Origin: Streptomyces coryli
GTDB lineage: Bacteria > Actinomycetota > Actinomycetes > Streptomycetales > Streptomycetaceae
Direction: 5' to 3'
DNA length: 64,000 bases
Assembly: GCF_011044975.1 (NCBI RefSeq)
Contig: NZ_JAAKZV010000017.1
Coordinates: forward strand, 1 to 64,000
The notes under the pieces were generated by a model, which had not been told where the DNA came from, searched no databases, and saw nothing but the letters and a program-made list of their open reading frames with translations. This document shows, piece by piece, positions 1-64,000 of the stretch. A program made the position numbers and the translations under genes. The number at the start of each line of letters is the position of its first letter. The first letter of the stretch is position 1.

Positions 1-21
1 GGGATGGCTGGCGGGGGACAT
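1..21 (-). CDS. Possible start of a minus-strand gene running off the left edge
   Basis: An ATG on the minus strand at position 21 opens a frame reading MSPASHP before the window ends. A GGAG ribosome-binding sequence lies five bases upstream of it (minus-strand TTGGAG then CCGCC). Only seven codons are visible, so no function can be assigned. It would be divergent from the exporter gene that starts at 231. Confidence 0.3.
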
Positions 22-230
22 GGCGGCTCCAACGTCGTCCTTGAGCACTTCGGCGCGCGAGGCCGGGCGCGGGCGGGACCTCGGTGAATCAGGTTCCGCT
101 CCGGAGCTACTCACGGGTTAGAGGGCGGAGTGACAGTCGGGGCGGCGGTGCTTGTCAACGCGGGCACAAGGGTGCGGGCGGGTGCGGAAGCTAGCCTTCA
201 GGCGCACTGCGCGTACGTGAGGAGGTGCGG

Positions 231-1667
231 GTGACCGGGGCGCGGCAGTTCGCGGTGATGGCGATGATCGCGGTCGCCGGCTTCATCACCATGCTGGACA
301 ACACGGTGATCAACGTCGCCCTCCCGACGCTGCAGCAGGAACTCGACCTGTCGCTGAAGGACCTGGAGTGGGTGGCGACGTCGTATGTGCTGAGCTTCGG
401 GGCGCTGCTCCTGGTCGGCGGCCGGCTGGCGGATCTGGTGGGGCGGCGGCTGGTGATGGTCGTCGGTCTGGTGATCTTTACCGTCTCGGCGACGCTGGCC
501 GGAATGGCCGGGAACGGGACCGAGCTGATCGCGGCGCGGACGGTGCAGGGCATGGGCGCGGCGCTGGTGATCCCGGCGTCACTGGCCATCGTCGCCGGCG
601 ATCTGCCCAAGCACCGGCGCGGGCTGGCCATCGGCGTGTGGACGGCGGCGCTTGCGGTCGCGCTGGCGCTGGGCCCGATGACCGGGGGCATCATCACGGA
701 CCACTGGGGCTGGGAGTGGGTCTTCTACAGCAACCTCCCGTTCGGGGTGGTGGCGCTGGTGCTGGCGGTAGCGGTGCCGAAGGCGCCGCGGCCGGACAAG
801 GGACTGCTGAAGACGCTGGACCTGCCGGGGGTGGTGCTGTCCACCGCGGCGCTCTACTTTCTGACGTACGCGCTGGTGGAGGGCGGGACCCTCGGCTTCA
901 CCAAGTCACCGGTGCCGCAGTATCTGCTCGCGGCGGCAGTGTGCGCGGTGCTGTTCCTGGCGGTGGAGTCGCGGACGTTCCTGCCGCTGGTCGACCCGGG
1001 GCTGTTCCGCAACCGGTCGCTCAGCGGCGGCACGGTGGCCCAGATCCTGTGGGGCATCGGCATGAACGGGGTGTTCTTCTACACGGCGCTGTATCTGCAG
1101 CGCATCCTCGAATTCTCGCCGACGAAGGCTGGCTTGGCCTTCCTGCCGCTGGCGGGGGCGCTGCTCGTGACGACGCCGCTGGCCGAGTGGCTGGCGAAGG
1201 TGGCCGGCGCACACCGGGTGATCTCCGGCGGCCTGCTGCTCGTGTCGGCGGGGCTGTTGTACGTATCGAATCAGGGCCTGGACGCCACCTACGGCTCGCT
1301 CCAGCCGGGCCTGATCCTCATCGGCATCGGCTCGGCGCTGGCGACCCCCGTGACGGTGCGCTCGCTCGACGGCGTCCCACGGACCCGTACCGGCATGGCC
1401 TCGGGGGTGGTGAGCGCGGCCCGCGAGGTGTCCGGGGTCTTCGGCGTGGTGCTGGTCGGCGTCGTGCTCACCCGCAAGGAGCAGTCGGGCCTCGAGTCGG
1501 GGCTGCTGCCGCACGAGGCGTTCCTGCGCGGTTACGACGCGGGGCTGCAGCTCGCGGCGGCCTGCGCGCTCGCGGGCGCGGTGGTCACGGCGATCACGCT
1601 GCGCCGCTCCGGGCGCCATCGCAAGCCGGAGGTGCGGCCGGCGAACCGGCGGGCGCAGCACGTGTGA
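231..1667 (+). CDS. MFS drug-type exporter, DHA2 (14-TM) family
   Basis: The 478-residue product is a polytopic inner-membrane protein of the EmrB/QacA-like DHA2 group, expected to export small toxic compounds or antibiotics using the proton gradient. The first membrane span is followed by the D-N-T-V-I-N-V-A-L-P signature of this family (about residues 23-32) and the cytoplasmic loop G-G-R-L-A-D-L-V-G-R-R (about 64-74). The length fits the family. I chose GTG 231 because GGAGG at 221-225 is well spaced for it; an in-frame GTG at 225 overlaps that sequence. The gene converges on the GntR gene and has no obvious partner. The exact substrate cannot be read from the sequence. Confidence 0.85.
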   Translation: MTGARQFAVMAMIAVAGFITMLDNTVINVALPTLQQELDLSLKDLEWVATSYVLSFGALLLVGGRLADLVGRRLVMVVGLVIFTVSATLAGMAGNGTELIAARTVQGMGAALVIPASLAIVAGDLPKHRRGLAIGVWTAALAVALALGPMTGGIITDHWGWEWVFYSNLPFGVVALVLAVAVPKAPRPDKGLLKTLDLPGVVLSTAALYFLTYALVEGGTLGFTKSPVPQYLLAAAVCAVLFLAVESRTFLPLVDPGLFRNRSLSGGTVAQILWGIGMNGVFFYTALYLQRILEFSPTKAGLAFLPLAGALLVTTPLAEWLAKVAGAHRVISGGLLLVSAGLLYVSNQGLDATYGSLQPGLILIGIGSALATPVTVRSLDGVPRTRTGMASGVVSAAREVSGVFGVVLVGVVLTRKEQSGLESGLLPHEAFLRGYDAGLQLAAACALAGAVVTAITLRRSGRHRKPEVRPANRRAQHV

Positions 1668-1682
1668 CCGGCGCGCCGCGCG

Positions 1683-2396
1683 TCAGCCGGCGGCCGTCCC
1701 CGGCACCCCCTCCTCCTCCACGGGCGGCATGAAGGCGCGCAGCCAGCGCTCGGTCTGGGCGACGTGGGCCTCGGCGGCGCCGGCGGCCGCGCCCGGATCT
1801 CGGTCGGCGATCCCGGTGGCCATCAGACGGTGGTCGGCGTCGCTCTTCTGCCGCATCTCCGGGCCTTCGGGGAGCGTGAAGACCTGGTACTGGCGGGAGC
1901 GGGCGCGGAAGACCGACAGCAGGGACGCCAGGGTGGGGTTGCCGCCGATGCGGGCGATCTCGGCGTGGAAGCGGTGGTCGAGCTCGGACGCCTTCGTGGG
2001 GTCGTCGGTGGCCTCCATCTCCTCGATGAGCGAGAACAGCGTCTCGACCTCCTCCGCGCTGCGGCGCGCGGCGGCCTTCGCCGCGACATGCGCCTCCAGC
2101 ACCCGCCGGATCTCGTAGATCTCCAGCAGCCCCGGCAGCGGCAGCAGTTCGAACGTCAGCAGCAGGCTGCGGATCACATCCTCGGGACGGAGCTGGGAGA
2201 CATACGTGCCCGAGCCGTGCCGCGGCTCGACCACGCCCAGGGCGGACAGCATCCGCACCGCCTCGCGCAGCGGGCCGCGGGAGACGCCGAGTTCCTCGCA
2301 GAGGTCGCTCTCGGGCGGGATGCGCTCCCCCGGGCCGAGGCGGCCCGTGGCGATCATGTGCCGTAGGCCGTGGAAAGCCTTCTCTACTGCGGACAT
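1683..2396 (-). CDS. GntR-family regulator, FadR/FCD type
   Basis: The 237-residue protein has an N-terminal winged helix (about residues 5-70, with E-L-G-V-S-R-G-P-L-R-E-A-V-R as recognition helix region) and a C-terminal all-helical FCD ligand domain containing the E-L-D-H-R-F-H motif near residue 135. Such proteins usually repress neighbouring catabolic or uptake genes and release DNA on binding an organic acid, sugar acid or related ligand. It is divergent from the aminotransferase-ABC transporter operon starting at 2572, and two GTCATC/GATGAC palindromes lie between them, so it most likely controls both itself and that operon. The start has GAGGTGA a few bases upstream. Confidence 0.88.
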   Translation of the reverse strand: MSAVEKAFHGLRHMIATGRLGPGERIPPESDLCEELGVSRGPLREAVRMLSALGVVEPRHGSGTYVSQLRPEDVIRSLLLTFELLPLPGLLEIYEIRRVLEAHVAAKAAARRSAEEVETLFSLIEEMEATDDPTKASELDHRFHAEIARIGGNPTLASLLSVFRARSRQYQVFTLPEGPEMRQKSDADHRLMATGIADRDPGAAAGAAEAHVAQTERWLRAFMPPVEEEGVPGTAAG

Positions 2397-2442
2397 CCGT
2401 CACCTCTCATGGGTGCACTGTAGCGAGCCGGATGCTGGACAA

Positions 2443-2455
2443 GTCATCGGATGAC
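2443..2455. promoter_or_regulatory. Predicted GntR/FCD operator 1
   Basis: GTCATC-G-GATGAC is a perfect 13-bp palindrome 47 bp upstream of the GntR gene and 117 bp upstream of the aminotransferase start. The sequence matches the general form of operators used by FCD-type GntR regulators, GTCATC-N-GATGAC. Assignment to the adjacent regulator is an inference from position. Confidence 0.75.
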
Positions 2456-2470
2456 GCACGATCCCTCCCC

Positions 2471-2489
2471 AAAGTCGTCTGATGACTTT
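2471..2489. promoter_or_regulatory. Predicted GntR/FCD operator 2
   Basis: AAAGTCGTC-T-GATGACTTT is a 19-bp inverted repeat with one mismatched pair, carrying the same GTCRTC/GATGAC core as the site at 2443. The two centres are 31 bp apart, about three helical turns, so both sites would face the same side of the DNA. A further GTCATC half-site lies at 2538-2543. Confidence 0.72.
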
Positions 2490-2571
2490 TGCATTTCAAC
2501 CCTTGCAGAGCGCGAAACGACCATGCCAGGATGCCGAGTCATCATACGAGTTCCGACGAATGTGGAGTCAC

Positions 2572-3816
2572 GTGAGCGACTCGGAGGCCATCGCGGCCCC
2601 TGCCCCGCTGCTGCTCGCCGACGGCCGTCCGGCGGCCGACGCGTGGTCGCTGGACCCCGGCATGCGGCACCTCAACCACGGTTCGTTCGGCGCGGTCCCG
2701 CTCGCCGCGCAGGAGCGCCAGCTGCTGCTGCGGGCGGAGATGGAGCGCTCCCCGGTGGTGTGGTTCCCCGCGCTGCCGGACCGGATCGCCGCCACCAGGG
2801 CCGAGATCGCGGCCTTCCTCCGGGTCGCGGCCGACGATCTCGCCCTCGTGCCGAACGCCAGCGCCGGCGTCAGCGCGGTCTTCGCCTCGCTCCCCGAGCA
2901 CCGCGGCGGCGAGATCGTGGTCACCGACCACGGCTACGGCGCCGTGACCATGGGCGCCGAGCGGCTGGCCCGGCGCTGGGGCGGCCGGGTCCGCACCGCC
3001 CGGGTGCCGCTCGACGCGGGTCCCGAGGAGGCGTACGAGGCCGTGGCCGCCGAACTCTCCCCGGCCACCGGCCTGATCGTGATCGACCACATCACCTCCC
3101 CGACCGCCCGCCGGCTGCCCGTCGCGAGCATCGGCGCCGAGGCCCGCCGCCGCGGCATCCCGCTGCTGGTGGACGGCGCGCACGCGCCCGGCCTCATCGA
3201 CACCCCGCTCGCCGGAGTCGACTGCGACTTCTGGGTCGGGAATCTGCACAAGTGGGGCTGCACCCCGCGCGGCACCGCGGCGCTCATCGCGCGCGGCCCG
3301 CTGCGCGAGCGGCTCCATCCGCTCATCGACTCCTGGAGCGCCGCGGAGCCGTACCCCGACCGGTTCGACCAGCAGGGCACTTTGGACGCCACCGGCTATC
3401 TCGCCGCGCCCGTCGCCCTCGACTTCGTCGAGCGCAGCTGGGGCTGGTCCGCCGCCCGCCGGTACATGGACGACCTGGCCGGCTACGGCGCCGCGGTGAT
3501 CGGCGCCGCGGTCGCGGAGCTGACCGGCGAGAGCTCGGCCGTCGACGTCGGCATGCCGGTCCCCGGCATGCGCCTGGTGCGGCTGCCCGACGGCCTGGCG
3601 AACGGCCGCATCCAGGCCGACGAGCTGCGCGACCGGGCGGCGAGCGAGCTCGGGGTCGAGGCCGCCTTCACCGCGTTCGGCGGCGTCGGCTATCTGCGCC
3701 TGTCCGCCCACGTCTACAACACCCCAGCCGATTACGAGTACTTCGCCGAGACCTGCGTCCCCGTCCTCGGCACCTGGGCCCGCGCCGCCCACGACAAGGA
3801 AGAGGTCAGCTCATGA
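2572..3816 (+). CDS. Class V aminotransferase-fold PLP enzyme (isopenicillin N epimerase-like)
   Basis: The 414-residue protein has the fold type I PLP layout: H-L-N-H-G-S-F-G near the N terminus, D-G-A-H-A-P-G for cofactor contact, and the Schiff-base lysine at about residue 227 in G-N-L-H-K-W-G. It resembles isopenicillin N epimerase-like and cysteine desulfurase-like enzymes, which act on amino groups or C-S bonds. GTG 2572 is preferred because of GGAG at 2564-2567; an in-frame ATG at 2560 is possible. The stop overlaps the next start (ATGA), so it is translationally coupled to a sugar-type ABC importer. It probably acts on the imported compound, but the substrate is unknown. Confidence 0.8.
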   Translation: MSDSEAIAAPAPLLLADGRPAADAWSLDPGMRHLNHGSFGAVPLAAQERQLLLRAEMERSPVVWFPALPDRIAATRAEIAAFLRVAADDLALVPNASAGVSAVFASLPEHRGGEIVVTDHGYGAVTMGAERLARRWGGRVRTARVPLDAGPEEAYEAVAAELSPATGLIVIDHITSPTARRLPVASIGAEARRRGIPLLVDGAHAPGLIDTPLAGVDCDFWVGNLHKWGCTPRGTAALIARGPLRERLHPLIDSWSAAEPYPDRFDQQGTLDATGYLAAPVALDFVERSWGWSAARRYMDDLAGYGAAVIGAAVAELTGESSAVDVGMPVPGMRLVRLPDGLANGRIQADELRDRAASELGVEAAFTAFGGVGYLRLSAHVYNTPADYEYFAETCVPVLGTWARAAHDKEEVSS

Positions 3817-5126
3817 CAAAGCCCGTGAAGTCAGGGACCGCGGCGGTGGCCCTCGGCACGGCCGCCGTGATGGTCATGTCCGGTTGTTCCGCCATGGGCG
3901 GTGGCTCCGGCGGCACGGTCACCCTCAACATGGTCGAGAGCCTGACGAACCCGACCCGCACGGATCTCCTCAAGGACCTCATAGCGGACTTCGAGGAGCA
4001 GCACCCCAAGGTCCAGGTCAACCTGATCTCGCCGCCCACCGAGCAGGCCGACCAGAAGATGCAGCAGATGCTGCAGTCCGGCAGCGGCGTGGACGTCCTC
4101 GAGGTCCGCGACCTCACCGTGGGGCCGTGGTCCACCAACGGCTGGCTCTACGACATGAAGAAGGACCTCGACGGCTGGAAGGGCTGGAAGGCGATGACGG
4201 GCAACGCCGTCAACGCCGGCGAGTTCATCAAGGGACACACCTACTTCGTCCCGTACGGCTTCTACGGGCTGAGCCTCTTCTACCGCACCGACCTGATCAA
4301 GGAGGCTGGCTTCAGCAAGCCGCCGGCCAGCTGGGCCGACCTGGAGAAGCAGGCCGCGAAGATCCATGACCCGGCGAAGCGCCGCTATGGCTACGCCTTC
4401 CGCGGCGGCGCCAATGGCAACAGCAACGTCACCGCCGCCATCTCGGCCTATGTCGCCGACAGGATCGACCCCGAGAACGGCTACCAGCTCAAGGACGGCA
4501 AGACCATCTTCTCGGCCCCCGAGGCCCAGGACGCCGTCGACATGTACTTCAAGCTCTTCAAGAAGGCCTCCCCCAAGTCGTCCGTCTCCTGGGGCTACCC
4601 GGAGGTGGTCGAGGGCTTCTCCAACGGCTCCACCGCCTTCCTGCTGCAGGACCCCGAGGTCATCGCCACCGTCCGCGAGTCCAAGGCGGTCACCGAGAAG
4701 CAGTGGAACACCGCTCCGCTGCTGACCGGGCCGAGCGGCAAGACCGTGCAGCCGCTGGCCACCGCCGGCTGGGGCATCGCGAAGGGCAGCAAGCACAAGA
4801 AGGAGGCCGTCGAACTGGTGAAATTCCTGTCCGAGGGCAAGGCCTCGACGACCTTCTCGAAGAAGAACAGCCTGGTCCCGATCCAGAAGGCCGCGGCCTC
4901 CGACCCCTTCTACAAGACCGGGCCCTGGTCCAGCTACGTGACCATGACCAAGAACCCGGAGAAGTACCAGAACGTCGTCCAGCCGCGCAGCGTCGCCTGG
5001 TGGACCGAGTGGGAGCAGAAGGCCGACGCCGATGTGCAGAAGGTGCTGCTCGGCAAGATGACGCCGAAGCAGCTGCTCGCCGAGTGGGACTCCTTCTGGA
5101 CCGAGAAGTGGAAGCAGGAGAAGTAG
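3813..5126 (+). CDS. ABC importer substrate-binding lipoprotein (sugar-type, family 1)
   Basis: The 437-residue protein starts with a lipoprotein signal peptide ending in M-S-G-C, giving Cys25 as the likely lipidated residue. The mature part has the two-lobe family 1 binding protein layout (substrate-binding proteins of the MalE/UgpB type), with the F-V-P-Y-G-F-Y-G-L-S-L-F-Y-R segment typical of the first lobe. It would capture a solute outside the membrane for the two permeases that follow. It is coupled to the aminotransferase upstream and spaced two bases from permease 1. The presence of an aminotransferase suggests an amino-bearing or sugar-derived ligand; that is an inference. Confidence 0.88.
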   Translation: MTKPVKSGTAAVALGTAAVMVMSGCSAMGGGSGGTVTLNMVESLTNPTRTDLLKDLIADFEEQHPKVQVNLISPPTEQADQKMQQMLQSGSGVDVLEVRDLTVGPWSTNGWLYDMKKDLDGWKGWKAMTGNAVNAGEFIKGHTYFVPYGFYGLSLFYRTDLIKEAGFSKPPASWADLEKQAAKIHDPAKRRYGYAFRGGANGNSNVTAAISAYVADRIDPENGYQLKDGKTIFSAPEAQDAVDMYFKLFKKASPKSSVSWGYPEVVEGFSNGSTAFLLQDPEVIATVRESKAVTEKQWNTAPLLTGPSGKTVQPLATAGWGIAKGSKHKKEAVELVKFLSEGKASTTFSKKNSLVPIQKAAASDPFYKTGPWSSYVTMTKNPEKYQNVVQPRSVAWWTEWEQKADADVQKVLLGKMTPKQLLAEWDSFWTEKWKQEK

Positions 5127-5128
5127 GC

Positions 5129-6118
5129 ATGCCCGCCTCGTCCGCACACACAACGGCGGCGAAGGAACCGGCCGCGGCGCGCCCCACGCATCCGAAGGGC
5201 GCGCCGCCCGCCCCGGGCCGCCGCAAGCGCGAGTTCACCACCCGCCGCGGCCTCGTCATCGCCGCCTATATGGCCCCGGCCGCGATCTTCGTGGCGATCT
5301 TCACGTACTACCCGATGGTCGCCGGCAGCCAGATGGCGTTCCGCAACTGGAAGCTGGCGGACCTCACCGACACCTCGTGGGTGGGCCTGAAGAACTTCCA
5401 GGACGTCTTCGCCGACCCGGCCTGGGGCACGGTGCTGACCAACACCGGTGTGTGGGTGGTCGCGTCGATCGTGCCCCAGCTGGTGATCGGCTTCGCGCTC
5501 GCGCTGTGGCTGCGCCGCCGCTTCCGCTTCCGCGGCGTCTACCAGGCGCTGATCTTCTTCCCCTGGGCGATCTCCGGGTTCCTCATCGGCATCCTCTTCC
5601 GCTGGCTGTTCAACGGCGAGTTCGGCGTCGTCAACGACCTGCTGCAGAAGGCCGGGATCATCGACGAGCCGATCGGCTGGCTCTCCGATCCGCAGACCGC
5701 CATGGCCGCGGTGATCGTCGCCAACATCTGGTACGGCGTCACCTTCTTCGCGATCATGATCCTCGCCGCGCTGCAGTCGATCCCCGACGAGCTCTACGAG
5801 GCGGCCGCCCTGGACGGCGCGGGCAAGGCCAGGACGCTGTTCCGGATCACTATCCCGTACATCCGCACCACCCTGGCGCTGACCGTGCTGCTGCGGGTGA
5901 TCTGGATCTTCAACTTCCCCGACCTGATCTTCGGCATGACCGGGGGCGGGCCGAACAACGAGACGCACATCGTGTCCACCTGGATGATCAAGATCACCCA
6001 GCAGGGCGACTACGGCCGGGCCTCCGCCATCGGCCTGCTCATCGTCGCCGGGCTGCTGCTGTTCGCGATCTTCTTCCTGCTGGCCACCCGTGAGCGCAAG
6101 GAGGCGAGGTCGCGATGA
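5129..6118 (+). CDS. ABC importer permease, MalF-like
   Basis: The 329-residue membrane protein has a cytoplasmic proline- and lysine-rich N terminus of about 40 residues followed by six predicted membrane spans. The ATPase-docking EAA loop is visible as Y-E-A-A-A-L-D-G-A-G-K (about residues 225-235). It forms the transmembrane channel together with the permease encoded next, whose start overlaps this gene's stop (ATGA). The ATG at 5129 sits just after the binding-protein stop. No ATPase gene lies in the operon, so a shared MsiK-type ATPase encoded elsewhere probably energises it. Confidence 0.88.
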   Translation: MPASSAHTTAAKEPAAARPTHPKGAPPAPGRRKREFTTRRGLVIAAYMAPAAIFVAIFTYYPMVAGSQMAFRNWKLADLTDTSWVGLKNFQDVFADPAWGTVLTNTGVWVVASIVPQLVIGFALALWLRRRFRFRGVYQALIFFPWAISGFLIGILFRWLFNGEFGVVNDLLQKAGIIDEPIGWLSDPQTAMAAVIVANIWYGVTFFAIMILAALQSIPDELYEAAALDGAGKARTLFRITIPYIRTTLALTVLLRVIWIFNFPDLIFGMTGGGPNNETHIVSTWMIKITQQGDYGRASAIGLLIVAGLLLFAIFFLLATRERKEARSR

Positions 6119-6951
6119 TCGGCAGGGAGACCACGGCCGGGCGGGCCGTGAAGTTCACCTTCCTCGGCCTGTGGCTGCTCTTCACGATCTTCCCGCTGTA
6201 CTGGATCGCGATCACGTCGCTGAAGGCACCCGGCGACATCTTCGCCTACCCGATCTCGTACTGGCCGGAGACCTTCTCGCTGGAGAACTACCGCGGCCTG
6301 TTCGGCAAGGCGAACTTCGGCACGTACCTCACCAACAGCATCATCGTCGCGACCGTCGCCGCCACGGTGGCCACGGCGGTCTCGATGCTGTCGGCGTATG
6401 TGCTGGCCCGCTTCGAGTTCCGTACGAAGTCCGCGCTGCTGATGGCCGCGCTGGTCACCCAGATGATCCCGGCCTTCATCGCGCTCGGCCCGCTGTATCT
6501 GCTGATGACCGACCTGCAGATGGTCGACAACCGCTTCGGCCTGATCCTCGTCTACATCGCCGTCTACATCCCGTTCTGCACGGTGATGCTCCGCGGCTTC
6601 TTCGAGAACATCCCGGACGCGCTGGAGGAGGCCGCCATGATCGACGGCCTCTCCCGCTTCGCCACCCTGTTCCGGGTGCTGCTGCCGGTGATGCGCCCCG
6701 GGATCATCGCCGCCTTCATCTTCAACTTCGTCAACTGCTGGAACGAGCTGTTCCTGTCGGTGACGCTGATGAACAGCGACGACACCAAGACCATCCCCAC
6801 GGCGCTCAACGGCTTCATCTCCAGCTTCAACATCGACTGGGGCTCGATGTCGGCGGCCGCCGTGCTCACCATCGCCCCCACGATGCTCCTGTTCGCCTTC
6901 GCCAGCAGGCACATCGTCCAGGGGCTCACCGCCGGCGCGGTCAAGGGCTGA
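6115..6951 (+). CDS. ABC importer permease, MalG-like
   Basis: The 278-residue protein has six predicted membrane spans and an EAA loop, L-E-E-A-A-M-I-D-G (about residues 170-178), as in MalG/UgpE-type permeases. It is the last gene of the aminotransferase-importer operon, and its stop lies five bases from the convergent acyl-CoA ligase stop. The F-P-L-Y-W-I-A-I-T-S-L-K segment in the first span region is characteristic of this permease group. Confidence 0.88.
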   Translation: MIGRETTAGRAVKFTFLGLWLLFTIFPLYWIAITSLKAPGDIFAYPISYWPETFSLENYRGLFGKANFGTYLTNSIIVATVAATVATAVSMLSAYVLARFEFRTKSALLMAALVTQMIPAFIALGPLYLLMTDLQMVDNRFGLILVYIAVYIPFCTVMLRGFFENIPDALEEAAMIDGLSRFATLFRVLLPVMRPGIIAAFIFNFVNCWNELFLSVTLMNSDDTKTIPTALNGFISSFNIDWGSMSAAAVLTIAPTMLLFAFASRHIVQGLTAGAVKG

Positions 6952-6956
6952 GGAGA

Positions 6957-8657
6957 TTACGGGACTTCGCGCAGGAAGCGCCGCACCACCTTGCCGAGCT
7001 GATTGCGCGGCAGCGGATCCGTACGGAAGACGACCTCCGTCGGGACCTTGAACTCCGCCAGCTGCCCCGTGCAGTGCGCGATCAGCTCCGGCTCGCCCAA
7101 CGCCGCGCCCTCGCGGAGCACCACGACCGCCGTGACCCGCTCCCCCGCGCGCTCGTCGGGGGTGCCGATGACGGCGACCTCGGCGACCGCGGGGTGTTCG
7201 GACAGCACGGCCTCCACCTCGGACGGATAGACCGTGAAGGCGGCCGTGTTGATGATGTCCCGCTTGCGGTCGATGAGGGTGACGAAGCCGTCCGGGCTCA
7301 TCACGCCGACGTCGCCGGTGAGCAGCCAGCCGTCGCCGGGCAGCGCCCGCGCCGTGTCCTCCGGGTCGTTCCAGTAGCCCGCGAAGACCTGCGGGCCGTG
7401 GATCGCCAGCTCGCCGGCCTCGCCGTCGGGCATCGTCTGCGACGGGTCGTCCTCCCGTACGATCCGCGCCCGGGTGCCGGGCAGCGGGACGCCGACGGTG
7501 CCGGCGCGGGCGTTGGCGTTCAGCGGGTTCGCCAGCGCCACCGGTGAGGCCTCCGTCAGGCCGTAGCCCTCGACCAATACGCAATGCGCCGTGTCGCGGA
7601 AGCGGTCGGCGGTGTCCGGGGGCAGGCGCATGGCTCCCGAGACGCAGAATTTCAGGCTGCGCAGCGCCTCCAGTTCCCGTTCCGGGCGGTCCAGGAGCTC
7701 CTCGTATACGGGCGGGATCGCCGGCAGCAGCGTCGGGCGCCAGCGGCGGGCGGCCCGCAGCAGCAGCTGGGTGTCGGGGACGGGCAGCAGCACGGTCCGG
7801 GCGCCGGCGAGGATGGCGGCGGCAAGGCCGAAGGTGAGGCCGTAGACGTGGAAGTACGGCAGCACCGCGATTCCGGTCTCGCGGCCCGGCTGCAGCTGCG
7901 GGTACCAGGCGGTGACCTGGTGGGCGTTGGCGACGAGGTTGCGGTGGGTGAGGCAGGCGCCCTTGGGGGTGCCGGTGGTGCCGCCGGTGTACTGCAGCAC
8001 GGCGGTCGTCGTCGGGTCCAGCCGCGGGGCGTCCCGCAGCGGTGGGCGGCGGGCGACCTTCCGGTACGGCACGGCGTCGGCGCCGGCGGGCAGGCCGGGC
8101 GACAGGCGGGCGCGCAGGGTCTGGATGCGCTCGAGGGGCAGGCGCACCAGCAGCCGCAGCCACCAGGGCAGCTCCTCCGCGAGACCGGTCGTGACCACGT
8201 GCCGCAGGGCCGTGAACTCCCGTACCGCCGCCATCCGTTCCCATACGCCCTCGAAGGCGACCGCGACGACCGCGCCGCAGTCGGCGAGCTGATGGCGCAG
8301 CTCGCGCTCGGTGTAGAGCGGGTTGACGGGTACGGCGACCGCGCCCGCGCGCAGCGTGCCGAAGAACGCGACCGCGAACTGCGGGCAGTTGGGCAGCACC
8401 AGCGCCACCCGGTCGCCGGGTTCGACGCCGAGCCGGCGCAGCCCGGCGGCGAAGCGGTCGGCGGCGCGCTGCAGCGCCCGGTAGCGGATCCGGCGGCCGA
8501 AGAAGACCAGCGCGGTGCGGCCGCCGTGGTCGCGGGCCGCATCGTCGAGGAGCGCGGTGAGCGGGACGTCGGGGATGGCGACGCGGTGCGGGACGCCTGC
8601 CGGGTAGAACCGCAGCCAGGGCGCCTGGCTTTCGGCGGCAGCCACGTCGCTCGGCAC
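6957..8657 (-). CDS. Fatty-acyl-CoA ligase (AMP-forming)
   Basis: The 566-residue enzyme belongs to the ANL superfamily and would activate a carboxylic acid, probably a medium- or long-chain fatty acid, to its CoA thioester through an acyl-adenylate. Visible motifs are the P-loop Y-T-G-G-T-T-G-T-P-K-G, the G-Y-G-L-T-E-A-S-P motif, the T-G-D hinge region and the C-terminal catalytic lysine in R-N-Q-L-G-K-V. GTG 8657 is chosen because AAAGGAGT lies about seven bases upstream; longer versions of the frame upstream lack such a site. It is divergent from the crotonyl-CoA carboxylase/reductase gene, which suggests acyl-CoA metabolism as the common theme. Confidence 0.85.
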   Translation of the reverse strand: MPSDVAAAESQAPWLRFYPAGVPHRVAIPDVPLTALLDDAARDHGGRTALVFFGRRIRYRALQRAADRFAAGLRRLGVEPGDRVALVLPNCPQFAVAFFGTLRAGAVAVPVNPLYTERELRHQLADCGAVVAVAFEGVWERMAAVREFTALRHVVTTGLAEELPWWLRLLVRLPLERIQTLRARLSPGLPAGADAVPYRKVARRPPLRDAPRLDPTTTAVLQYTGGTTGTPKGACLTHRNLVANAHQVTAWYPQLQPGRETGIAVLPYFHVYGLTFGLAAAILAGARTVLLPVPDTQLLLRAARRWRPTLLPAIPPVYEELLDRPERELEALRSLKFCVSGAMRLPPDTADRFRDTAHCVLVEGYGLTEASPVALANPLNANARAGTVGVPLPGTRARIVREDDPSQTMPDGEAGELAIHGPQVFAGYWNDPEDTARALPGDGWLLTGDVGVMSPDGFVTLIDRKRDIINTAAFTVYPSEVEAVLSEHPAVAEVAVIGTPDERAGERVTAVVVLREGAALGEPELIAHCTGQLAEFKVPTEVVFRTDPLPRNQLGKVVRRFLREVP

Positions 8658-8858
8658 ATGACTCCTTTCGCGCCGGCGCCCGCCGCCGGCATCCGCATGG
8701 TCGCGCAGGCCGCGCGCACCCGTCTTGTCAGCGGGCCCACAGGCCGCGTGGTGCCCGTTGTCCCCCTGCTGACTATCTGGGTCGCGCGCCGCGTTCCTAC
8801 TCTCCCGCAGCAGACCCGAAAACGGCCCCTCTCGGTAGGGGCCAGGAGAGGGGACACC
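8658..8858. promoter_or_regulatory. Divergent promoter region, acyl-CoA ligase / ccr
   Basis: These 201 bases separate the two divergently transcribed acyl-CoA genes and must hold both promoters. The ccr-proximal end carries AGGAGAGGGG as ribosome-binding sequence. I found no clear palindromic operator here. Confidence 0.5.
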
Positions 8859-10184
8859 ATGGATGCCCTGGCAGAGGCCGTCGTCGCAGGAGCACCCCGG
8901 GAGACCCTGACCCGGATCCCGCTGCCGGACACGTACACCGCCGCTCATCTCAGAGCCGCCGACGTCGGCCTGTTCGAAGGCGTGGAGGACAAGGACGTAC
9001 GCAAGTCGATCCACGTCGGCGACGTGCCGATGCCGGAACTCGCCCCGGACGAGGCCCTGGTGGCCGTCATGGCGAGCGGCATCAACTACAACACCGTCTG
9101 GTCGGCGACCTTCGAGCCGGTCCCGACCTTCGCCTTCCTCAAGCACTACGGCAAGCTGGACCGCTGGTCGGCCCGCCACGACCTGCCGCACCACGTCCTC
9201 GGCTCGGACGCCGCGGGCGTGATCGTACGGACCGGGGCCGGGGTGCGCCGCTGGCACGTCGGCGACGAGGTGGTGGTCGCCACCGCCTATGTCGACGACG
9301 AGGATCCGGCCACGCACTGGGACGGCATGCTCGGCGACACCCAGCGCGCCTGGGGCTTCGAGACGAACTTCGGCGGGCTCGCCCACTACGCGGTCGTGCG
9401 CGCCAACCAGCTGCTGCCGAAGGCGCCGCACCTGACCTGGGAGGAGGCGGCGGCGAACCCGCTGTGCGCGGGGACGGCGTACCGGATGCTGGTCAGCGAG
9501 CGCGGGGCCCGCTTCAAGCAGGGCGATGTGGTGCTGATCTGGGGGGCGGCCGGCGGCCTCGGCGCGTATGCCGCGCAGTTCGTACGGAACGGGGGCGGGA
9601 TCGCGGTCGGTGTCGTGTCGGCGCCGGAGAAGGCGGAGCGCGCGAAGGCCATGGGTTGTCATGTCGTACTCAACAGGCAGCAGTTGGGTCTCACCGGCAA
9701 CGAGCCACCGGATCCGGCCACCGCGGGCAAGCGGCTCGGGAAGCTGATCCGCGGCGCCGTCGGCGAGGATCCGCACATCGTTTTCGAGCACGTCGGCCGG
9801 GCCACCTTCGGCATCTCCGTCTTCGTGGTGCGCCGCGGCGGCACGGTCGTCACCTGCGGCTCGTCCACCGGCTACCAGCACGAGTACGACAACCGCTACC
9901 TGTGGATGCGGCTGAAGAAGGTCATCGGCAGCCACGGCGCGAATCTGCAGGAGCAATGGGAGACCAACCGGCTGATCTCGCTCGGGCATGTGCGGCCCGC
10001 GCTGTCGGCCACGTACCCGCTGTCGGAGACCGCGGAGGCCTCACGCCTCGTCCAGACCAACCGGCACACCGGCAAGATCGGCGTCCTCGGCCTGGCCCCG
10101 CGGTCAGGGCTCGGGGTGTCCGACGAGGCCCGGCGGGCCGAATTGGGCGGCGATGCCATATCGCCGCTGCTCACGCGCCAGTAG
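8859..10184 (+). CDS. ccr: Crotonyl-CoA carboxylase/reductase
   Basis: The 441-residue enzyme reductively carboxylates crotonyl-CoA (or longer 2-enoyl-CoA) to ethylmalonyl-CoA-type extender units using NADPH and CO2. It shows the zinc-free MDR fold with the nucleotide site W-G-A-A-G-G-L-G-A-Y-A-A-Q. Residues known to hold CO2 in this family are present: the N-Y-N motif at 76-78, F-E within W-G-F-E-T-N-F-G-G, and the histidine in G-S-H. F-E-H-V-G-R and the tail motif G-K-I-G-V-L are also conserved. It stands apart from other ethylmalonyl-CoA pathway genes and sits opposite an acyl-CoA ligase, so it may make branched extender units instead of serving central acetate assimilation. ATG 8859 follows a strong ribosome-binding sequence. 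Confidence 0.9.
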   Translation: MDALAEAVVAGAPRETLTRIPLPDTYTAAHLRAADVGLFEGVEDKDVRKSIHVGDVPMPELAPDEALVAVMASGINYNTVWSATFEPVPTFAFLKHYGKLDRWSARHDLPHHVLGSDAAGVIVRTGAGVRRWHVGDEVVVATAYVDDEDPATHWDGMLGDTQRAWGFETNFGGLAHYAVVRANQLLPKAPHLTWEEAAANPLCAGTAYRMLVSERGARFKQGDVVLIWGAAGGLGAYAAQFVRNGGGIAVGVVSAPEKAERAKAMGCHVVLNRQQLGLTGNEPPDPATAGKRLGKLIRGAVGEDPHIVFEHVGRATFGISVFVVRRGGTVVTCGSSTGYQHEYDNRYLWMRLKKVIGSHGANLQEQWETNRLISLGHVRPALSATYPLSETAEASRLVQTNRHTGKIGVLGLAPRSGLGVSDEARRAELGGDAISPLLTRQ

Positions 10185-10215
10185 GCGCAGTCACCCTCGC
10201 CAAGGAGCCGTATCC

Positions 10216-11514
10216 GTGAAGCACCGCACCCCTTTACGAAAACGCCTCACCGTCGGACTGGCGGCCGCCGCATTGCTCGGCGCCGGACTCAGCGTGCCCG
10301 CACTGACCGCCGGCGCCGACGAGCCCCGGGCCGCCGCGAGCTGCGGCGCCACCGACGCGCAGATCTACACCCCGCCCGGCAGCGCCCCCGCCTCCCCCGG
10401 CACCGTGATCGCCTGCCGTGAGACCAAGCTGCCCGAGGTCCCGGGCAACATCCCGATGAAGGCCTGGAAGGTCCAGTACAGCTCCAGCGACAACCAGGGC
10501 AAGCCGGTCGCGGTCTCGGGCACCGTCGCCGTACCGGAGAAGACATGGACCGGCGGCGGCCCGCGGCCGGTGATCGCGTTCAACCCCGGGACCCTGGGCC
10601 TCGGGCCGCAGTGCGCCTTCTCCAAGCAGTTGGCGGGCGCGTACCAGGACATGTACGAGGGCGACAACATCGCCGCGGCGCTCAAGGCCGGTTACGCGGT
10701 CGCCGCCACCGACGGCGCCGGCTATCTGAACGGCCAGACCCACCCGTACGTCTCCGGCCTCGACGCCGGTCACGCGCTCCTCGACATCGCCCGCGCGGCG
10801 CCCGGCGTCCCGGGCAGCGGGCTGGGCAAGGACGCGCAGGTCGGGCTGTGGGGCTACTCCGAGGGCGGGCAGGCGAGCCTGTGGGCCGCGCAGCTCGCGG
10901 GCAAGTACGCGCCGGAGCTCAAGGTCGCCGGGGTCGCGTCCGGTGGCGTGCCCGGCGATCTCAAGGTGGTGGCGAAGGGCCTCAACGGCGGCCCGTTCGC
11001 GGGCTTTGCCGCCGACGCCGTCATCGGCCTCGCCGCCTCGCATCCGGCGATGCCCTTCGACGAGCTGATGAACGACCAGGGCAAGGAAGCGATCAAGAAG
11101 GCCAAGTCGCTCTGCCTGGCGGGGACGATCGCGCAGTTCGCCTTCAACAAGATCGACAACTTCACCAAGGACAAGCTCACCCTCGACCAGCTCTACGCGC
11201 TCAAGGGCACCGACGGCAAGACGTGGGGCCAGGTGGTCGACGAGCAGAAGCTGGGCGTGGGCATCGGCCCGGCCGGCTCCGGCGCCACGCACCGGATCGC
11301 CTTCCCCACGTTCCAGTACCGGGGCCTGCTCGAGGAGGTCATCCCCATCGAGACCGAGGACGCGACCCGGCAGGCGTACTGCAAGGCGGGCATCCCGGTG
11401 AAGTGGAAGACGTACGCCGGTGAACACCTGACGACCGACAATATGGCGTCGGGAGACGCGGTCGCCTTCTTCGGTTCGCGGTTCCAGGGAAAACAGCCCG
11501 AAAACAACTGCTGA
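10216..11514 (+). CDS. Secreted lipase (secretory lipase, LIP family) with TTA codon
   Basis: The 432-residue alpha/beta hydrolase has an N-terminal export signal (basic residues to about 13, hydrophobic stretch to about 30, cleavage near A-D-E). The nucleophile elbow is G-Y-S-E-G-G with Ser215. It matches the fungal/actinobacterial secretory lipase family, which hydrolyses triacylglycerols or esters outside the cell. Codon 7 is TTA (10234-10236), so translation should depend on the bldA leucyl-tRNA. GTG 10216 follows AAGGAG at 10202-10207. A hairpin terminator follows the stop, and the TTA-containing PucR gene comes next. Confidence 0.82.
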   Translation: MKHRTPLRKRLTVGLAAAALLGAGLSVPALTAGADEPRAAASCGATDAQIYTPPGSAPASPGTVIACRETKLPEVPGNIPMKAWKVQYSSSDNQGKPVAVSGTVAVPEKTWTGGGPRPVIAFNPGTLGLGPQCAFSKQLAGAYQDMYEGDNIAAALKAGYAVAATDGAGYLNGQTHPYVSGLDAGHALLDIARAAPGVPGSGLGKDAQVGLWGYSEGGQASLWAAQLAGKYAPELKVAGVASGGVPGDLKVVAKGLNGGPFAGFAADAVIGLAASHPAMPFDELMNDQGKEAIKKAKSLCLAGTIAQFAFNKIDNFTKDKLTLDQLYALKGTDGKTWGQVVDEQKLGVGIGPAGSGATHRIAFPTFQYRGLLEEVIPIETEDATRQAYCKAGIPVKWKTYAGEHLTTDNMASGDAVAFFGSRFQGKQPENNC

Positions 11515-11539
11515 GCGATTTCTGACAGACCGTCAGGTC

Positions 11540-11579
11540 AGGGCCCCTCCTTGTCATACGCGTGACAAGAAGGGGCCCT
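11540..11579 (+). terminator. Rho-independent-type terminator after the lipase gene
   Basis: Two 17-base arms (11540-11556 and 11563-11579) pair with one mismatch around a six-base loop, giving a very GC-rich hairpin that contains AGGGCCCCT/AGGGGCCCT. A short CTTTT tract follows at 11582-11586. It would end the lipase transcript before the PucR gene. Confidence 0.8.
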
Positions 11580-11673
11580 CCGCTTTTGCCGCCGCTACAA
11601 CGACTCGCACCCTTGTGCGGCGTTACGGTTCCTTCACGCCAAAGATCTAGCGGCGCGGAAGGAGCGAAACAGC

Positions 11674-12876
11674 GTGAGCGTCAAAGAGCTGCCAGTGCGC
11701 GAGGCCTTCGCCCGGATGCCCCCGGATGTCGCCGAGACCCTGCGCCCGTATCTGCCGCTGATCTCCGAGGACGTGGTCGCGGAGATCCAGCACGAGGTCC
11801 CGGAGTACGCCCGCCCGGACGATGCCACCTACATGGCCAACCTGCGCACCGGCGTCGAGCAGGCGCTGTCGCTGTTCCTCGACCGCATCGGCCGCCCGGC
11901 CGCGGGTGCGGCGGAGGTGACCGAGACGTACGAGGCGATCGGCCGGGGTGAGGCGTACGAGGGCCGTACGCTCGACGCCTTCCAGAGCGCGCTCAGGCTG
12001 GGCGCGCGGGTGGCGGTGCGGCGCTTCAACGAGGTGGCGGACATCTCCGCGCTGCCGGACTACGCGCCCGCGGTGCTGGTCGAGGCGGTGTTCGTGCACC
12101 TGGACCAGATCGCCGCGGCCGCCACCGCCGGTTACGCCGAGGCGCAGCTGCACGCCGCCGGGGAGCTGCAGCGCCGCCGCGACCGCCTGGTCGAGATGGT
12201 GACCTCGCAGCCGCCGGCGCCCGAGGAGGCCGTGGTCGACCTCGCGCACGCCGCCCGGTGGCCGGTGCCCGCCACCCTCGCGGTGATCGTGGTGGACCGG
12301 CCGCCGGAGGGGCCCGCGCCACGGCCGCTGCTGCCGCCGGAGTTCCTGACCCGCTTCGACGCCTGGCCGGGCCGGATCGTCGTCCCCGACCCCGAAGGGC
12401 CAGGGCGCGCCCGCGACATCGAGCAGGCGCTGCGCGGCCACCGCGCCGCGCTCGGGCCGACGGTGCCGCTGACGGACGGCGGCCGGTCGCTGCGCTGGGC
12501 GACGGCGGCCTTAGGGCTGGCGCGGCGCGGCATCCTGCCGGACGAGAAGGTGGTGCGCTGCGCGGACCACCTGTCGGTGCTGCTGCTCTTCCAGGACGAG
12601 TCGATGGCCGACGCCCTCGGCGACGAACTCCTCGCCCCGCTCCGGCAGATCCGCAGCCCGCACCGGGAGCGGCTCGCCGAGACGCTGCTGTGCTGGCTGC
12701 AGTGCGGCCGCAACGCGAGCGAGGTGGCCGCTGTGCTCGGCATCCATCCGCAGACGGCGCGCTACCGGCTCAGACAGCTGGACGAGCTCTTCGGCGCGCT
12801 GCTGCAGGACGCGGACGCCCGCTTCGAGCTGGAGCTGGTGCTGCGGGTACGGCAGCTGCGGCTGCCGGCCGCCTGA
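11674..12876 (+). CDS. PucR/CdaR-type transcriptional regulator with TTA codon
   Basis: The 400-residue protein has a helical N-terminal sensor part, a central region with P-A-T-L-A-V-I-V-V-D like the GGDEF-related linker of PucR proteins, and a C-terminal helix-turn-helix (about residues 345-385) with N-A-S-E-V-A-A-V-L-G-I-H-P-Q-T-A-R-Y-R. PucR-type proteins activate catabolic or secondary metabolic genes. Leu280 is encoded by TTA (12511-12513), implying bldA control. GGAAGGAG precedes the GTG start. It lies between the lipase and the convergent haloperoxidase, both of which also carry TTA, so it is a candidate regulator of them. Confidence 0.82.
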   Translation: MSVKELPVREAFARMPPDVAETLRPYLPLISEDVVAEIQHEVPEYARPDDATYMANLRTGVEQALSLFLDRIGRPAAGAAEVTETYEAIGRGEAYEGRTLDAFQSALRLGARVAVRRFNEVADISALPDYAPAVLVEAVFVHLDQIAAAATAGYAEAQLHAAGELQRRRDRLVEMVTSQPPAPEEAVVDLAHAARWPVPATLAVIVVDRPPEGPAPRPLLPPEFLTRFDAWPGRIVVPDPEGPGRARDIEQALRGHRAALGPTVPLTDGGRSLRWATAALGLARRGILPDEKVVRCADHLSVLLLFQDESMADALGDELLAPLRQIRSPHRERLAETLLCWLQCGRNASEVAAVLGIHPQTARYRLRQLDELFGALLQDADARFELELVLRVRQLRLPAA

Positions 12877-12885
12877 GCGTACGGA

Positions 12886-14193
12886 TCACAGCGGGCAGGC
12901 ACCGTGGTGGGTAGGACCTGAGGTGTAGAGGAGCTTGCCGGCCAGGATCTCGGCGGCCAGGTCGCGGCCCATCTCCAGCCCGGCCTGGTTGCTGAACTCG
13001 AAGTGGCTGCCGCCGACGACCCGGGAGCGCCCGGCGTCCGCGGCGGCCGCCGAGAAGCTGTCGAAGGTGCGCTCCATCGGTCGGCCGGTGGCCGGATCGG
13101 TGGGGGCGGAGTCGGTGACGTGGGTGAAGGTGCGGCGGTCCGCGCAGAAGTAGCCGGCGAGGACGGCGGCCGCGGCGCTGCTGAACGAGCTGTGCCCGGA
13201 GACGTATTCCGGCGTGCTGCCGGGGCTGCCCGCGCGCGCCTTCCAGTCGGCGTCCTTGTCGGTGTACGGGTTGCCGTCGGTGTCGGCCTGCTGGATCGCC
13301 GTTTCCGGCCGCCAGTGGCGGAAGGCGTACTTGGTGCGCACCGTCGGGATCGAGACATCGGAGAGGGTGGCGCCCAGCAGCGCGAACAGGCGTGCCTTCG
13401 CGGGCAGCGACCGGCCCGCGGAGACCTCCAGGGCGATCTTCAGCCACTCCCCCGGCGGCTGCGCCGAGCCGGCCGGCAGCGACCAGTACTGGTAGTGGGC
13501 GACCTTGGCGGGGTCGTGGATGCGGATGTCGCCGATCAGGGCGACCTCGGCGAAGGCGGCCGCGTAGTCGAGGCCGGCGAGGGCGGGCGGCCCTGGCGCC
13601 ACGTAGCGGCCGGGATCGGCGACCGCGAACGGGGCCATGGCGCGGTACTGCACCCCGGACCACGCCGACGGGAAGACGCCGGGCCCGGTGCCGCCGGGCT
13701 GCGACTCGACCGGGCGGGAGCCGTCCGCCGCGCGGGTGTCGACGACGTAACTGCCGACCGTCGCGCCCCACTTGCGGCCGGCGGTCACGCGTGGGCTGTC
13801 GCCGAGCTCGGCGAGGTCGGCTGCGAGCTGCGTGTCGAACTGGGCGGCCCGGTCGGGGTAGAGGCGGGTGAGGACGGCGTGCGCCGCGGCCACGGCTGCC
13901 GCGTGCTGATCGCCGTATCGTGGCGCGCCATCGGGGGCCCGCAGCAGATGGGCGCGGTCTCGCCTGTCCCGGTGCGCGGCGATCCCGTTGACGGCGTCAT
14001 ACAGGGCGGCGTTCACCATCGCGTACGAGCGGGCCGCGTCGGCGTCGCTCGCGCGGGTGGCCCGCACCGATTCAAGTGCCAGGCCGTTCCAGGTGGCCAC
14101 CGGATCGAGGTCCTGAGCCGCAGCCGTGGCGGGCAGCACACCTCCCGTCACGGCGAGAAGTAACGCGCACACTCCGACGACGAGTCTCTTCAC
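12886..14193 (-). CDS. Secreted vanadium-dependent haloperoxidase-like enzyme with TTA codon
   Basis: The 435-residue protein starts with a signal peptide (V-K-R-L-V-V-G-V-C-A-L-L-L-A-V) and carries the PAP2/vanadate-binding residues Lys288, Arg295, Ser332-Gly333-His334, Arg391 and His397. Spacings K+7=R and R+6=H match characterised vanadium haloperoxidases, which oxidise halides with H2O2; acid phosphatases share the fold. The G-G-S-H-F-E-F-S-N segment and P-E-Y-V-S-G-H are typical of the bacterial branch. I chose GTG 14193, preceded by GAGGTG, over ATG 14214. Codon 11 is TTA (14161-14163). It converges on the PucR gene with a nine-base gap. True halide activity is not proven by the sequence. 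Confidence 0.82.
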   Translation of the reverse strand: MKRLVVGVCALLLAVTGGVLPATAAAQDLDPVATWNGLALESVRATRASDADAARSYAMVNAALYDAVNGIAAHRDRRDRAHLLRAPDGAPRYGDQHAAAVAAAHAVLTRLYPDRAAQFDTQLAADLAELGDSPRVTAGRKWGATVGSYVVDTRAADGSRPVESQPGGTGPGVFPSAWSGVQYRAMAPFAVADPGRYVAPGPPALAGLDYAAAFAEVALIGDIRIHDPAKVAHYQYWSLPAGSAQPPGEWLKIALEVSAGRSLPAKARLFALLGATLSDVSIPTVRTKYAFRHWRPETAIQQADTDGNPYTDKDADWKARAGSPGSTPEYVSGHSSFSSAAAAVLAGYFCADRRTFTHVTDSAPTDPATGRPMERTFDSFSAAAADAGRSRVVGGSHFEFSNQAGLEMGRDLAAEILAGKLLYTSGPTHHGACPL

Positions 14194-14273
14194 GGCGCAC
14201 CTCGCAAGGGCCATCCGGCAAAGCCCCCAGGCTAGCCACGCCGCGGCACCTTAACCCGGGGCCACATGGGCCA

Positions 14274-16343
14274 CTACGCGTCCGGCAGCAGCTCCTCCGC
14301 GAAGTGGCACGCCGCCGCCCGCCCCGGCCCCAGCTCGCGCAGCACCGGCGCCTCGGTGACGCACCGCTCGCGGCCCTCGCGGTGCTGCGGACCGATCGGG
14401 CAGCGCGGGTGGAAGCGGCAGCCGCCCGGCGGGTCGAGCGGGCTGGGCAGGTCGCCCGTGAGGGCGGGGCCGCGTTCGTCGCGGCGCTCGGCCGTGGCCG
14501 CGTCCGGCTCCGGTACGGAGTCGATGAGGCTGCGGGTGTACGGGTGCAGCGGCGCGTCCACGACGGGAACCGCCGGGCCGGTCTCGACGACCGTGCCCAG
14601 GTACATCACGGCGATCCGGTCGCTGAAGTACCGCACCAGGGACACGTCGTGCGAGATGAAGACATAGGCGAGCCCGCGCTCGGCCTGGAGCTCGTCGAGC
14701 AGGTTCACCACCTGCGCCTGCAGCGATACGTCCAGCGCGGACACCGGCTCGTCGCAGATGATCACCTCCGGGTCCACGGCGAGCGCCCGCGCGATGCAGA
14801 TCCGCTGCAGCTGCCCGCCGGAGAACTGCCGCGGCCGCCGGTCCAGCACGTCCGCGGGCAGCCCCACGGCGTCGAGCAGCTCGACGCACCGCTTGCGGCG
14901 CGCCTCGCGGTCCGGCTCGATGCCGTGCACGATCATCGGCTCCTCGATCAACTGCCGCACGGTCCGGCGCGGGTTGAGGGAGGCCTGCGGGTCCTGGAAG
15001 ATCATCTGGACGGTACGGCGGAAGTCCCCGAGCCGCCTGCCGGAGAGCCCCGTGACGTCTCGGCCGGCGGCCCGCACCGTGCCCGACGTCGGCTCGTCGG
15101 CCCGTACCAGCAGCCGGGCGAGCGAGGACTTGCCGCAGCCGCTCTCGCCGACGATGCCGAGCGTCTCCCCCGGCGCCACCGACACCGAGACCCCGTCCAC
15201 GGCCCGTACGACGCCGGCGCCTGACCGGCTGAACAGGCGGGCGCGGACGCGGTGATGCCTGGTCAGGTCCGTGCCGTCGAGCGCGGCGGCCACGGCCGCG
15301 CCGTCGCCGTGCTCCGGGCGGATGGCGCGCGGCAGCAGCTCGGCTGCGGAGGTCGCCTCGCCTGCCGGGGCCGGGTTCCAGCAGGCCGCCTCGGCGCCGT
15401 CGGCGCCCATCGTCTCAAGTGCCGGATCGTCCGTCGCGCACCGGCCGACCGCGCGCGGGCAGCGTGGGCGAAAGGCGCAGCCCGGGGCCGGGTGCGCGGG
15501 GTCGGGCGGGCCGCCGTCGATGACCGGAAGGCGGCGGTCGAGGCGGGAGGACATGTTCGGCACGGACTCGATGAGCGCGCGGGTGTACGGGTGCCGGGCC
15601 GCGGTGAAGACGGCGGGCACGCGGGCGCGTTCCACGATCCGGCCCGCGTACATCACCGCGACCTCGTCGCACACCTCGGCGACCACGCCGAAGTTGTGGG
15701 TGACCAGGACGACGGCGGTGCCGAACTCCCGGTTCAGGCGGGCGAAGACCTGGAGGATCTGGGCCTGCACGGTGACGTCGAGGGCGGTGGTGGGCTCGTC
15801 GGCGACCAGCACCTCCGGGTCGCCGCACATCGCAAGGGCGATCATCATGCGCTGCCGCATGCCGCCGGAGAAGGCGAACGGGTAGTCGTGGTAGCGGCGT
15901 TGCGGCGCCGGGATGCCGACGACGCGCATCAGCTCCAGGGCCCGGTCGCGCACCTGCTGCCGGTCCAGGTCGGGGCGCTTGGCGTGCAGGGTCTCCTCGA
16001 GCTGGGCGCCGACCTTCATCACCGGGTCGAGGGAGTTCATCGGGTCCTGGAAGACCATGGAGATCTTGCCGCCGCGCAGCCCGGCGCGCTCGGCCTCGCT
16101 CATCGCGAAGACGTCCCGCCCGTGGAAGGTGACGGTCCCGGACTCCACGGTGCCGGGGTCGCGCACCTCCCCCAGCATGGCGAGCGCGGTCACGGACTTG
16201 CCGGAGCCCGACTCCCCGACCACGGCGAGGGTTTGCCCGGCCCGTACGTCCAGGTCGACGCCGCGTACGGCGTGCAGCCGGCCGCCGGGCGTGGTGAAGG
16301 CGATGTTGAGGTCGCGGACCTGGATCACGGGGGCGGCGGTCAT
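14274..16343 (-). CDS. Dipeptide/oligosaccharide-type ABC importer, fused double ATPase (DppD-DppF)
   Basis: The 689-residue cytoplasmic protein contains two complete ABC ATPase domains in tandem, with Walker A G-E-S-G-S-G-K-S in the first and G-E-S-G-C-G-K-S in the second, each followed by an ABC signature (S-G-G-M-R-Q-R-M and S-G-G-Q-L-Q-R-I) and a Walker B ending in D-E-P. Both domains end with the oligopeptide-transporter C-terminal region carrying cysteines (H-P-A-P-G-C-A-F-R-P-R-C-P and the matching segment near the end). It powers the two permeases upstream in the operon. The start overlaps the preceding permease stop (ATGA). Confidence 0.9.
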   Translation of the reverse strand: MTAAPVIQVRDLNIAFTTPGGRLHAVRGVDLDVRAGQTLAVVGESGSGKSVTALAMLGEVRDPGTVESGTVTFHGRDVFAMSEAERAGLRGGKISMVFQDPMNSLDPVMKVGAQLEETLHAKRPDLDRQQVRDRALELMRVVGIPAPQRRYHDYPFAFSGGMRQRMMIALAMCGDPEVLVADEPTTALDVTVQAQILQVFARLNREFGTAVVLVTHNFGVVAEVCDEVAVMYAGRIVERARVPAVFTAARHPYTRALIESVPNMSSRLDRRLPVIDGGPPDPAHPAPGCAFRPRCPRAVGRCATDDPALETMGADGAEAACWNPAPAGEATSAAELLPRAIRPEHGDGAAVAAALDGTDLTRHHRVRARLFSRSGAGVVRAVDGVSVSVAPGETLGIVGESGCGKSSLARLLVRADEPTSGTVRAAGRDVTGLSGRRLGDFRRTVQMIFQDPQASLNPRRTVRQLIEEPMIVHGIEPDREARRKRCVELLDAVGLPADVLDRRPRQFSGGQLQRICIARALAVDPEVIICDEPVSALDVSLQAQVVNLLDELQAERGLAYVFISHDVSLVRYFSDRIAVMYLGTVVETGPAVPVVDAPLHPYTRSLIDSVPEPDAATAERRDERGPALTGDLPSPLDPPGGCRFHPRCPIGPQHREGRERCVTEAPVLRELGPGRAAACHFAEELLPDA

Positions 16344-17218
16344 CGGGCGGCCAGCTTTCGGTTCAGGGCGTCGGCGAGGAGCGTGAAGCACAGCACCAGG
16401 GCGGAGATCACGACGAGCGGGCCGATGGCGTAGAACGGCGACGAGGTCAGGAACGTCAGGCTGGAGCTGAGCAGCCCGCCGAGCGAGGAGTCCGGCGGCC
16501 GCACCCCGAGCCCGAGAAAGCTGAGGCCGCCCTCGATGAACACCGCGGTCGCGCAGGCCAGGGAGGTCTGGACGAGGACGACGTCGAAGCAGTTCGGCAG
16601 GATGTGCCGGACGTAGAGGCGCCAGGGCCGCACGCCGGTGACCTTGGCGGCGAGGACGTAGTCGCGGGCGGACTGGGAGCGTACGGCGCCGCGCAGGACC
16701 CGGCCGATCATCGGCGCGGCGGCCACGGCGACGGTCACGATGACCGCGGTCAGCCCGGCGCCGAGCAGGGCGGCGAAGGCGATGCCCATGATCAGCGCGG
16801 GGAAGGCGAGGACGACGTCGAAGAGCCGCTGGGTGGGGGTGTCCGTCCAGCGGCCCGCCGAGGAGAAGAGGCCGAGCAGCCCGCCCGCGAGCAGCGCGAG
16901 CGGCACGGCGGCGACGATGACGAGCAGGCTCACCCGGATCCCGGCGAGGAGCCGGGCGAGGAGGTCGCGCCCGAGTTCGTCGGTGCCGAGCGGGTGGGAC
17001 CAGGAGGGCGGGTCGAGGGCGGTCGCGGAGGCGAGTTCGTTCGGGCCGTACGGGAGCAGCGGTGGCACGATCAGCGCTGCGAGGAGCAGCAGGGCGAGCA
17101 CGCCCGCGCTGCCGCCGATCGCGGGGGTGCGCAGCAGGTCGCCCAGGCCGGTGGCGCGCTTGCGCTCGGGGGCAGCGGCCGCCGCAGGTAGGTGGACGTC
17201 TTCCGTCAGCTCACTCAT
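16340..17218 (-). CDS. ABC importer permease, DppC-like
   Basis: The 292-residue membrane protein has a cytoplasmic N terminus and about six spans, with the D-E-L-G-R-D-L-L-A-R-L-L-A-G-I-R segment that marks DppC/OppC permeases. It overlaps the DppB gene upstream and the ATPase gene downstream by four bases each, so all are one operon. It forms half of the membrane channel. Confidence 0.9.
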   Translation of the reverse strand: MSELTEDVHLPAAAAAPERKRATGLGDLLRTPAIGGSAGVLALLLLAALIVPPLLPYGPNELASATALDPPSWSHPLGTDELGRDLLARLLAGIRVSLLVIVAAVPLALLAGGLLGLFSSAGRWTDTPTQRLFDVVLAFPALIMGIAFAALLGAGLTAVIVTVAVAAAPMIGRVLRGAVRSQSARDYVLAAKVTGVRPWRLYVRHILPNCFDVVLVQTSLACATAVFIEGGLSFLGLGVRPPDSSLGGLLSSSLTFLTSSPFYAIGPLVVISALVLCFTLLADALNRKLAAR

Positions 17219-18162
17219 GTCCGCTCCCGTACGCGTGGGTCGATGACCGCGTAGACGACGTCGCTCAGCAGCTGCAGCGCGATGAAGACGGTCACGGCGA
17301 GCAGCAGCAGCGCCTGGACGAGGGGGTAGTCGCGGGCGCTCGCGGCCGTGACGAGGGTCTGGCCGAGGCCCGCCCAGGCGAAGATGGACTCGACGATGAC
17401 GGCGCCGCCGAGCAGGTGCCCGATCTGGATGCCGAGCACGGTGACGACGGGGCCGACGGCGTTCGGCAGTCCGTGCCGCAGCACGAGGCGTTTCGCCGAC
17501 AGGCCGCGCATCCGGGAGGCGAAGTAGTGCTCCTCCTGGAAGACCCGCTGCAGCGAGGCGGTGAGGAAGCGGGCCAGGACGGCCGCGGCGGGCAGCGCCA
17601 GGCAGATCGCGGGCAGCAGCAGGAACTGGAAGCCGGCTACCGGGTCGTCGAAGACGGAGACGTAGCCGCCGGGCGGCAGCAGCCGCAGGCCGACGGAGAA
17701 GATCAGCACCAGCACGACGCCGGTGACGTACGGCGGCACGGACAGCATCACGACGTTCAGCCCGGACAGCAGGGACCGCAGCCGGCCGGTGCGGGCGAGC
17801 GCCTGGGCCAAGCCCAGCGGGAAGGCGATGAGGACGGCGAGCAGCAGCGCGCAGAGCGTGAGCGTGCCGGTGTTGCCGAGGCCGCGCATCACCAGGTCGG
17901 AGACCGGTGCCTTGCTGACGAAGGAGGTGGCGAAGTCGCCCTGCAGCGCGTCGCCGAGCCAGGAGAAGTACTGGGCGGTCAGCGACCGGTCGAGGCCCAT
18001 GTCGTGGCGTACGGAGGCGATGACCTCGGGTCCGGCGTCGGGCCCGGCGACGGTGGCGGCCGGGTCGCCCGGGGCGAGCCGCAGCACGGCGAAGACCGGG
18101 ATGGTGGCGAGCAGCAGCACGATCACGGCGGACGGCAGCCTGCGCAGCACGTAGCGGAGCAT
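17215..18162 (-). CDS. ABC importer permease, DppB-like
   Basis: The 315-residue membrane protein begins M-L-R-Y-V-L-R-R-L-P, the usual DppB/OppB start, and contains P-G-D-P-A in the first periplasmic loop and about six membrane spans. It pairs with the DppC-like permease. Only four bases separate it from the binding-protein stop upstream in the operon. Confidence 0.9.
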   Translation of the reverse strand: MLRYVLRRLPSAVIVLLLATIPVFAVLRLAPGDPAATVAGPDAGPEVIASVRHDMGLDRSLTAQYFSWLGDALQGDFATSFVSKAPVSDLVMRGLGNTGTLTLCALLLAVLIAFPLGLAQALARTGRLRSLLSGLNVVMLSVPPYVTGVVLVLIFSVGLRLLPPGGYVSVFDDPVAGFQFLLLPAICLALPAAAVLARFLTASLQRVFQEEHYFASRMRGLSAKRLVLRHGLPNAVGPVVTVLGIQIGHLLGGAVIVESIFAWAGLGQTLVTAASARDYPLVQALLLLAVTVFIALQLLSDVVYAVIDPRVRERT

Positions 18163-18166
18163 CCGA

Positions 18167-19714
18167 TCAGCCCTCCGCCAGGTAGGCGTCGTCCAGGATC
18201 AGGTCGTTGAACATGTTGTAGCGGTAGCCCTTCAGGGACCTGCTGACGGAGTACGTCATCGAGCTGCTGACCAGGTCGATGACGAACTGCTGGTCCAGGA
18301 GGAAGTCGGTGACCTCGCCGTAGACCGCCGCGGCCGCCTTCTCGTCGGTGGCCTTCCAGGCGCGCTGGGCGAGCCGGCGGTAGCGGGCGTCGGTGAAATT
18401 GGAGGCGTTCTTCTGGGCGTTGAAGGGATAGGCGCCGTTGAGCAGGGTGGCCGGGTTGAGCTGGCCGAAGCCGTGGCCGCCGATCCACAGACCTGGAAAG
18501 GAGGCGGTGTTCAGCCGCTGCTGGAACTCGGCCGGCTGCAGCGGCTCGATGCGGGTGTCGAGGCCGATCTCGCGCAGCCCGTCCTGGACGATCTCGGCGA
18601 TGGAGCGGGGGCCGCCGGGCTCGTTGCCGTTGATGGTGAGCTGCAGCCGGGCGCCACGTGCCCCCGCGTCGGCGATGAGCTCGCGGGCGCGGTCGAGATC
18701 GCGGTGGTAGTGCCCGGCGGCCTCGCGGTCGTACGCGGGTGAGGTGGGCGTCCAGGGGACGGAGGTGATGACGCCGACGCCGGCCATGCCCATGTCCCGG
18801 ATCCGCTCGCGGTCGACGGACCAGGCGATGGCCTGCCGGACCCGCTTGTCGTCGAGCGGCTGCCGCTTGACGTTGCAGCCGATGTACTGGCCGTTGTCGC
18901 GGGTGTCGACCTCGACCAGACGAAGGCGGTCGTCGGCCTGGACGTTGCGGCCGTTGCTGGGGTTGAGCGCGTAACCGACGTGGGTCTGGCCGCTCTGCAG
19001 GGAGGCGACGATGGCCTGCTGCTGGGTGATGATGCGCAGCTCGACGTCGTCGAGATACGGGCGTCCCGGCTGCCAGTAGCGGGGGTTGCGGGTGAAGCGG
19101 ACGGCGACGCCCGGGTCGTAGCCGGCGAAGCGGAAGGCGCCGGTGCCGTTGAGCTCCTTGCCCGCTTCCAGATCGGGTATCGACTCGTGGTCGAAGATCA
19201 GCATGATCTCGCACAGGTCGAAGAAGTTGCTGATGCCGTGGGCGAGGCGGAGGGTGATCTCGTTACGGCCGGTGACCTCGGCGTCCTTGATGGCGGAGGC
19301 GGCGGAGGCGAGCTGGCCCGGTACGCCCTTCTTGCTCGCCTGATAGGCGATGTTCTCGGCGACGTCCTTCGGTCCGAAGGGCCGGCCCGAGTGGAAGCGG
19401 ACGTCGTCGCGCAGCCGGAGCACGACCGTGCGGCCGCCGTCGGTGACCTGCCAGTCGGTGGCCAGCTGGGGGCGGGGGCGCAGGGTCTTGTGGTCGTATT
19501 CGGTGAGGGTGTTGAAGACCAGGCGGGGCCAGGAGATGTTCGGGGTGTTCTGCTGCCGCAGGGTCGGCAGGTTGAGGTCGCCGACCTGCGCCATCTTCAG
19601 ACTGCCGCCGCGTCTGCGGCCGCCGTCGCCGCGGCCGACCTGCTGGGCGACGGGAGTGCATCCGGCCACGGCAGCGGCTGCCGCACCCAGGAGCAGACGT
19701 CGCGACGGCTGCAT
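18167..19714 (-). CDS. ABC importer substrate-binding lipoprotein, family 5
   Basis: The 515-residue protein is a family 5 extracellular solute-binding protein (DppA/OppA type). Its signal peptide has a twin arginine (S-R-R-L-L-L-G) and a lipobox ending in V-A-G-C, so it may be a Tat-exported lipoprotein. The L-A-T-D-W-Q-V-T-D-G-G-R-T-V segment is typical of the family. ATG 19714 follows GGAGGAGGG. It is first in the operon and divergent from a LacI regulator, which suggests an oligosaccharide or glycoside ligand more than a dipeptide; family 5 proteins can bind either. Confidence 0.88.
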   Translation of the reverse strand: MQPSRRLLLGAAAAAVAGCTPVAQQVGRGDGGRRRGGSLKMAQVGDLNLPTLRQQNTPNISWPRLVFNTLTEYDHKTLRPRPQLATDWQVTDGGRTVVLRLRDDVRFHSGRPFGPKDVAENIAYQASKKGVPGQLASAASAIKDAEVTGRNEITLRLAHGISNFFDLCEIMLIFDHESIPDLEAGKELNGTGAFRFAGYDPGVAVRFTRNPRYWQPGRPYLDDVELRIITQQQAIVASLQSGQTHVGYALNPSNGRNVQADDRLRLVEVDTRDNGQYIGCNVKRQPLDDKRVRQAIAWSVDRERIRDMGMAGVGVITSVPWTPTSPAYDREAAGHYHRDLDRARELIADAGARGARLQLTINGNEPGGPRSIAEIVQDGLREIGLDTRIEPLQPAEFQQRLNTASFPGLWIGGHGFGQLNPATLLNGAYPFNAQKNASNFTDARYRRLAQRAWKATDEKAAAAVYGEVTDFLLDQQFVIDLVSSSMTYSVSRSLKGYRYNMFNDLILDDAYLAEG

Positions 19715-19789
19715 GGGACCCTCCTCCACCTTGGCGTGAACGAGCACCACACACCAAAGCAGCGGCCGGAATGGGAGGCAATACCTGTG

Positions 19790-19808
19790 AAGGTAATCGA
19801 TTAACCTT
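19790..19808. promoter_or_regulatory. Predicted LacI-type operator
   Basis: A perfect 10-bp palindrome TAATCGATTA (19794-19803) with a central CG is flanked by AAGG and ACCTT, forming a slightly bulged longer inverted repeat. LacI-family operators typically have such a central CG palindrome. It lies between the binding-protein gene (start 19714) and the LacI gene (start 19914). A related AT-rich sequence GGTTAAACGA lies at 19887-19896. Confidence 0.6.
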
Positions 19809-19913
19809 GCCCGTCAATCGCGTCTGGAACAGCAGGGTTTGTGCTGCTATGAGCCCGCCCATCCCTTGACGGCGGCCGACGCAGTCGGTTAAACGAATAA
19901 GGTGCAGCAGCCG

Positions 19914-20927
19914 ATGAAGCGTGTTCGCCCCACGGCCCGTGATGTCGCGGAGCTCGCCGGGGTCTCCGTCGCCACCGTCTCGCATGTCGTCAACGGCCGT
20001 GGCGGCCGTTTCGGCGCGGACACCCGCGACCGGGTTCTGGCCGCCGTCAGCGAGCTCGGCTACGCCCCCAACAGCTCCGCCCGCGGCCTGCGCAGACAGC
20101 GCACCGACCAGGTCGCGCTGCTCGTCGGCTCCATCGGCGTCCCCGCCAACGACCGCCTCACCGCGCAGCTCCACGAGGCCGCCGACGCCGCCGGATACGG
20201 CGTCCTGACGCTGCTCGTGGACTCCGAGCTGCGCGCCCGGCACGCCCTGGACCTGCTGCACCGCGGCATCGCGGACGGCGCCGTGATCTCCGACCCGTAT
20301 CACTGCCTGGACGACGACCGGCTGGCCTCGCTCGCCCACCACCTGTCCATGGTGGTCATGGACAACACCGTGGCCCCCGATGGCTTCGACGTGCTGCGCA
20401 TGCGCGAGCTGGCGGCCTGCGCGGAAGGGCTCGACCAGCTCATCGGCGGCCGCCGGCGGCGGGTCGCGTTCATCGGGCACCACTCCGACCTGCTCGACAC
20501 CGGCCGCCCGTCCGAGCGTTACACCGCCTACACCCAGGCGCTCGAACGGCACGGTCTGGAGCGGGACGAGCGGCTCGTCGTGTCCGGCGCCGACGACCGT
20601 TCGCTGAGCTACTGGGCGATGACCGGCCTGCTGCAGCTGGCCGACCCGCCGGACGCGGTGTTCTGCGCCTCCGACCGGGCCGCGGTGTCGGCGATCTGGG
20701 CGATACGGGACGCTGGCATGTCGGTGCCCTCTGACGTCGCGGTGCTCGGGGCCGGGAACATCAAGGAGGGCCTGATCACCCGCCCCGCGCTCTCCACGGT
20801 CGGCCTGCCGCACCTCGACTTCGGCGAGGTGGTGCGGCTGCTCTTCGAGCGGCTGGCGGCGCTGGAGCCGCTGCCCGGCCGCGAGGTCGTGAAGGAGTGG
20901 GCCTTCATCCCCCGAGGTTCTACGTAA
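19914..20927 (+). CDS. LacI-family transcriptional regulator
   Basis: The 337-residue protein has a LacI helix-turn-helix at its N terminus (A-R-D-V-A-E-L-A-G-V-S-V-A-T-V-S, about residues 8-23) with a hinge helix, then a periplasmic-binding-protein-like sensor domain with C-A-S-D-R-A-A near residue 250. It likely represses the divergent Dpp-type importer and perhaps the sulfatase that follows 65 bases downstream, with an imported sugar as inducer. ATG 19914 is preferred, though GTG 19902 in the same frame is possible. Confidence 0.88.
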   Translation: MKRVRPTARDVAELAGVSVATVSHVVNGRGGRFGADTRDRVLAAVSELGYAPNSSARGLRRQRTDQVALLVGSIGVPANDRLTAQLHEAADAAGYGVLTLLVDSELRARHALDLLHRGIADGAVISDPYHCLDDDRLASLAHHLSMVVMDNTVAPDGFDVLRMRELAACAEGLDQLIGGRRRRVAFIGHHSDLLDTGRPSERYTAYTQALERHGLERDERLVVSGADDRSLSYWAMTGLLQLADPPDAVFCASDRAAVSAIWAIRDAGMSVPSDVAVLGAGNIKEGLITRPALSTVGLPHLDFGEVVRLLFERLAALEPLPGREVVKEWAFIPRGST

Positions 20928-20992
20928 CACCCGTCGCGCTACACCCGCCGCGGTCCCGCGCACAGCACCGTAAGCAACCGAAAGGACACCGC

Positions 20993-22399
20993 ATGCCGTC
21001 CAGGCGCCCCAATGTCATCGTCGTCTTCACCGACCAGCAGCGCTGGGACACGACGGGGGCGCACGGCAATCCGCTCGGCCTGACGCCCGAGTTCGACCGG
21101 ATGGCGCGCACCGGCACGCACGCGGTGCAGGCCTGCACGCCGCAGCCGGTGTGCGCGCCGGCCCGGGCGGCGCTGCAGACGGGGCAGTACCCGACGACCA
21201 ACGGCGTCTTCCGCAACGGCCTCACGCTCGCCGAGGACGCCCGCACCCTCGCCCACCACTTCGGGGACGCGGGCTATACCACCGGCTACATCGGCAAGTG
21301 GCACCTCGCGGACGACGATCCGGTCCCGGCCCACCAGCGCGGCGGCTACGACCACTGGCTGGGCGCGAACACCCTCGAGTTCACCTCGGAGGCGTACAAG
21401 ACGGTGATGTACGACGAGGACGGCGAGCCGGTGCGGCTGCCCGGCTACAGGGCCGATGCGATCTTCGACGCGGCGATACGCTTCGCCGCCGACCACCACG
21501 AGGAGCCGTTCTACCTCTTCTGCTCGCTGATCGAGCCGCACCACCAGAACGAGGTCGACTCCTACCCGGCCCCGGACGGCTACGCCGAGCGCTACCAGGG
21601 CCGCTGGATGCCCGCGGACCTGGCCGCGCTGTCGGCGGACCCCGCCAACTCCAGCACCGCGCACCGCCACATGGGCGGCTACCTCGGCCAGATCCGCCGC
21701 GTCGACGAGGGCCTGGGCCGGCTGCTGGACGCGCTGCGCAGCATGGACCTCCTCGACGACACGATCGTGGCCTTCACCTCCGACCACGGCAGCCACTTCA
21801 AGACCCGCAACTCCGAGTACAAGCGCTCCTGCCACGACGGCTCGGTGCGGGTGCCGCTCGCCGTGCGCGGCCCGGGCTTCGAAGGCGGCCGCGCGATCGA
21901 TACGCCGGTCTCGACCGTCGATCTGCCGCCGACGCTGCTGGACGCCGCCGGTCTCGGGGTGCCGGCGGAGATGCAGGGCCGCTCCTTCCTGCCGCTGGTC
22001 CGCGACCCGGGTGCGCAGTGGCCGGACGATGTGCTGATCCAGGTGAGCGAGTCGGAGTGCGGGCGGGCGCTGCGGACGTCGCGGTGGAAGTACTACGTGA
22101 GCGCGCCGGACGCCGATGCCTGGGAGCAGCCCGCGGCCGCGGAATACCGGGAGGCGGCGCTGTACGACCTGGCGCACGATCCGTACGAGCTGGACAACCT
22201 CGCCGGACTCGTCTCCCACCGCGAGCTGGCGGACGGCCTGCGCGACCGCCTCGTCGAGCGGCTGGTCGCGGCCGGCGAGGCGGCGCCGCGGATCGATCCC
22301 GCGCCCGTACGGACGCATCCGCAGCGCCGGGTGGACCCCACCGTGCACTCCTTCAAGCTCGACGGGGTCCGCTTCGGGCATCAGCAGCGGGCGCGCTGA
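20993..22399 (+). CDS. Type I sulfatase (formylglycine-dependent), cytoplasmic
   Basis: The 468-residue protein is an alkaline-phosphatase-fold sulfatase. The formylglycine site is C-A-P-A-R with Cys54 and Arg58, inside P-V-C-A-P-A-R-A-A-L-Q-T-G. The metal-binding N-V-I-V-V-F-T-D-Q-Q-R segment lies at the N terminus, and F-T-S-D-H-G-S-H and G-K-W-H supply further active-site residues. No signal peptide is present, so it would act on an imported sulfate ester in the cytoplasm. Cys54 must be converted to formylglycine by an enzyme encoded elsewhere. AAAGGA precedes ATG 20993. It follows the LacI gene on the same strand. Confidence 0.87.
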   Translation: MPSRRPNVIVVFTDQQRWDTTGAHGNPLGLTPEFDRMARTGTHAVQACTPQPVCAPARAALQTGQYPTTNGVFRNGLTLAEDARTLAHHFGDAGYTTGYIGKWHLADDDPVPAHQRGGYDHWLGANTLEFTSEAYKTVMYDEDGEPVRLPGYRADAIFDAAIRFAADHHEEPFYLFCSLIEPHHQNEVDSYPAPDGYAERYQGRWMPADLAALSADPANSSTAHRHMGGYLGQIRRVDEGLGRLLDALRSMDLLDDTIVAFTSDHGSHFKTRNSEYKRSCHDGSVRVPLAVRGPGFEGGRAIDTPVSTVDLPPTLLDAAGLGVPAEMQGRSFLPLVRDPGAQWPDDVLIQVSESECGRALRTSRWKYYVSAPDADAWEQPAAAEYREAALYDLAHDPYELDNLAGLVSHRELADGLRDRLVERLVAAGEAAPRIDPAPVRTHPQRRVDPTVHSFKLDGVRFGHQQRAR

Positions 22400-22400
22400 C

Positions 22401-24422
22401 TCACTCCTCGCGCAGGTCCAGCCAGGCCACCTCCTGCGGGGTCAGGCGCACGCCCAGGCCCGCCATGGAGGTGCGGGTCTCGGAGACCTGGCGCGGGCCG
22501 ATCAGCGGGAAGACCGGGTACGGCTGGTGCAGCAGCCAGGCCAGGGCGATGGCCGTCGGGTGGACGCCGTGCTCGCGGGCGAGCTTGCGGGCGCGGGCCA
22601 GGCGCTCGAAGTTGGCGTCCGAGTAGAAGCAGCGGACCAGTTCGGCGTCGCTGGTGTCGTCGGGCCGGGCCCGGCCGGTGAAGAAGCCGCGCGCCTGGCT
22701 GGACCACGGGAACAGCGCCACGTCCCGCTCCCGCAGCCACTGCTGCGCCTCCGGGTCGCCTACGTGCCGGCAGCCGTCCCAGGGCAGCGCCTGGGCGCGG
22801 GCCAGGCTGAGGTGGTTGCTCAGCACGGTGAAGGGCTGCCGGCCGTTGGCGCGCGCCCACTCGTTGGCCTCGTCGAAGCGCTCGGTGCTCCAGTTGGAGC
22901 CGCCGTAGACGCCGATCCGGCCGGCGCGGCGGTGCTCGTCGAGGACGTCCACGAACTCCCCCGCCGGGATGTCGGGGTTGTCGCGGTGCATCAGATAGAT
23001 GTCGACGTGGTCGGTGCCCAGCCGCTCCAGGCTGGTGTGCAGCTGGCGGCTCAGCGATTCCGGGTCGCAGTGCGGGGTGTGCGCGCCCTTGCCGAGCACC
23101 ACCACGTCGTCGCGTACGCCGCGGGCCCGCATCCAGCGGCCGAGCTGCTCCTCGAGCCGGCCGCTGCCGTAGATGAACGCCGTGTCGAAGGCCGTGCCCC
23201 CGCGTTCGAAGAAGTCGTCGAAAACGACCGACGCGTGCACCTGGTCGGTCTGGTTGTCGACGCCGAAGACCAGCCGGGAGATGTCCTTGTCGACACCGGG
23301 GATACGGGCGTGGGCCATGCTCGCGTCGGGGCGGCGGGCCAGCGGACGCCCGGACGCGGTGGGCACCGCCGCTTCCGGGGCCTCGCTGTCGTAGCGCTGG
23401 CCGATGGCCGCCCGCCAGGCGTCCTGGACGGTCAGGTTGCCGAGCGTGTCGGCCCAGCTCATCGCGGGCGCCTGCCGGTCGGCGAGGTGGGCGGCGACGG
23501 TGTCGGCCTCGGCGGCGTAGATGTGCGCCGGCTCGACCTCGATCCGCTGCGGCTCCTCGCCGACCCGGTGCAGGGTCAGCTCGGTGGGCTCGCCGTCGCC
23601 GCAGAACCAGGGGTCGGGCACGTCGAGGTAGCCGCGCGAGCCGTAGACCCGGACCCGGTTGGCGTCGGTGAGCCGGACGCCGGTGCTGACCTGGGCGGTC
23701 AGGCCGCCGGCGAAGTGCAGCGTGGCCACCGCCCACTCGTCCACGCCGGTCTCGCCGACGGTGCCGGCGCCGGTGGTGCGCTCCGGATCCGCGAACGGTG
23801 CCCCGGTGGCGGCGCCGGCCAGCAGCCTGGCCACGGAGACCGGGTAGCCGCCGACGTCGAGGATGCCGCCGCCGGCCAGGACATTGGACAGCACCCGGCT
23901 CTCCGGGGCGAAGGCGGTACCGCCGAACGAGAACTGGGCCTGGATGTGCTGCAGTTCCCCGACCGCGCCGTCGCGCACCAGCTGCGCCAGCCGGGCGGTC
24001 TGCGGGGTGCAGCGGTACATGTACGCCTCCATCAGGAAGACGTCGCTGCGCACGGCCGCCTCGATGACGGCGGTCGCCCAGGCGCGGTTGATCGCCAGGG
24101 GCTTCTCGACGAGCAGATGCTTGCCGGTCTCGGCGGCCCGTATCGCCCACTCGACGTGCTGCGGGTGCGGCGTGGCGATGTAGAGCGCGTCCACGGTGTC
24201 GTCGTCGAGGAGTTCCTGGTACGAGCCGTGCGCGCGCGGTGCGCCGAAGCGGGTCGCGAACGCCTGGGCGGAGTCGGGGGTGCGGCTGCCGACGGCGGCC
24301 AGGGTGCCGGTGCGGGAGTGCGGGAGCTGGCCGGCGAAACGGGCGGCGATGTTGCCGGTGCCCAGAATCCCCCAGGCGACCTGGTCGGCCGCCGGGGGGT
24401 TCGGGTCGGTGCTGTCAGGCAT
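22401..24422 (-). CDS. Fusion: Gfo/Idh/MocA oxidoreductase + aldo/keto reductase
   Basis: The 673-residue protein joins two redox enzymes. Residues about 12-345 form a Gfo/Idh/MocA dehydrogenase with the Rossmann motif G-I-L-G-T-G-N-I-A and the E-K-P catalytic motif at 106-108. Residues about 380-673 form an aldo/keto reductase with the tetrad Asp413, Tyr418, Lys445 and His479. The linker (about 345-380) is proline- and alanine-rich. Both halves use nicotinamide cofactors on sugars or polyols, so the fusion could interconvert two positions of one sugar. It is the last gene of the ABC importer operon, 18 bases after a permease gene, so it probably acts on the imported sugar. Confidence 0.87.
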   Translation of the reverse strand: MPDSTDPNPPAADQVAWGILGTGNIAARFAGQLPHSRTGTLAAVGSRTPDSAQAFATRFGAPRAHGSYQELLDDDTVDALYIATPHPQHVEWAIRAAETGKHLLVEKPLAINRAWATAVIEAAVRSDVFLMEAYMYRCTPQTARLAQLVRDGAVGELQHIQAQFSFGGTAFAPESRVLSNVLAGGGILDVGGYPVSVARLLAGAATGAPFADPERTTGAGTVGETGVDEWAVATLHFAGGLTAQVSTGVRLTDANRVRVYGSRGYLDVPDPWFCGDGEPTELTLHRVGEEPQRIEVEPAHIYAAEADTVAAHLADRQAPAMSWADTLGNLTVQDAWRAAIGQRYDSEAPEAAVPTASGRPLARRPDASMAHARIPGVDKDISRLVFGVDNQTDQVHASVVFDDFFERGGTAFDTAFIYGSGRLEEQLGRWMRARGVRDDVVVLGKGAHTPHCDPESLSRQLHTSLERLGTDHVDIYLMHRDNPDIPAGEFVDVLDEHRRAGRIGVYGGSNWSTERFDEANEWARANGRQPFTVLSNHLSLARAQALPWDGCRHVGDPEAQQWLRERDVALFPWSSQARGFFTGRARPDDTSDAELVRCFYSDANFERLARARKLAREHGVHPTAIALAWLLHQPYPVFPLIGPRQVSETRTSMAGLGVRLTPQEVAWLDLREE

Positions 24423-24440
24423 GCAGCGTGAACCTCTCTG

Positions 24441-25292
24441 TCAGAACTTCATGGCGCCTGCGGCCAGGTTGGCGATGAAGTGGCGGGCGCCGATCAGGAA
24501 GACGCCGATCAGCGGGATCACCGACATGAGCGCGCCGGCGATCACCATCGACTGGTCGGTGGTGTAGATGCCGTTCAGCTGTTGCACGGCCACCTGGAGC
24601 GGGAGCTTGCCGGGGTCGGTCATCACGATCAGCGGCCACAGGTAGTCGTTCCAGATGGTGAAGAAGGTAAAAATGCCGAGGAACGCGAGCCCGGGGCGGA
24701 GCACCGGTAGGCCGACCGTCCACCACTGGCGGAAGAAGCCGGCGCCGTCGACCTTCGCCGCGTGGATGAGCTCGTCGGCGATGGCGCCCTTGGCGTACTG
24801 CCGCATCCAGAAGATGCCGAAGGCGTTCGCCGCGCCCGGCAGGATCAGCGCCTTCAACGATCCCACCCAGCCGAGCCAGGCCAGGGTGACGAACTGCGGC
24901 ACCAGCGCCAGCTGCATCGGGATCATGAAGGTGGCGAGCACGATGGCGAACAGCACGTTGCGCGCGGGGAAGTCGTACTTGGCGAAGGCGAAGGCCGCCA
25001 GGGAGTCGATGAGCAGGACCAGGATCGTGGTGCCGGTGGCGGCCACGATGGTCAGGGCCATCGAGCCCCAGAAGTCGGTCTTGTCCAGGACCTTGCTCAT
25101 GTTCTCCCACAGGTGGGAGCCGGGGACGAGCTTGGGCGGGTAGCTGAAGATGTCCGCCGTGGTGTTCGAGGCCATCACGAACATCCAGTAGAACGGGAAG
25201 ACGGTGATCACCACGCCGAGCATGAGCACGGTGTGGCCGAGCACCAGGCGGACTCTGGACGCTCGGACTCGAAAAGAGGTGTCAGCGCGCAC
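24441..25292 (-). CDS. ABC importer permease, MalG-like
   Basis: The 283-residue membrane protein has about six spans and an EAA-type loop (I-H-A-A-K-V-D-G-A-G, about residues 185-194). The segment F-P-F-Y-W-M-F-V-M-A-S-N near the N terminus marks MalG-like permeases. Its start overlaps the preceding permease gene by 11 bases. It belongs to the second sugar importer, which again lacks its own ATPase gene. Confidence 0.88.
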   Translation of the reverse strand: MRADTSFRVRASRVRLVLGHTVLMLGVVITVFPFYWMFVMASNTTADIFSYPPKLVPGSHLWENMSKVLDKTDFWGSMALTIVAATGTTILVLLIDSLAAFAFAKYDFPARNVLFAIVLATFMIPMQLALVPQFVTLAWLGWVGSLKALILPGAANAFGIFWMRQYAKGAIADELIHAAKVDGAGFFRQWWTVGLPVLRPGLAFLGIFTFFTIWNDYLWPLIVMTDPGKLPLQVAVQQLNGIYTTDQSMVIAGALMSVIPLIGVFLIGARHFIANLAAGAMKF

Positions 25293-26289
25293 GTCGCTTC
25301 CCCTTCCGCTTGTCGGCGGCGAGCTCGTCGCGGCCGCCGATCAGCCGCCAGTTGATGACGGAGAACACGGCGATCAGGATGAACAGCGCCCAGCCGATGG
25401 CGGCGCCGTAGCCGAACCGGTTGAAGATGAACGCCTGTTGATAGAGGTAGAGCACGATGGTGGTCGCCTCGCCGCCCGGGCCGCCGACGTTGCCGGCGGC
25501 GTCGGGGAAGAGCACCTGCGGCTCGGTGAACAGCTGCAGTCCGCCGATGGTGGAGGTGATCGCCACGAAGAGGATCACCGGCCGGAGCATCGGGATGGTG
25601 ATGCGGAAGAAGGTCTGCCGGTTGTTGGCGCCGTCGACCCTCGCCGCCTCGTAGATGTCGCTGGAGATCGCCTGCAGCCCGGCGAGGCAGATGATGGCGT
25701 TGTAGCCGACCCACCGCCAGGTGGTGATGGCCGCGACGGCGACCTTCATCGCCCACGGGTCGGAGAGCCAGCCGACCTCACCCGCGCTGATCGCCCGCAG
25801 CATGTTGTTCAGCAGACCTGAGCTGTTGCTGAAGACCGAGCCGAGGACGAGGGTCATCGCCACGATCGAGGTGATGTTGGGCATGAAGTAGGCCACCCGG
25901 TAGAAGGCCTTGAAGCGCACCGTGGTGTGCAGCGCGTAGGCGATCACCAGGGCCAGGAAGATCATGGGGACGGTGGACAGCACCCAGATGATCAGCGTGT
26001 TGGTAATCGACTGCCAGAAGTCGCCGTCGGTGAGGAGGTAGGCGTAGTTCTCCCAGCCGACGCCCTTCATGTCCCCGATGCCGTCCCAGGACATGAAGGA
26101 CAGGTAGATGGAGTAGCCGACCGGGAAGACGCCGAAGACGGCGAAGAGGAAGAAGAAGGGTGAGACAGCGGCGTACATCGGCCAGTAGCGGCGCCACCCC
26201 GGCAGCGGCCGGGATCCGTCCAGCTCCTTGCCTGCGGTGGCGCGGCGCCGTTCGCCCGCGCTCCCCTGCACGGATTCGGTGACGGCCAT
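25282..26289 (-). CDS. ABC importer permease, MalF-like
   Basis: The 335-residue membrane protein has a charged cytoplasmic N terminus of about 35 residues, six predicted spans and the EAA loop Y-E-A-A-R-V-D-G-A-N-N. It starts directly after the binding-protein stop with no gap, so the two are translationally linked. It forms the channel with the MalG-like partner. Confidence 0.88.
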   Translation of the reverse strand: MAVTESVQGSAGERRRATAGKELDGSRPLPGWRRYWPMYAAVSPFFFLFAVFGVFPVGYSIYLSFMSWDGIGDMKGVGWENYAYLLTDGDFWQSITNTLIIWVLSTVPMIFLALVIAYALHTTVRFKAFYRVAYFMPNITSIVAMTLVLGSVFSNSSGLLNNMLRAISAGEVGWLSDPWAMKVAVAAITTWRWVGYNAIICLAGLQAISSDIYEAARVDGANNRQTFFRITIPMLRPVILFVAITSTIGGLQLFTEPQVLFPDAAGNVGGPGGEATTIVLYLYQQAFIFNRFGYGAAIGWALFILIAVFSVINWRLIGGRDELAADKRKGKRRAR

Positions 26290-27576
26290 TCAGATCGCCC
26301 CCTCGCGGGTGAGTTCGCGCTCGGCCTTGTCCTGCACGTCCTTCCAGGCCCGGGCGACGCTCTTGCCGGCCTCCAGGCTGGCCATCCCCGCGAAGAACAC
26401 CGTGTGCAGCATCCGGTCGTACGGGCTGATGAAGGCGGTCTTGACCTGCTCGGCCGACTTCCCGAACACATCGACCGTGCGCTGTCCCCCGTAGAAGGGC
26501 GCCGGCTTGCGCATGGGCGGCAGCTCGAAGGAGCGCGGTGAGGACGGGAAGAGCGACATTTCGTCGTAGGCGCTGCTCTGGTTCTCCGGCGACTGCAGCC
26601 AGGTGATGAACTTGTAGGCCGCCTCGGGGTTCTTGGAGTACCTGGTGATCGCGAGGAAGGAGCCGCCGACGTTGGCCGCGCCGCCGGGCGGGGCGGTGAC
26701 CCGCCACTTCCCCTTGGTCTTCGGCGCGGCGGACTCCGGCGCCAGCTGGCCCCACCAGACCGCGCCGATGGCGGCGGGCTGGCGGCCGCTGGTGATGAGG
26801 CCGTACTGGTCAGTGGAGTCCTGCACGACGCCTGCCGACAGGCCGTCCTTGAGCACCCGTTCGCCCAGCTCGAAGACCTCCCGTATCTCGTCGCGGCCGC
26901 CGACGTACTCGCCGTCCTCGGTCATGTAGCGGGCGGGCAGCTGGCCCAGCCGGGTCTCCCAGACGTTCTGCAGATGCGGGAAGAGCACCGTGTTCCTACG
27001 GGACTTCTGCAGCCGGCGGCCGAAGGCGAGATACGCGTCCCAGTCCGGCACCTGCTCCGCCAGCTCCGCCGGGTCGGTGCTGACGCCGGCGTCCTTCAGC
27101 AGGTCGGTGCGGTAGAAGAGCGCGGTGGGACCGGTGTCCATGGGGAAGGCGATCATCTTGCCCTCGGGCGTGACGCACTGCTTCCACTTCCAGTCCAGGT
27201 AGCGGTTCTTCAGCTCGGCCGCCCCGAAGTCGTTGAGGTCGACGAACTCGTCCTGGTTGGGAAAGTAGGTGGCCACGTCCCAGTTGATGGCGATGATGTC
27301 CGGCACGCTGGACTTGCCCGCGAGCGTGGTCCGCACCTTCGTGTTGTAGTTGCCGCCGATGTTCGTACGGCTCAGGCGCAGCCCTTCGGCACCCGGGATG
27401 CCCTTGGTCTCCGCCGCACCGACCAGCTTGTCGCTCACCGACCGGTCCCAGGTCCACAGCGTGATCTCGTCCTTTGCGCCCAGCGAGCGCTGCGAGCCGC
27501 ACCCCGCGAGACCGAGTCCTCCCGCGGCGGCCGCCCCGGCGCTGAGCGCCAGCAGCCGTCTGCGTGACACAACCAT
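26290..27576 (-). CDS. ABC importer substrate-binding lipoprotein (sugar-type, family 1)
   Basis: The 428-residue protein has a signal peptide with R-R-R and a lipobox L-A-G-C (Cys26), then a two-lobe family 1 sugar-binding fold with I-T-L-W-T-W-D near the start of the mature part. It is first in the operon binding protein, two permeases, Gfo/AKR fusion. A LacI gene is divergent from it, and a CGAAA/TTTCG inverted repeat sits just upstream, so expression is probably induced by the transported sugar. Confidence 0.88.
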   Translation of the reverse strand: MVVSRRRLLALSAGAAAAGGLGLAGCGSQRSLGAKDEITLWTWDRSVSDKLVGAAETKGIPGAEGLRLSRTNIGGNYNTKVRTTLAGKSSVPDIIAINWDVATYFPNQDEFVDLNDFGAAELKNRYLDWKWKQCVTPEGKMIAFPMDTGPTALFYRTDLLKDAGVSTDPAELAEQVPDWDAYLAFGRRLQKSRRNTVLFPHLQNVWETRLGQLPARYMTEDGEYVGGRDEIREVFELGERVLKDGLSAGVVQDSTDQYGLITSGRQPAAIGAVWWGQLAPESAAPKTKGKWRVTAPPGGAANVGGSFLAITRYSKNPEAAYKFITWLQSPENQSSAYDEMSLFPSSPRSFELPPMRKPAPFYGGQRTVDVFGKSAEQVKTAFISPYDRMLHTVFFAGMASLEAGKSVARAWKDVQDKAERELTREGAI

Positions 27577-27604
27577 CAGGCATGCACCACCTATCGCGAT
27601 TTTG

Positions 27605-27618
27605 CGAAAAATGTTTCG
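27605..27618. promoter_or_regulatory. Predicted LacI-type operator
   Basis: CGAAA-AATG-TTTCG is an inverted repeat 29 bp upstream of the binding-protein start. A second small palindrome TCGCGA lies at 27593-27598. CGAAA/TTTCG arms are common in operators of actinobacterial LacI regulators. The site is best placed to control the importer operon. Confidence 0.6.
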
Positions 27619-27807
27619 ATCAGGCCTGGTGGTGCTGGACCATAGAACTGCCCCAAGAGGCCGTCAATGCATTGCGCGGGCCGTTGACTTGGACCAATGC
27701 GCGGCGAGTTGGACTAATGCGGAATGCGCCGCCGGGGCAGTGCTGCCGACATTCTTTTCGACACCGTCAGGCGCTACCCTGCCCCCGGGGAGAAGCAGGG
27801 GGGATTC

Positions 27808-28830
27808 ATGCCGTCAGAGCCCAGCCGCGTCACGCTCGCAACGGTCGCCGCATCCGCCGGCGTGTCCGTCCCGACGGTCTCCAAGGTCGTCAACGGGCGG
27901 CCGGACGTCTCGCCCGCCACCCGTGCGCGCGTGCAGGAGCTGCTGCGCCGCCACGACTACGGGGGCTATCGCGACGACTTCCGCGGCCACCCCACGATCG
28001 AGCTGTTCTTCGGCAAGGGCCGGCTCACAGCGTATTCGGTGGAGGTCATCCAGGGAGTGATCGCCGCCGGCGCCCGCTGCGGCGTCGCCGTCGTCGTCGG
28101 CAGCCAGGTGAGCCTCGACCCTTCCCCCGCGCCGGCCGACTGGGCCCACGGGCTCGTATCCGCGGGGCGGCGCGCGGTCGTCGCGATGGCGAACACGCTG
28201 ACCGTGGAGATGATCGACGCGCTGGGGCGGGTCCGGCTGCCGCTGGTGGTCATTGACCCGCTGAGCCTGACCGAGTCGACGGTGCCGAGCGTCGGGTCCA
28301 CCAACTTCGCGGGCGGCCACGCCGCCACCCAGCACCTGTTGTCGCTGGGGCACCGCCGGATCGCCTACCTCGGCAGCTACCCGGATGTCGCCTGCAACCT
28401 GGCCCGACTGCACGGCTTCCGCAGCGCGATGGAGGCGGCGGGCGTGCCGGTGCCGGCCGAATGCGTCCACCATGCCGGCGAGTTCGGTTACGAGCAGGGG
28501 ATCAGCGGCGGCGGCACGCTGCTGGACCTGCCGGACCGCCCCACGGCCGTCTTCGCCGCCAGCGACGAGCTGGCCGCCGGGCTCGTCGAGGCAGCCCGCG
28601 CGCGCGGGCTGCGGGTGCCCGACGACGTCAGCGTCGCCGGCTTCGACGACACCCAGGTCGCCGAGCGCTGCTCGCCGCCGCTGACGACCGTGCACCAGCC
28701 GCTGCAGGAGATGGGGGCGGTCGCCCTGCGGACCGCGCTGCGGCTGGCGTCGGGTGAGGGGATCGACTCCCGGCACGTCGAGCTCGCCACCCGCCTGGTG
28801 GTCCGCGCCTCGACCGCCCCCTTGCCCTGA
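27808..28830 (+). CDS. LacI-family transcriptional regulator
   Basis: The 340-residue protein has the LacI helix-turn-helix (L-A-T-V-A-A-S-A-G-V-S-V-P-T-V-S-K-V-V-N-G) followed by a sugar-sensing domain with F-A-A-S-D-E-L-A and V-A-G-F-D-D-T. ATG 27808 is preceded by AGGGGGGA and is preferred over an in-frame upstream start at 27724 that would add 28 residues before the usual N terminus. It is divergent from the second sugar importer operon and is its likely repressor. Confidence 0.9.
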   Translation: MPSEPSRVTLATVAASAGVSVPTVSKVVNGRPDVSPATRARVQELLRRHDYGGYRDDFRGHPTIELFFGKGRLTAYSVEVIQGVIAAGARCGVAVVVGSQVSLDPSPAPADWAHGLVSAGRRAVVAMANTLTVEMIDALGRVRLPLVVIDPLSLTESTVPSVGSTNFAGGHAATQHLLSLGHRRIAYLGSYPDVACNLARLHGFRSAMEAAGVPVPAECVHHAGEFGYEQGISGGGTLLDLPDRPTAVFAASDELAAGLVEAARARGLRVPDDVSVAGFDDTQVAERCSPPLTTVHQPLQEMGAVALRTALRLASGEGIDSRHVELATRLVVRASTAPLP

Positions 28831-28911
28831 AGCCGCCACCTCCGACGCCGCCGACGCCAAACCGCAGGGCAGCCCACCGCCCCGTGCCACAATGCCCGGC
28901 GAGGAGGCTCC

Positions 28912-29547
28912 ATGGCGCATCGACCACCCCCGGCCACGGCGCTGCGCCGGGACAGTGCGCAGACCCGCGAGCGGCTGCTCGACGCCGCCGGCCGGCTGCT
29001 CGCCGAGCGCGGCCCCGCCTTTACGCTGCCGGACCTGGCGCGCGCCGCCGAGGTCGCCTCCGCGACCGTGTACCGGCACTTCGCCGACGTACCGGACGTG
29101 CACCGCGCGTACTACCACCGCCTGGTCGCCGGGCTGACCGGGGACCTTGCCGCGGCCTCCGCGCGGACGCGCGGGCTGCGCCGGTTCGAGGCGGTGTGCG
29201 AGGCGTGGACGGCATGCGCCGTGCGGTGGGGCCGGGCCGCCACGCACATCCGCAGCGCCGAGGGCTTCCTCGAGCGGGTGGAGCGCGGCGAGTCGGGGAC
29301 GACGGCGCTGTACCGGCAGCTCGCGCCGGTGGTCGCCGAGCTGCTCGCCGACGGCGAGATCCCCGAGCAGGACGAGCGCTATGCCGTACTGATGTGGGTC
29401 ACGGTCTTCGACGAGCGGGTCATGGTCGACCTGACCCGGACGCTCGGCTGGTCCGCCCGCCGCATCGCCCGGGAGCTGTCGGCGTCGCTGCTCGGCGCGC
29501 TGGGACGTCAGGGGGATGCGGGCTCGAGGGCGCCGAGGAGGGCGTAG
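28912..29547 (+). CDS. TetR-family transcriptional regulator
   Basis: The 211-residue protein has an N-terminal TetR helix-turn-helix (T-L-P-D-L-A-R-A-A-E-V-A-S-A-T-V-Y-R-H-F, about residues 38-57) and a helical ligand domain. The ATG has GAGGAGG upstream. Its last 40 bases overlap the 3' end of the convergent PanE-like gene. Its target is unknown; the palindrome at 30409 in front of the PanE-like gene is one candidate. Confidence 0.87.
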   Translation: MAHRPPPATALRRDSAQTRERLLDAAGRLLAERGPAFTLPDLARAAEVASATVYRHFADVPDVHRAYYHRLVAGLTGDLAAASARTRGLRRFEAVCEAWTACAVRWGRAATHIRSAEGFLERVERGESGTTALYRQLAPVVAELLADGEIPEQDERYAVLMWVTVFDERVMVDLTRTLGWSARRIARELSASLLGALGRQGDAGSRAPRRA

Positions 29548-30389
29548 ACGGCCTGCGTTACGGGCGTCGGTATGCCGTGCCGGCGGCCGAGGCGGGTCAC
29601 GGTGCCGCTGATGTACTCGTGCTCCAGCGGCCGCATCGCGAGCCGGTCGGAGAGCATCGAGGTGCCCGCCTGGTCCGGGTAGTTTCCGTAGAACTCCAGG
29701 GTGGCGCCCACGTCCTCGGGCCCGACCTTCGCGCCCTCCGCGGCGCCGACCGCGACGGCCTCGGCGAGCAGGGCCGCCGCCACCTCCCGCACCTCGGGCT
29801 CCTTGAGCACCCCGAGGCGGCGGCCGGTGAGGGCGGTGACCGGGTTGGCGGCGGCGTTGCTCAGCAGCTTGCGCCAGGCGGCGGTGGTGAAGTCGGCCTC
29901 CTCGGTCACCTCGAGCCACGTGGCGGCGAGCAGTCCGGCCAGCGCACGGGCCTCTGGGCCGGCGGGCAGCACCAGGCCCTTGCCACCACGGTGCAGGACA
30001 CGCCCCGGGGCGAGCCGCTCCGCGTTGACGTAGACGAGGGCGGGCACGACGCGGGCCGCAGGCACCAGGGGCTGCACCCGTTCGCGGTGGCCGACTCCGT
30101 TCTGCGCGGCGACCACGACGGTGCCGGGTCCGCAGAGCGCCGCCAGCCACGGCCGCGCGCTCTCGGTGTCCTGCACCTTCGTGGTGAGCAGCACCCAGTC
30201 GACCGGCCGCACCTCCCCCGGGTCCGCGGTCACCCGCACGGACAGCGGCCGCTCGGCGCCGAAGGCGTCGAGGACCAGACCGTCGACCGGCGTGCGGACG
30301 CACACCACGACGTCCGCGCCGGCCTCCTCCGCCGCCGCCCCGAACACGGTGCCGATCGCACCGGCACCAATGATCGCGACGGTGGGCAC
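29508..30389 (-). CDS. 2-dehydropantoate 2-reductase (PanE/ApbA) family protein
   Basis: The 293-residue protein has the N-terminal NADPH site G-A-G-A-I-G-T-V-F-G, the catalytic lysine region A-A-W-R-K-L-L-S-N and the C-terminal helical domain with S-M-L-S-D-R of ketopantoate reductases. GTG 30389 is chosen because GGAGG lies six bases upstream; ATG codons at 30404 and 30407 lack a site. PanE-family members reduce various 2-oxo acids; one in Methylobacterium reduces oxalyl-CoA, which is of interest given the oxalate-type genes from 33 kb on, but no shared regulatory box was seen here. Confidence 0.82.
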   Translation of the reverse strand: MPTVAIIGAGAIGTVFGAAAEEAGADVVVCVRTPVDGLVLDAFGAERPLSVRVTADPGEVRPVDWVLLTTKVQDTESARPWLAALCGPGTVVVAAQNGVGHRERVQPLVPAARVVPALVYVNAERLAPGRVLHRGGKGLVLPAGPEARALAGLLAATWLEVTEEADFTTAAWRKLLSNAAANPVTALTGRRLGVLKEPEVREVAAALLAEAVAVGAAEGAKVGPEDVGATLEFYGNYPDQAGTSMLSDRLAMRPLEHEYISGTVTRLGRRHGIPTPVTQAVYALLGALEPASP

Positions 30390-30408
30390 GGGACCTCCAG
30401 GCATCACT

Positions 30409-30424
30409 TGAGAAGATCTTCTCA
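30409..30424. promoter_or_regulatory. Perfect 16-bp palindrome upstream of the PanE-like gene
   Basis: TGAGAAGATCTTCTCA is perfectly self-complementary and ends 20 bp before the GTG start of the PanE-like gene, where a promoter or its early transcript would lie. A partial repeat CTCTTGAG follows at 30426-30433. The form suggests a dimeric repressor site. Which protein binds is unknown. Confidence 0.6.
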
Positions 30425-30537
30425 GCTCTTGAGCTTAACAGCGCGACGCCGATGGGCGTGCAGAAGTTGCGGATTGGCCGCACTCGAAAGGGAGAATTGC
30501 GGCATAAGCCGTCAATCCCGCTCGGGAGGTAGCCCCC

Positions 30538-31755
30538 GTGGCACACATAGTCAGGGCCACGGCCGTGGCCCTCATGGTCACGTTCTCGTCGTCCGCCTGC
30601 GCCATGGACGTCATCAGCGGTGGCGAAGCACAGGCCGACACGGATCCCGCGGAGGCGCTCTACCTGCAGAAGGTCGCGGACGACGGCCCGGATCCGTTCA
30701 CCGGATCGACGGCGAACGAGACGCCGCAGGAGGCGACGACCCCGACGCACCCGAGCGGCCGGCGGATCTACGCCGGGAACACGGCGGGCCTCTACGGCGG
30801 GACGCAGGACAAGGCCAGCTGCGATGTGAACAAGCAGATCGAGTTCCTCGCCGCCCACCGCGACAAGCAGGAGGCCTTCGCGAAGGTGCTCGGCCTCTCC
30901 GCGGCCGATGTGCCCGGCTATCTGCAGTCGCTGACGTCGGTCGTCGTACGGGCCGACACCCGGGTCACCAACCACGGCTTCAAGGACGGCGCTTCGACCC
31001 GCTTCTCGTCGGTGCTGCAGGCGGGTACGGCGGTGCTCGTCGACTCCAGAGGCGTGCCCCGCGTGCGCTGCGCCTGCGGCAATCCGCTGACCCGGAGCAC
31101 GTCGCTGAAGAACAAGGCGGACTACCGCGGCACCCCGTGGAAGGGCTTCCGCGCCGACCGTACGGTCATCATCACCCCCGCGCCGCAGCCGATCGTGAAC
31201 ATCGTCATCGTCGACGTCACGAACAACATCTGGATCGAGCGCCCGGTGGACGACGACGACCAGGAGGACGAGGTGCTGCCCGATCCCCCGCCGGACCCGT
31301 ACGACCCGGATGAGTCGGAGAGCCCGGACCCTGATGAGTCGGACAGCCCGGACCCGGACGAGTCCGACAGCCCCGACCCGGACGAGTCGGAGAGCGAGGA
31401 CTCCCCGAGCCCGGACTCGCCGTCCCCGTCGGAGCCGACACCCTCGGAACCGACACCCTCGCCCTCAGAGCCCACGCCCCCCGAGGAGACGGACGCCCCG
31501 GACGACACCGGTGCGCCGGAAGAGCCGGACGCCCCCGACGACACGGACGCGCCGCCGGAGGCGCCGCCCGGCGAGGGCCAGACGGAAGAGCTCCCGCCCG
31601 AGGAGGCACCGACCGACCAGCCGCCCGGCGACGTACCGCCCGGGGACATCCCGAGTGACGACGTCGTCCCGCCAGGGCCCGGCGGCGACATGGGCGGCGA
31701 CCCCGGGATGGGCGAGGCGCCCGAGCCGGCGGGCGGCGGCGACTGGGGCGGCTGA
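30538..31755 (+). CDS. DUF6777-like lipoprotein with long acidic proline-rich tail
   Basis: The 405-residue product begins with a signal sequence and a cysteine at residue 21 (S-S-A-C) that may be lipidated. Residues about 35-235 form the conserved part, with P-D-P-F-T-G-S-T, G-L-Y-G-G-T, S-C-D-V-N-K-Q-I-E-F-L, G-T-A-V-L-V-D and V-R-C-A-C-G-N-P-L, as in actinobacterial DUF6777 proteins. The remaining about 170 residues are low-complexity Asp/Glu/Pro/Ser sequence including four copies of an eight-residue repeat. It is likely anchored outside the membrane with the tail spanning the cell wall. Function is unknown. GGGAGG lies before the GTG. Confidence 0.75.
   Translation: MAHIVRATAVALMVTFSSSACAMDVISGGEAQADTDPAEALYLQKVADDGPDPFTGSTANETPQEATTPTHPSGRRIYAGNTAGLYGGTQDKASCDVNKQIEFLAAHRDKQEAFAKVLGLSAADVPGYLQSLTSVVVRADTRVTNHGFKDGASTRFSSVLQAGTAVLVDSRGVPRVRCACGNPLTRSTSLKNKADYRGTPWKGFRADRTVIITPAPQPIVNIVIVDVTNNIWIERPVDDDDQEDEVLPDPPPDPYDPDESESPDPDESDSPDPDESDSPDPDESESEDSPSPDSPSPSEPTPSEPTPSPSEPTPPEETDAPDDTGAPEEPDAPDDTDAPPEAPPGEGQTEELPPEEAPTDQPPGDVPPGDIPSDDVVPPGPGGDMGGDPGMGEAPEPAGGGDWGG
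31309..31404 (+). repeat. Four tandem 24-bp coding repeats (DESxSPDP)
   Basis: Four in-frame 24-bp units at 31309, 31333, 31357 and 31381 encode D-E-S-E-S-P-D-P, D-E-S-D-S-P-D-P twice, and D-E-S-E-S-E-D-S. Units differ mostly at third codon positions. Such repeats can change copy number by slippage, altering tail length of the lipoprotein. Confidence 0.85.
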
Positions 31756-31773
31756 GCCGCACCCCCGCCGACG

Positions 31774-32931
31774 TCAGGCCTGGCGTACGGCCAGCGCGTC
31801 GACCTCTACCAGCAGGTCGGGGCGGATCAGCCCGGCGACCTGAACCGCGGTGCTCGCGGGCGGGTTGGCCGTGTCCACGTGCGCGTCGCGCGCCTCGCGG
31901 AGGGCGGGGAGCTGGTCGGTGTCGGTCACGTAGAAGCCGATCTTGACGACGTCGGCGAAGGTCAGGCCCTGCGAGGCCAGGGCCTTGGCGATGTTGCGGA
32001 AGACCTGCTGAGCCTGCGCCACCGGGTCGCCGGGGCCGACCAGTTCGCCGTCCGCGTCGAGGGCGATCTGCCCGGAGATGGCGACGAGTTCGCCGCGGAC
32101 CGGCACCGCGTGCCGGTAGCCGTTCACCGGCGGCAGCGTGACGCGGGCCAGGAAGGCGCCGAGGGCGGCGTTGAAGTCCACGGGGCGTTCCAGGTTGGGC
32201 ATGTGGGCGGCGCCCTCGATGATGTGCAGCGTGGCGTCGGGCGCCAGCTCGTGCATCAGCTCGGCGTCGGGGACCGGGGTGTACGGGTCGTCGGCGCCGG
32301 TCACGACGAGCACGGGGACGCGCAGGTCGCGCAGCGTGTCGCAGTAGTCGGGGCGGCCGGCGCGGGCGCGGTGGGCGAGGGCCGCGCCCTCGGCGGGCGC
32401 GCCGTGCATCATCCGGCGGACGTGGGCGGCGACGTCGGGCAGCGCCTCGATGTTGTACGGGGCGACCATCTTGTCGAGCACTTCGTCCGACCACGGCGCC
32501 ATGCCCTCGGCGAGCAGCCGGTCCGCCATCGCGTGGCGCCGCTTCACGCCCTCCTCGGTCTCGGCCGTCGGGAAGGTGTCGGCGAGCAGCACGCCCCGCA
32601 CCCGCTCCGGGAAGAGCCGGCAGAAGTCCATGACGATCTGCCCGCCCATCGACAGGCCGCCGATCACGACGCGCTCGAGGCCCAGGTGGTCCAGGAGCGC
32701 CGCCAGGTCGCGGGCGAAGTCGGAGAAGTCGGCGGCGCCCGCCGATCCGCTCGTTTCGCCGAAGCCGCGCAGGTCCGGGGTGATCACGCGGTATCCCTGT
32801 GCGGCGAATTCCGCGGCCTGCGGGGCCCACATGGACCGGTCGAAGGGGTGGCCGTGGACGAGGAGGAGCGCGTCGCCCGTGCCCTCGTCGTCGTAGGCGA
32901 TGGATATGCCGTTCACCAGTGCAGTTGCCAT
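31774..32931 (-). CDS. Fusion: alpha/beta hydrolase + RidA-like domain
   Basis: The 385-residue protein has an alpha/beta hydrolase (about residues 1-262) with oxyanion region H-G-H-P-F-D, nucleophile elbow G-L-S-M-G-G (Ser94), the acid region D-D-P-Y-T-P and a histidine in G-A-A-H-M-P. Residues about 265-385 form a RidA/YjgF-type domain with V-A-I-S-G-Q-I-A-L-D and N-P-P-A-S-T-A-V-Q-V. RidA proteins hydrolyse reactive enamines/imines or act in ring-cleavage pathways. A fused pair could hydrolyse an ester or amide and then process an unstable product. The gene stands alone between two other transcription units. Confidence 0.85.
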   Translation of the reverse strand: MATALVNGISIAYDDEGTGDALLLVHGHPFDRSMWAPQAAEFAAQGYRVITPDLRGFGETSGSAGAADFSDFARDLAALLDHLGLERVVIGGLSMGGQIVMDFCRLFPERVRGVLLADTFPTAETEEGVKRRHAMADRLLAEGMAPWSDEVLDKMVAPYNIEALPDVAAHVRRMMHGAPAEGAALAHRARAGRPDYCDTLRDLRVPVLVVTGADDPYTPVPDAELMHELAPDATLHIIEGAAHMPNLERPVDFNAALGAFLARVTLPPVNGYRHAVPVRGELVAISGQIALDADGELVGPGDPVAQAQQVFRNIAKALASQGLTFADVVKIGFYVTDTDQLPALREARDAHVDTANPPASTAVQVAGLIRPDLLVEVDALAVRQA

Positions 32932-32982
32932 GGTCAGAGCCTAAGCGGCCGCTGCTCGGCGGCCGACGGGATTTCGGGCAGT

Positions 32983-33026
32983 GGGGACCGGCCGGCGCAG
33001 GGGGCGCACCCAGCCGGCCGGTCCCC
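32983..33026 (-). terminator. Terminator of the formate dehydrogenase operon
   Basis: Perfect 14-bp arms GGGGACCGGCCGGC (32983-32996) and its complement (33013-33026) flank a 16-base loop. The hairpin lies 32 bp beyond the fdhD stop, so it would end the minus-strand fdh transcript before the hydrolase-RidA gene. Confidence 0.78.
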
Positions 33027-33057
33027 GGCCCGCGTACGGCCGGGCGGGCCGCGCCGG

Positions 33058-33906
33058 TCAGACCCCCGCGGCAGCTCGGCGCGGGGCGACGCGGTGATCG
33101 CCGGCGTACACGTTCATGGAGGTGCCGCGGAGGAAGCCGATCAGCGTCATGCCGGACTCGGCGGCGAGGTCGACGGCGAGCGATGAGGGAGCGGAGACGG
33201 CCGCGAGGACCGGGATGCCCGCCATCACCGCCTTCTGCGCGAGCTCGAACGAGGCGCGGCCGGAGACCATCAGGACGGTGCCGGAGAGCGGCAGCCGGTC
33301 CTCGCGGAGGGCACGGCCGATGACCTTGTCGACGGCGTTGTGGCGGCCGACGTCCTCGCGGACGTCGAGCAGTTCGCCGCGGTCGGTGAAGAGCGCGGCG
33401 GCATGCAGCCCCCCGGTCCGCTCGAAGACCCGCTGATGCTCACGCAACCGGTCGGGGAGCTGGGCGAGCAGGTCCGTATCGAGACGGACCGGGGGGTGGC
33501 CGGTGAGGGGGAAACGGGTCTGGGTGCGCACGGCGTCGAGGCTGGCCTTGCCGCAGAGGCCGCAGGAGGAGGTGGTGTAGACGTTCCGCTCAAGGGTGAT
33601 GTCGGGGACGGGCACTCCGGGGGCAAGCTTCACGTCCACGACGTTGTACGTATTACTGCCGTCGGCGGTCGCGCCCGCGCAGTACACGATGCTCGACAGT
33701 TCGTCCGCCGCGCCGAGCACGCCCTCGCTCACCAGGAAGCCGGCGGCGAGGGCGAAGTCATCGCCGGGTGTGCGCATGGTGATGGCGAGCGGCTTGCCGT
33801 TGAGGCGGATCTCCAGGGGCTCCTCGGCTACGAGGGTGTCGGCGCGGCTGGTCGTGCCGGTGGCGCGGATGCGCAGGACCCGGCGGCGTTCGGTGACCCG
33901 TCCCAT
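33058..33906 (-). CDS. fdhD: Formate dehydrogenase accessory sulfurtransferase FdhD
   Basis: The 282-residue protein is FdhD, which passes sulfur to the molybdenum cofactor so that formate dehydrogenase becomes active. The two catalytic cysteines are in S-S-C-G-L-C-G (Cys115, Cys118), and the D-V-G-R-H-N-A-V-D-K and S-G-R-A-S-F-E motifs are conserved. It is the last gene of the fdh operon, five bases after the iron-sulfur subunit stop. Confidence 0.93.
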   Translation of the reverse strand: MGRVTERRRVLRIRATGTTSRADTLVAEEPLEIRLNGKPLAITMRTPGDDFALAAGFLVSEGVLGAADELSSIVYCAGATADGSNTYNVVDVKLAPGVPVPDITLERNVYTTSSCGLCGKASLDAVRTQTRFPLTGHPPVRLDTDLLAQLPDRLREHQRVFERTGGLHAAALFTDRGELLDVREDVGRHNAVDKVIGRALREDRLPLSGTVLMVSGRASFELAQKAVMAGIPVLAAVSAPSSLAVDLAAESGMTLIGFLRGTSMNVYAGDHRVAPRRAAAGV

Positions 33907-33911
33907 GGCTG

Positions 33912-34810
33912 TTACTCCCTGGTCTGGACGTGCTGGTAGCCGAAGCGGCCCTTGATGCAGAGGTTGCCGCGGGTGATCGGGTTGTCGTGCGGGGAGCTGA
34001 CCTTGACGATCTCGTTGTCCTGGACGTGCAGGGTGAGGTTGCAGCCGACGCCGCAGTACGCGCACACGGTGGTCGTCTCGGTCTGGGCGTCCTCGTCCCA
34101 GGTGCCCTCGGCGCGCATGTCGTACTCCGACTTGAAGCTGAGCGCGCCGGTGGGGCAGACCTCGATGCAGTTGCCGCAGTAGACGCAGGCCGAGTCGGGC
34201 AGCGGGCCGTCGTGCTCGACGGCGATGGTGTTGTCGAAGCCGCGCCCTGCTACCGCGATGGCGAAGGTGTTCTGCCACTGGTCGCCGCAGGCGTCGACGC
34301 ACTTGTAGCACATGATGCACTTGGCGTAGTCGCGCACGTAGAGGTCGTTGTCGACCTTGGCCTCGCGGCCCGCGACCGTGGCGGCGTCCGGGCCGAAGCG
34401 GTCGGGCTCGGCGCCGTATTCCCTTATCCATCCGGCGACATGGGGAGTTGTCGACAAGTCGGTTGAGGACGCGAGGAGTTCGAGCACCAGCTTGCGGCTG
34501 TGCCGGGCGCGGTCGGTGTCGGTACGGACCTTCATGCCCGGCTCCGCCTTGCGGGAGCAGGCCGGGGCGAGGGTGCGGGCGCCCTCAACCTCGACGACGC
34601 AGACACGGCAGGCGTTCTTGGGTGTGAGGGTGTCGCCGTAACAGAGGGTCGGGATGTCCTTGCCCGCGTCGCGGCAGGCGTCGAGGAGCGTGGCGCCCTC
34701 GGGGACGCGGACCTGGTCGCCGTCGAGGTCGAACTCGATCAGGCGGCGGGGCAGGCCGAGGGAGACGGGTGCGGAGCCCTGCGGCGTCCGGGTCCGCTCG
34801 GGTGTGGTGG

Positions 34811-34814
<4 letters not shown>
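33912..34814 (-). CDS. FDH iron-sulfur subunit carrying the displaced N-terminal half of the catalytic subunit
   Basis: The 300-residue protein holds, in order, a 2Fe-2S ferredoxin domain (Cys58, 69, 72, 86), two 4Fe-4S clusters (Cys166/169/172/176 and Cys210/213/216/220) and, at its C terminus, the 4Fe-4S domain that normally begins the molybdopterin subunit (C-A-Y-C-G-V-G-C, Cys251/254/258, and G-N-L-C-I-K-G-R, Cys286). In FdsA-type formate dehydrogenases this segment and the molybdenum domain form one chain; here the rest is a separate gene. It would carry electrons from the molybdenum site to the FMN/NAD subunit. Its start overlaps the preceding gene by four bases. Confidence 0.87.
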
Positions 34815-36642
<1,828 letters not shown>

Positions 36643-36643
<1 letters not shown>

Positions 36644-38595
36644 TACGCCACCTTTTCGATGCGGATTGCCGACGCCTTGAACTCCGCCGTGCCCGCGATC
36701 GGGCAGTTGGCCTCGATCGTGAGCTGGTTCGTATCCACCTCGTCCGGAAAGTGGAAGGTCATGAACGCCAGGCCGGGCCGCAGGCCCGGGTCCACCCACA
36801 CCGGCGCCGTGACGGTGCCCCGCCGGGAGGCGACCCGTACCTCCTCGCCCACCTCGACGCCGTAGGCGACCGCGTCCTCGGGACACAGCTCGATGTACTC
36901 ACCGCGCCGCAGCGGCGAGGCGAAACTGCCGCTCTGCACCCCGGTGTTGTACGAGTCGAGGCGGCGGCCCGTGGTCAGGCGCAGCGGGTAGTTCTCGTCC
37001 GTGAGGTCGACGGGCGGGTCGTGCTCGACCAGGCCGAAGGGCGCTCGCCTGCCGCGCTTGGCGGGGTCGGTCTCCCAGAGGCGGGCGTGCAGGTAGCTGG
37101 ACGGCAGCTTGTCGTCGTCCGGGCAGGGCCACTGCAGGCCGTGGTGCTCCTCGAGGCGGTCGTACGTCATGCCCCAGTGGTCAGGGGAGAGGGAGCGGAG
37201 CTCGTCCCATACCGCTTCGGAGTCGGCGAACTTCCACTCATGGCCGAAGCGGGCGGCCAGGTCGCAGAGGATGTCGATATCGTCCCGGGCCTCGCCGGGC
37301 GGCGTCAGCGCCGCCCGTACGCGCTGCACCCGCCGCTCACTGTTGGTGGTGGTGCCGTCGGTCTCCGCCCAGGAGGCGGTGGCGGGCAGCACCACGTCGG
37401 CCAGTTCGGCGGTCTTCGTCAGGAAGATGTCCTGGACGACGAGGTGGTCGAGGGCGGCGAGGCGGCGCAGGGCCTGCTCGCTGTCGGCCTCGGACTGGGC
37501 CGGGTTCTCGCCGATGCAGTAGACCGCGTGCAGTGTGCCCTCCTCCATGGCCTCGAACATCTGGGTGAGGGTCATGCCGTAGCTCGGCTGGATCACGGTG
37601 TCCCAGGCGGTCTCGAACTTCTGCCGGTGGCCGTCGTCGAGGATGTCCTGGAAGCCGGGGAGGCGGTTGGGGATGGCGCCCATGTCGCCGCCGCCCTGCA
37701 CGTTGTTCTGGCCGCGCAGCGGCTGGACGCCGGAGCCGTAGCGGCCGACGTGTCCGGTGAGGAGGGAGAGGTTGATCAGCGCCCGGACGTTGTCGGTGCC
37801 GTTGTGGTGCTCGGTGATGCCGAGGGTCCAGCAGAGCTGGGCGCGTTCGGCGGTGGCGTAGACGTGGGCGAGCTCGCGGATGGCCTCCGCGGGGACGCCG
37901 GTCACCTTCTCGGCGAGGGAGAGCGTCCAGGGCTCGACCAGCTTGACGTAGTCCTCGAATCCGCTGGTCGCGCGCTCGATGAAGGTCTTGTTGTGCAGGC
38001 CGGACTCGATGATCTCGCGGCCGATGGCGTGTGCGAGGGCGATGTCGGTGCCGACGTTCAGGCCCAGCCAGCGGTCCGACCACTCCGCCGTGGAGGTGCG
38101 GCGCGGGTCGACGGCGAACATCCGGGCGCCGTTGCGGATGCCCTTCAGCACGTGCTGGAAGAAGATCGGGTGCGCGAAGCGGGCGTTGGAGCCCCACATC
38201 ACGATCACGTCGGTGTCCTCCACCTCCCCGTACGAGGAGGTGCCGCCGCCGGAGCCGAAGGCCGCGGAGAGGCCGGCGACGCTCGGGGCGTGGCAGGTGC
38301 GGTTGCAGGAGTCGACGTTGTTGGTGCCCATCACCACGCGGGTGAACTTCTGCGCCACGTAGTTCATTTCGTTGGTGGCGCGGGCGCAGGACAGCATCGC
38401 GAAGGAGTCCGGGCCGTGCGCCTCGCGCGTCCGGCGGAATCCCGCGGCGGCGCGGTCGAGCGCCTCGTCCCAGGTGGCGCGGCGGAATGGCGCGTCGCGG
38501 GAGTCCCGGACCAGGGGGTGGGTGATCCGGGGATACGTCTTCGGGGTGCGGCCGGTGCGCCGGGAGTTGTCCGTACGGCCTTGGCGGTCCTTCAT
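36643..38595 (-). CDS. Molybdenum formate dehydrogenase catalytic subunit lacking its N-terminal Fe-S domain
   Basis: The 650-residue protein is a molybdopterin oxidoreductase of the formate dehydrogenase group. The metal ligand is Cys101 followed by catalytic His102 in N-R-T-C-H-A-P-S-V-A-G-L, where some enzymes have selenocysteine. G-Q-N-N-V-Q-G-G-G-D-M-G and the C-terminal molydopterin dinucleotide-binding domain (R-L-T-T-G-R, about residue 550) are present. The usual N-terminal 4Fe-4S domain is absent here and is found at the end of the 300-residue subunit two genes downstream. The product oxidises formate to CO2. AAGGGAGC precedes ATG 38595. A GntR box lies in the divergent promoter. Confidence 0.9.
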
Positions 38596-38655
38596 TGCGC
38601 GCTCCCTTGCGTGCTGCTCGCTATCGCGGGGGCTCTTTCGAAGTCGACAGAATAT

Positions 38656-38664
38656 TGTCTACAG
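38656..38664 (-). promoter_or_regulatory. GntR-type box in the fdh/moeA divergent promoter
   Basis: On the minus strand this reads CTGTAGACA, inside GGATACTGTAGACAATATT. The same nine bases recur in front of the FCD-GntR gene at 40078, and close variants occur at 45247 and 47510-47537. It lies 61 bp upstream of the fdh catalytic gene start. Confidence 0.7.
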
Positions 38665-38774
38665 TATCCGTTCGACGGCGGTCAAGGCTCGTGCAGAGCC
38701 TCAACCGGCCTGTCGAAACGGCTGGTTGGCAGCCGGGCTTCCGCCCGGCTCGACGCGGCGGAAAGGCGGCGCGC

Positions 38775-39992
38775 ATGACCACGCTCGACGAACGGCCCAC
38801 TGCCCGGCACCCGGAGACACACGAGTCCCCGACGCCGTGGCCGGAGGCCCGGCGGATCGCCGCCGGGGCCGCGCAGCCACTGCCCGCCCGCGACGCGCCC
38901 CTGCGCCGCTGCCGCGGCCGCGCGCTCGCCGAACCGCTCGTCGCCGGGCTCGCGTTGCCCGGCTTCGACACCGCCGCCATGGACGGATACGCGGTCGCGG
39001 GCCCGGCGCCGTGGCGTGTGGTGGGCCGCATCCTGGCCGGACGGGAGGCGGTCATCGACCGCATCGCGGCCGGCGAGGCCGCGGAGATCGCCACCGGAGC
39101 GCTGGTCCCGGCGGGCGCGACCGCGGTGCTGCCGTACGAACAAGCCGGACGGGCGGGTGAGTTGGTCACCGGCAGCGTCGAAGCCGGGCGGCACATCCGC
39201 CGCCGCGGCGAGGAGTGCGCCGAGGGGCGCGAGGTGCTGCCGGCCGGCACGGTCGTCTCCCCTGCCGCGCTCGGCCTCGCCGCGAGCCTCGGCTGCGACC
39301 GGCTCGCCGTCCACCGGCGCCCGCAGGTCGCGGTGCTGGTGACCGGCGACGAGGTGGTACGGCGCGGCACGCCCCCGCCGGGTCGGGTGCGCGACGCCAT
39401 CGGGCCGCTGCTCCCCGGTCTGGTCGAGTGGGCGGGCGGCGAGCCGCTGCCGACGACGTATGTGCCGGACGGCCGTACCCCGCTCGCGGAAGGGCTCACC
39501 AGGGCAGCCCGCGCCACCGACGTGATCGCGGCGTGCGGGGCGTCGTCACGCGGCCCCGCCGACCATCTGCGCGGCACCCTGCGCGAGTTGGGCGCCGCAT
39601 TCCTCATCGACGGCGTGGCCTGCCGTCCGGGCCACCCGCAGCTGCTCGCCCGGCTGCCCTGCGGCACGCTCGTCGCCGGGCTGCCCGGCAATCCGTACGC
39701 CGCCTACGCGGCCGGACTCACCCTCCTCGCCCCGCTGCTGGGCCGGCTCTCCGGCCGTACGCCTCCGGGCCCCCGCTACGCGCCCCTCTCCCCCGCGCCG
39801 GGCGGGACCGCGCCGCACCCCAGGGACACCCGCCTGGTCGCCGTCACGCTCGACGCCGCGGGCCGGGCCACGCCCGTCGGCCGGGACCGCCCGGGTCTAC
39901 TGTGGGGCGCGGCGGCGGCCGACGCGCTCGCCGTGCTCCCGCCCGGCGGCGAACTCCCGCCGGAGGCGGAGCTCCTGGAGCTGCCGCAGTGA
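38775..39992 (+). CDS. moeA: Molybdopterin molybdenumtransferase MoeA
   Basis: The 405-residue protein is a MoeA-family enzyme that inserts molybdenum into adenylylated molybdopterin. Typical elements are M-D-G-Y-A-V-A-G, the A-T-G-A-L-V-P-A-G-A-T-A-V region, V-L-V-T-G-D-E-V-V and G-L-P-G-N-P-Y-A. It is divergent from the formate dehydrogenase operon that needs this cofactor, and a GntR box lies between them. ATG 38775 follows GGAAAGGCGG; longer in-frame starts upstream would run into the promoter. Confidence 0.88.
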   Translation: MTTLDERPTARHPETHESPTPWPEARRIAAGAAQPLPARDAPLRRCRGRALAEPLVAGLALPGFDTAAMDGYAVAGPAPWRVVGRILAGREAVIDRIAAGEAAEIATGALVPAGATAVLPYEQAGRAGELVTGSVEAGRHIRRRGEECAEGREVLPAGTVVSPAALGLAASLGCDRLAVHRRPQVAVLVTGDEVVRRGTPPPGRVRDAIGPLLPGLVEWAGGEPLPTTYVPDGRTPLAEGLTRAARATDVIAACGASSRGPADHLRGTLRELGAAFLIDGVACRPGHPQLLARLPCGTLVAGLPGNPYAAYAAGLTLLAPLLGRLSGRTPPGPRYAPLSPAPGGTAPHPRDTRLVAVTLDAAGRATPVGRDRPGLLWGAAAADALAVLPPGGELPPEAELLELPQ

Positions 39993-40043
39993 CGGTGGCC
40001 GCAGTGGCCAAACACCGTGTGAAGAGGATCACCATCTGTGCAA

Positions 40044-40060
40044 CCCGCCTGACAGGCGGG
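40044..40060. terminator. Short GC-rich hairpin between moeA and the GntR gene
   Basis: CCCGCCT-GAC-AGGCGGG forms a perfect seven-bp stem with a three-base loop, 52 bases after the moeA stop. No T-tract follows closely, so it could be a weak terminator or a protein-binding inverted repeat. Confidence 0.5.
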
Positions 40061-40077
40061 GTATCACACTCAGTAGA

Positions 40078-40086
40078 CTGTAGACA
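40078..40086 (+). promoter_or_regulatory. GntR-type box in front of the FCD-GntR gene
   Basis: CTGTAGACA lies 28 bp upstream of the regulator start and is identical to the box at 38656. A partial copy AGTAGAC precedes it at 40072-40078. Its position suggests autoregulation. Confidence 0.7.
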
Positions 40087-40113
40087 AAAGCCAATCGAGG
40101 CCGGGGGGAAGCG

Positions 40114-40803
40114 ATGCTCTCCACAGGATTGCCGCAGGGTGCCATGCCCAAGCTGGAGCGCCCTGGACCGCTCCGCGAGCGGGTGTACGAGGCGCTGCTG
40201 GACCTGATCATCACGCGCGCCCTGAGCCCCGGCCAGCACCTGGTCGAGACCGAACTCGCCGGCCACCTCGGCGTATCCCGGCAGCCCGTGCGCGAGGCGC
40301 TGCAGCGGCTCAACACCGAGGGCTGGGTCGATCTGCGCCCCGCCCAGGGCGCGTTCGTGCACGAGCCCACCGAGCAGGAGGCCGACCAGCTGCTCGTCGT
40401 CCGCGCCCTGCTGGAGACGGAGGCGGCCCGGCTGGCGGCGGCCAACGCGACGGGTCCTGGGGTGAAGGAGCTGGAGCGGCTGTGCGCCGTCGGTGAGGCC
40501 GCGGTGGAGGCCGACACCGTCGACGAGGTGGTGGCCGCCAACGCCGCCTTCCACGCCTACGTGATGCAGCTCGCCGGCAACGCGGTGCTGACGGAGCTGG
40601 CCGCCCAGGTGGACCGCCGGGTGCGCTGGTACTACACGCCTGTCGCCCGGCAGCGCGGCGCCCAGTCCTGGATCGAGCACCGCGAGCTGATCGCCGCCAT
40701 CAAGGGCCGCGACGAGGCCGAGGCGCAGGCCGTGATGCGTACGCACACGGAGCACACCCGCACCTCGTACCACCAGCGGCAGAAGGACGACGGGAAGGGC
40801 TGA
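40114..40803 (+). CDS. GntR-family regulator, FCD type, candidate master of the oxalate/formate island
   Basis: The 229-residue protein has a winged helix (about residues 20-85, with L-G-V-S-R-Q-P-V-R-E-A-L-Q-R-L) and an FCD domain with N-A-A-F-H-A-Y and I-E-H-R-E-L-I metal/ligand motifs. FCD regulators often sense small organic acids. It is encoded between moeA/fdh and the oxalate-type transporter, and CTGTA(G/T)(A/G)CA boxes mark the fdh/moeA, own and ThDP/sucC promoters, so it is the best candidate for controlling the island. Oxalate, formate or a CoA ester as ligand is an inference. A GGGGGGAAG ribosome-binding sequence precedes the ATG. Confidence 0.9.
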   Translation: MLSTGLPQGAMPKLERPGPLRERVYEALLDLIITRALSPGQHLVETELAGHLGVSRQPVREALQRLNTEGWVDLRPAQGAFVHEPTEQEADQLLVVRALLETEAARLAAANATGPGVKELERLCAVGEAAVEADTVDEVVAANAAFHAYVMQLAGNAVLTELAAQVDRRVRWYYTPVARQRGAQSWIEHRELIAAIKGRDEAEAQAVMRTHTEHTRTSYHQRQKDDGKG

Positions 40804-40817
40804 GCCCGGACGACGCG

Positions 40818-40847
40818 GGGCCCGCCCTGAGGGAGCGGGGCGGGCCC
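40818..40847. terminator. Bidirectional terminator, GntR gene / OFA transporter
   Basis: Perfect 10-bp arms GGGCCCGCCC (40818-40827) and GGGCGGGCCC (40838-40847) flank a 10-base loop between the convergent GntR and transporter genes. It can end transcripts from both sides. Confidence 0.8.
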
Positions 40848-40873
40848 TGACGTGCGTGGGGACGGGATCGGGG

Positions 40874-42265
40874 TTACTCGGCCTCCCTGCTGATCGGCTT
40901 CGGGTTGGGGCTGACGACCAGCCGGCCCCGGTAGTCGCGTCCAGGCGCCTTGAGGAACAGCGCGATGAAGAACGCCAGGAGGGACAGCGAGCCGGCCAGG
41001 GTGAAGGCCCCGTTGAGACCCCAGGCGGTCACCGCGATGGAACCCATGCCGGCGCCCAGGCCGGACACGAGCTTCGAGCTGTAGACCATGCCGTAGTTGG
41101 ACGCGTTGTTGTTCTCGCCGAAGTAGTCGGCGGTCATGGCCGCGAACATCGGGAAGATCGCGCCGCCGCCGAATCCGGAGATCGCGGAGAAGATCAGGAA
41201 CAGCGGCAGGTTCTTGATGTCGGCCGACCAGATGATGCCGAACTGCGAGAGGCCCAGGACGATACAGACGAAGAGCAGGCATTCCTTACGTCCGTACCGG
41301 TCGGAGAGCCAGCCGATGACCCCGCGCCCGGTGCCGTTGACGATGGCCTTCAGGGACATGGCCGTCGCTACGATCCCGGCGGCGAAGCCGGCCTCTTCAC
41401 CGATGTCGACCTGGAACGAGATGCCGAAGATATTGACGCCCGAGGTGAAGGCGAGACAGACCCACATCACCGCGACCCGGCCGGTCCTCCAGGCCTCCCC
41501 CGGCGAGTACTGCTTGATCGCCGGCGGGTTCTTCTGCAGCGAACGGGCCGCCCGCGGGTCCTCCGGCGGGTGCAGCGGGTCGATCTCCGCGGGCCACCAG
41601 TTCTTCGGCGGGTCCTTGAAGAAGAAGCCGGCGTACGCCACGGCTCCGGCGAGGAACAGCCCCGCCGAGACCAGCACCCACTGGTAATTGCTCGCGTCCA
41701 TGTAGCCGTGGAAGAGGAAGACGAACGGCACCGAACCGTAGGCGAAGCCGCCGTTCACGAAGCCGGTCTTGCCGCCCTTGCGCTCCGGATACCACTTGCC
41801 GACCATGTTGACGCAGGTGGCGTACACCATGCCCGCGCCCATCCCGCTGAACACGCCGAAGCCGATGACCGCCAGCATGACGTGCGGCGCGAAGGCCAGC
41901 GACAGATAGCCGATGAAGGTGCCTGCGGCGCCGAGCATCATCGCCCAGCGGGCGGGCAGTTTTCCGGACTCACGCAGCTTTCCCGCCGGGAAGGCGACTG
42001 CGGCCTGGAAGAACACCCAGCACGTCAGCATCCAGTAGATGCTGGTGCTGGACCAGGCGTGCGCCTCGTGCAGCGTGTCCTCGGCGGACGCGAACGCGTA
42101 CTCCGCCGAGGAAATGCCCATCATGCCGATCCACGGCAGGATGACCATCCACTTGCGCTTGCGGCCCATGATGTCGATATCGGACTCGCCCAGGCGGTAG
42201 GTCCGCCCGTTTGCATCGGTGACCTCCCGGTATGCGGCCACCTTTGGAAAGTCTGTTGTTGTCAC
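40874..42265 (-). CDS. OFA-family MFS transporter (oxalate/formate antiporter-like)
   Basis: The 463-residue protein has 12 predicted membrane spans and the sequence features of the OFA family: W-x-x-x-S-I-Y-W in the first region, G-M-G-A-G-M-V-Y-A-T, W-Y-P-E-R-K-G in the loop, and G-F-G-G-G-A-I-F-P-M-F in the second half. OFA members exchange oxalate for formate or carry related monocarboxylates. The start is GTG, followed by three ACA codons. A strong hairpin separates it from the acyl-CoA synthetase gene upstream, so it has its own promoter. In this setting it most likely imports oxalate or exports formate. Confidence 0.88.
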   Translation of the reverse strand: MTTTDFPKVAAYREVTDANGRTYRLGESDIDIMGRKRKWMVILPWIGMMGISSAEYAFASAEDTLHEAHAWSSTSIYWMLTCWVFFQAAVAFPAGKLRESGKLPARWAMMLGAAGTFIGYLSLAFAPHVMLAVIGFGVFSGMGAGMVYATCVNMVGKWYPERKGGKTGFVNGGFAYGSVPFVFLFHGYMDASNYQWVLVSAGLFLAGAVAYAGFFFKDPPKNWWPAEIDPLHPPEDPRAARSLQKNPPAIKQYSPGEAWRTGRVAVMWVCLAFTSGVNIFGISFQVDIGEEAGFAAGIVATAMSLKAIVNGTGRGVIGWLSDRYGRKECLLFVCIVLGLSQFGIIWSADIKNLPLFLIFSAISGFGGGAIFPMFAAMTADYFGENNNASNYGMVYSSKLVSGLGAGMGSIAVTAWGLNGAFTLAGSLSLLAFFIALFLKAPGRDYRGRLVVSPNPKPISREAE

Positions 42266-42340
42266 GGCTGTTGCACCCCTTGCGTGGAGAGAATCCGGAC
42301 AGCGCCCCCTGCCTGATCTCTTGCTGTGCTGTGGTGCGCC

Positions 42341-42373
42341 GGGGCCGGCCCCTGTCCTGACGGGGCCGGCCCC
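42341..42373. terminator. Strong hairpin between the acyl-CoA synthetase and transporter genes
   Basis: Two copies of the self-complementary 12-mer GGGGCCGGCCCC (42341-42352 and 42362-42373) flank a nine-base loop and pair perfectly. It lies just downstream of the minus-strand synthetase stop, so it should end the ThDP enzyme-transferase-synthetase transcript. Confidence 0.8.
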
Positions 42374-42387
42374 GGGGTGCTGCGGTG

Positions 42388-44535
42388 TTACGTGAGCAGG
42401 CCCGCGGCCCGGGCCCAGCGGTACTTCGCGCCGAGTACGGCGACCGGCTTCTCGGTCGTGTACGGGTACGCGACGACCCCCCGCTCGAAGAGGTACTGGC
42501 AGGCCTCCTCGACCTCCGTGTCGCCCGCGAGGGACGCCACGACGGGCTTGACGTTGCCCTTGGCCCGCTCCTCCGCCACCACGCGGGCGGCGAGCTCGGC
42601 GAAGACCATGGGCGGGGTGACAATCGTGTGCCAGTAGCCGAGGACCAGCGAGTGGATGCGCGGGTCGGTGAGCCCCAGGCGGATCGTCGCCTCGTAGGTG
42701 GACGGCGGCTCGCCGCCGGTGATGTCGATCGGGTTGCCCGCCGCGCCGAAGGGCGGGATGTACTTCATGAACGCCTCGTTGAGGTCCTCCGGGATGTCCA
42801 TGAGCTGCATGCCGTTGTCGACGATGGCGTCGGAGAGCAGCACGCCGGAGCCGCCGGCGCCCGTGATGATCACGACGTTGTCGCCCTGCGGCGTGGGCAG
42901 GACCGGCAGCGCGCGGGCGTACTCGAGCATCTCGTTCAGGCCCGGCGCCCGGATGACGCCGGCCTGCTTCAGGATGTCGTCGTACACGGCGTCGTCACCG
43001 GCGAGCGCCCCGGTGTGCGACCCTGCGGCCTTGGCGCCCGCCGACGTACGGCCGGCCTTGAGCACGACCACCGGCTTCTTCGGCACGGTCGCCCGCGCCG
43101 CCTCGACGAAGGCGCGGCCGTCCTTGAGGTCCTCCAGGTGCATCGCGATGCACTGGGTGTTCTCGTCCTCCCCGAAGTAGGTCAGCAGGTCGTCCTCGTC
43201 GACGTCCGACTTATTGCCCAGCCCGACGATCGCGGAGACGCCGGTCTTGGTCGTACGGGCGAAACCGAGGATCGCCATGCCGATCCCGCCGGACTGGGAG
43301 GTGAGCGCCACGCCGCCCTTGACGTCGTACGGTGTGCAGAACGTGGCGCACAGGTCCTGCCAGGTGGAGTAGTAGCCGTAGATGTTCGGGCCGAGCATGC
43401 GGATGTTGTGTTCGGTGGCGATGTCCACGATCTGCTGCTGCAGCTCGTGCTCGCCGGTCTCGGCGAAGCCGGAGGGGATGAGGACCGCGTTGGGGATGTT
43501 CTTGCGGCCCACGTCCTCGAGGGCGGAGGGCACGAACTTCGCCGGGATGGCGAAGACCGCGACGTCGACCTCGCCCGGCACGTCGGTGATCGACTTGTAG
43601 GCCTTGCGGCCCAGGATGTCGTCGGCCTTCGGGTTGACCGGGTGGATGTCGCCGGCGAAGCCCCCGTTGATGAGGTTCTTCATCACCGAGTTGCCGATCT
43701 TCCCCTCCTCGTTGGAGGCGCCGATGACGGCGACAGAACGCGGCTTCATCAGCCGGTTCATGGCGGCGAGGATCTCGTCGCGGGAGAAGGTGCGACGGAC
43801 CGGTTGCTCGCCTTCGGCGAGGATGATCCGCAGGTCCGCGGCCAGGGCGCCCTCAGGGGTGGCGATGACCGGGTTGAGGTCCACCTCGGCGATCTCGGGG
43901 AAGTCGGTGACCAGCTCCGAGACCCGGCGGATCTGCTCGGCGACCGCCCAGCGGTCCACCGCCTCTCCCCCGCGCACGCCGCGCAGGATCTCGGCGGCGC
44001 CGATGGAGTCCAGCATCCCGACGGCGGTGTCCGCGTCGACCGGCGCCAGGCGGAAGGTGACGTCCTTGAGCACCTCCACCAGTACGCCTCCGAGCCCGAA
44101 GGCGACGACCTTGCCGAAGGTCGGGTCGGTGACCGCACCGACGATGACCTCGTGCGCGTCGGGCCCGGAGGGCAGCATCTGCTGCACCTGCACGCCCTCG
44201 ATGCGGGCCTCGGGGTTGTACGCCTTGGCGTTGTCGATGATGCGGTGGAAGGAGGCCCGTACGTCGGCGGCGCCCTCGATGCCGACCTCCACTCCCCCGG
44301 CGTCGGTCTTGTGCAGGATGTCGGGCGAGACGATCTTCAGGACCACCTTGCCGTCGAAGCGCGCGGCGGCCGCCACCGCCGCGTCCACGTCCTTCGCCAA
44401 TTCCTCGCCGGGAGCGGCGATCCCGTACGCGTCGGCGACCTGCTTCGCCTCCGGTGCGGTCAGTGCGGTGCGGCCGTCGGCGGCGACCTGCTTCAGCAGC
44501 GCCTTGACGACGTCGCGGGACTGGGGCTCGACCAT
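42388..44535 (-). CDS. NDP-forming acyl-CoA synthetase (acetate-CoA ligase, ADP-forming type)
   Basis: The 715-residue protein combines an N-terminal ATP-grasp domain (beta part, about residues 1-240, with V-V-L-K-I-V-S-P-D-I-L-H-K-T-D) and a CoA-binding/ligase part (alpha part, from about 265, with S-V-A-V-I-G-A-S). His507 in G-S-H-T-G-A-L-A-G is the expected phosphorylated residue. Such enzymes link acyl-CoA hydrolysis to ATP formation, or the reverse. Third in the operon with the ThDP enzyme and formyl-CoA transferase, it could turn formyl-CoA into formate with ATP gain, or activate oxalate. Beta-before-alpha order is noted. It starts five bases after the transferase stop codon begins. Confidence 0.85.
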   Translation of the reverse strand: MVEPQSRDVVKALLKQVAADGRTALTAPEAKQVADAYGIAAPGEELAKDVDAAVAAAARFDGKVVLKIVSPDILHKTDAGGVEVGIEGAADVRASFHRIIDNAKAYNPEARIEGVQVQQMLPSGPDAHEVIVGAVTDPTFGKVVAFGLGGVLVEVLKDVTFRLAPVDADTAVGMLDSIGAAEILRGVRGGEAVDRWAVAEQIRRVSELVTDFPEIAEVDLNPVIATPEGALAADLRIILAEGEQPVRRTFSRDEILAAMNRLMKPRSVAVIGASNEEGKIGNSVMKNLINGGFAGDIHPVNPKADDILGRKAYKSITDVPGEVDVAVFAIPAKFVPSALEDVGRKNIPNAVLIPSGFAETGEHELQQQIVDIATEHNIRMLGPNIYGYYSTWQDLCATFCTPYDVKGGVALTSQSGGIGMAILGFARTTKTGVSAIVGLGNKSDVDEDDLLTYFGEDENTQCIAMHLEDLKDGRAFVEAARATVPKKPVVVLKAGRTSAGAKAAGSHTGALAGDDAVYDDILKQAGVIRAPGLNEMLEYARALPVLPTPQGDNVVIITGAGGSGVLLSDAIVDNGMQLMDIPEDLNEAFMKYIPPFGAAGNPIDITGGEPPSTYEATIRLGLTDPRIHSLVLGYWHTIVTPPMVFAELAARVVAEERAKGNVKPVVASLAGDTEVEEACQYLFERGVVAYPYTTEKPVAVLGAKYRWARAAGLLT

Positions 44536-44539
44536 GGGC

Positions 44540-45769
44540 TCAGATCACTCCGTTCGTCTTGAGGTCGGCCAGCTCCGCGGCTGTGAGACCCAGTTCGCGT
44601 TCGTAGATGTCGGTGTTGTGCTCACCCAGGAGCGGGGACCGGTCGACGTCGACGGGAGAGTCGGAGAGCTTCAGAGGGCTGCCGACGGTGACGTACGAGC
44701 CGCGCTCGGGATGCTCGACCTCGACCACGATCTCGTTGTCCCGCAGGCTGGCGTCCTCGACGATCTCCTTGGTGGAGAGGATGGGGCCGCAGGGGATGTT
44801 GTGGGCATTGAGCTTCTCCAGGACCTGCCATTTGGGCAAGGTGCTGGACCATTCCTCGATCAGCTGGAACATCTTGCCGAGCTTCGGCAGCCGCGCCTCC
44901 GGGGTGTTCCACTCGGGGTCCTCGGCGAGCTCGGGCCGGCCGATCAGATCGGTGATCGGCTGCCAGCCGACGGGCTGCACGATCACATACACGTAGTCGT
45001 TCGGGCCGCCGGGCGCGCATTTGACAGCCCAGCCCGGCTGGCCGCCGCCGGAGGCGTTGCCGGAGCGCGGCACCTCGTCACCGAAGTCCTCGTTCGGGTA
45101 CTCGGCGAGCGGGCCGTGGGCGAGCCGCTGCTGGTCGCGGAGCTTGACGCGGCAGAGATTGAGCACGGCGTGCTGCATCGCGACGTTCACGCGCTGACCG
45201 CGGCCGGTGTGGGTGCGCTGGAAAAGCGCAGCCAATATACCGGCTACTGTATGCATTCCCGTGCCCGAGTCACCGATCTGCGCGCCCGTGGCGAGGGGCG
45301 GCCCGTCCTCGAAGCCGGTGGTCGACATCGACCCGCCCATGGCCTGGGCCACGACTTCGTAGGCCTTGAAATTCGTGTACGGGCCGTCGCCGAAGCCCTT
45401 GATGGACGCGTAGATGATCCGCGGATTGATCTCCTGGATCCGCTCCCAGGAGAAGCCCATCCGGTCCACTGCGCCGGGGCCGAAGTTCTCCACCATGATG
45501 TCGCTGCGCTTGATCAGCTCGATGAGGAGCTCTTTGCCGCGCGGCGTCTTGGTGTTGAGGGTGATGCTGCGCTTGTTGCCGTTCAGCATCGTGAAGTAGA
45601 GGCTGTCCACGTCCGGCAGGTCACGCAGCTGCTTGCGCGTGATGTCTCCGGTCGGCGCCTCCAGCTTGACCACATCGGCGCCGAGCCAGGCGAGGATCTG
45701 GGTGGCGGAGGGGCCGGACTGGACATGCGTCATGTCCAGGACGCGCACCCCGTCGAGGGCTTTCGTCAC
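44540..45769 (-). CDS. frc: Formyl-CoA:oxalate CoA-transferase (class III CoA-transferase)
   Basis: The 409-residue protein is a class III CoA-transferase closely resembling formyl-CoA transferase. It has the catalytic aspartate (Asp167) in [12 protein letters not shown], the glycine loop [11 protein letters not shown] of oxalate-using enzymes, and D-M-T-H-V-Q-S-G-P at the N terminus. It moves CoA from formyl-CoA to oxalate, giving oxalyl-CoA and formate. Length matches the family. GTG 45769 follows AGGTGA. Codons 171-182 are unusual: eight of thirteen end in A or T, including GTA and ATA, and they overlap a GntR-type box. Confidence 0.88.
45247..45255 (+). promoter_or_regulatory. GntR-type box inside the formyl-CoA transferase gene
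   Basis: CTGTATGCA inside the coding region is identical to the box at 47529; the match extends to 11 bases, TACTGTATGCA (45245-45255 and 47527-47537). The surrounding codons are AT-rich at wobble positions, unlike the rest of the gene, which suggests selection for the DNA sequence itself. Confidence 0.6.
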
Positions 45770-45780
45770 TTCTCGTCACC

Positions 45781-47472
45781 TCACTTGTACATCGTCTGGT
45801 TCATGGTTCCGGGGGCGTACGCGTCCGGGTCGACCCAGACGTTGATCAGCGACGGCTTGCCCGACTCGCGGGCCCGCTGCAGCGCGGGGGCGATGTCGGC
45901 CGGGTCGCGGACCTCCTCGCCGTAGCCGCCGAGCATCTTGGCGAACTGGTCGTACGGCACGTCGCCGAGCGTGTTGCCGACCCGCTCCCGCTCCAGGCCG
46001 TACTTGGCCGCCTGGCCGTAACGGATCTGGTTCATCGAGGAGTTGTTGCCGACGATGCCGACGAACGGCAGGTTGTAGCGGACGAGGGTCTCGAAGTCCC
46101 AGCCCGTCAGCGAGAACGCGCCGTCGCCGAAGAGCGCGACGACCTCCTTGTCCGGGCGGGCCTGCTTGGCGGCCAGCACGAACGGGACGCCGACGCCGAG
46201 GGTGCCGAGCGGGCCCGGGTCCATCCAGTGGCCGGGCGTGCGCGGCTGGACCACCTGGCCGGAGAAGGTGACGATGTCGCCGCCGTCCCCGATGTAGATG
46301 GAGTCCTCGGTGAGGAAGTCGTTGATCTCGCTGACCAGGCGGTACGGGTGGATCGGCGAGTCGTTCTTCTTCAGGTTCGGCAGCCGCTTCTCGATGGCCT
46401 TCTGCTCGACGGCGCGCAGCTCGTCGAGCCAGTCCTTGCGCTTGGTGGCGCCGCCGTTGATCCGCCCGGAGGCAGCCTGGGTGACGGCGGCCAGGACGAG
46501 GGAGGCGTCGCCGACGATGCCGAGGTCGATGTCGCGGTTCTTGCCGACGGTCCGGTAGTCGAGGTCGATCTGGACGACCGTCGCCGAGGGCGAGAGCCGC
46601 TTGCCGTAGCCCATCCGGAAGTCGAAGGGCGTGCCGACGATGATGATGAGGTCGGCCTCGGTGAAGGCGTACCGGCGGGAGAGCTGGAAGTGGTGCGGGT
46701 CGCCGGGCGGCAGGGTGCCGCGGCCCGCGCCGTTCATGTACGCGGGGACGTTGAGGGTGCGTACGAGCTCGGTCGCGGAGTCGGTCGCGCGGGTCGTCCA
46801 GACCTGGCTGCCGAGCAGGATCGCCGGCTTCTCGGCCTGTACGAGGAGGTCGGCCAGCTTCTCGATGGCCTCGGGGTCGCCGGCCTGGCGGGTGGAGGCG
46901 CGGTAGTGGCCGGCCTTCGGGACGCGCGCCTTCTCCGCCGGGACCTTCGCGTCGAGGACGTCGCGCGGAATCTCGAGGAAGGACGGTCCCGGCGAGCCGT
47001 TGAAGCACTCACGGAAGGCCATCGAGACCATGTCCGCCGCGCGGGCGGTGTCGGGCACGGTGGCGGCGAACTTGGTGATCGGCGCCATCATGTCGACGTG
47101 CGGGAGGTCCTGCAGCGACCCCATCTTGTGCTGGGTGAGCGCCCCTTGGCCGCCGATCAGCAGCATGGGGCTTTCGGCGCGGAAGGCGTTCGCCACGCCG
47201 GTGACGGCGTCGGTGGTGCCGGGTCCCGCGGTGACGACCGCGCAGCCGGGCTTGCCCGTGATGCGGGCATAGCCGTCGGCGGCGTGCGCGGCCACCTGTT
47301 CATGCCGTACGTCGACCACTTCGATGCCTTCATCGACGCAGCCGTCGTAGATGTCGATGATGTGGCCGCCGCAGAGCGTGTAGATGACGTCGACGCCTTC
47401 GGCCTTGAGGGCCTTTGCGACGAGGTGGCCGCCGGAAACCTGGTCTGAGGTGCCGGAAGTGCCGTCAGCCAT
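45781..47472 (-). CDS. ThDP-dependent enzyme, oxalyl-CoA decarboxylase / 2-hydroxyacyl-CoA lyase group
   Basis: The 563-residue protein has the three-domain layout of ThDP enzymes: N-terminal pyrimidine domain with Glu58 in [15 protein letters not shown], and a C-terminal pyrophosphate domain with G-D-G-A-F and N-N downstream for magnesium. [12 protein letters not shown] resembles 2-hydroxyacyl-CoA lyases. Context (formyl-CoA transferase, formate dehydrogenase, OFA transporter) points to decarboxylation of oxalyl-CoA to formyl-CoA. However the Tyr-Glu pair near residue 120 and the Tyr near 480 of classical oxalyl-CoA decarboxylase are not evident, so another formyl-CoA or acyloin reaction is possible. 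It is the first gene of its operon. ATG 47472 follows GAAGGGA. Confidence 0.78.
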
Positions 47473-47509
47473 GGCGAGTTCAGTCCCTTCGGAGCACGAC
47501 TCTGTACAT

Positions 47510-47537
47510 TGCATACAGGACACGAATACTGTATGCA
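47510..47537. promoter_or_regulatory. Paired GntR-type boxes in the ThDP-enzyme/sucC divergent promoter
   Basis: TGCATACAG (47510-47518) and CTGTATGCA (47529-47537) form a perfect nine-bp inverted repeat with a 10-base spacer, so box centres are 19 bp apart. A further CTGTA at 47502-47506 pairs with the TACAG of the first box. The region lies between the ThDP enzyme start (47472) and the sucC-like start (47630), where it can act on both operons. Confidence 0.75.
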
Positions 47538-47629
47538 GACGGTTATCCCGCATCGGTGAGTCGATGTCCAGGGGGCGTGCACCGGAAATCTCTCCAGTCG
47601 AACCCGACCCAGGGCAGGTGCAGTTGACG

Positions 47630-48766
47630 ATGGATCTCTTCGAGTACCAGGCGCGGGAGCTGTTCGCGCGGCACGGCGTCCCCGTGCTGGACGCGGCGGT
47701 CGTGTCGGACCCCGAATCGGCCCAGACGGCCGCTGAGTTGCTGGGCGGCCGCGTGGTCGTCAAGGCGCAGGTGAAGACGGGCGGCCGCGGCAAGGCGGGG
47801 GGTGTGAAGCTCGCCGCGCACCCGGGCGAGGCGGTGGCCGCCGCCCAGGCCATCCTCGGCATGGACATCAAGGGCCACACGGTCGGGAAGGTGATGCTGG
47901 CTCAGACGGCGGATATCGCCGAGGAGTTCTACGCCTCGTATCTCCTCGACCGCACCAACCGCACCTGGCTGGCGATGGCGTCGGCCGAGGGCGGCATGGA
48001 CATCGAGGAGGTCGCGGCGACCAAGCCGGAGGCCCTGGCCCGTATCCCGGTGGACCCGGTCGAGGGCGTGACCGAGGCGGTCGCGCGCGACATCGCGGCC
48101 GCGGCCGGGCTGCCGCCGGAGACCGCGCCCGCGCTGGTCGCGCTGTGGGAGGTCTTCACCGCGGAGGACGCGGTGCTGGTGGAGGTGAATCCGCTCGTAC
48201 GGACCACGGACGGGCGCATCCTCGCCATCGACGGCAAGGTCACCCTCGACGACAACGCCCGCGGCCGGCATCCGCAGCACGACGCGTACGACGTCCCGGG
48301 CGAGGGCGGCGATCTCGAGTCGCAGGCGCGCGCCAAGGGCCTCAACTACGTGAAGCTGGACGGCAGCGTCGGCATCATCGGCAACGGCGCGGGGCTGGTG
48401 ATGTCCACCCTGGACGTGGTCGCCCGTAACGGCGCCGATCCCGCCAACTTCCTGGACATCGGCGGCGGAGCTTCGGCGCAGGTGATGGCCGACGGGCTCG
48501 GCGTGATCCTCTCCGACGCGGACGTGAAGTCCGTCTTCGTGAACGTCTTCGGCGGCATTACGGCCTGCGACGCCGTCGCCAACGGCATCGTGCAGGCCCT
48601 CGACCAGGTCGAGCTGACCAAGCCCCTGGTCGTACGCCTCGACGGCAACAACGCGGCGGCCGGGCGCGAGATCCTCGACGGCGCCGCGCACCCCCTCGTC
48701 ACCCGACTCGACACCATGGACGGCGCCGCCGCGCGCGCCGCCGAGCTGGCACTCGCAGGGAGCTGA
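47630..48766 (+). CDS. sucC: Succinate-CoA ligase beta subunit-like (ATP-grasp)
   Basis: The 378-residue protein has the SucC layout: [12 protein letters not shown] at the start, [16 protein letters not shown] for nucleotide binding, the E-V-N-P-L-V motif for magnesium, and the C-terminal ligase domain with [12 protein letters not shown]. Paired with the SucD-like protein it would join CoA to a dicarboxylate using ATP or GTP. Because it sits in the island rather than with TCA-cycle genes, it may be a paralogue for oxalate, succinate or a related acid. ATG 47630 is preferred; GTG 47618 is an in-frame alternative. Confidence 0.85.
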
Positions 48767-48768
48767 TC

Positions 48769-49662
48769 ATGGCCATCTATCTCACCGCGCACAGCAAGGT
48801 CGTCGTCCAGGGCATGACCGGCTCCGAGGGCCGCAAGCACACCGCCCGCATGCTCGCCGCCGGCACGAACGTGGTCGGCGGCGTGAACCCGCGGAAGGCG
48901 GGCCAGAGGGTCGGCTTCGATGGCACGGAAGTCCCGGTCTTCGGCTCCGTGAAGGAAGCGATCGACGCCACCGGCGCCGACGTCTCCGTCGTCTTCGTCC
49001 CGCCGCCCTTCGTGAAGGACGCCGTCGACGAGGCCACGGACGCCGGCATCGGCCTCGCGGTCGTCATCACCGAGGGCGTCCCGGTGCACGACTCGGTCGC
49101 CTTCCGCGCCCGCGCCGCCGCCGCGGGGACCCGGATCGTCGGGCCCAACTGCCCCGGCCTGATCACCCCGGGCGAGTCCAACGCCGGCATCATCCCCGCC
49201 GACATCACCAAGCCGGGCCGCATCGGCCTGGTCTCGAAGTCCGGCACGCTGACGTACCAGCTCATGTACGAGCTGCGCGACATCGGCTTCTCCACCTGCG
49301 TCGGCATCGGCGGCGACCCGGTCATCGGCACCACCCACATCGACTGCCTGCGCGCCTTCGAGGAGGACCCGGACACCGATCTGATCGTGATGATCGGCGA
49401 GATCGGCGGGGACGCCGAGGAGCGGGCGGCGGCCTTCATTTCAGGACAGGGGGGCATCAAGGCCAACGTCACCAAGCCCGTGGTCGGTTACGTCGCCGGC
49501 TTCACCGCGCCCGAGGGCAAGACCATGGGCCACGCGGGCGCCATCGTCTCCGGCTCGTCCGGCACCGCACGGGCGAAGAAGGAGGCCCTGGAGGCCGCCG
49601 GGGTACGGGTCGGCGAGACGCCGTCCGAGACCGCCCGGCTCGCCCGGGAGGTGCTCGGGTGA
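48769..49662 (+). CDS. sucD: Succinate-CoA ligase alpha subunit-like
   Basis: The 297-residue protein is SucD-like, with a CoA-binding Rossmann domain (Q-G-M-T-G-S-E-G near residue 15), [12 protein letters not shown] and the phosphohistidine His255 in G-H-A-G-A-I-V-S-G. It follows the beta subunit by two bases. The usual length is about 290, so it is complete. Its stop overlaps the carbonic anhydrase start (GTGA). Confidence 0.88.
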
Positions 49663-50099
49663 CCGGGGGTACGGAAGCGCTGCTGCGGCGACGGCAGCTG
49701 CGGGGTGTGGAGTTCGTCCCACTCGACGCGCAGACCAAGCGGCCGCTCAGCGGGGTCGCTATCGTCGCCTGCATGGATGCCCGGCTGGGGATCGAAACGA
49801 TCTTCGGTCTCGAGCCGGGCGACGCCCATGTGATCAGAAACGCGGGCGGATGCGTCACACCCGACGCCCTCCGCTCGCTGAAGTTGAGCCAGGAGCGCGG
49901 CGGCACCAGCGAGATCCTGCTGGTGCATCACGAGGACTGCGCGGCGCTGAGCGACCCGGCCGGCGACCTCGCGCAGTGCATCGACCGCCTCCGTACGAGC
50001 AACGAGCTGCCCCACAACGGCGTGGTCCGCGGCTTCCTTTACACGCGCAGTGGTGCGCTGCGCGAGATCCGCCCCCGACGAGCGGAGAAGCTCACATGA
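49659..50099 (+). CDS. Beta-class carbonic anhydrase
   Basis: The 146-residue protein has the beta-carbonic anhydrase motifs C-M-D-A-R (Cys38, Asp40, Arg42), V-I-R-N-A-G-G and H-H-E-D-C (His91, Cys94), giving the Cys-His-Cys zinc site and Asp-Arg dyad. It interconverts CO2 and bicarbonate. Its translational coupling to the SucD-like and aldehyde dehydrogenase genes fits a pathway that makes CO2 from oxalate and formate. It is slightly short for the family but all catalytic motifs are present. Confidence 0.85.
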
Positions 50100-51634
50100 C
50101 CCTCATTCTCAAGCCCGGAACCTCCTGGGCCGACGCGTGGCGGCGCTGCGGCGAGGTGGCCCCCGAGGCGTTCCGCGACGACCGCGTGCTCAATCTGCAC
50201 AGCGGCGGCTGGCAGCTGGACGGCAGCGTGCTGCACACCGTCTCGCCGATCGACGGCAGCCACCTCGCGGGCCTCCCCCGCCTCGACGCCGCCACCGCCC
50301 ACCAGGCCGTACGGGCCGCCGCCGACACCCACCGCGAGTGGGGCCGCAAGCCCCTGGCCGAGCGCAAGGCGCGGGTCAGCGCCGCGCTCGACGCGCTGAC
50401 CGAGCACCGCGAGCTGCTCGCGCTGCTGCTCGTATGGGAGATCGGCAAGCCCTGGAAGCAGGCGCAGCAGGATGTGGACCGGGCCATCTCCGGCGTCCGC
50501 TGGTACGTCGAGGAGATCGACTCGATGGTCGACGGCCGGGCCCCGCTGCCCGGCCCGGTCTCCAACATCGCCTCCTGGAACTACCCGATGAGCGTGCTGA
50601 TGCACGCCATGCTGGTCCAGGCCCTCGCGGGCAACGCCGTCATCGCCAAGACCCCCACCGACGGCGGCGTCGCCTGCCTCACCCTCGCCTGCGCCCTGGC
50701 CGTGCGCGAGGACCTGCCCATCACCCTGGTCAGCGGCAGCGGCGGCGAGCTGTCCGAGGCGCTCGTACGGGCCCCCGAGATCGGCTGCGTCTCCTTCGTC
50801 GGCGGCCGGGACACCGGCGGCCGCGTCGCCACCGCCGTCGCCGACCTCGGCAAGCCGCACATCCTGGAGCAGGAGGGGCTGAACTGCTGGGGCGTGTGGG
50901 ACTACTCCGACTGGGACTCCCTGGCGGGCCAGATCCGCAAGACCTTCGACTACGCGAAGCAGCGCTGCACCGCGTATCCCCGCTTCGTCGTGCAGCGGTC
51001 GCGGTTCGCCGACTTCCTCGCGGCCTATCTGCCCGCGGTGCGGTCGCTCCGCTTCGGCCACCCCCTCGCCGTCGAGAACCCCGGCGACGACCTCCCGCAG
51101 CTGGACTTCGGCCCGCTGATCAACGCCGCCAAGGCCAAGGAGCTCGGCGACCTCGTCACCGAGGCCGTCAGCCGCGGCGCCGTGCCGCTCTTCCAGGGCT
51201 CCCTCACCGACGCCCGGCTGCTGCCCGGCCAGGACACCTCGGCGTATCTTCCGCCGGTCACACTCCTCAACCCGCCGCCCAGCTCCCCGCTGCACCACGC
51301 CGAGCCCTTCGGCCCCGTCGACACGATCGTCCCGGTCGACACCGAGGCGGAACTCCTAGCAGCCATGAACGCCTCCAACGGCGCCCTCGTGGCCAGCCTC
51401 TCCTGCGACGACGAGGAGACCTTCAACCGCCTCGCCCCGCAGATCCGCGCCTTCAAGACCGGCCACGGCAAACCCCGCTCCCGCGGCGACCGCGCCGAGC
51501 TCTTCGGCGGCTTCGGCCACTCCTGGCGCGGCGCCTTCGTCGGCGGCGAGCTGCTCGTACGGGCCGTCACGGAGGGCTCGGCGGACGAGCGGGCGCCGGG
51601 GAACTTCCCGGATTACCAGCTCATGCCGGCGTAG
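50096..51634 (+). CDS. Aldehyde dehydrogenase family protein
   Basis: The 512-residue protein belongs to the aldehyde dehydrogenase superfamily, with the catalytic cysteine Cys291 in Q-R-C-T-A-Y, general-base glutamate Glu258 in I-L-E-Q-E-G-L-N, S-N-I-A-S-W-N-Y-P for the catalytic Asn region and an E-P-F-G-P motif near the C terminus. The E-L-G-G-K motif of typical members is altered to L-E-Q-E-G-L-N-C-W-G. It would oxidise an aldehyde, or make or use an acyl-CoA, with NAD(P). It is last in the sucCD-carbonic anhydrase operon with an ATGA overlap. The substrate is unknown; a C1 or C2 aldehyde would fit the context. Confidence 0.83.
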   Translation: MTLILKPGTSWADAWRRCGEVAPEAFRDDRVLNLHSGGWQLDGSVLHTVSPIDGSHLAGLPRLDAATAHQAVRAAADTHREWGRKPLAERKARVSAALDALTEHRELLALLLVWEIGKPWKQAQQDVDRAISGVRWYVEEIDSMVDGRAPLPGPVSNIASWNYPMSVLMHAMLVQALAGNAVIAKTPTDGGVACLTLACALAVREDLPITLVSGSGGELSEALVRAPEIGCVSFVGGRDTGGRVATAVADLGKPHILEQEGLNCWGVWDYSDWDSLAGQIRKTFDYAKQRCTAYPRFVVQRSRFADFLAAYLPAVRSLRFGHPLAVENPGDDLPQLDFGPLINAAKAKELGDLVTEAVSRGAVPLFQGSLTDARLLPGQDTSAYLPPVTLLNPPPSSPLHHAEPFGPVDTIVPVDTEAELLAAMNASNGALVASLSCDDEETFNRLAPQIRAFKTGHGKPRSRGDRAELFGGFGHSWRGAFVGGELLVRAVTEGSADERAPGNFPDYQLMPA

Positions 51635-51756
51635 CCGGCCACCGACTATTCGGCAAACGCATATCGGCATCCCCAACACGGCCTTCAGCCACCCCGGTTG
51701 CAGGCCCATCATCGGCCACACCCACTGACGCCCTTCATGTGAACGGGAGTTACGCC

Positions 51757-53415
51757 ATGGCCGATACGGACGATGTGTCACGCCGCAAGGTGCTGCTGGG
51801 AGGCGCGGCGCTCGGGGGTGCGGCGGCGGCCGGCATCGGCGGACTCGCCGCACCCGCAAGCGCCCGGGCCCACCCGTCGGCCGCCGCCGCGGCCGCGGGC
51901 CCGGGCCCGGCGGCGACCGTGACGCCCGGCGACGCCCGCTACCGCGACATGATCTCCGGCAGCAACGGCCGCTGGCGGGCCGCCCCCGAGGCGATCCGCG
52001 TGCCGCGTACCACCGCGCAGGTCGTCGACGCGGTCCAGGAGGCCGTACGGGCGGGCAAGCGCATCGCCGTACGCAGCGGCGGCCACTGCTACGAGGCGTT
52101 CGTCTACAACGCCGACGTCGAGGTGGTCATCGACCTGTCGGCCATGAATGACGTCCACTACGACACCGACCGCCGCGCCTTCGCCGTGGAAGCGGGCTGC
52201 ACGCTCTGGGAGGTCTATCTGGAGCTGTACCGCACCTGGGGCGTGACGATCCCGGGCGGCACCTGCGGCTCGGTCGGCGCCGGCGGCCATGTGTGCGGCG
52301 GCGGCTACGGCGCGCTCTGCCGCCAGGCCGGGCTGACCGTCGACCATCTCCACGCCGTCGAGGTCGTCGTGGTGGACGCGGCAGGCCGCGCCCGCGCCGT
52401 GCTCGCCACCCGCGAGGACGACGACCCGCACCGCGAACTGTGGTGGGCGCACACCGGTGGCGGCGGCGGCAACTTCGGCATCGTCACCCGCTACTACTTC
52501 CGCACCCCCGGCACCGGCGGCATGGCCCCGGAGAAGCAGCTGCCCAGGCCGCCCGGCGAGGTGTACGTGCACTCCCAGTCCTGGCCGTGGAGCGACATCA
52601 CCGAGGGCCGCTTCCGCACGCTGCTGCGGAATTACGGCGCGTTCTTCGAGGAGCACAGCGCCCCGGATTCCCCGTACGCGGGCCTGTTCAGCATGCTGGT
52701 GCTGAGCTCGCGGGCGAGCGGCGAGATCTCGCTGTCGACCCAGATGGACGCCACCCGGCCCGACGCGGCGAAACTGCTCGAGGAGTTCCTCGCCGCGATC
52801 GGCGGCGGGATCGGCAAGGCGAGGCCGATGACCAAGCGTGCGGGCGAGCTGCGGGCGCGCCCCGAGCTCTTCGCCGCGCAGAAGCAGTCGTGGCTCACCG
52901 CGACCAGGGCGCACGCGGGCACCGGATGGGGCGGCCGCGGGGACTACAAGTCGGCGTATATGCGCAAGGGCTTCCCCGACGCGCAGATCGCGGCCCTGTA
53001 CAAGAACCTCACCGAGACGGAGCTGACCGGGGTGCTGGTCGCGGTCGACTCGTACGGCGGCGCGGTGAACCGGGTCGCGGAGGACGCGACCGCAGTGGCG
53101 CAGCGCGACTCGATACTCAAGCTGCAGTACCAGGCCTACTGGGGCGAGCCGGACGAGGAGGCCGCGAAGCTCGCCTGGATACGGGGCGTCTACCGCGACG
53201 TGTACGCGGACACCGGCGGCGTCCCGGTCCCCGGCGAGGTCACCGACGGCACGTACATCAACTATCCGGACATCGACCTCAGCGACCCCGAGTGGAACAC
53301 CTCCGGCGTCCCCTGGCACGACCTGTACTACAAGGCCGGTTATCCCCGCCTGCAGCAGGTCAAGCGCCACTACGATCCGGGCGACGTGTTCCGCCACACT
53401 CAGTCGGTCCGATAG
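51757..53415 (+). CDS. Secreted FAD-linked oxidase, berberine-bridge-enzyme type
   Basis: The 552-residue protein has a twin-arginine signal peptide (S-R-R-K-V-L-L-G-G) so it is probably exported folded with its cofactor. The FAD domain has His110 in R-S-G-G-H and Cys170 in G-T-C-G-S-V-G-A-G-G-H, the pair that holds FAD by two covalent bonds in this family. The C-terminal Y-N-P-like motif appears near Y-D-P-G-D-V-F-R-H. Such enzymes oxidise sugars, alcohols or alkaloid-like molecules and make H2O2. It starts 122 bases after the aldehyde dehydrogenase, so cotranscription is uncertain. Confidence 0.87.
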   Translation: MADTDDVSRRKVLLGGAALGGAAAAGIGGLAAPASARAHPSAAAAAAGPGPAATVTPGDARYRDMISGSNGRWRAAPEAIRVPRTTAQVVDAVQEAVRAGKRIAVRSGGHCYEAFVYNADVEVVIDLSAMNDVHYDTDRRAFAVEAGCTLWEVYLELYRTWGVTIPGGTCGSVGAGGHVCGGGYGALCRQAGLTVDHLHAVEVVVVDAAGRARAVLATREDDDPHRELWWAHTGGGGGNFGIVTRYYFRTPGTGGMAPEKQLPRPPGEVYVHSQSWPWSDITEGRFRTLLRNYGAFFEEHSAPDSPYAGLFSMLVLSSRASGEISLSTQMDATRPDAAKLLEEFLAAIGGGIGKARPMTKRAGELRARPELFAAQKQSWLTATRAHAGTGWGGRGDYKSAYMRKGFPDAQIAALYKNLTETELTGVLVAVDSYGGAVNRVAEDATAVAQRDSILKLQYQAYWGEPDEEAAKLAWIRGVYRDVYADTGGVPVPGEVTDGTYINYPDIDLSDPEWNTSGVPWHDLYYKAGYPRLQQVKRHYDPGDVFRHTQSVR

Positions 53416-53425
53416 TTTTCCTCAC

Positions 53426-53887
53426 GTGACCGATGGCCTGCACACACAGTTCGAACGCGGCACCGACGGCCCGAAGGTGATCGTCGTCGGCGTCGACGGC
53501 TCCGACAGCTCCTGGCGCGCCGCCGCCTACGCCGGCGGCCTGGCGCGGCGGCAGAACGCCCTCCTCGCCATCGTCTACGTCCAGCCGCCGCTGGCCGGCG
53601 CGGCCGCCTTCGGGGCGAACGTGGCGGAGGCGACGGAGGGCGTGGCCGAGGAGCTGGTGACCGAGATCCGGGACACGGCGGAGAAGCTGCGCGGGGTCTT
53701 CGACTTCCGCTGGGAGTTCCACACCCTGCACGGCGACCCGTACAGCGGCCTGGTGAAGGCGGCCGACGACCTGACCGCGGACGCGGTGGTCGTCGGCGCC
53801 TCCGAGTCGGCCGGGCACCGGATCGTCGGCTCGGTGGCGGTACGCCTGGTGAAGGCGGGCCGCTGGCCGGTCACCGTGGTGCCGTAA
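53426..53887 (+). CDS. Universal stress protein (UspA family)
   Basis: The 153-residue protein has the single UspA domain with V-V-G-V-D-G-S-D-S-S at the start and the nucleotide-binding stretch V-V-G-A-S-E-S-A-G-H-R-I-V-G-S-V-A near the C terminus. It starts ten bases after the FAD oxidase stop, with a GTG. Precise role unknown; such proteins support stress survival. Confidence 0.87.
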   Translation: MTDGLHTQFERGTDGPKVIVVGVDGSDSSWRAAAYAGGLARRQNALLAIVYVQPPLAGAAAFGANVAEATEGVAEELVTEIRDTAEKLRGVFDFRWEFHTLHGDPYSGLVKAADDLTADAVVVGASESAGHRIVGSVAVRLVKAGRWPVTVVP

Positions 53888-53941
53888 CGGAGGATGCGCC
53901 TCACCTCGCGGAGCACGGGCCACTGCGGCACCTTGGTCCGT

Positions 53942-54160
53942 ATGAGTAACCACACCTATCGCGTGACAGAGATCGTCGGCTCCTCGCACGAGGGCCTGGA
54001 CGCCGCCATCAGGAACGGCATCGGCCGGGCCGGGCAGACGCTGCGCAACCTCGACTGGTTCGAGGTCACGCAGATCCGCGGGCAGCTGAACGACGAGGGC
54101 ATCGAGCACTGGCAGGTCGGGATGAAGGTCGGCTTCCGGCTCGAGGACCCCGAGGAGTGA
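53942..54160 (+). CDS. Dodecin
   Basis: The 72-residue protein matches dodecin, a small flavin-storage protein that forms dodecamers. Visible hallmarks are the start M-S-N-H-T-Y-R-V-T-E-I-V-G-S-S, N-L-D-W-F-E-V with the flavin-stacking tryptophan and V-G-F-R-L at the end. ATG 53942 gives the typical length. It follows the stress protein gene by 54 bases. Confidence 0.92.
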   Translation: MSNHTYRVTEIVGSSHEGLDAAIRNGIGRAGQTLRNLDWFEVTQIRGQLNDEGIEHWQVGMKVGFRLEDPEE

Positions 54161-54167
54161 GCCCCGG

Positions 54168-55223
54168 TCAGTAGCCGACCCGGGCGCCGACCGCCCGGTG
54201 GTCGGAGTAGTCCAGGTCGGTGCGGTCGTCGCCGGTGAGCTCCTTGTCCGCGGCGTCGCCCTCGTCGAAGCCCGGGATGACGGTGCCGGTCGTCGCCGGC
54301 GGGCCGCCGGCCGGGCGGCGGGCGAGGAGGTAGTCGATGCGGCGGTGGTCGCCGTCGTCGTTGATGTGCGTCCAGTCCTTGGCCAGGCAGTCCGGGATGG
54401 AGCCGCCGCTCGCCGCGCACTTGGCGTAGCCGGCGTCGCGGAAGCGGTGCTTGCCGCCGACGTCGGCGTTCACGGCCGCGTACCAGTCGGTCCAGCCGCC
54501 CGCGGTTTTACGGTCGCCGTGGTTGGTGTCGCCGCCGGCGACGTAGAGGTCGGCGCCGCCGTAGCCGTCCTCGGTGAGCTCGTTGCTGAGCTCGCCCGCG
54601 TTGGACGGGGCGCACTTCATGCCGCCGTGGCTGATCGTCGGCCAGTGGAAGGACGCCGCGGTGACGTCCTTGCCGGACCCCTTGTCGTGCAGCAGCGCCT
54701 TGACGCCCTTGGAGCGGGCCTGGTTGTTGGCGATGCAGGTGTCCGGGTCGTTCGGGTCCTCGCGCTGGGCCTGCCAACGGTTCTTCGGGGAGGCGGAGAG
54801 CTTGAGCGACAGCCGGTCGGTGCGCCAGATGACGGCGTTGGTCTGGATCGCCTTCTCGGCGCCGCAGCTGCCGCCGCCGGGCTCCGGGTTCGCCTCCGCG
54901 ACCACGCCGGCGTAGCTCTCGCCGAAGTGCTCCTTCATCCGCGTCAGCAGGGTGTTCAGCTGCTCCTGGCCGCCGACCTGCTGGACGAGATAGATGTCGG
55001 GGCGGTACTGCTGCAGCCGCATGTAGTACATGAGGTCGTGCCAGTCGCCCGGGCACTTCGGCTCCGTGCTGACCGGCAGGTTCTCCACGTTCGCGTCGTA
55101 GACCTGCAGAAACGACGGGTCGTTGTTGGGCACCGCCTCGGCCGGCGCGGCGGGCGCCGACGGCGTGACGAGCAGCGGTGCGGCCAGGGCGGCGACGCCG
55201 GCCAGCAGCCGTGATGTGCGCAT
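54168..55223 (-). CDS. Secreted endonuclease/exonuclease/phosphatase-family protein
   Basis: The 351-residue protein has a signal peptide (M-R-T-S-R-L-L-A-G-V-A-A-L-A-A) and a DNase I-like fold. Q-V-Y-D-A-N-V-E-N-L is the first metal-binding region, L-V-A-G-G-D-T-N-H-G-D the catalytic Asp/Asn site and S-D-H-R-A-V the terminal His motif. It contains several cysteines that could form disulfides outside the cell. It may be a secreted nuclease or phosphodiesterase. It converges on the dodecin gene with a seven-base gap. Confidence 0.82.
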   Translation of the reverse strand: MRTSRLLAGVAALAAPLLVTPSAPAAPAEAVPNNDPSFLQVYDANVENLPVSTEPKCPGDWHDLMYYMRLQQYRPDIYLVQQVGGQEQLNTLLTRMKEHFGESYAGVVAEANPEPGGGSCGAEKAIQTNAVIWRTDRLSLKLSASPKNRWQAQREDPNDPDTCIANNQARSKGVKALLHDKGSGKDVTAASFHWPTISHGGMKCAPSNAGELSNELTEDGYGGADLYVAGGDTNHGDRKTAGGWTDWYAAVNADVGGKHRFRDAGYAKCAASGGSIPDCLAKDWTHINDDGDHRRIDYLLARRPAGGPPATTGTVIPGFDEGDAADKELTGDDRTDLDYSDHRAVGARVGY

Positions 55224-55330
55224 GTGAAATCCCCCGTGTTGCGATGGTCGCGTCCGGAGGATTCTGCCGGGCGGTACGGGTCCACGGCCGGAGTTTGCAC
55301 CGCAATGCAAACGGCGCACCGCGCGCCCGG

Positions 55331-55543
55331 CTACCGGGCCACGGCCGCCGCTACCGCCTCGGAGTCGGGACCCGCGGCCTCACCGTGCCGGTACGCGGCC
55401 GTGAAGGCCGCCTCCCCCAGCGCCTCCCGTGCCCGGTCGGCCGTACGGTCCACATCGCCGCGCTCCGCCGGGGGCAGCGGGGCGCCCGTTGCCGCACGGG
55501 CGGCGGCAGCGGCGCCCAGCAGCAGCGCGGCCGGCTCCGCCGC
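55331..55543 (-). pseudogene. Remnant C terminus of a LuxR/AfsR-type ATPase regulator
   Basis: The last about 70 codons of a minus-strand frame read A-A-L-L-L-G-A-A-A-A-A-R-A-A-T-G-A-P-L-P-P followed by A-E-R-G-D-V-D-R and A-R-E-A-L-G-E-A-A-F-T-A-A-Y, which is the usual end of large actinobacterial regulators with an ATPase and tetratricopeptide region. Upstream of this, at about 55540, the similarity stops and the opposite strand starts to encode an MFS protein. The rest of the regulator is missing. Confidence 0.65.
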
Positions 55544-56816
55544 GGCCTCGGTGATCGCGGCGTACGCCCCGAACGCGGAGACGCTGATCGCGGCCCGCGC
55601 GCTGCTCGGCGTCGCCGGCGCGGCCGTGCTGCCGTCGACGCTGGCGCTGATCAGCCACATGTTCGCCGACCCGCTCCAGCGGGCCACCGCCATCGCGATG
55701 TGGGTGACGGCGCTGTCCGTCGGCCTGGCCCTCGGGCCGGTCGCCGGCGGGGTGCTGCTGGACAGCTGGTGGTGGGGATCGACGTTCCTGATGAGCCTGC
55801 CGATCATGGTGCCGGTGCTGGTCGTGGCCCCGCTGCTGCTGCCCGAGTACCGCGATCCGGCAGCAGGCCGGCTGGATCTGGCGAGCGTGGCCCTCTTCCT
55901 GCTGACCGTGCTGCCGCTGGTCTACGGCATCAAGGCGCTCGCCGAGCACGGCCCGGGTGCGGCGGCCGCGGTGGTCTTCGGCGCGGGCACGCTCTTCGGG
56001 GTCGCCTTCGTCCGGCGCCAGCACCGGCTGCCGACCCCGCTGCTGGACCTGCGGCTGTTCCGGCACCGGGCGTTCACCGGCGCACTGCTCACGCTGCTGC
56101 TCGGCATGATCGCGCTGAACGGGGTGGAGTATCTGCTGCCGCAGTACCTCCAGGCCGTCACCGGTCTGTCGCCGCTGGCAGCCGGGCTGTGGCTGCTGCC
56201 GGGTGCGGCGGGCCTGGTGGCCGGCTCGCAGCTGACGCCGCCGCTGGCCCGGCGGGTCCGGCCGGCGTACGTCCTCGCCGGCGGGCTGCTCGTCTCCCTC
56301 GCCGGGTATGCGGCGATGACCTCGACGACCGGTGTCGCGGCGCCGTCGCTGGCGCTTGCGGTGATCATGTTCGGGGTGGCGCCGATCAGCGTGCTGGGCA
56401 CCGTGCTCGCCGTGGGCGCCAGCCCGGCGGAGAAGGCCGGCGCCGCGGCGGCGACCGGCCAGACCGCGTACGACCTGGGCCTGGCCCTCGGCATCGCGGT
56501 CACCGGCAGCGTGGCGACGGCGGTCTACCGCGGCGGCATCCCGGACGGTGCTCCGCCGGAGGCGAAGGACACCCTGGGCGCCGCGCTGGCGGCGGCCGAC
56601 CGGCTGCCGGACGGCGGCGAACTGGCGGCCGTGGCGCGGGAGGCATTCACCTCCGGGCTGCAGACCGCGGCGGCGGTCAGCGCGGGCTTCGCGCTGGTGA
56701 CGGCGGCTGTGGTGCTGACGCTGCTGCGCCGGGTGCCGCCGATCTCGGAGGCGGCACCGGAGGAGCCGGTGGCGCGGGGCGATGAAGAGGAGGCGCAGTT
56801 GGCACGGCAGGCATGA
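55536..56816 (+). pseudogene. 5'-truncated MFS exporter (DHA2 type)
   Basis: From about 55536 the plus frame encodes a DHA2-like exporter beginning at A-S-V-I-A-A-Y-A-P-N-A-E-T-L-I-A-A-R-A-L and continuing to a normal C terminus (about 427 codons). The first roughly 75-95 residues with the first membrane spans and the G-x-L-x-D-R-x-G-R-R loop are absent; the frame upstream has no MFS likeness and no convincing start with a ribosome-binding site. It was probably divergent from the regulator whose tail remains next to it, and one deletion removed both 5' ends. Confidence 0.75.
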
Positions 56817-56833
56817 GCGAGCTGCTACGAACA

Positions 56834-56861
56834 GAGGCCGCGCCCGGGTGGGCGCGGCCTC
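56834..56861. terminator. Bidirectional terminator, MFS remnant / Fpg
   Basis: Perfect 12-bp arms GAGGCCGCGCCC (56834-56845) and GGGCGCGGCCTC (56850-56861) flank the loop GGGT between two converging genes. Confidence 0.82.
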
Positions 56862-56864
56862 CGG

Positions 56865-57737
56865 TCACTTCAGCAGCTTCGACAACCTCCGGTCGGCGAG
56901 CGGCTTGCCGCCCGTCTGGCACGTCGGGCAGTACTGCAGCGCCGAGTCGCTGAAGGAGACCTCGCGGATCGTGTCGCCGCACACCGGGCAGGTCTCGCCC
57001 TTGCGGCCGTGGACGCGCAGCCCGCTCTTCTTCTCCGCCTTCAGCCTGCCCGCCGCCAGTCCGCGCGAGCGCTCCACGGCCTCGCGGAGGGTGTCGCCGA
57101 TCGCCCGGTAGAGGACGGACATCTCCTCGTCCGTCAGCTTGGCGGCGATCTTGAACGGGGAGAGTTTGGCCGCGTGCAGGATCTCGTCCGAGTACGCGTT
57201 GCCGATCCCCGCGATCGTCGACTGGTCCCGCAGCACGCCCTTGATCTGCCGCCGCTCCCCCGCCAGCAGCTCCCGGAAGACGTCCTCGGTGAAGGCTTCG
57301 TCCAGCGGCTCCGGGCCCAGTCGGGCGATCCCCGGCACCTCCGCCGGATCCCGTACGACATAGGCCGCGAGCTTCTTCTGCGTGCCGGCCTCGGTCAGGT
57401 CGAAGCCCCCGGTCTCCGGCGCGGCCAGCCGCACCCGCAGGGCGAGCGGGTTCTTGCCGCCGGGGCGGGGCGGCTTGGCGGGGAAGGAATCCTTCCACTG
57501 CAGCCAGCCGGCCCGGGCCAGGTGCACGCACAGATGCAGATCGTCGCCGACGGTCATATCCAGGAACTTCCCGCGCCTGCGCACCCCGGTCGCGGTCCGC
57601 CCCTCGAGGGCGTTGACCGGCGGGTCGTACGTCTTCAGCACGCTGATCGCGAGCGGCAGCACCCGCGCGATCTCGCGTCCGACCAGGTGCTCGCCCAGAA
57701 AGTCGGCGAGCGCTTCCACCTCGGGCAGCTCAGGCAT
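56865..57737 (-). CDS. Fpg/Nei-family DNA glycosylase
   Basis: The 290-residue protein starts M-P-E-L-P-E-V-E, giving the catalytic Pro2 and Glu3 once Met is removed. The helix-two-turn-helix has Q-S-T-I-A-G-I-G-N-A-Y-S-D-E-I-L, and the C-terminal zinc finger has Cys250, Cys253, Cys270 and Cys273. These enzymes remove oxidised bases and nick the strand. The finger tail C-P-T-C-Q-T-G-G-K ends beyond the usual arginine-containing loop, so substrate range is uncertain. Confidence 0.9.
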   Translation of the reverse strand: MPELPEVEALADFLGEHLVGREIARVLPLAISVLKTYDPPVNALEGRTATGVRRRGKFLDMTVGDDLHLCVHLARAGWLQWKDSFPAKPPRPGGKNPLALRVRLAAPETGGFDLTEAGTQKKLAAYVVRDPAEVPGIARLGPEPLDEAFTEDVFRELLAGERRQIKGVLRDQSTIAGIGNAYSDEILHAAKLSPFKIAAKLTDEEMSVLYRAIGDTLREAVERSRGLAAGRLKAEKKSGLRVHGRKGETCPVCGDTIREVSFSDSALQYCPTCQTGGKPLADRRLSKLLK

Positions 57738-57777
57738 GGGTTCAGTCTTACGCACTCGGCGGGTGCATGCTGGAGTC

Positions 57778-58479
57778 ATGTACGCAGAACGCTCGGCCCG
57801 CAGCCTCCCCGGGGCCGTCGTGTGGACCCGCAGCGGCCCGCACACCGGCGGGGAGTACCGGGTGCTGCCGGACGGCTGCACGGACATCATCTGGGCGGAC
57901 GGCAGGCTGCTGGTCGCCGGTCCCGACAGCCGGGCCTTCGTGGCACGCGACGCGCCGGACCGGGAGTACGCCGCGATCCGCTTCGCCCCCGGCCAGGGCC
58001 CCTCCGTGCTCGGCGTCGAGGCGCATGAGCTGCGCAATCAGCGGGTGCCGCTGGACGCGCTGTGGCCGGCCGCCGAGGCCCGCCGGCTCGCCGAGCAGGT
58101 GGCCGACGCGCCGGACCGGGCCGCGGCCGTGGAGGCGCTCGCCGTACGGCGGCTGCGCGACGCCGCGCCGCCGCCCGCGTACGTCGGCCCCGTGGTCGCC
58201 GCGCTGCGCGCCGGCCGTACGGTCGCAGAGGTGGCGGACCGTACGGGCCTGGGCGAGCGGACCCTGCACCGCCGCTCGCTGGCCGCCTTCGGGTACGGCC
58301 CGAAGACCCTGGCCCGGGTGCTGCGGCTGAACCGCGCCCTGGACCTGGCCCGCGGCGGCCTGCCGTACGCCGAGGTGGCGGCGGCGGCCGGGTACGCGGA
58401 CCAGGCGCACCTCGCCCGCGAGGTGAAAACGCTCGCGGGCGTGGCGCTGGGCGAGCTCCTTCAGGACAGCGAGGCGTAG
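57778..58479 (+). CDS. AraC-family-like transcriptional regulator
   Basis: The 233-residue protein has an N-terminal sensor part beginning G-G-E-Y-R-V-L-P-D-G-C-T-D-I-I-W (as in DUF6597-type regulators) and a C-terminal AraC helix-turn-helix pair (about residues 145-230; R-T-L-H-R-R-S-L-A-A-F-G-Y-G-P-K-T and A-A-A-A-G-Y-A-D-Q-A-H-L-A-R-E). It overlaps the VOC-family gene at its 3' end by 19 bases and is divergent from the glycosylase gene. A role in DNA damage response is possible but not shown. Confidence 0.83.
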   Translation: MYAERSARSLPGAVVWTRSGPHTGGEYRVLPDGCTDIIWADGRLLVAGPDSRAFVARDAPDREYAAIRFAPGQGPSVLGVEAHELRNQRVPLDALWPAAEARRLAEQVADAPDRAAAVEALAVRRLRDAAPPPAYVGPVVAALRAGRTVAEVADRTGLGERTLHRRSLAAFGYGPKTLARVLRLNRALDLARGGLPYAEVAAAAGYADQAHLAREVKTLAGVALGELLQDSEA

Positions 58480-58853
58480 AGGCTGACCTCGTTGCCGTCC
58501 GGGTCCCGGACGAGGGCGTAGCGCTGGCCCCAGTCGGCGTCCCACGGCTCCTTGCCGCCCTGGTGTCCGGCGGCGGTGAGGTCCGCGTACGCCTTGTCGA
58601 CCTCGGCGGGGCTGTCGAACTCGAAGCAGATCCCGATCCGCCCGGCGCTCGCCGGCGGCTCGTAGTCCGGGGCGAAGGAGCGGATGGTCTCCTCCGTGTC
58701 CCACATCAGCTTGATGCCGCCGCCGAGGTCGGCCTCCACGTGCGGCGCCGTGTCCGCCTCCGCCGGGATGTCCAGACCCAGGGCGCGGTAGAAGGCGAGG
58801 GTCGCGGGGAGGTCGATGGCGATCATTCCGATGGCATTCATTCGTGCGGTCAT
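58461..58853 (-). CDS. VOC-superfamily (glyoxalase/bleomycin-resistance-like) protein
   Basis: The 130-residue protein has the paired beta-alpha-beta-beta-beta modules of the VOC fold, with I-D-L-P-A-T-L-A-F-Y-R-A-L-G-L-D in the first and R-D-P-D-G-N-E-V-S-L-Y near the C terminus. Members isomerise, cleave or bind small molecules. It converges on and overlaps the AraC-like gene. The specific reaction cannot be told. Confidence 0.82.
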   Translation of the reverse strand: MTARMNAIGMIAIDLPATLAFYRALGLDIPAEADTAPHVEADLGGGIKLMWDTEETIRSFAPDYEPPASAGRIGICFEFDSPAEVDKAYADLTAAGHQGGKEPWDADWGQRYALVRDPDGNEVSLYASLS

Positions 58854-58992
58854 ACGGGCACGTTAGGCGCGGGCGGGTGCCGGAGTCTTGAACGTTTCGG
58901 ACACCCGCGCGCCGACCTCGGCCCGCAGCAGCTGCTCGCCCTCAACGTCTATGTGAGCCTCACCCTCAACCTCACCTTGAGCTTCACCATGC

Positions 58993-59009
58993 CCTGATGA
59001 TCCATCAGG
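58993..59009. promoter_or_regulatory. 17-bp palindrome upstream of the transhydrogenase operon
   Basis: CCTGATG-ATC-CATCAGG has perfect seven-base arms, 89 bp upstream of the pnt operon start. Its shape suits a dimeric regulator. No regulator gene is adjacent, so the binder is unknown. Confidence 0.5.
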
Positions 59010-59098
59010 TCCCGTCCGGCATCTCCCTGGCCAGGCGGCGTTTCCGCTAGCGTGCGGCGGGCACCACCCAGGCGAACCGCACCAAGGGAGAGCAATAG

Positions 59099-60244
59099 AT
59101 GGCTACAGCCGTCATCGCCGGGGTGCTCAGGGAACGGGCGCCGGACGAGCGCCGCGTCGCCCTGATCCCCGACGCCGTAACCCGCCTCAAAAAGGCGGGA
59201 GTCGAGATTCTGGTGGAGACCGGCGCGGGCGCGGCCGCCTGGTTCTCCGACGCCGACTACACCGCCGCGGGCGCCGAAGTAGTGCCTGCCGAGGAGCTGT
59301 TGCGACGCGCGGAGGTGGTGCTCTGCGTGGGCCCGCCGGACGCCGAGGCCGCGGCCGCGCTGCGCGCCGGGCAGACGGTGATCGGGCTGCTGGAGCCGTA
59401 CCGTCACCAGGACATCGTCGCCGAGCTGGCCGAGCGCGGGGTCACGCTCGTCAGCCTCGACCTGCTGCCCCGTACGCTCAGCCGCGCGCAGTCCATGGAC
59501 GCGCTGACGTCCCAGGCCAGCGTCGCGGGCTACAAAGCGGTGCTGCTGGCGGCCGATTCGTACGACCGCTACTTCCCGATGCTCACCACCGCCGCCGGCA
59601 CCTCCAAGCCGGCGGTCGTGCTGGTGCTGGGCGCGGGCGTCGCCGGGCTGCAGGCCATCGCGACCGCGCGCCGGCTCGGCGCGGTCGTCTCGGGATACGA
59701 CGTGCGGCCCGCCGCCAAGGGCGAGATCGAGTCGCTGGGCGCGAAGTATCTGGAGCTGGAGGGGATCGCCGACGCGGCCACCGAGGGGGGCTACGCGCGT
59801 CAGCTCACCGACGAGGAGCAGCAGGTGCTGCTGCGGGCGCTGGAGGATCATGTCGCCCGCGCCGACGTCGTCATCACCACGGCCCGGGTACCGGGCCGCA
59901 AGCCGCCGCCGCTGGTGACGGAGCGGGCGGTGCAGCGGATGCGCTCCGGCTCGGTCGTCGTCGACATGGCGGCGAGCGACCTCGGCGGCAACGTCGAGGG
60001 CTCCGAGCCGGACAAGACCGCGGTGCTGGAGAACGGCGTCACCCTGATCGGCGCCGGCAACCTGCCGTCCGTCATGGCGACGGCCGCCTCCACCGCGTAC
60101 GCCCGGAACATCTCGGCCCTGCTGACGCACCTCCTCCACGAGGGCGCCGTGCGCATCGACACCGACGACGAGATCCAGGCGGGCGTCGTCGTCGCCCACG
60201 CGGGCGCCGTCCTCAACACCACCGTCGCCGGAGGCGCCAAGTGA
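59099..60244 (+). CDS. pntA: NAD(P) transhydrogenase subunit alpha 1 (NAD-binding)
   Basis: The 381-residue soluble subunit binds NAD(H), with the N-terminal R-E-R-A-P-D-E-R-R-V-A-L-I-P signature and the Rossmann motif G-A-G-V-A-G-L-Q-A-I-A-T-A-R-R-L-G-A. It works with the membrane and NADP-binding subunits to drive hydride transfer from NADH to NADP using the proton gradient. The alpha subunit is split, as in Rhodospirillum. GGGAGAGC lies before ATG 59099, and the stop overlaps the next start. Confidence 0.92.
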   Translation: MATAVIAGVLRERAPDERRVALIPDAVTRLKKAGVEILVETGAGAAAWFSDADYTAAGAEVVPAEELLRRAEVVLCVGPPDAEAAAALRAGQTVIGLLEPYRHQDIVAELAERGVTLVSLDLLPRTLSRAQSMDALTSQASVAGYKAVLLAADSYDRYFPMLTTAAGTSKPAVVLVLGAGVAGLQAIATARRLGAVVSGYDVRPAAKGEIESLGAKYLELEGIADAATEGGYARQLTDEEQQVLLRALEDHVARADVVITTARVPGRKPPPLVTERAVQRMRSGSVVVDMAASDLGGNVEGSEPDKTAVLENGVTLIGAGNLPSVMATAASTAYARNISALLTHLLHEGAVRIDTDDEIQAGVVVAHAGAVLNTTVAGGAK

Positions 60245-60531
60245 CGCTCGACCTGCTCACCGCCGTGACCATCTTCGTGCTGAGCGTCCTCGTCGGCTTC
60301 GAGGTCATCAGCAAGGTCCCGGCCACCCTGCACACGCCGCTGATGTCCGGCGCCAACTCCATCCACGGCATCGTCCTGATCGGCGCGATGCTGGTCACCG
60401 CGTCCGCCGATACGACCTTCGAGTACGTGCTCGCCTTCATCGCGGTCGCGTTCGGCGCGATGAACGTGGTCGGCGGCTACGCGGTCACGGACCGGATGCT
60501 GGAGATGTTCAAGAAGGGGCCGGCCGCATGA
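60241..60531 (+). CDS. NAD(P) transhydrogenase subunit alpha 2 (membrane)
   Basis: The 96-residue protein has three membrane spans and the S-K-V-P-A-T-L-H-T-P-L-M-S-G-A-N-S-I-H-G segment of PntAb. It forms part of the proton channel with PntB. It overlaps its neighbours by four bases on each side. Confidence 0.92.
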   Translation: MTLDLLTAVTIFVLSVLVGFEVISKVPATLHTPLMSGANSIHGIVLIGAMLVTASADTTFEYVLAFIAVAFGAMNVVGGYAVTDRMLEMFKKGPAA

Positions 60532-61940
60532 GCGACCTCGAGACGACGATCCGGTACGTGCTGCTGGCCGCCGCGGCCTGCTTCGTGCTCGGCCTGCGGC
60601 TGATGAACTCCCCCGCCACGGCGCGCCGCGGCAACACCCTCTCCGCCGCCGCGATGGCGGTCGCCATCCTCGCCACCGGCGTGCTGCTGGCCGAGAACGG
60701 CGCGATCACCGCCACCGGGTGGATCGTGCTGCTGTCGGCCGTGCTGGTCGGCTCCGCGGCCGGCCTCTACGCGGCGCGCAGCGTGCAGATGACGGCGATG
60801 CCGCAGCTGGTGAGCCTGTTCAACGCCGTGGGCGGCGGGGCGGCCGCGCTGCTGGCGATCGGGCACGTGCTGCAGCACGAGCACGCGGCGGCGCTGCCCG
60901 CCCGCATCACGATCCCCGGCGCGATCGACATCCTGATCGGCGCGGTGACCTTCTCCGGATCGCTGGTCGCCGCGGGCAAGCTGCAGGGCATCGTGCCAGG
61001 GCGCCCGATCGTCTTCCCCGGCGCCCGCGCGCTGAACGTCCTGCTGGCACTCGCCTTCACCGGATCAGCCGTCTGGCTGATCGCCGACCCCGCCTCGGGG
61101 CCCGCGCTCTGGCTGCTCACCCTCGCCGGTCTGGCCTTCGGCGTGACGATGGTGCTGCCGATCGGCGGCGCCGACATGCCGGTGGTCATCTCGCTGCTGA
61201 ACGCATTCACCGGCACCGCCGTCGGCATGTCCGGCTTCGTCATCGGCGAGCCGGCCCTGATCATCGCCGGCGCCCTGGTCGGCGCCTCCGGCACGATCCT
61301 CACCAAGCTGATGGCCGACGCGATGAACCGCTCCATCCCCGCGATCATCATCGGCGGCTTCGGCACCGGCGACGACGCGGCGGGCGGGGCCGGCGGCGGC
61401 GATACGCACGTGCACACGGTCACCTCTGACGACGTCGCCATCCAGCTGGCGTACGCGCAGAAGGTCATCATCGTCCCCGGCTACGGCCTGGCCGCCGCGC
61501 AGGCGCAGCACGAGCTCGGCGACCTGGCGGCGCTGCTCTCCGAGCGCGGCGTCGAGGTCTCGTACGCCATCCACCCGGTCGCGGGCCGGATGCCGGGCCA
61601 CATGAACGTGCTGCTCGCCGAGGCGAACGTCCCGTATCCCCAGCTCAAGGAGATGGAGGAGGTCAACCCGGAGTTCGCCCAGGCCGACGTGGCGCTGGTG
61701 ATCGGCGCCAATGACGTCACGAACCCGGCCGCCCGCCGCCCGGGCAACGCGATCTCCGGCATGCCGATCCTGGATGTCGACCAGGCGAAGAGCATCGTCG
61801 TGATCAAGCGCTCGATGGGCCACGGATACGCGGGCATCGACAACGAGCTCTACACCGACCCCAAGACCGGCATGCTCTTCACCGACGCCAAGCAGGGGGT
61901 GGCGGATCTGAAGGCGGCGGTACGGGAGTTCGTGGCCTGA
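60528..61940 (+). CDS. pntB: NAD(P) transhydrogenase subunit beta
   Basis: The 470-residue protein has an N-terminal membrane part of about eight to nine spans and a C-terminal NADP-binding domain (about residues 295-470) with V-P-G-Y-G-L-A-A-A-Q-A-Q and H-P-V-A-G-R-M-P-G-H-M-N-V-L-L-A-E-A. It completes the proton-translocating transhydrogenase that makes NADPH. It is the last gene of the operon. Confidence 0.93.
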   Translation: MSDLETTIRYVLLAAAACFVLGLRLMNSPATARRGNTLSAAAMAVAILATGVLLAENGAITATGWIVLLSAVLVGSAAGLYAARSVQMTAMPQLVSLFNAVGGGAAALLAIGHVLQHEHAAALPARITIPGAIDILIGAVTFSGSLVAAGKLQGIVPGRPIVFPGARALNVLLALAFTGSAVWLIADPASGPALWLLTLAGLAFGVTMVLPIGGADMPVVISLLNAFTGTAVGMSGFVIGEPALIIAGALVGASGTILTKLMADAMNRSIPAIIIGGFGTGDDAAGGAGGGDTHVHTVTSDDVAIQLAYAQKVIIVPGYGLAAAQAQHELGDLAALLSERGVEVSYAIHPVAGRMPGHMNVLLAEANVPYPQLKEMEEVNPEFAQADVALVIGANDVTNPAARRPGNAISGMPILDVDQAKSIVVIKRSMGHGYAGIDNELYTDPKTGMLFTDAKQGVADLKAAVREFVA

Positions 61941-61954
61941 ACTGCGCCCGGTCG

Positions 61955-62116
61955 TCAGTCGATGCCAGGCAGGATGTGCGGCTCGGCGAGGTCGTCCTCG
62001 TAGCCCGCGAGCCGGATCGGGGCCGAGTGCGCCCAGACGTCGAACGGGCGCAGATTGTCGCGCCCGGCGAGCTGGTCGCTTTCCGGAGCGTCGCCGCGGT
62101 CGGGGATCTCGTTCAC
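61955..62116 (-). CDS. 53-residue protein of unknown function
   Basis: GTG 62116 is preceded by an excellent GGAGGAG ribosome-binding site nine bases upstream, and the frame reads 53 codons to a stop at 61955. The product is acidic, has no cysteine and no signal peptide, and ends D-D-L-A-E-P-H-I-L-P-G-I-D; the central part is R-P-F-D-V-W-A-H-S-A-P-I-R-L-A-G-Y. I do not recognise it. It converges on pntB with a 14-base gap. Confidence 0.6.
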   Translation of the reverse strand: MNEIPDRGDAPESDQLAGRDNLRPFDVWAHSAPIRLAGYEDDLAEPHILPGID

Positions 62117-62368
62117 TTCTGCACTCCTCCGTGTCACGTGAACTGGAAGGAGCCCACCTCGTACGGGGGGGCCGGGACGTAGCACTGTCAGTTCGGTCGG
62201 ACGCGGTGGCGCCGGCAGCGACGGGCCCGAGGGTGTCGGTGCTTCCCGTAAAGAGGCTTTCCGTCGCTTTCAGATTAGCCAGGGTGCGCCGATCCCGCGC
62301 GGCAATATCCAGGGGACGCCGCCAGGAGGCGTCAGGTTGCCTCCACGCCCAGTGATCGATCGCACACG

Positions 62369-62386
62369 CGAAACGGGATCGTTTCG
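62369..62386. promoter_or_regulatory. TetR operator-like palindrome 1
   Basis: CGAAAC-GGGATC-GTTTCG has perfect six-base arms and a six-base spacer. It shares the CGAAAC/GTTTCG arms with the site at 62419. Confidence 0.68.
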
Positions 62387-62418
62387 ATCCCCGTACAGCG
62401 TATGATCGTGTCCGGAGT

Positions 62419-62433
62419 ACGAAACCGTTTCGT
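62419..62433. promoter_or_regulatory. TetR operator-like palindrome 2
   Basis: ACGAAAC-C-GTTTCGT is a perfect 15-bp palindrome 24 bp before the TetR start, placed to block transcription. A GTTTCG half-site also lies at 63173-63178 just in front of the MMPL gene, suggesting the same regulator acts there. Confidence 0.75.
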
Positions 62434-62457
62434 TCGACGTCGCAGAGGGAGGCGCGG

Positions 62458-63051
62458 ATGGCCATCACCCAGGAGCCCGTCCGCCGCAGCCGGCTCAGCA
62501 GCGAGCGCGAGCACGAGCTCTTCGAGGCCGTGCTCGACCTGCTGCGGGAGTCCGGCTACGAGAGCCTCACGATGGACGCCATCGCGGCTCGTACGCATGC
62601 CAGCAAGGCCACCCTCTACCGCCAGTGGAAGGGCAAGCCGCAGCTGGTGGCCACGGCGCTGAAGCACGCCAAGCCTCATCGCTGGGAGGACTGCGACACC
62701 GGCAGCCTGCGGGGCGACCTGCACGAGCTGTACCGGTGCGGGGTCGACGACGCCGACCGGGACCGCTCATTGATGCGCGGGCTCGCCCAGGCGGTGCACT
62801 CCCACCCGGAGCTCCACGAGGCGCTGCGGGAGCTGCTGATCCACCCGGAGATGCAGAAGCTCGAGGCTGTCGTGCAGCGGGCCGTGGACCGGGGCGAGAT
62901 CGCTTCCGACGCACCCGCCAGGGACTTCCTGGTGCACATGCTGATGGGAGCCGTCACCGCCCGCGACCTCATCGAGGACGAGCCAGTCGATCTGGACTAC
63001 CTCATCCGCTACACGGACGCCGTCGTGCTCCCCGCACTGCGCGCCGCGTAG
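62458..63051 (+). CDS. TetR-family regulator of the adjacent MMPL transporter
   Basis: The 197-residue protein has a TetR helix-turn-helix (M-D-A-I-A-A-R-T-H-A-S-K-A-T-L-Y-R-Q-W, about residues 39-57) and a helical ligand domain with the C-terminal dimer region. It is followed in the same direction by an MMPL exporter gene after 130 bases. Two palindromes upstream indicate autorepression. GAGGGAGG precedes ATG 62458. Confidence 0.88.
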   Translation: MAITQEPVRRSRLSSEREHELFEAVLDLLRESGYESLTMDAIAARTHASKATLYRQWKGKPQLVATALKHAKPHRWEDCDTGSLRGDLHELYRCGVDDADRDRSLMRGLAQAVHSHPELHEALRELLIHPEMQKLEAVVQRAVDRGEIASDAPARDFLVHMLMGAVTARDLIEDEPVDLDYLIRYTDAVVLPALRAA

Positions 63052-63181
63052 CTCCCTCCCCATCGGGCAACGCCGCCCACCGACAACCGAACATGTCTCC
63101 ACCTGACGCGCGCCGCTCTCGTCGTCGGGCTGGATCACCCGTGACCCAAACCCAGACGATCAAGACCGGAGTGTTTCGCAC

Positions 63182-64000
63182 GTGGCTACGTTCCTTTACA
63201 AACTGGGGCGCCTGTCTTTCAGGCGTCGCTGGTGGACGGCCCTGATATGGGTGGCCGTCTTCGTCCTCGCGGGCTTCGGCGCCTCGTCCGCCGGCACTCC
63301 GCCCGAGGACGACTTCAAGCTCCCCGGCACCGAGGCGCAGAAGACCTTCGACCTGCTCGATGAGCGCTTCCCCGGCACCGCCGCGGACGCCGCGTCCGCC
63401 CGTATCGTCTTCAAGGCGCCGGACGGCCAGAAGATCACCGCCGCCGAGAACAAGGCCGCGGTCGAGGGCGTCATCGAGGACCTGTCCGGCGGCAAGCAGG
63501 TCGCCGCTGTGGCCGACCCGTTCAAGACCCCGGGCGCGGTGAGCAAGGACGGCACGACCGCCTACTCCACCGCCTCCTACAAGGTCGCGGCGATGAAGAT
63601 CACCGACGGCACCCGGGACGGCATCGACAAGGCGATGGAGTCCGGCCGTGACGCCGGCCTGACCGTCGAGGGCGGCGGCGATGCCCTCATGGTCGAGCCC
63701 GACATGGGTCACGGCGAGATCATCGGTGTCGGCATCGCGCTGATCGTGCTGCTGATCACCTTCGGCTCCATGGTCGCGGCCGGCCTGCCGATCCTCACCG
63801 CCCTCATCGGCGTCGGCATCGGCATGTCCGCGATTACGGCCCTGGCCACGACGCTCGGACTGTCGGCCACCACCGGCACCCTGGCGATGATGATCGGCCT
63901 CGCGGTCGGCATCGACTACGCCCTGTTCATCGCCTCGCGTTACCGGGCCGAGCTGAGTGAGGGGCACTCCCGCGAGGAGGCGGCGGGCCGCGCGGTCGGC
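63182..64000 (+). CDS. MMPL-family RND transporter, 5' part
   Basis: The visible 273 codons encode the start of an MMPL exporter: V-A-T-F-L-Y-K-L-G-R-L-S-F-R-R-R-W at the N terminus, a first span, an extracellular domain (about residues 40-170) with F-K-L-P-G-T-E-A-Q and then consecutive spans ending in G-L-A-V-G-I-D-Y-A-L-F-I-A-S-R-Y-R, the RND signature. The family exports lipids, siderophores or drugs with proton drive. The gene continues beyond the window. GTG 63182 is the most likely start. Confidence 0.88.
   Translation, partial: MATFLYKLGRLSFRRRWWTALIWVAVFVLAGFGASSAGTPPEDDFKLPGTEAQKTFDLLDERFPGTAADAASARIVFKAPDGQKITAAENKAAVEGVIEDLSGGKQVAAVADPFKTPGAVSKDGTTAYSTASYKVAAMKITDGTRDGIDKAMESGRDAGLTVEGGGDALMVEPDMGHGEIIGVGIALIVLLITFGSMVAAGLPILTALIGVGIGMSAITALATTLGLSATTGTLAMMIGLAVGIDYALFIASRYRAELSEGHSREEAAGRAVG

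Follow-up and report, generated by a model that had tools for sequence, protein, structure and literature searches.

Genes of the island

The window, as we call the whole stretch of 64,000 bases analysed here, carries an island in which the gene for an FCD-GntR regulator, with PF00392 (the GntR winged helix) and PF07729 (FCD) both above their cut-offs, lies among genes for formate dehydrogenase (FDH) and for the metabolism of CoA esters (Table 1). What a preliminary description had called CoA-ester operons most likely represents an oxalate operon that comes with a succinyl-CoA synthetase of its own. Frc scores above the cut-off of its equivalog model TIGR03253, and the oxc product, at 257.9 bits against a cut-off of 739.4 for the Oxc equivalog TIGR03254, can be assigned only to the wider family. 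Because Oxc falls below the cut-off of this curated model and has 2-hydroxyacyl-CoA lyases as its best solved relatives, oxalate can be called the likeliest substrate but not a proven one. These same two observations speak for a different regulon, compatible with the same operators, in which the oxc gene encodes a 2-hydroxyacyl-CoA lyase and a 2-hydroxy acid rather than oxalate is broken down. We regard this as unlikely, given the adjoining Frc and the matches of the MFS protein to oxalate/formate-family models, although the latter stay under their cut-offs and score on a par with a lactate-transporter model; moreover, actinobacterial OXC sequences form a separate group of their own, according to the available part of PMC10192776. 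In the oxalate pathway, as outlined in the accessible portion of PMC12927642, oxalyl-CoA is decarboxylated to formyl-CoA, and formate is released and then oxidised by FDH, which provides a reason for the joint control of both sets of genes.

Table 1. Genes and sequence features of the island, with positions in the window
Feature	Position	Strand	Remarks
FdhD	33058..34431	minus	PF02634
NuoE/NuoF-like FDH subunit	34811..36634	minus	Pfam on longer ORF 34811-36886; start codon estimated
Formate dehydrogenase alpha subunit (fdhA)	36643..38595	minus	TIGR01591 626.8 bits, below cut-off 666.25
GTCGAC beside operator 1	38643..38648		possible second half-site; conserved in relatives
Operator 1 (putative), extended box ATACTGTAGACAATAT	38652..38667	minus	gap fdhA(-)/moeA(+)
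CTGTAKRCA site 1	38656-38664	minus	fdhA/moeA gap
MoeA-like molybdotransferase	38775..39992	plus	PF03453, PF00994 above cut-off; below NCBIfam cut-offs
Operator 2 (putative), overlapping double GTAGAC (GTAGACTGTAGAC)	40073..40085	plus	upstream of regulator; spans most of 40078-40086
CTGTAKRCA site 2	40078-40086		upstream of FCD-GntR gene
FCD-GntR regulator, 229 aa	40114..40803	plus	Pfam GntR 3e-19, FCD 6e-27
Oxalate/formate-family MFS	40874-42265		family models below cut-off, level with lactate-transporter model
ADP-forming acyl-CoA ligase family (acd)	42388..44535	minus	Pfam above cut-off; NCBIfam models below
Formyl-CoA transferase Frc	44540..45769	minus	TIGR03253 689.3 bits, cut-off 504.2
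Box-like 9-mer	45247-45255	plus	within frc CDS; probably not a general operator
Oxalyl-CoA decarboxylase/2-hydroxyacyl-CoA lyase family enzyme (oxc)	45781..47472	minus	name Oxc partly from neighbouring Frc
CTGTAKRCA, operator 3a (putative)	47510-47518	minus	oxc side, divergent oxc/sucC promoter
CTGTAKRCA, operator 3b (putative)	47529-47537	plus	sucC side; inverted relative to 3a
Promoter-like TGGACA-17-GATAAC, oxc operon	47542..47570	minus	operator 3b starts 6 nt after GATAAC
SucC	47630..48766	plus	NF001913 above cut-off
SucD	48769..49662	plus	NF004230 above cut-off

Box-like sites at three promoters

The preliminary description had reported five copies of a nine-base box, CTGTA(G/T)(A/G)CA, four of them in three intergenic regions (fdhA(-)/moeA(+), upstream of the GntR gene, and oxc(-)/sucC(+)). 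All five coordinates and strands were correct, the 64,000 bases contain no other exact match, and the intergenic placement likewise holds. Against the five exact matches to CTGTAKRCA stand a mean of 0.34 and a maximum of 2 in 100 shuffles, a figure that flatters the box because the pattern was drawn from these same five sites; with one mismatch allowed there was no excess in the window (10 observed, 14.75 expected). In eight related genomes the bare 9-mer, while rarer than its reversed control (61-172 copies), still occurs 16-46 times per genome, so that, taken by itself, the 9-mer does not single out the island promoters.

We found that the nine bases belong to a longer pseudo-palindrome of 16-18 bp, about ATACTGTAKRCAATAT, and that this, rather than the nine-base box, is the actual unit. 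Judged from sequence comparison, the extended box appears nearly specific to island promoters, unlike the 9-mer. In relatives it marks three promoters, those of formate dehydrogenase, of the FCD-GntR gene itself and of the divergent oxc/sucC pair, and the comparison of homologous loci that had been proposed as a check shows boxes kept at the same promoters. The preliminary description had also held that many equal-scoring sites across the genome would count against the box; in the relatives this applies to the bare 9-mer and not to the extended box, which is rare.

These comparisons draw on a scan of species genomes for the regulator, which gave 384 relatives; the best 80 loci (76-85% identity), from Streptomyces plus one Actinacidiphila, were kept. 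A matrix was built from the sites of relatives only, themselves collected with patterns derived from the window motif, and was compared with a background of 40 Markov-simulated windows; a second copy in one genome (L029, in the genome of L028) was left out of the matrix and of both column-identity alignments. Among the top 18 window matches considered, the four intergenic sites took the first four places, at 38651 (minus strand, 30.9), 40074 (plus, 27.0), 47525 (plus, 24.2) and 47505 (minus, 19.5), all above the best score of 18.0 in the simulated windows. The earlier statement that the boxes are unlikely to arise by chance is thus borne out by conservation and matrix rank for the four intergenic sites and fails for the fifth, at 45247 within frc. 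Operators of the FadR subfamily of GntR regulators follow NyGTM-N0-1-KACNy (PMC4494728, in the part available), a consensus that is fitted exactly by GTAGAC at fdh and gntR and by GTATAC in distant relatives, and missed by one base by GTATGC at oxc/sucC.

At the FDH promoter, relatives share CATACTGTAGACAATATT followed by GTCGAC, which also fits the FadR-subfamily consensus. The strict form ATACTGTAGRCA occurs in 61 of the 80 related loci, every one of them within the group of 73 that match fdhA or fdhD; the other 12 loci of this group lack it. Since the alignment of 60 FDH-type sequences was anchored on the box pattern, which mostly forces the identities of the core columns, these were excluded as evidence and only columns outside the anchor count: identity is 0.90-1.00 in the five columns after it and 0.84-0.97 in the GTCGAC columns, with flanks at 0.35 and 0.31. 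A panE-like gene is commonly first in the FDH operon of relatives, and across the box stands either an OFA-family MFS gene or a KAS-III-like gene followed by gntR. Among relatives with mapped neighbours, only three loci (L001, L002 and L005) had a moeA match. Control of MoeA by the regulator is suggested by the divergent fdhA/moeA layout.

Upstream of the regulator, where promoter regions were picked by gene and not by motif, exact GTAGACTGTAGAC precedes the gene in 73 of 80 loci and a relaxed form in 79, at 41-132 bp ahead of the start codon. The gntR rows with full context numbered 55 in the core-column alignment, and 74 with shorter context entered the unforced-column alignment. No convincing -10 or -35 element could be assigned upstream of fdh or gntR, and a consensus sigma-70 scan of the region found none.

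The divergent oxc/sucC promoter was compared in 41 oxc sequences, with 30 loci (L111-L140) representing the best-scoring of 89 genomes with an oxc match, and with L017 and L074 left out for want of a usable oxc upstream region. TGGACA-17-GATAAC is present in 35 of these and a version with an 18-base spacer in 5, 40 of 41 in total; the one exception, L006, reads GACAAC in place of GATAAC. The box begins 6 nt downstream of GATAAC in every one of these 40 sequences, and 39 of them have an inverted pair with a gap of 10-11 nt, kept in relatives as TTGCATACAG and CTGTATG. The element was not detected by the consensus promoter scan and, as that scan found no promoters, its assignment comes from conservation only. 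The sucC-side site reads CTGTATGAA in most relatives, which makes the 9-mer form claimed there too strict.

The site within frc was considered as a general operator and rejected: the 9-mer is common to four of 43 frc rows (the window, L051, L074 and L120), its matrix score of 14.0 lies inside the chance range, and the surrounding codons show no unusual conservation, the carriers having a codon identity to the window of 0.53 locally against a mean of 0.66. Chance is a fair account of this site. The codons at the site are nevertheless CAT ACA in all four carriers.

Co-occurrence of box and regulator

We also followed box and regulator through 61 genomes of one genus, that of Streptomyces coeruleorubidus (G004, the genome of L047). 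The extended box, searched as ATACTGTAKRCA, gave 41 matches in 28 genomes (reversed control, 10), and a close regulator orthologue is present in 37. All 28 box genomes hold such an orthologue (in G035, its two halves), so that the box is found in 28 of 37 regulator genomes, being absent from nine, and in none of the 24 others (p 7e-10); similarly, the regulator occurs in all 27 oxc genomes and in 10 of the 34 without oxc. The Fisher p-values for co-occurrence, which span 3e-9 to 2e-10, are too small because genomes of one genus are not independent, yet despite this relatedness the absence of any box-positive genome among those without the regulator is hard to get otherwise. Thirty of the 41 extended boxes were given as loci, and 26 of these are next to FDH/panE/OFA-MFS/fdhD or oxc genes. 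Two more (L151 and L170) sit in an island with a regulator paralogue, and for the remaining two (L164 and L166) no target was recognised.

The promoter-specific forms behave in the same genomes as follows. The double box GTAGACTGTAGAC has 29 matches, one per genome, all 29 upstream of the regulator match when compared by eye, and its exact form is absent in eight of the 37 regulator genomes. The oxc-side form ATTGCATACAG has 39 matches (reversed control, 3), 15 of them away from oxc and 24 less than 200 bp from it, the latter spread over 24 of the 27 oxc genomes.

More distant relatives came from 394 genomes of the class, 40 of which have a regulator match at E 1e-55 or better; about ten of the 40 gave no locus, and the 14 least similar of 29 new loci (L230-L243, 61-73% identity) formed the distant set. 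In 12 of the 14, the 3.6 kb covered at each locus includes a site scoring at least 18.4; L235 has only a weak site (score 11.0) with CTGTAGACA, and L234 has no box in that span. The perfect palindrome CATACTGTATACAGTATG is found in three loci (L236, L238 and L239), and L240 and L241 have a palindrome differing at its ends. Of the 12 loci whose regulators show 61-67% identity, 11 have an adjoining box, which in one case is weak. The DNA-binding region LGVSRQPVREA is conserved among regulator relatives, as is the stretch around RRVRWY, and residues N143, H147, H189 and H211 are invariant in 14 sequences. An Asn occupies what we take to be the position of an Asp in metal-binding FCD proteins, and by sequence the conserved residues would be compatible with a small-carboxylate site.

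The box also accompanies paralogues. In G032 and G048, sister regulators of 57-58% identity stand beside boxes upstream of an Fds-like FDH, whose gamma subunit scores 194.5 bits against a cut-off of 198, and a carbonic-anhydrase-family gene; in G048 a paralogue-associated box also lies upstream of pntA.

A proposed local repressor and its relatives

Our comparisons make it very probable that the adjacent FCD-GntR protein uses the boxes as operators at its own, the FDH and the divergent oxc/sucC promoters, and that it would act as an auto-regulated local repressor of oxalate/formate catabolism. What is observed, and forms the basis of this proposal, is the sites, their conservation, their co-occurrence with the regulator and their spacing to a promoter-like element; binding as a dimer, repression, and its relief by a small carboxylate at the FCD domain are inferred. 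The regulator dimer is predicted to bind the pseudo-palindrome ATAyTGTMKRCArTAT at three target promoters: its own, that of formate dehydrogenase (in the window divergent from moeA), and the paired sites between oxc-frc-acd and sucCD. The box lies 6 nt past GATAAC, over the likely oxc start site, which makes repression the likeliest outcome, and derepression would occur once the FCD domain is occupied by a small C1/C2 carboxylate from the pathway, be it oxalate, formate or a CoA ester. The preliminary description had let the regulator control the whole island; sequence evidence argues for this at the fdh, gntR and CoA-ester (oxalate) promoters, but the claim is too wide, as the MFS gene has no upstream matrix match among the best 18 in the window and a 14-bp perfect inverted repeat lies between it and acd.

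The same operators could instead serve a regulator that activates, or that both activates and represses. At fdh and gntR no promoter was identified that would place the box relative to the start site, which leaves room for activation, and the paired sites would also be compatible with activating one arm. Nevertheless, a box 6 nt downstream of a -10-like hexamer in 40 of 41 oxc sequences stands in a repressing position, and we consider activation improbable. Still less probable is that the boxes bind another factor, either a different GntR protein or a sigma factor, and merely travel with the island. The GntR consensus is common to the FadR subfamily and the genomes contain further, weaker regulator relatives, but 23 of the 24 genomes without an orthologue hold such relatives (33-41% identity in the rows listed) and none has the extended box; the double box stands upstream of the regulator in every match, and boxes still adjoin regulators of only 61-67% identity. 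Chance recurrence of an AT-rich 9-mer, for which the many copies of the bare 9-mer per related genome might be cited, is refuted for the four intergenic sites by conservation and matrix ranking and hardly deserves further consideration.

The proposed repressor resembles FadR-subfamily (FCD) GntR regulators, as described in the available part of PMC4494728, in its domain make-up, its palindromic operator with nearby extra half-sites, which are common in that subfamily, its paired sites between divergent operons, and a site in its own promoter; it differs in its targets, here FDH, oxc/frc and sucCD, and in the exact box. Its best NCBIfam match is the PhnR model TIGR03338, at 108 bits against a cut-off of 271.5, and in contrast to PhnR-type systems no phosphonate gene was among the genes identified beside it. 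A further comparison is offered by the 2-hydroxyisobutyryl-CoA lyase cluster of 'A. chiangmaiensis', presumably an Actinomycetospora. In this actinobacterium, too, a related thiamine-dependent lyase has a GntR-family gene as its neighbour, and an FDH is induced on the substrate of the cluster, whereas that substrate is another one and no operator was seen in the part of its description available (PMC7176365). No description of the regulator or its operator was found among the titles and abstract openings of the literature matches listed, and no title on a bacterial regulator was among the matches listed for the sequence strings. The portions available of PMC12927642 mention neither GntR nor a regulator, and those of PMC10192776 do not contain "regulat". 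The proposed circuit is a local regulon of ordinary type, backed by clean comparative evidence, in a part of metabolism for which the literature matches listed described no regulator.

It is tempting to speculate, although we would put the chances at somewhat below even, that this regulator founds a lineage of actinomycete GntR repressors, so far uncharacterised, which respond to formate/oxalate and share a single conserved operator code. Duplication in some streptomycetes would then have brought a second, Fds-like FDH, a carbonic anhydrase and an NAD(P) transhydrogenase under sister regulators and the same box as well, giving a C1-oxidation regulon in which formate or oxalate is sensed directly. 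For the local repressor itself, streptomycetes with oxalate and formate genes would gain an identified switch, comprising a regulator, an operator and a target list, and formate oxidation and oxalate breakdown would be tied into one circuit. Regulated genes could then be predicted wherever the regulator occurs, that is, across its 384 relatives, and if the ligand is formate or oxalate, the regulator may be usable as a sensor part.

Conserved elements and box-like sites

In the divergent oxc/sucC promoter region, the hexamers of a promoter-like element are conserved in addition to the boxes. At the box-like site within the formyl-CoA transferase gene frc, all four carriers have the codons CAT ACA, while several adjacent codons vary; the site could be a lineage-specific intragenic operator. 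The inverted repeat between the MFS gene and the acyl-CoA ligase gene is possibly a terminator. Two loci (L164 and L166) have extended boxes without a recognised target in the vicinity.

Positions of additional features
Feature	Locus	Position	Remark
Promoter-like element, spacer	window	47548-47564	oxc/sucC gap
Box-like site within frc	window	45247-45255	carriers: window, L051, L074, L120
Perfect 14-bp GC-rich inverted repeat	window	42339-42375	MFS/acyl-CoA ligase gap
panE-like reductase	L047	6127-7158	named by eye
KAS-III-like gene	L047	8873-9853	named by eye
Regulator paralogue island	L201	3370-18006	same box
Regulator paralogue island	L202	3849-6787	same box

Gene neighbourhoods in relatives and paralogue islands

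In many relatives (e.g. S. coeruleorubidus, L047), the formate dehydrogenase operon begins with a panE-like reductase and a KAS-III-like gene lies 5' of the regulator, both named from sequence; neither occupies the corresponding position in the window. Methylobacterium has an oxalyl-CoA reductase of the PanE type. In both paralogue islands, the regulator paralogues adjoin an Fds-like formate dehydrogenase, a gene of the carbonic anhydrase family and one resembling acyl-CoA dehydrogenase genes; L201 additionally has pntA there.
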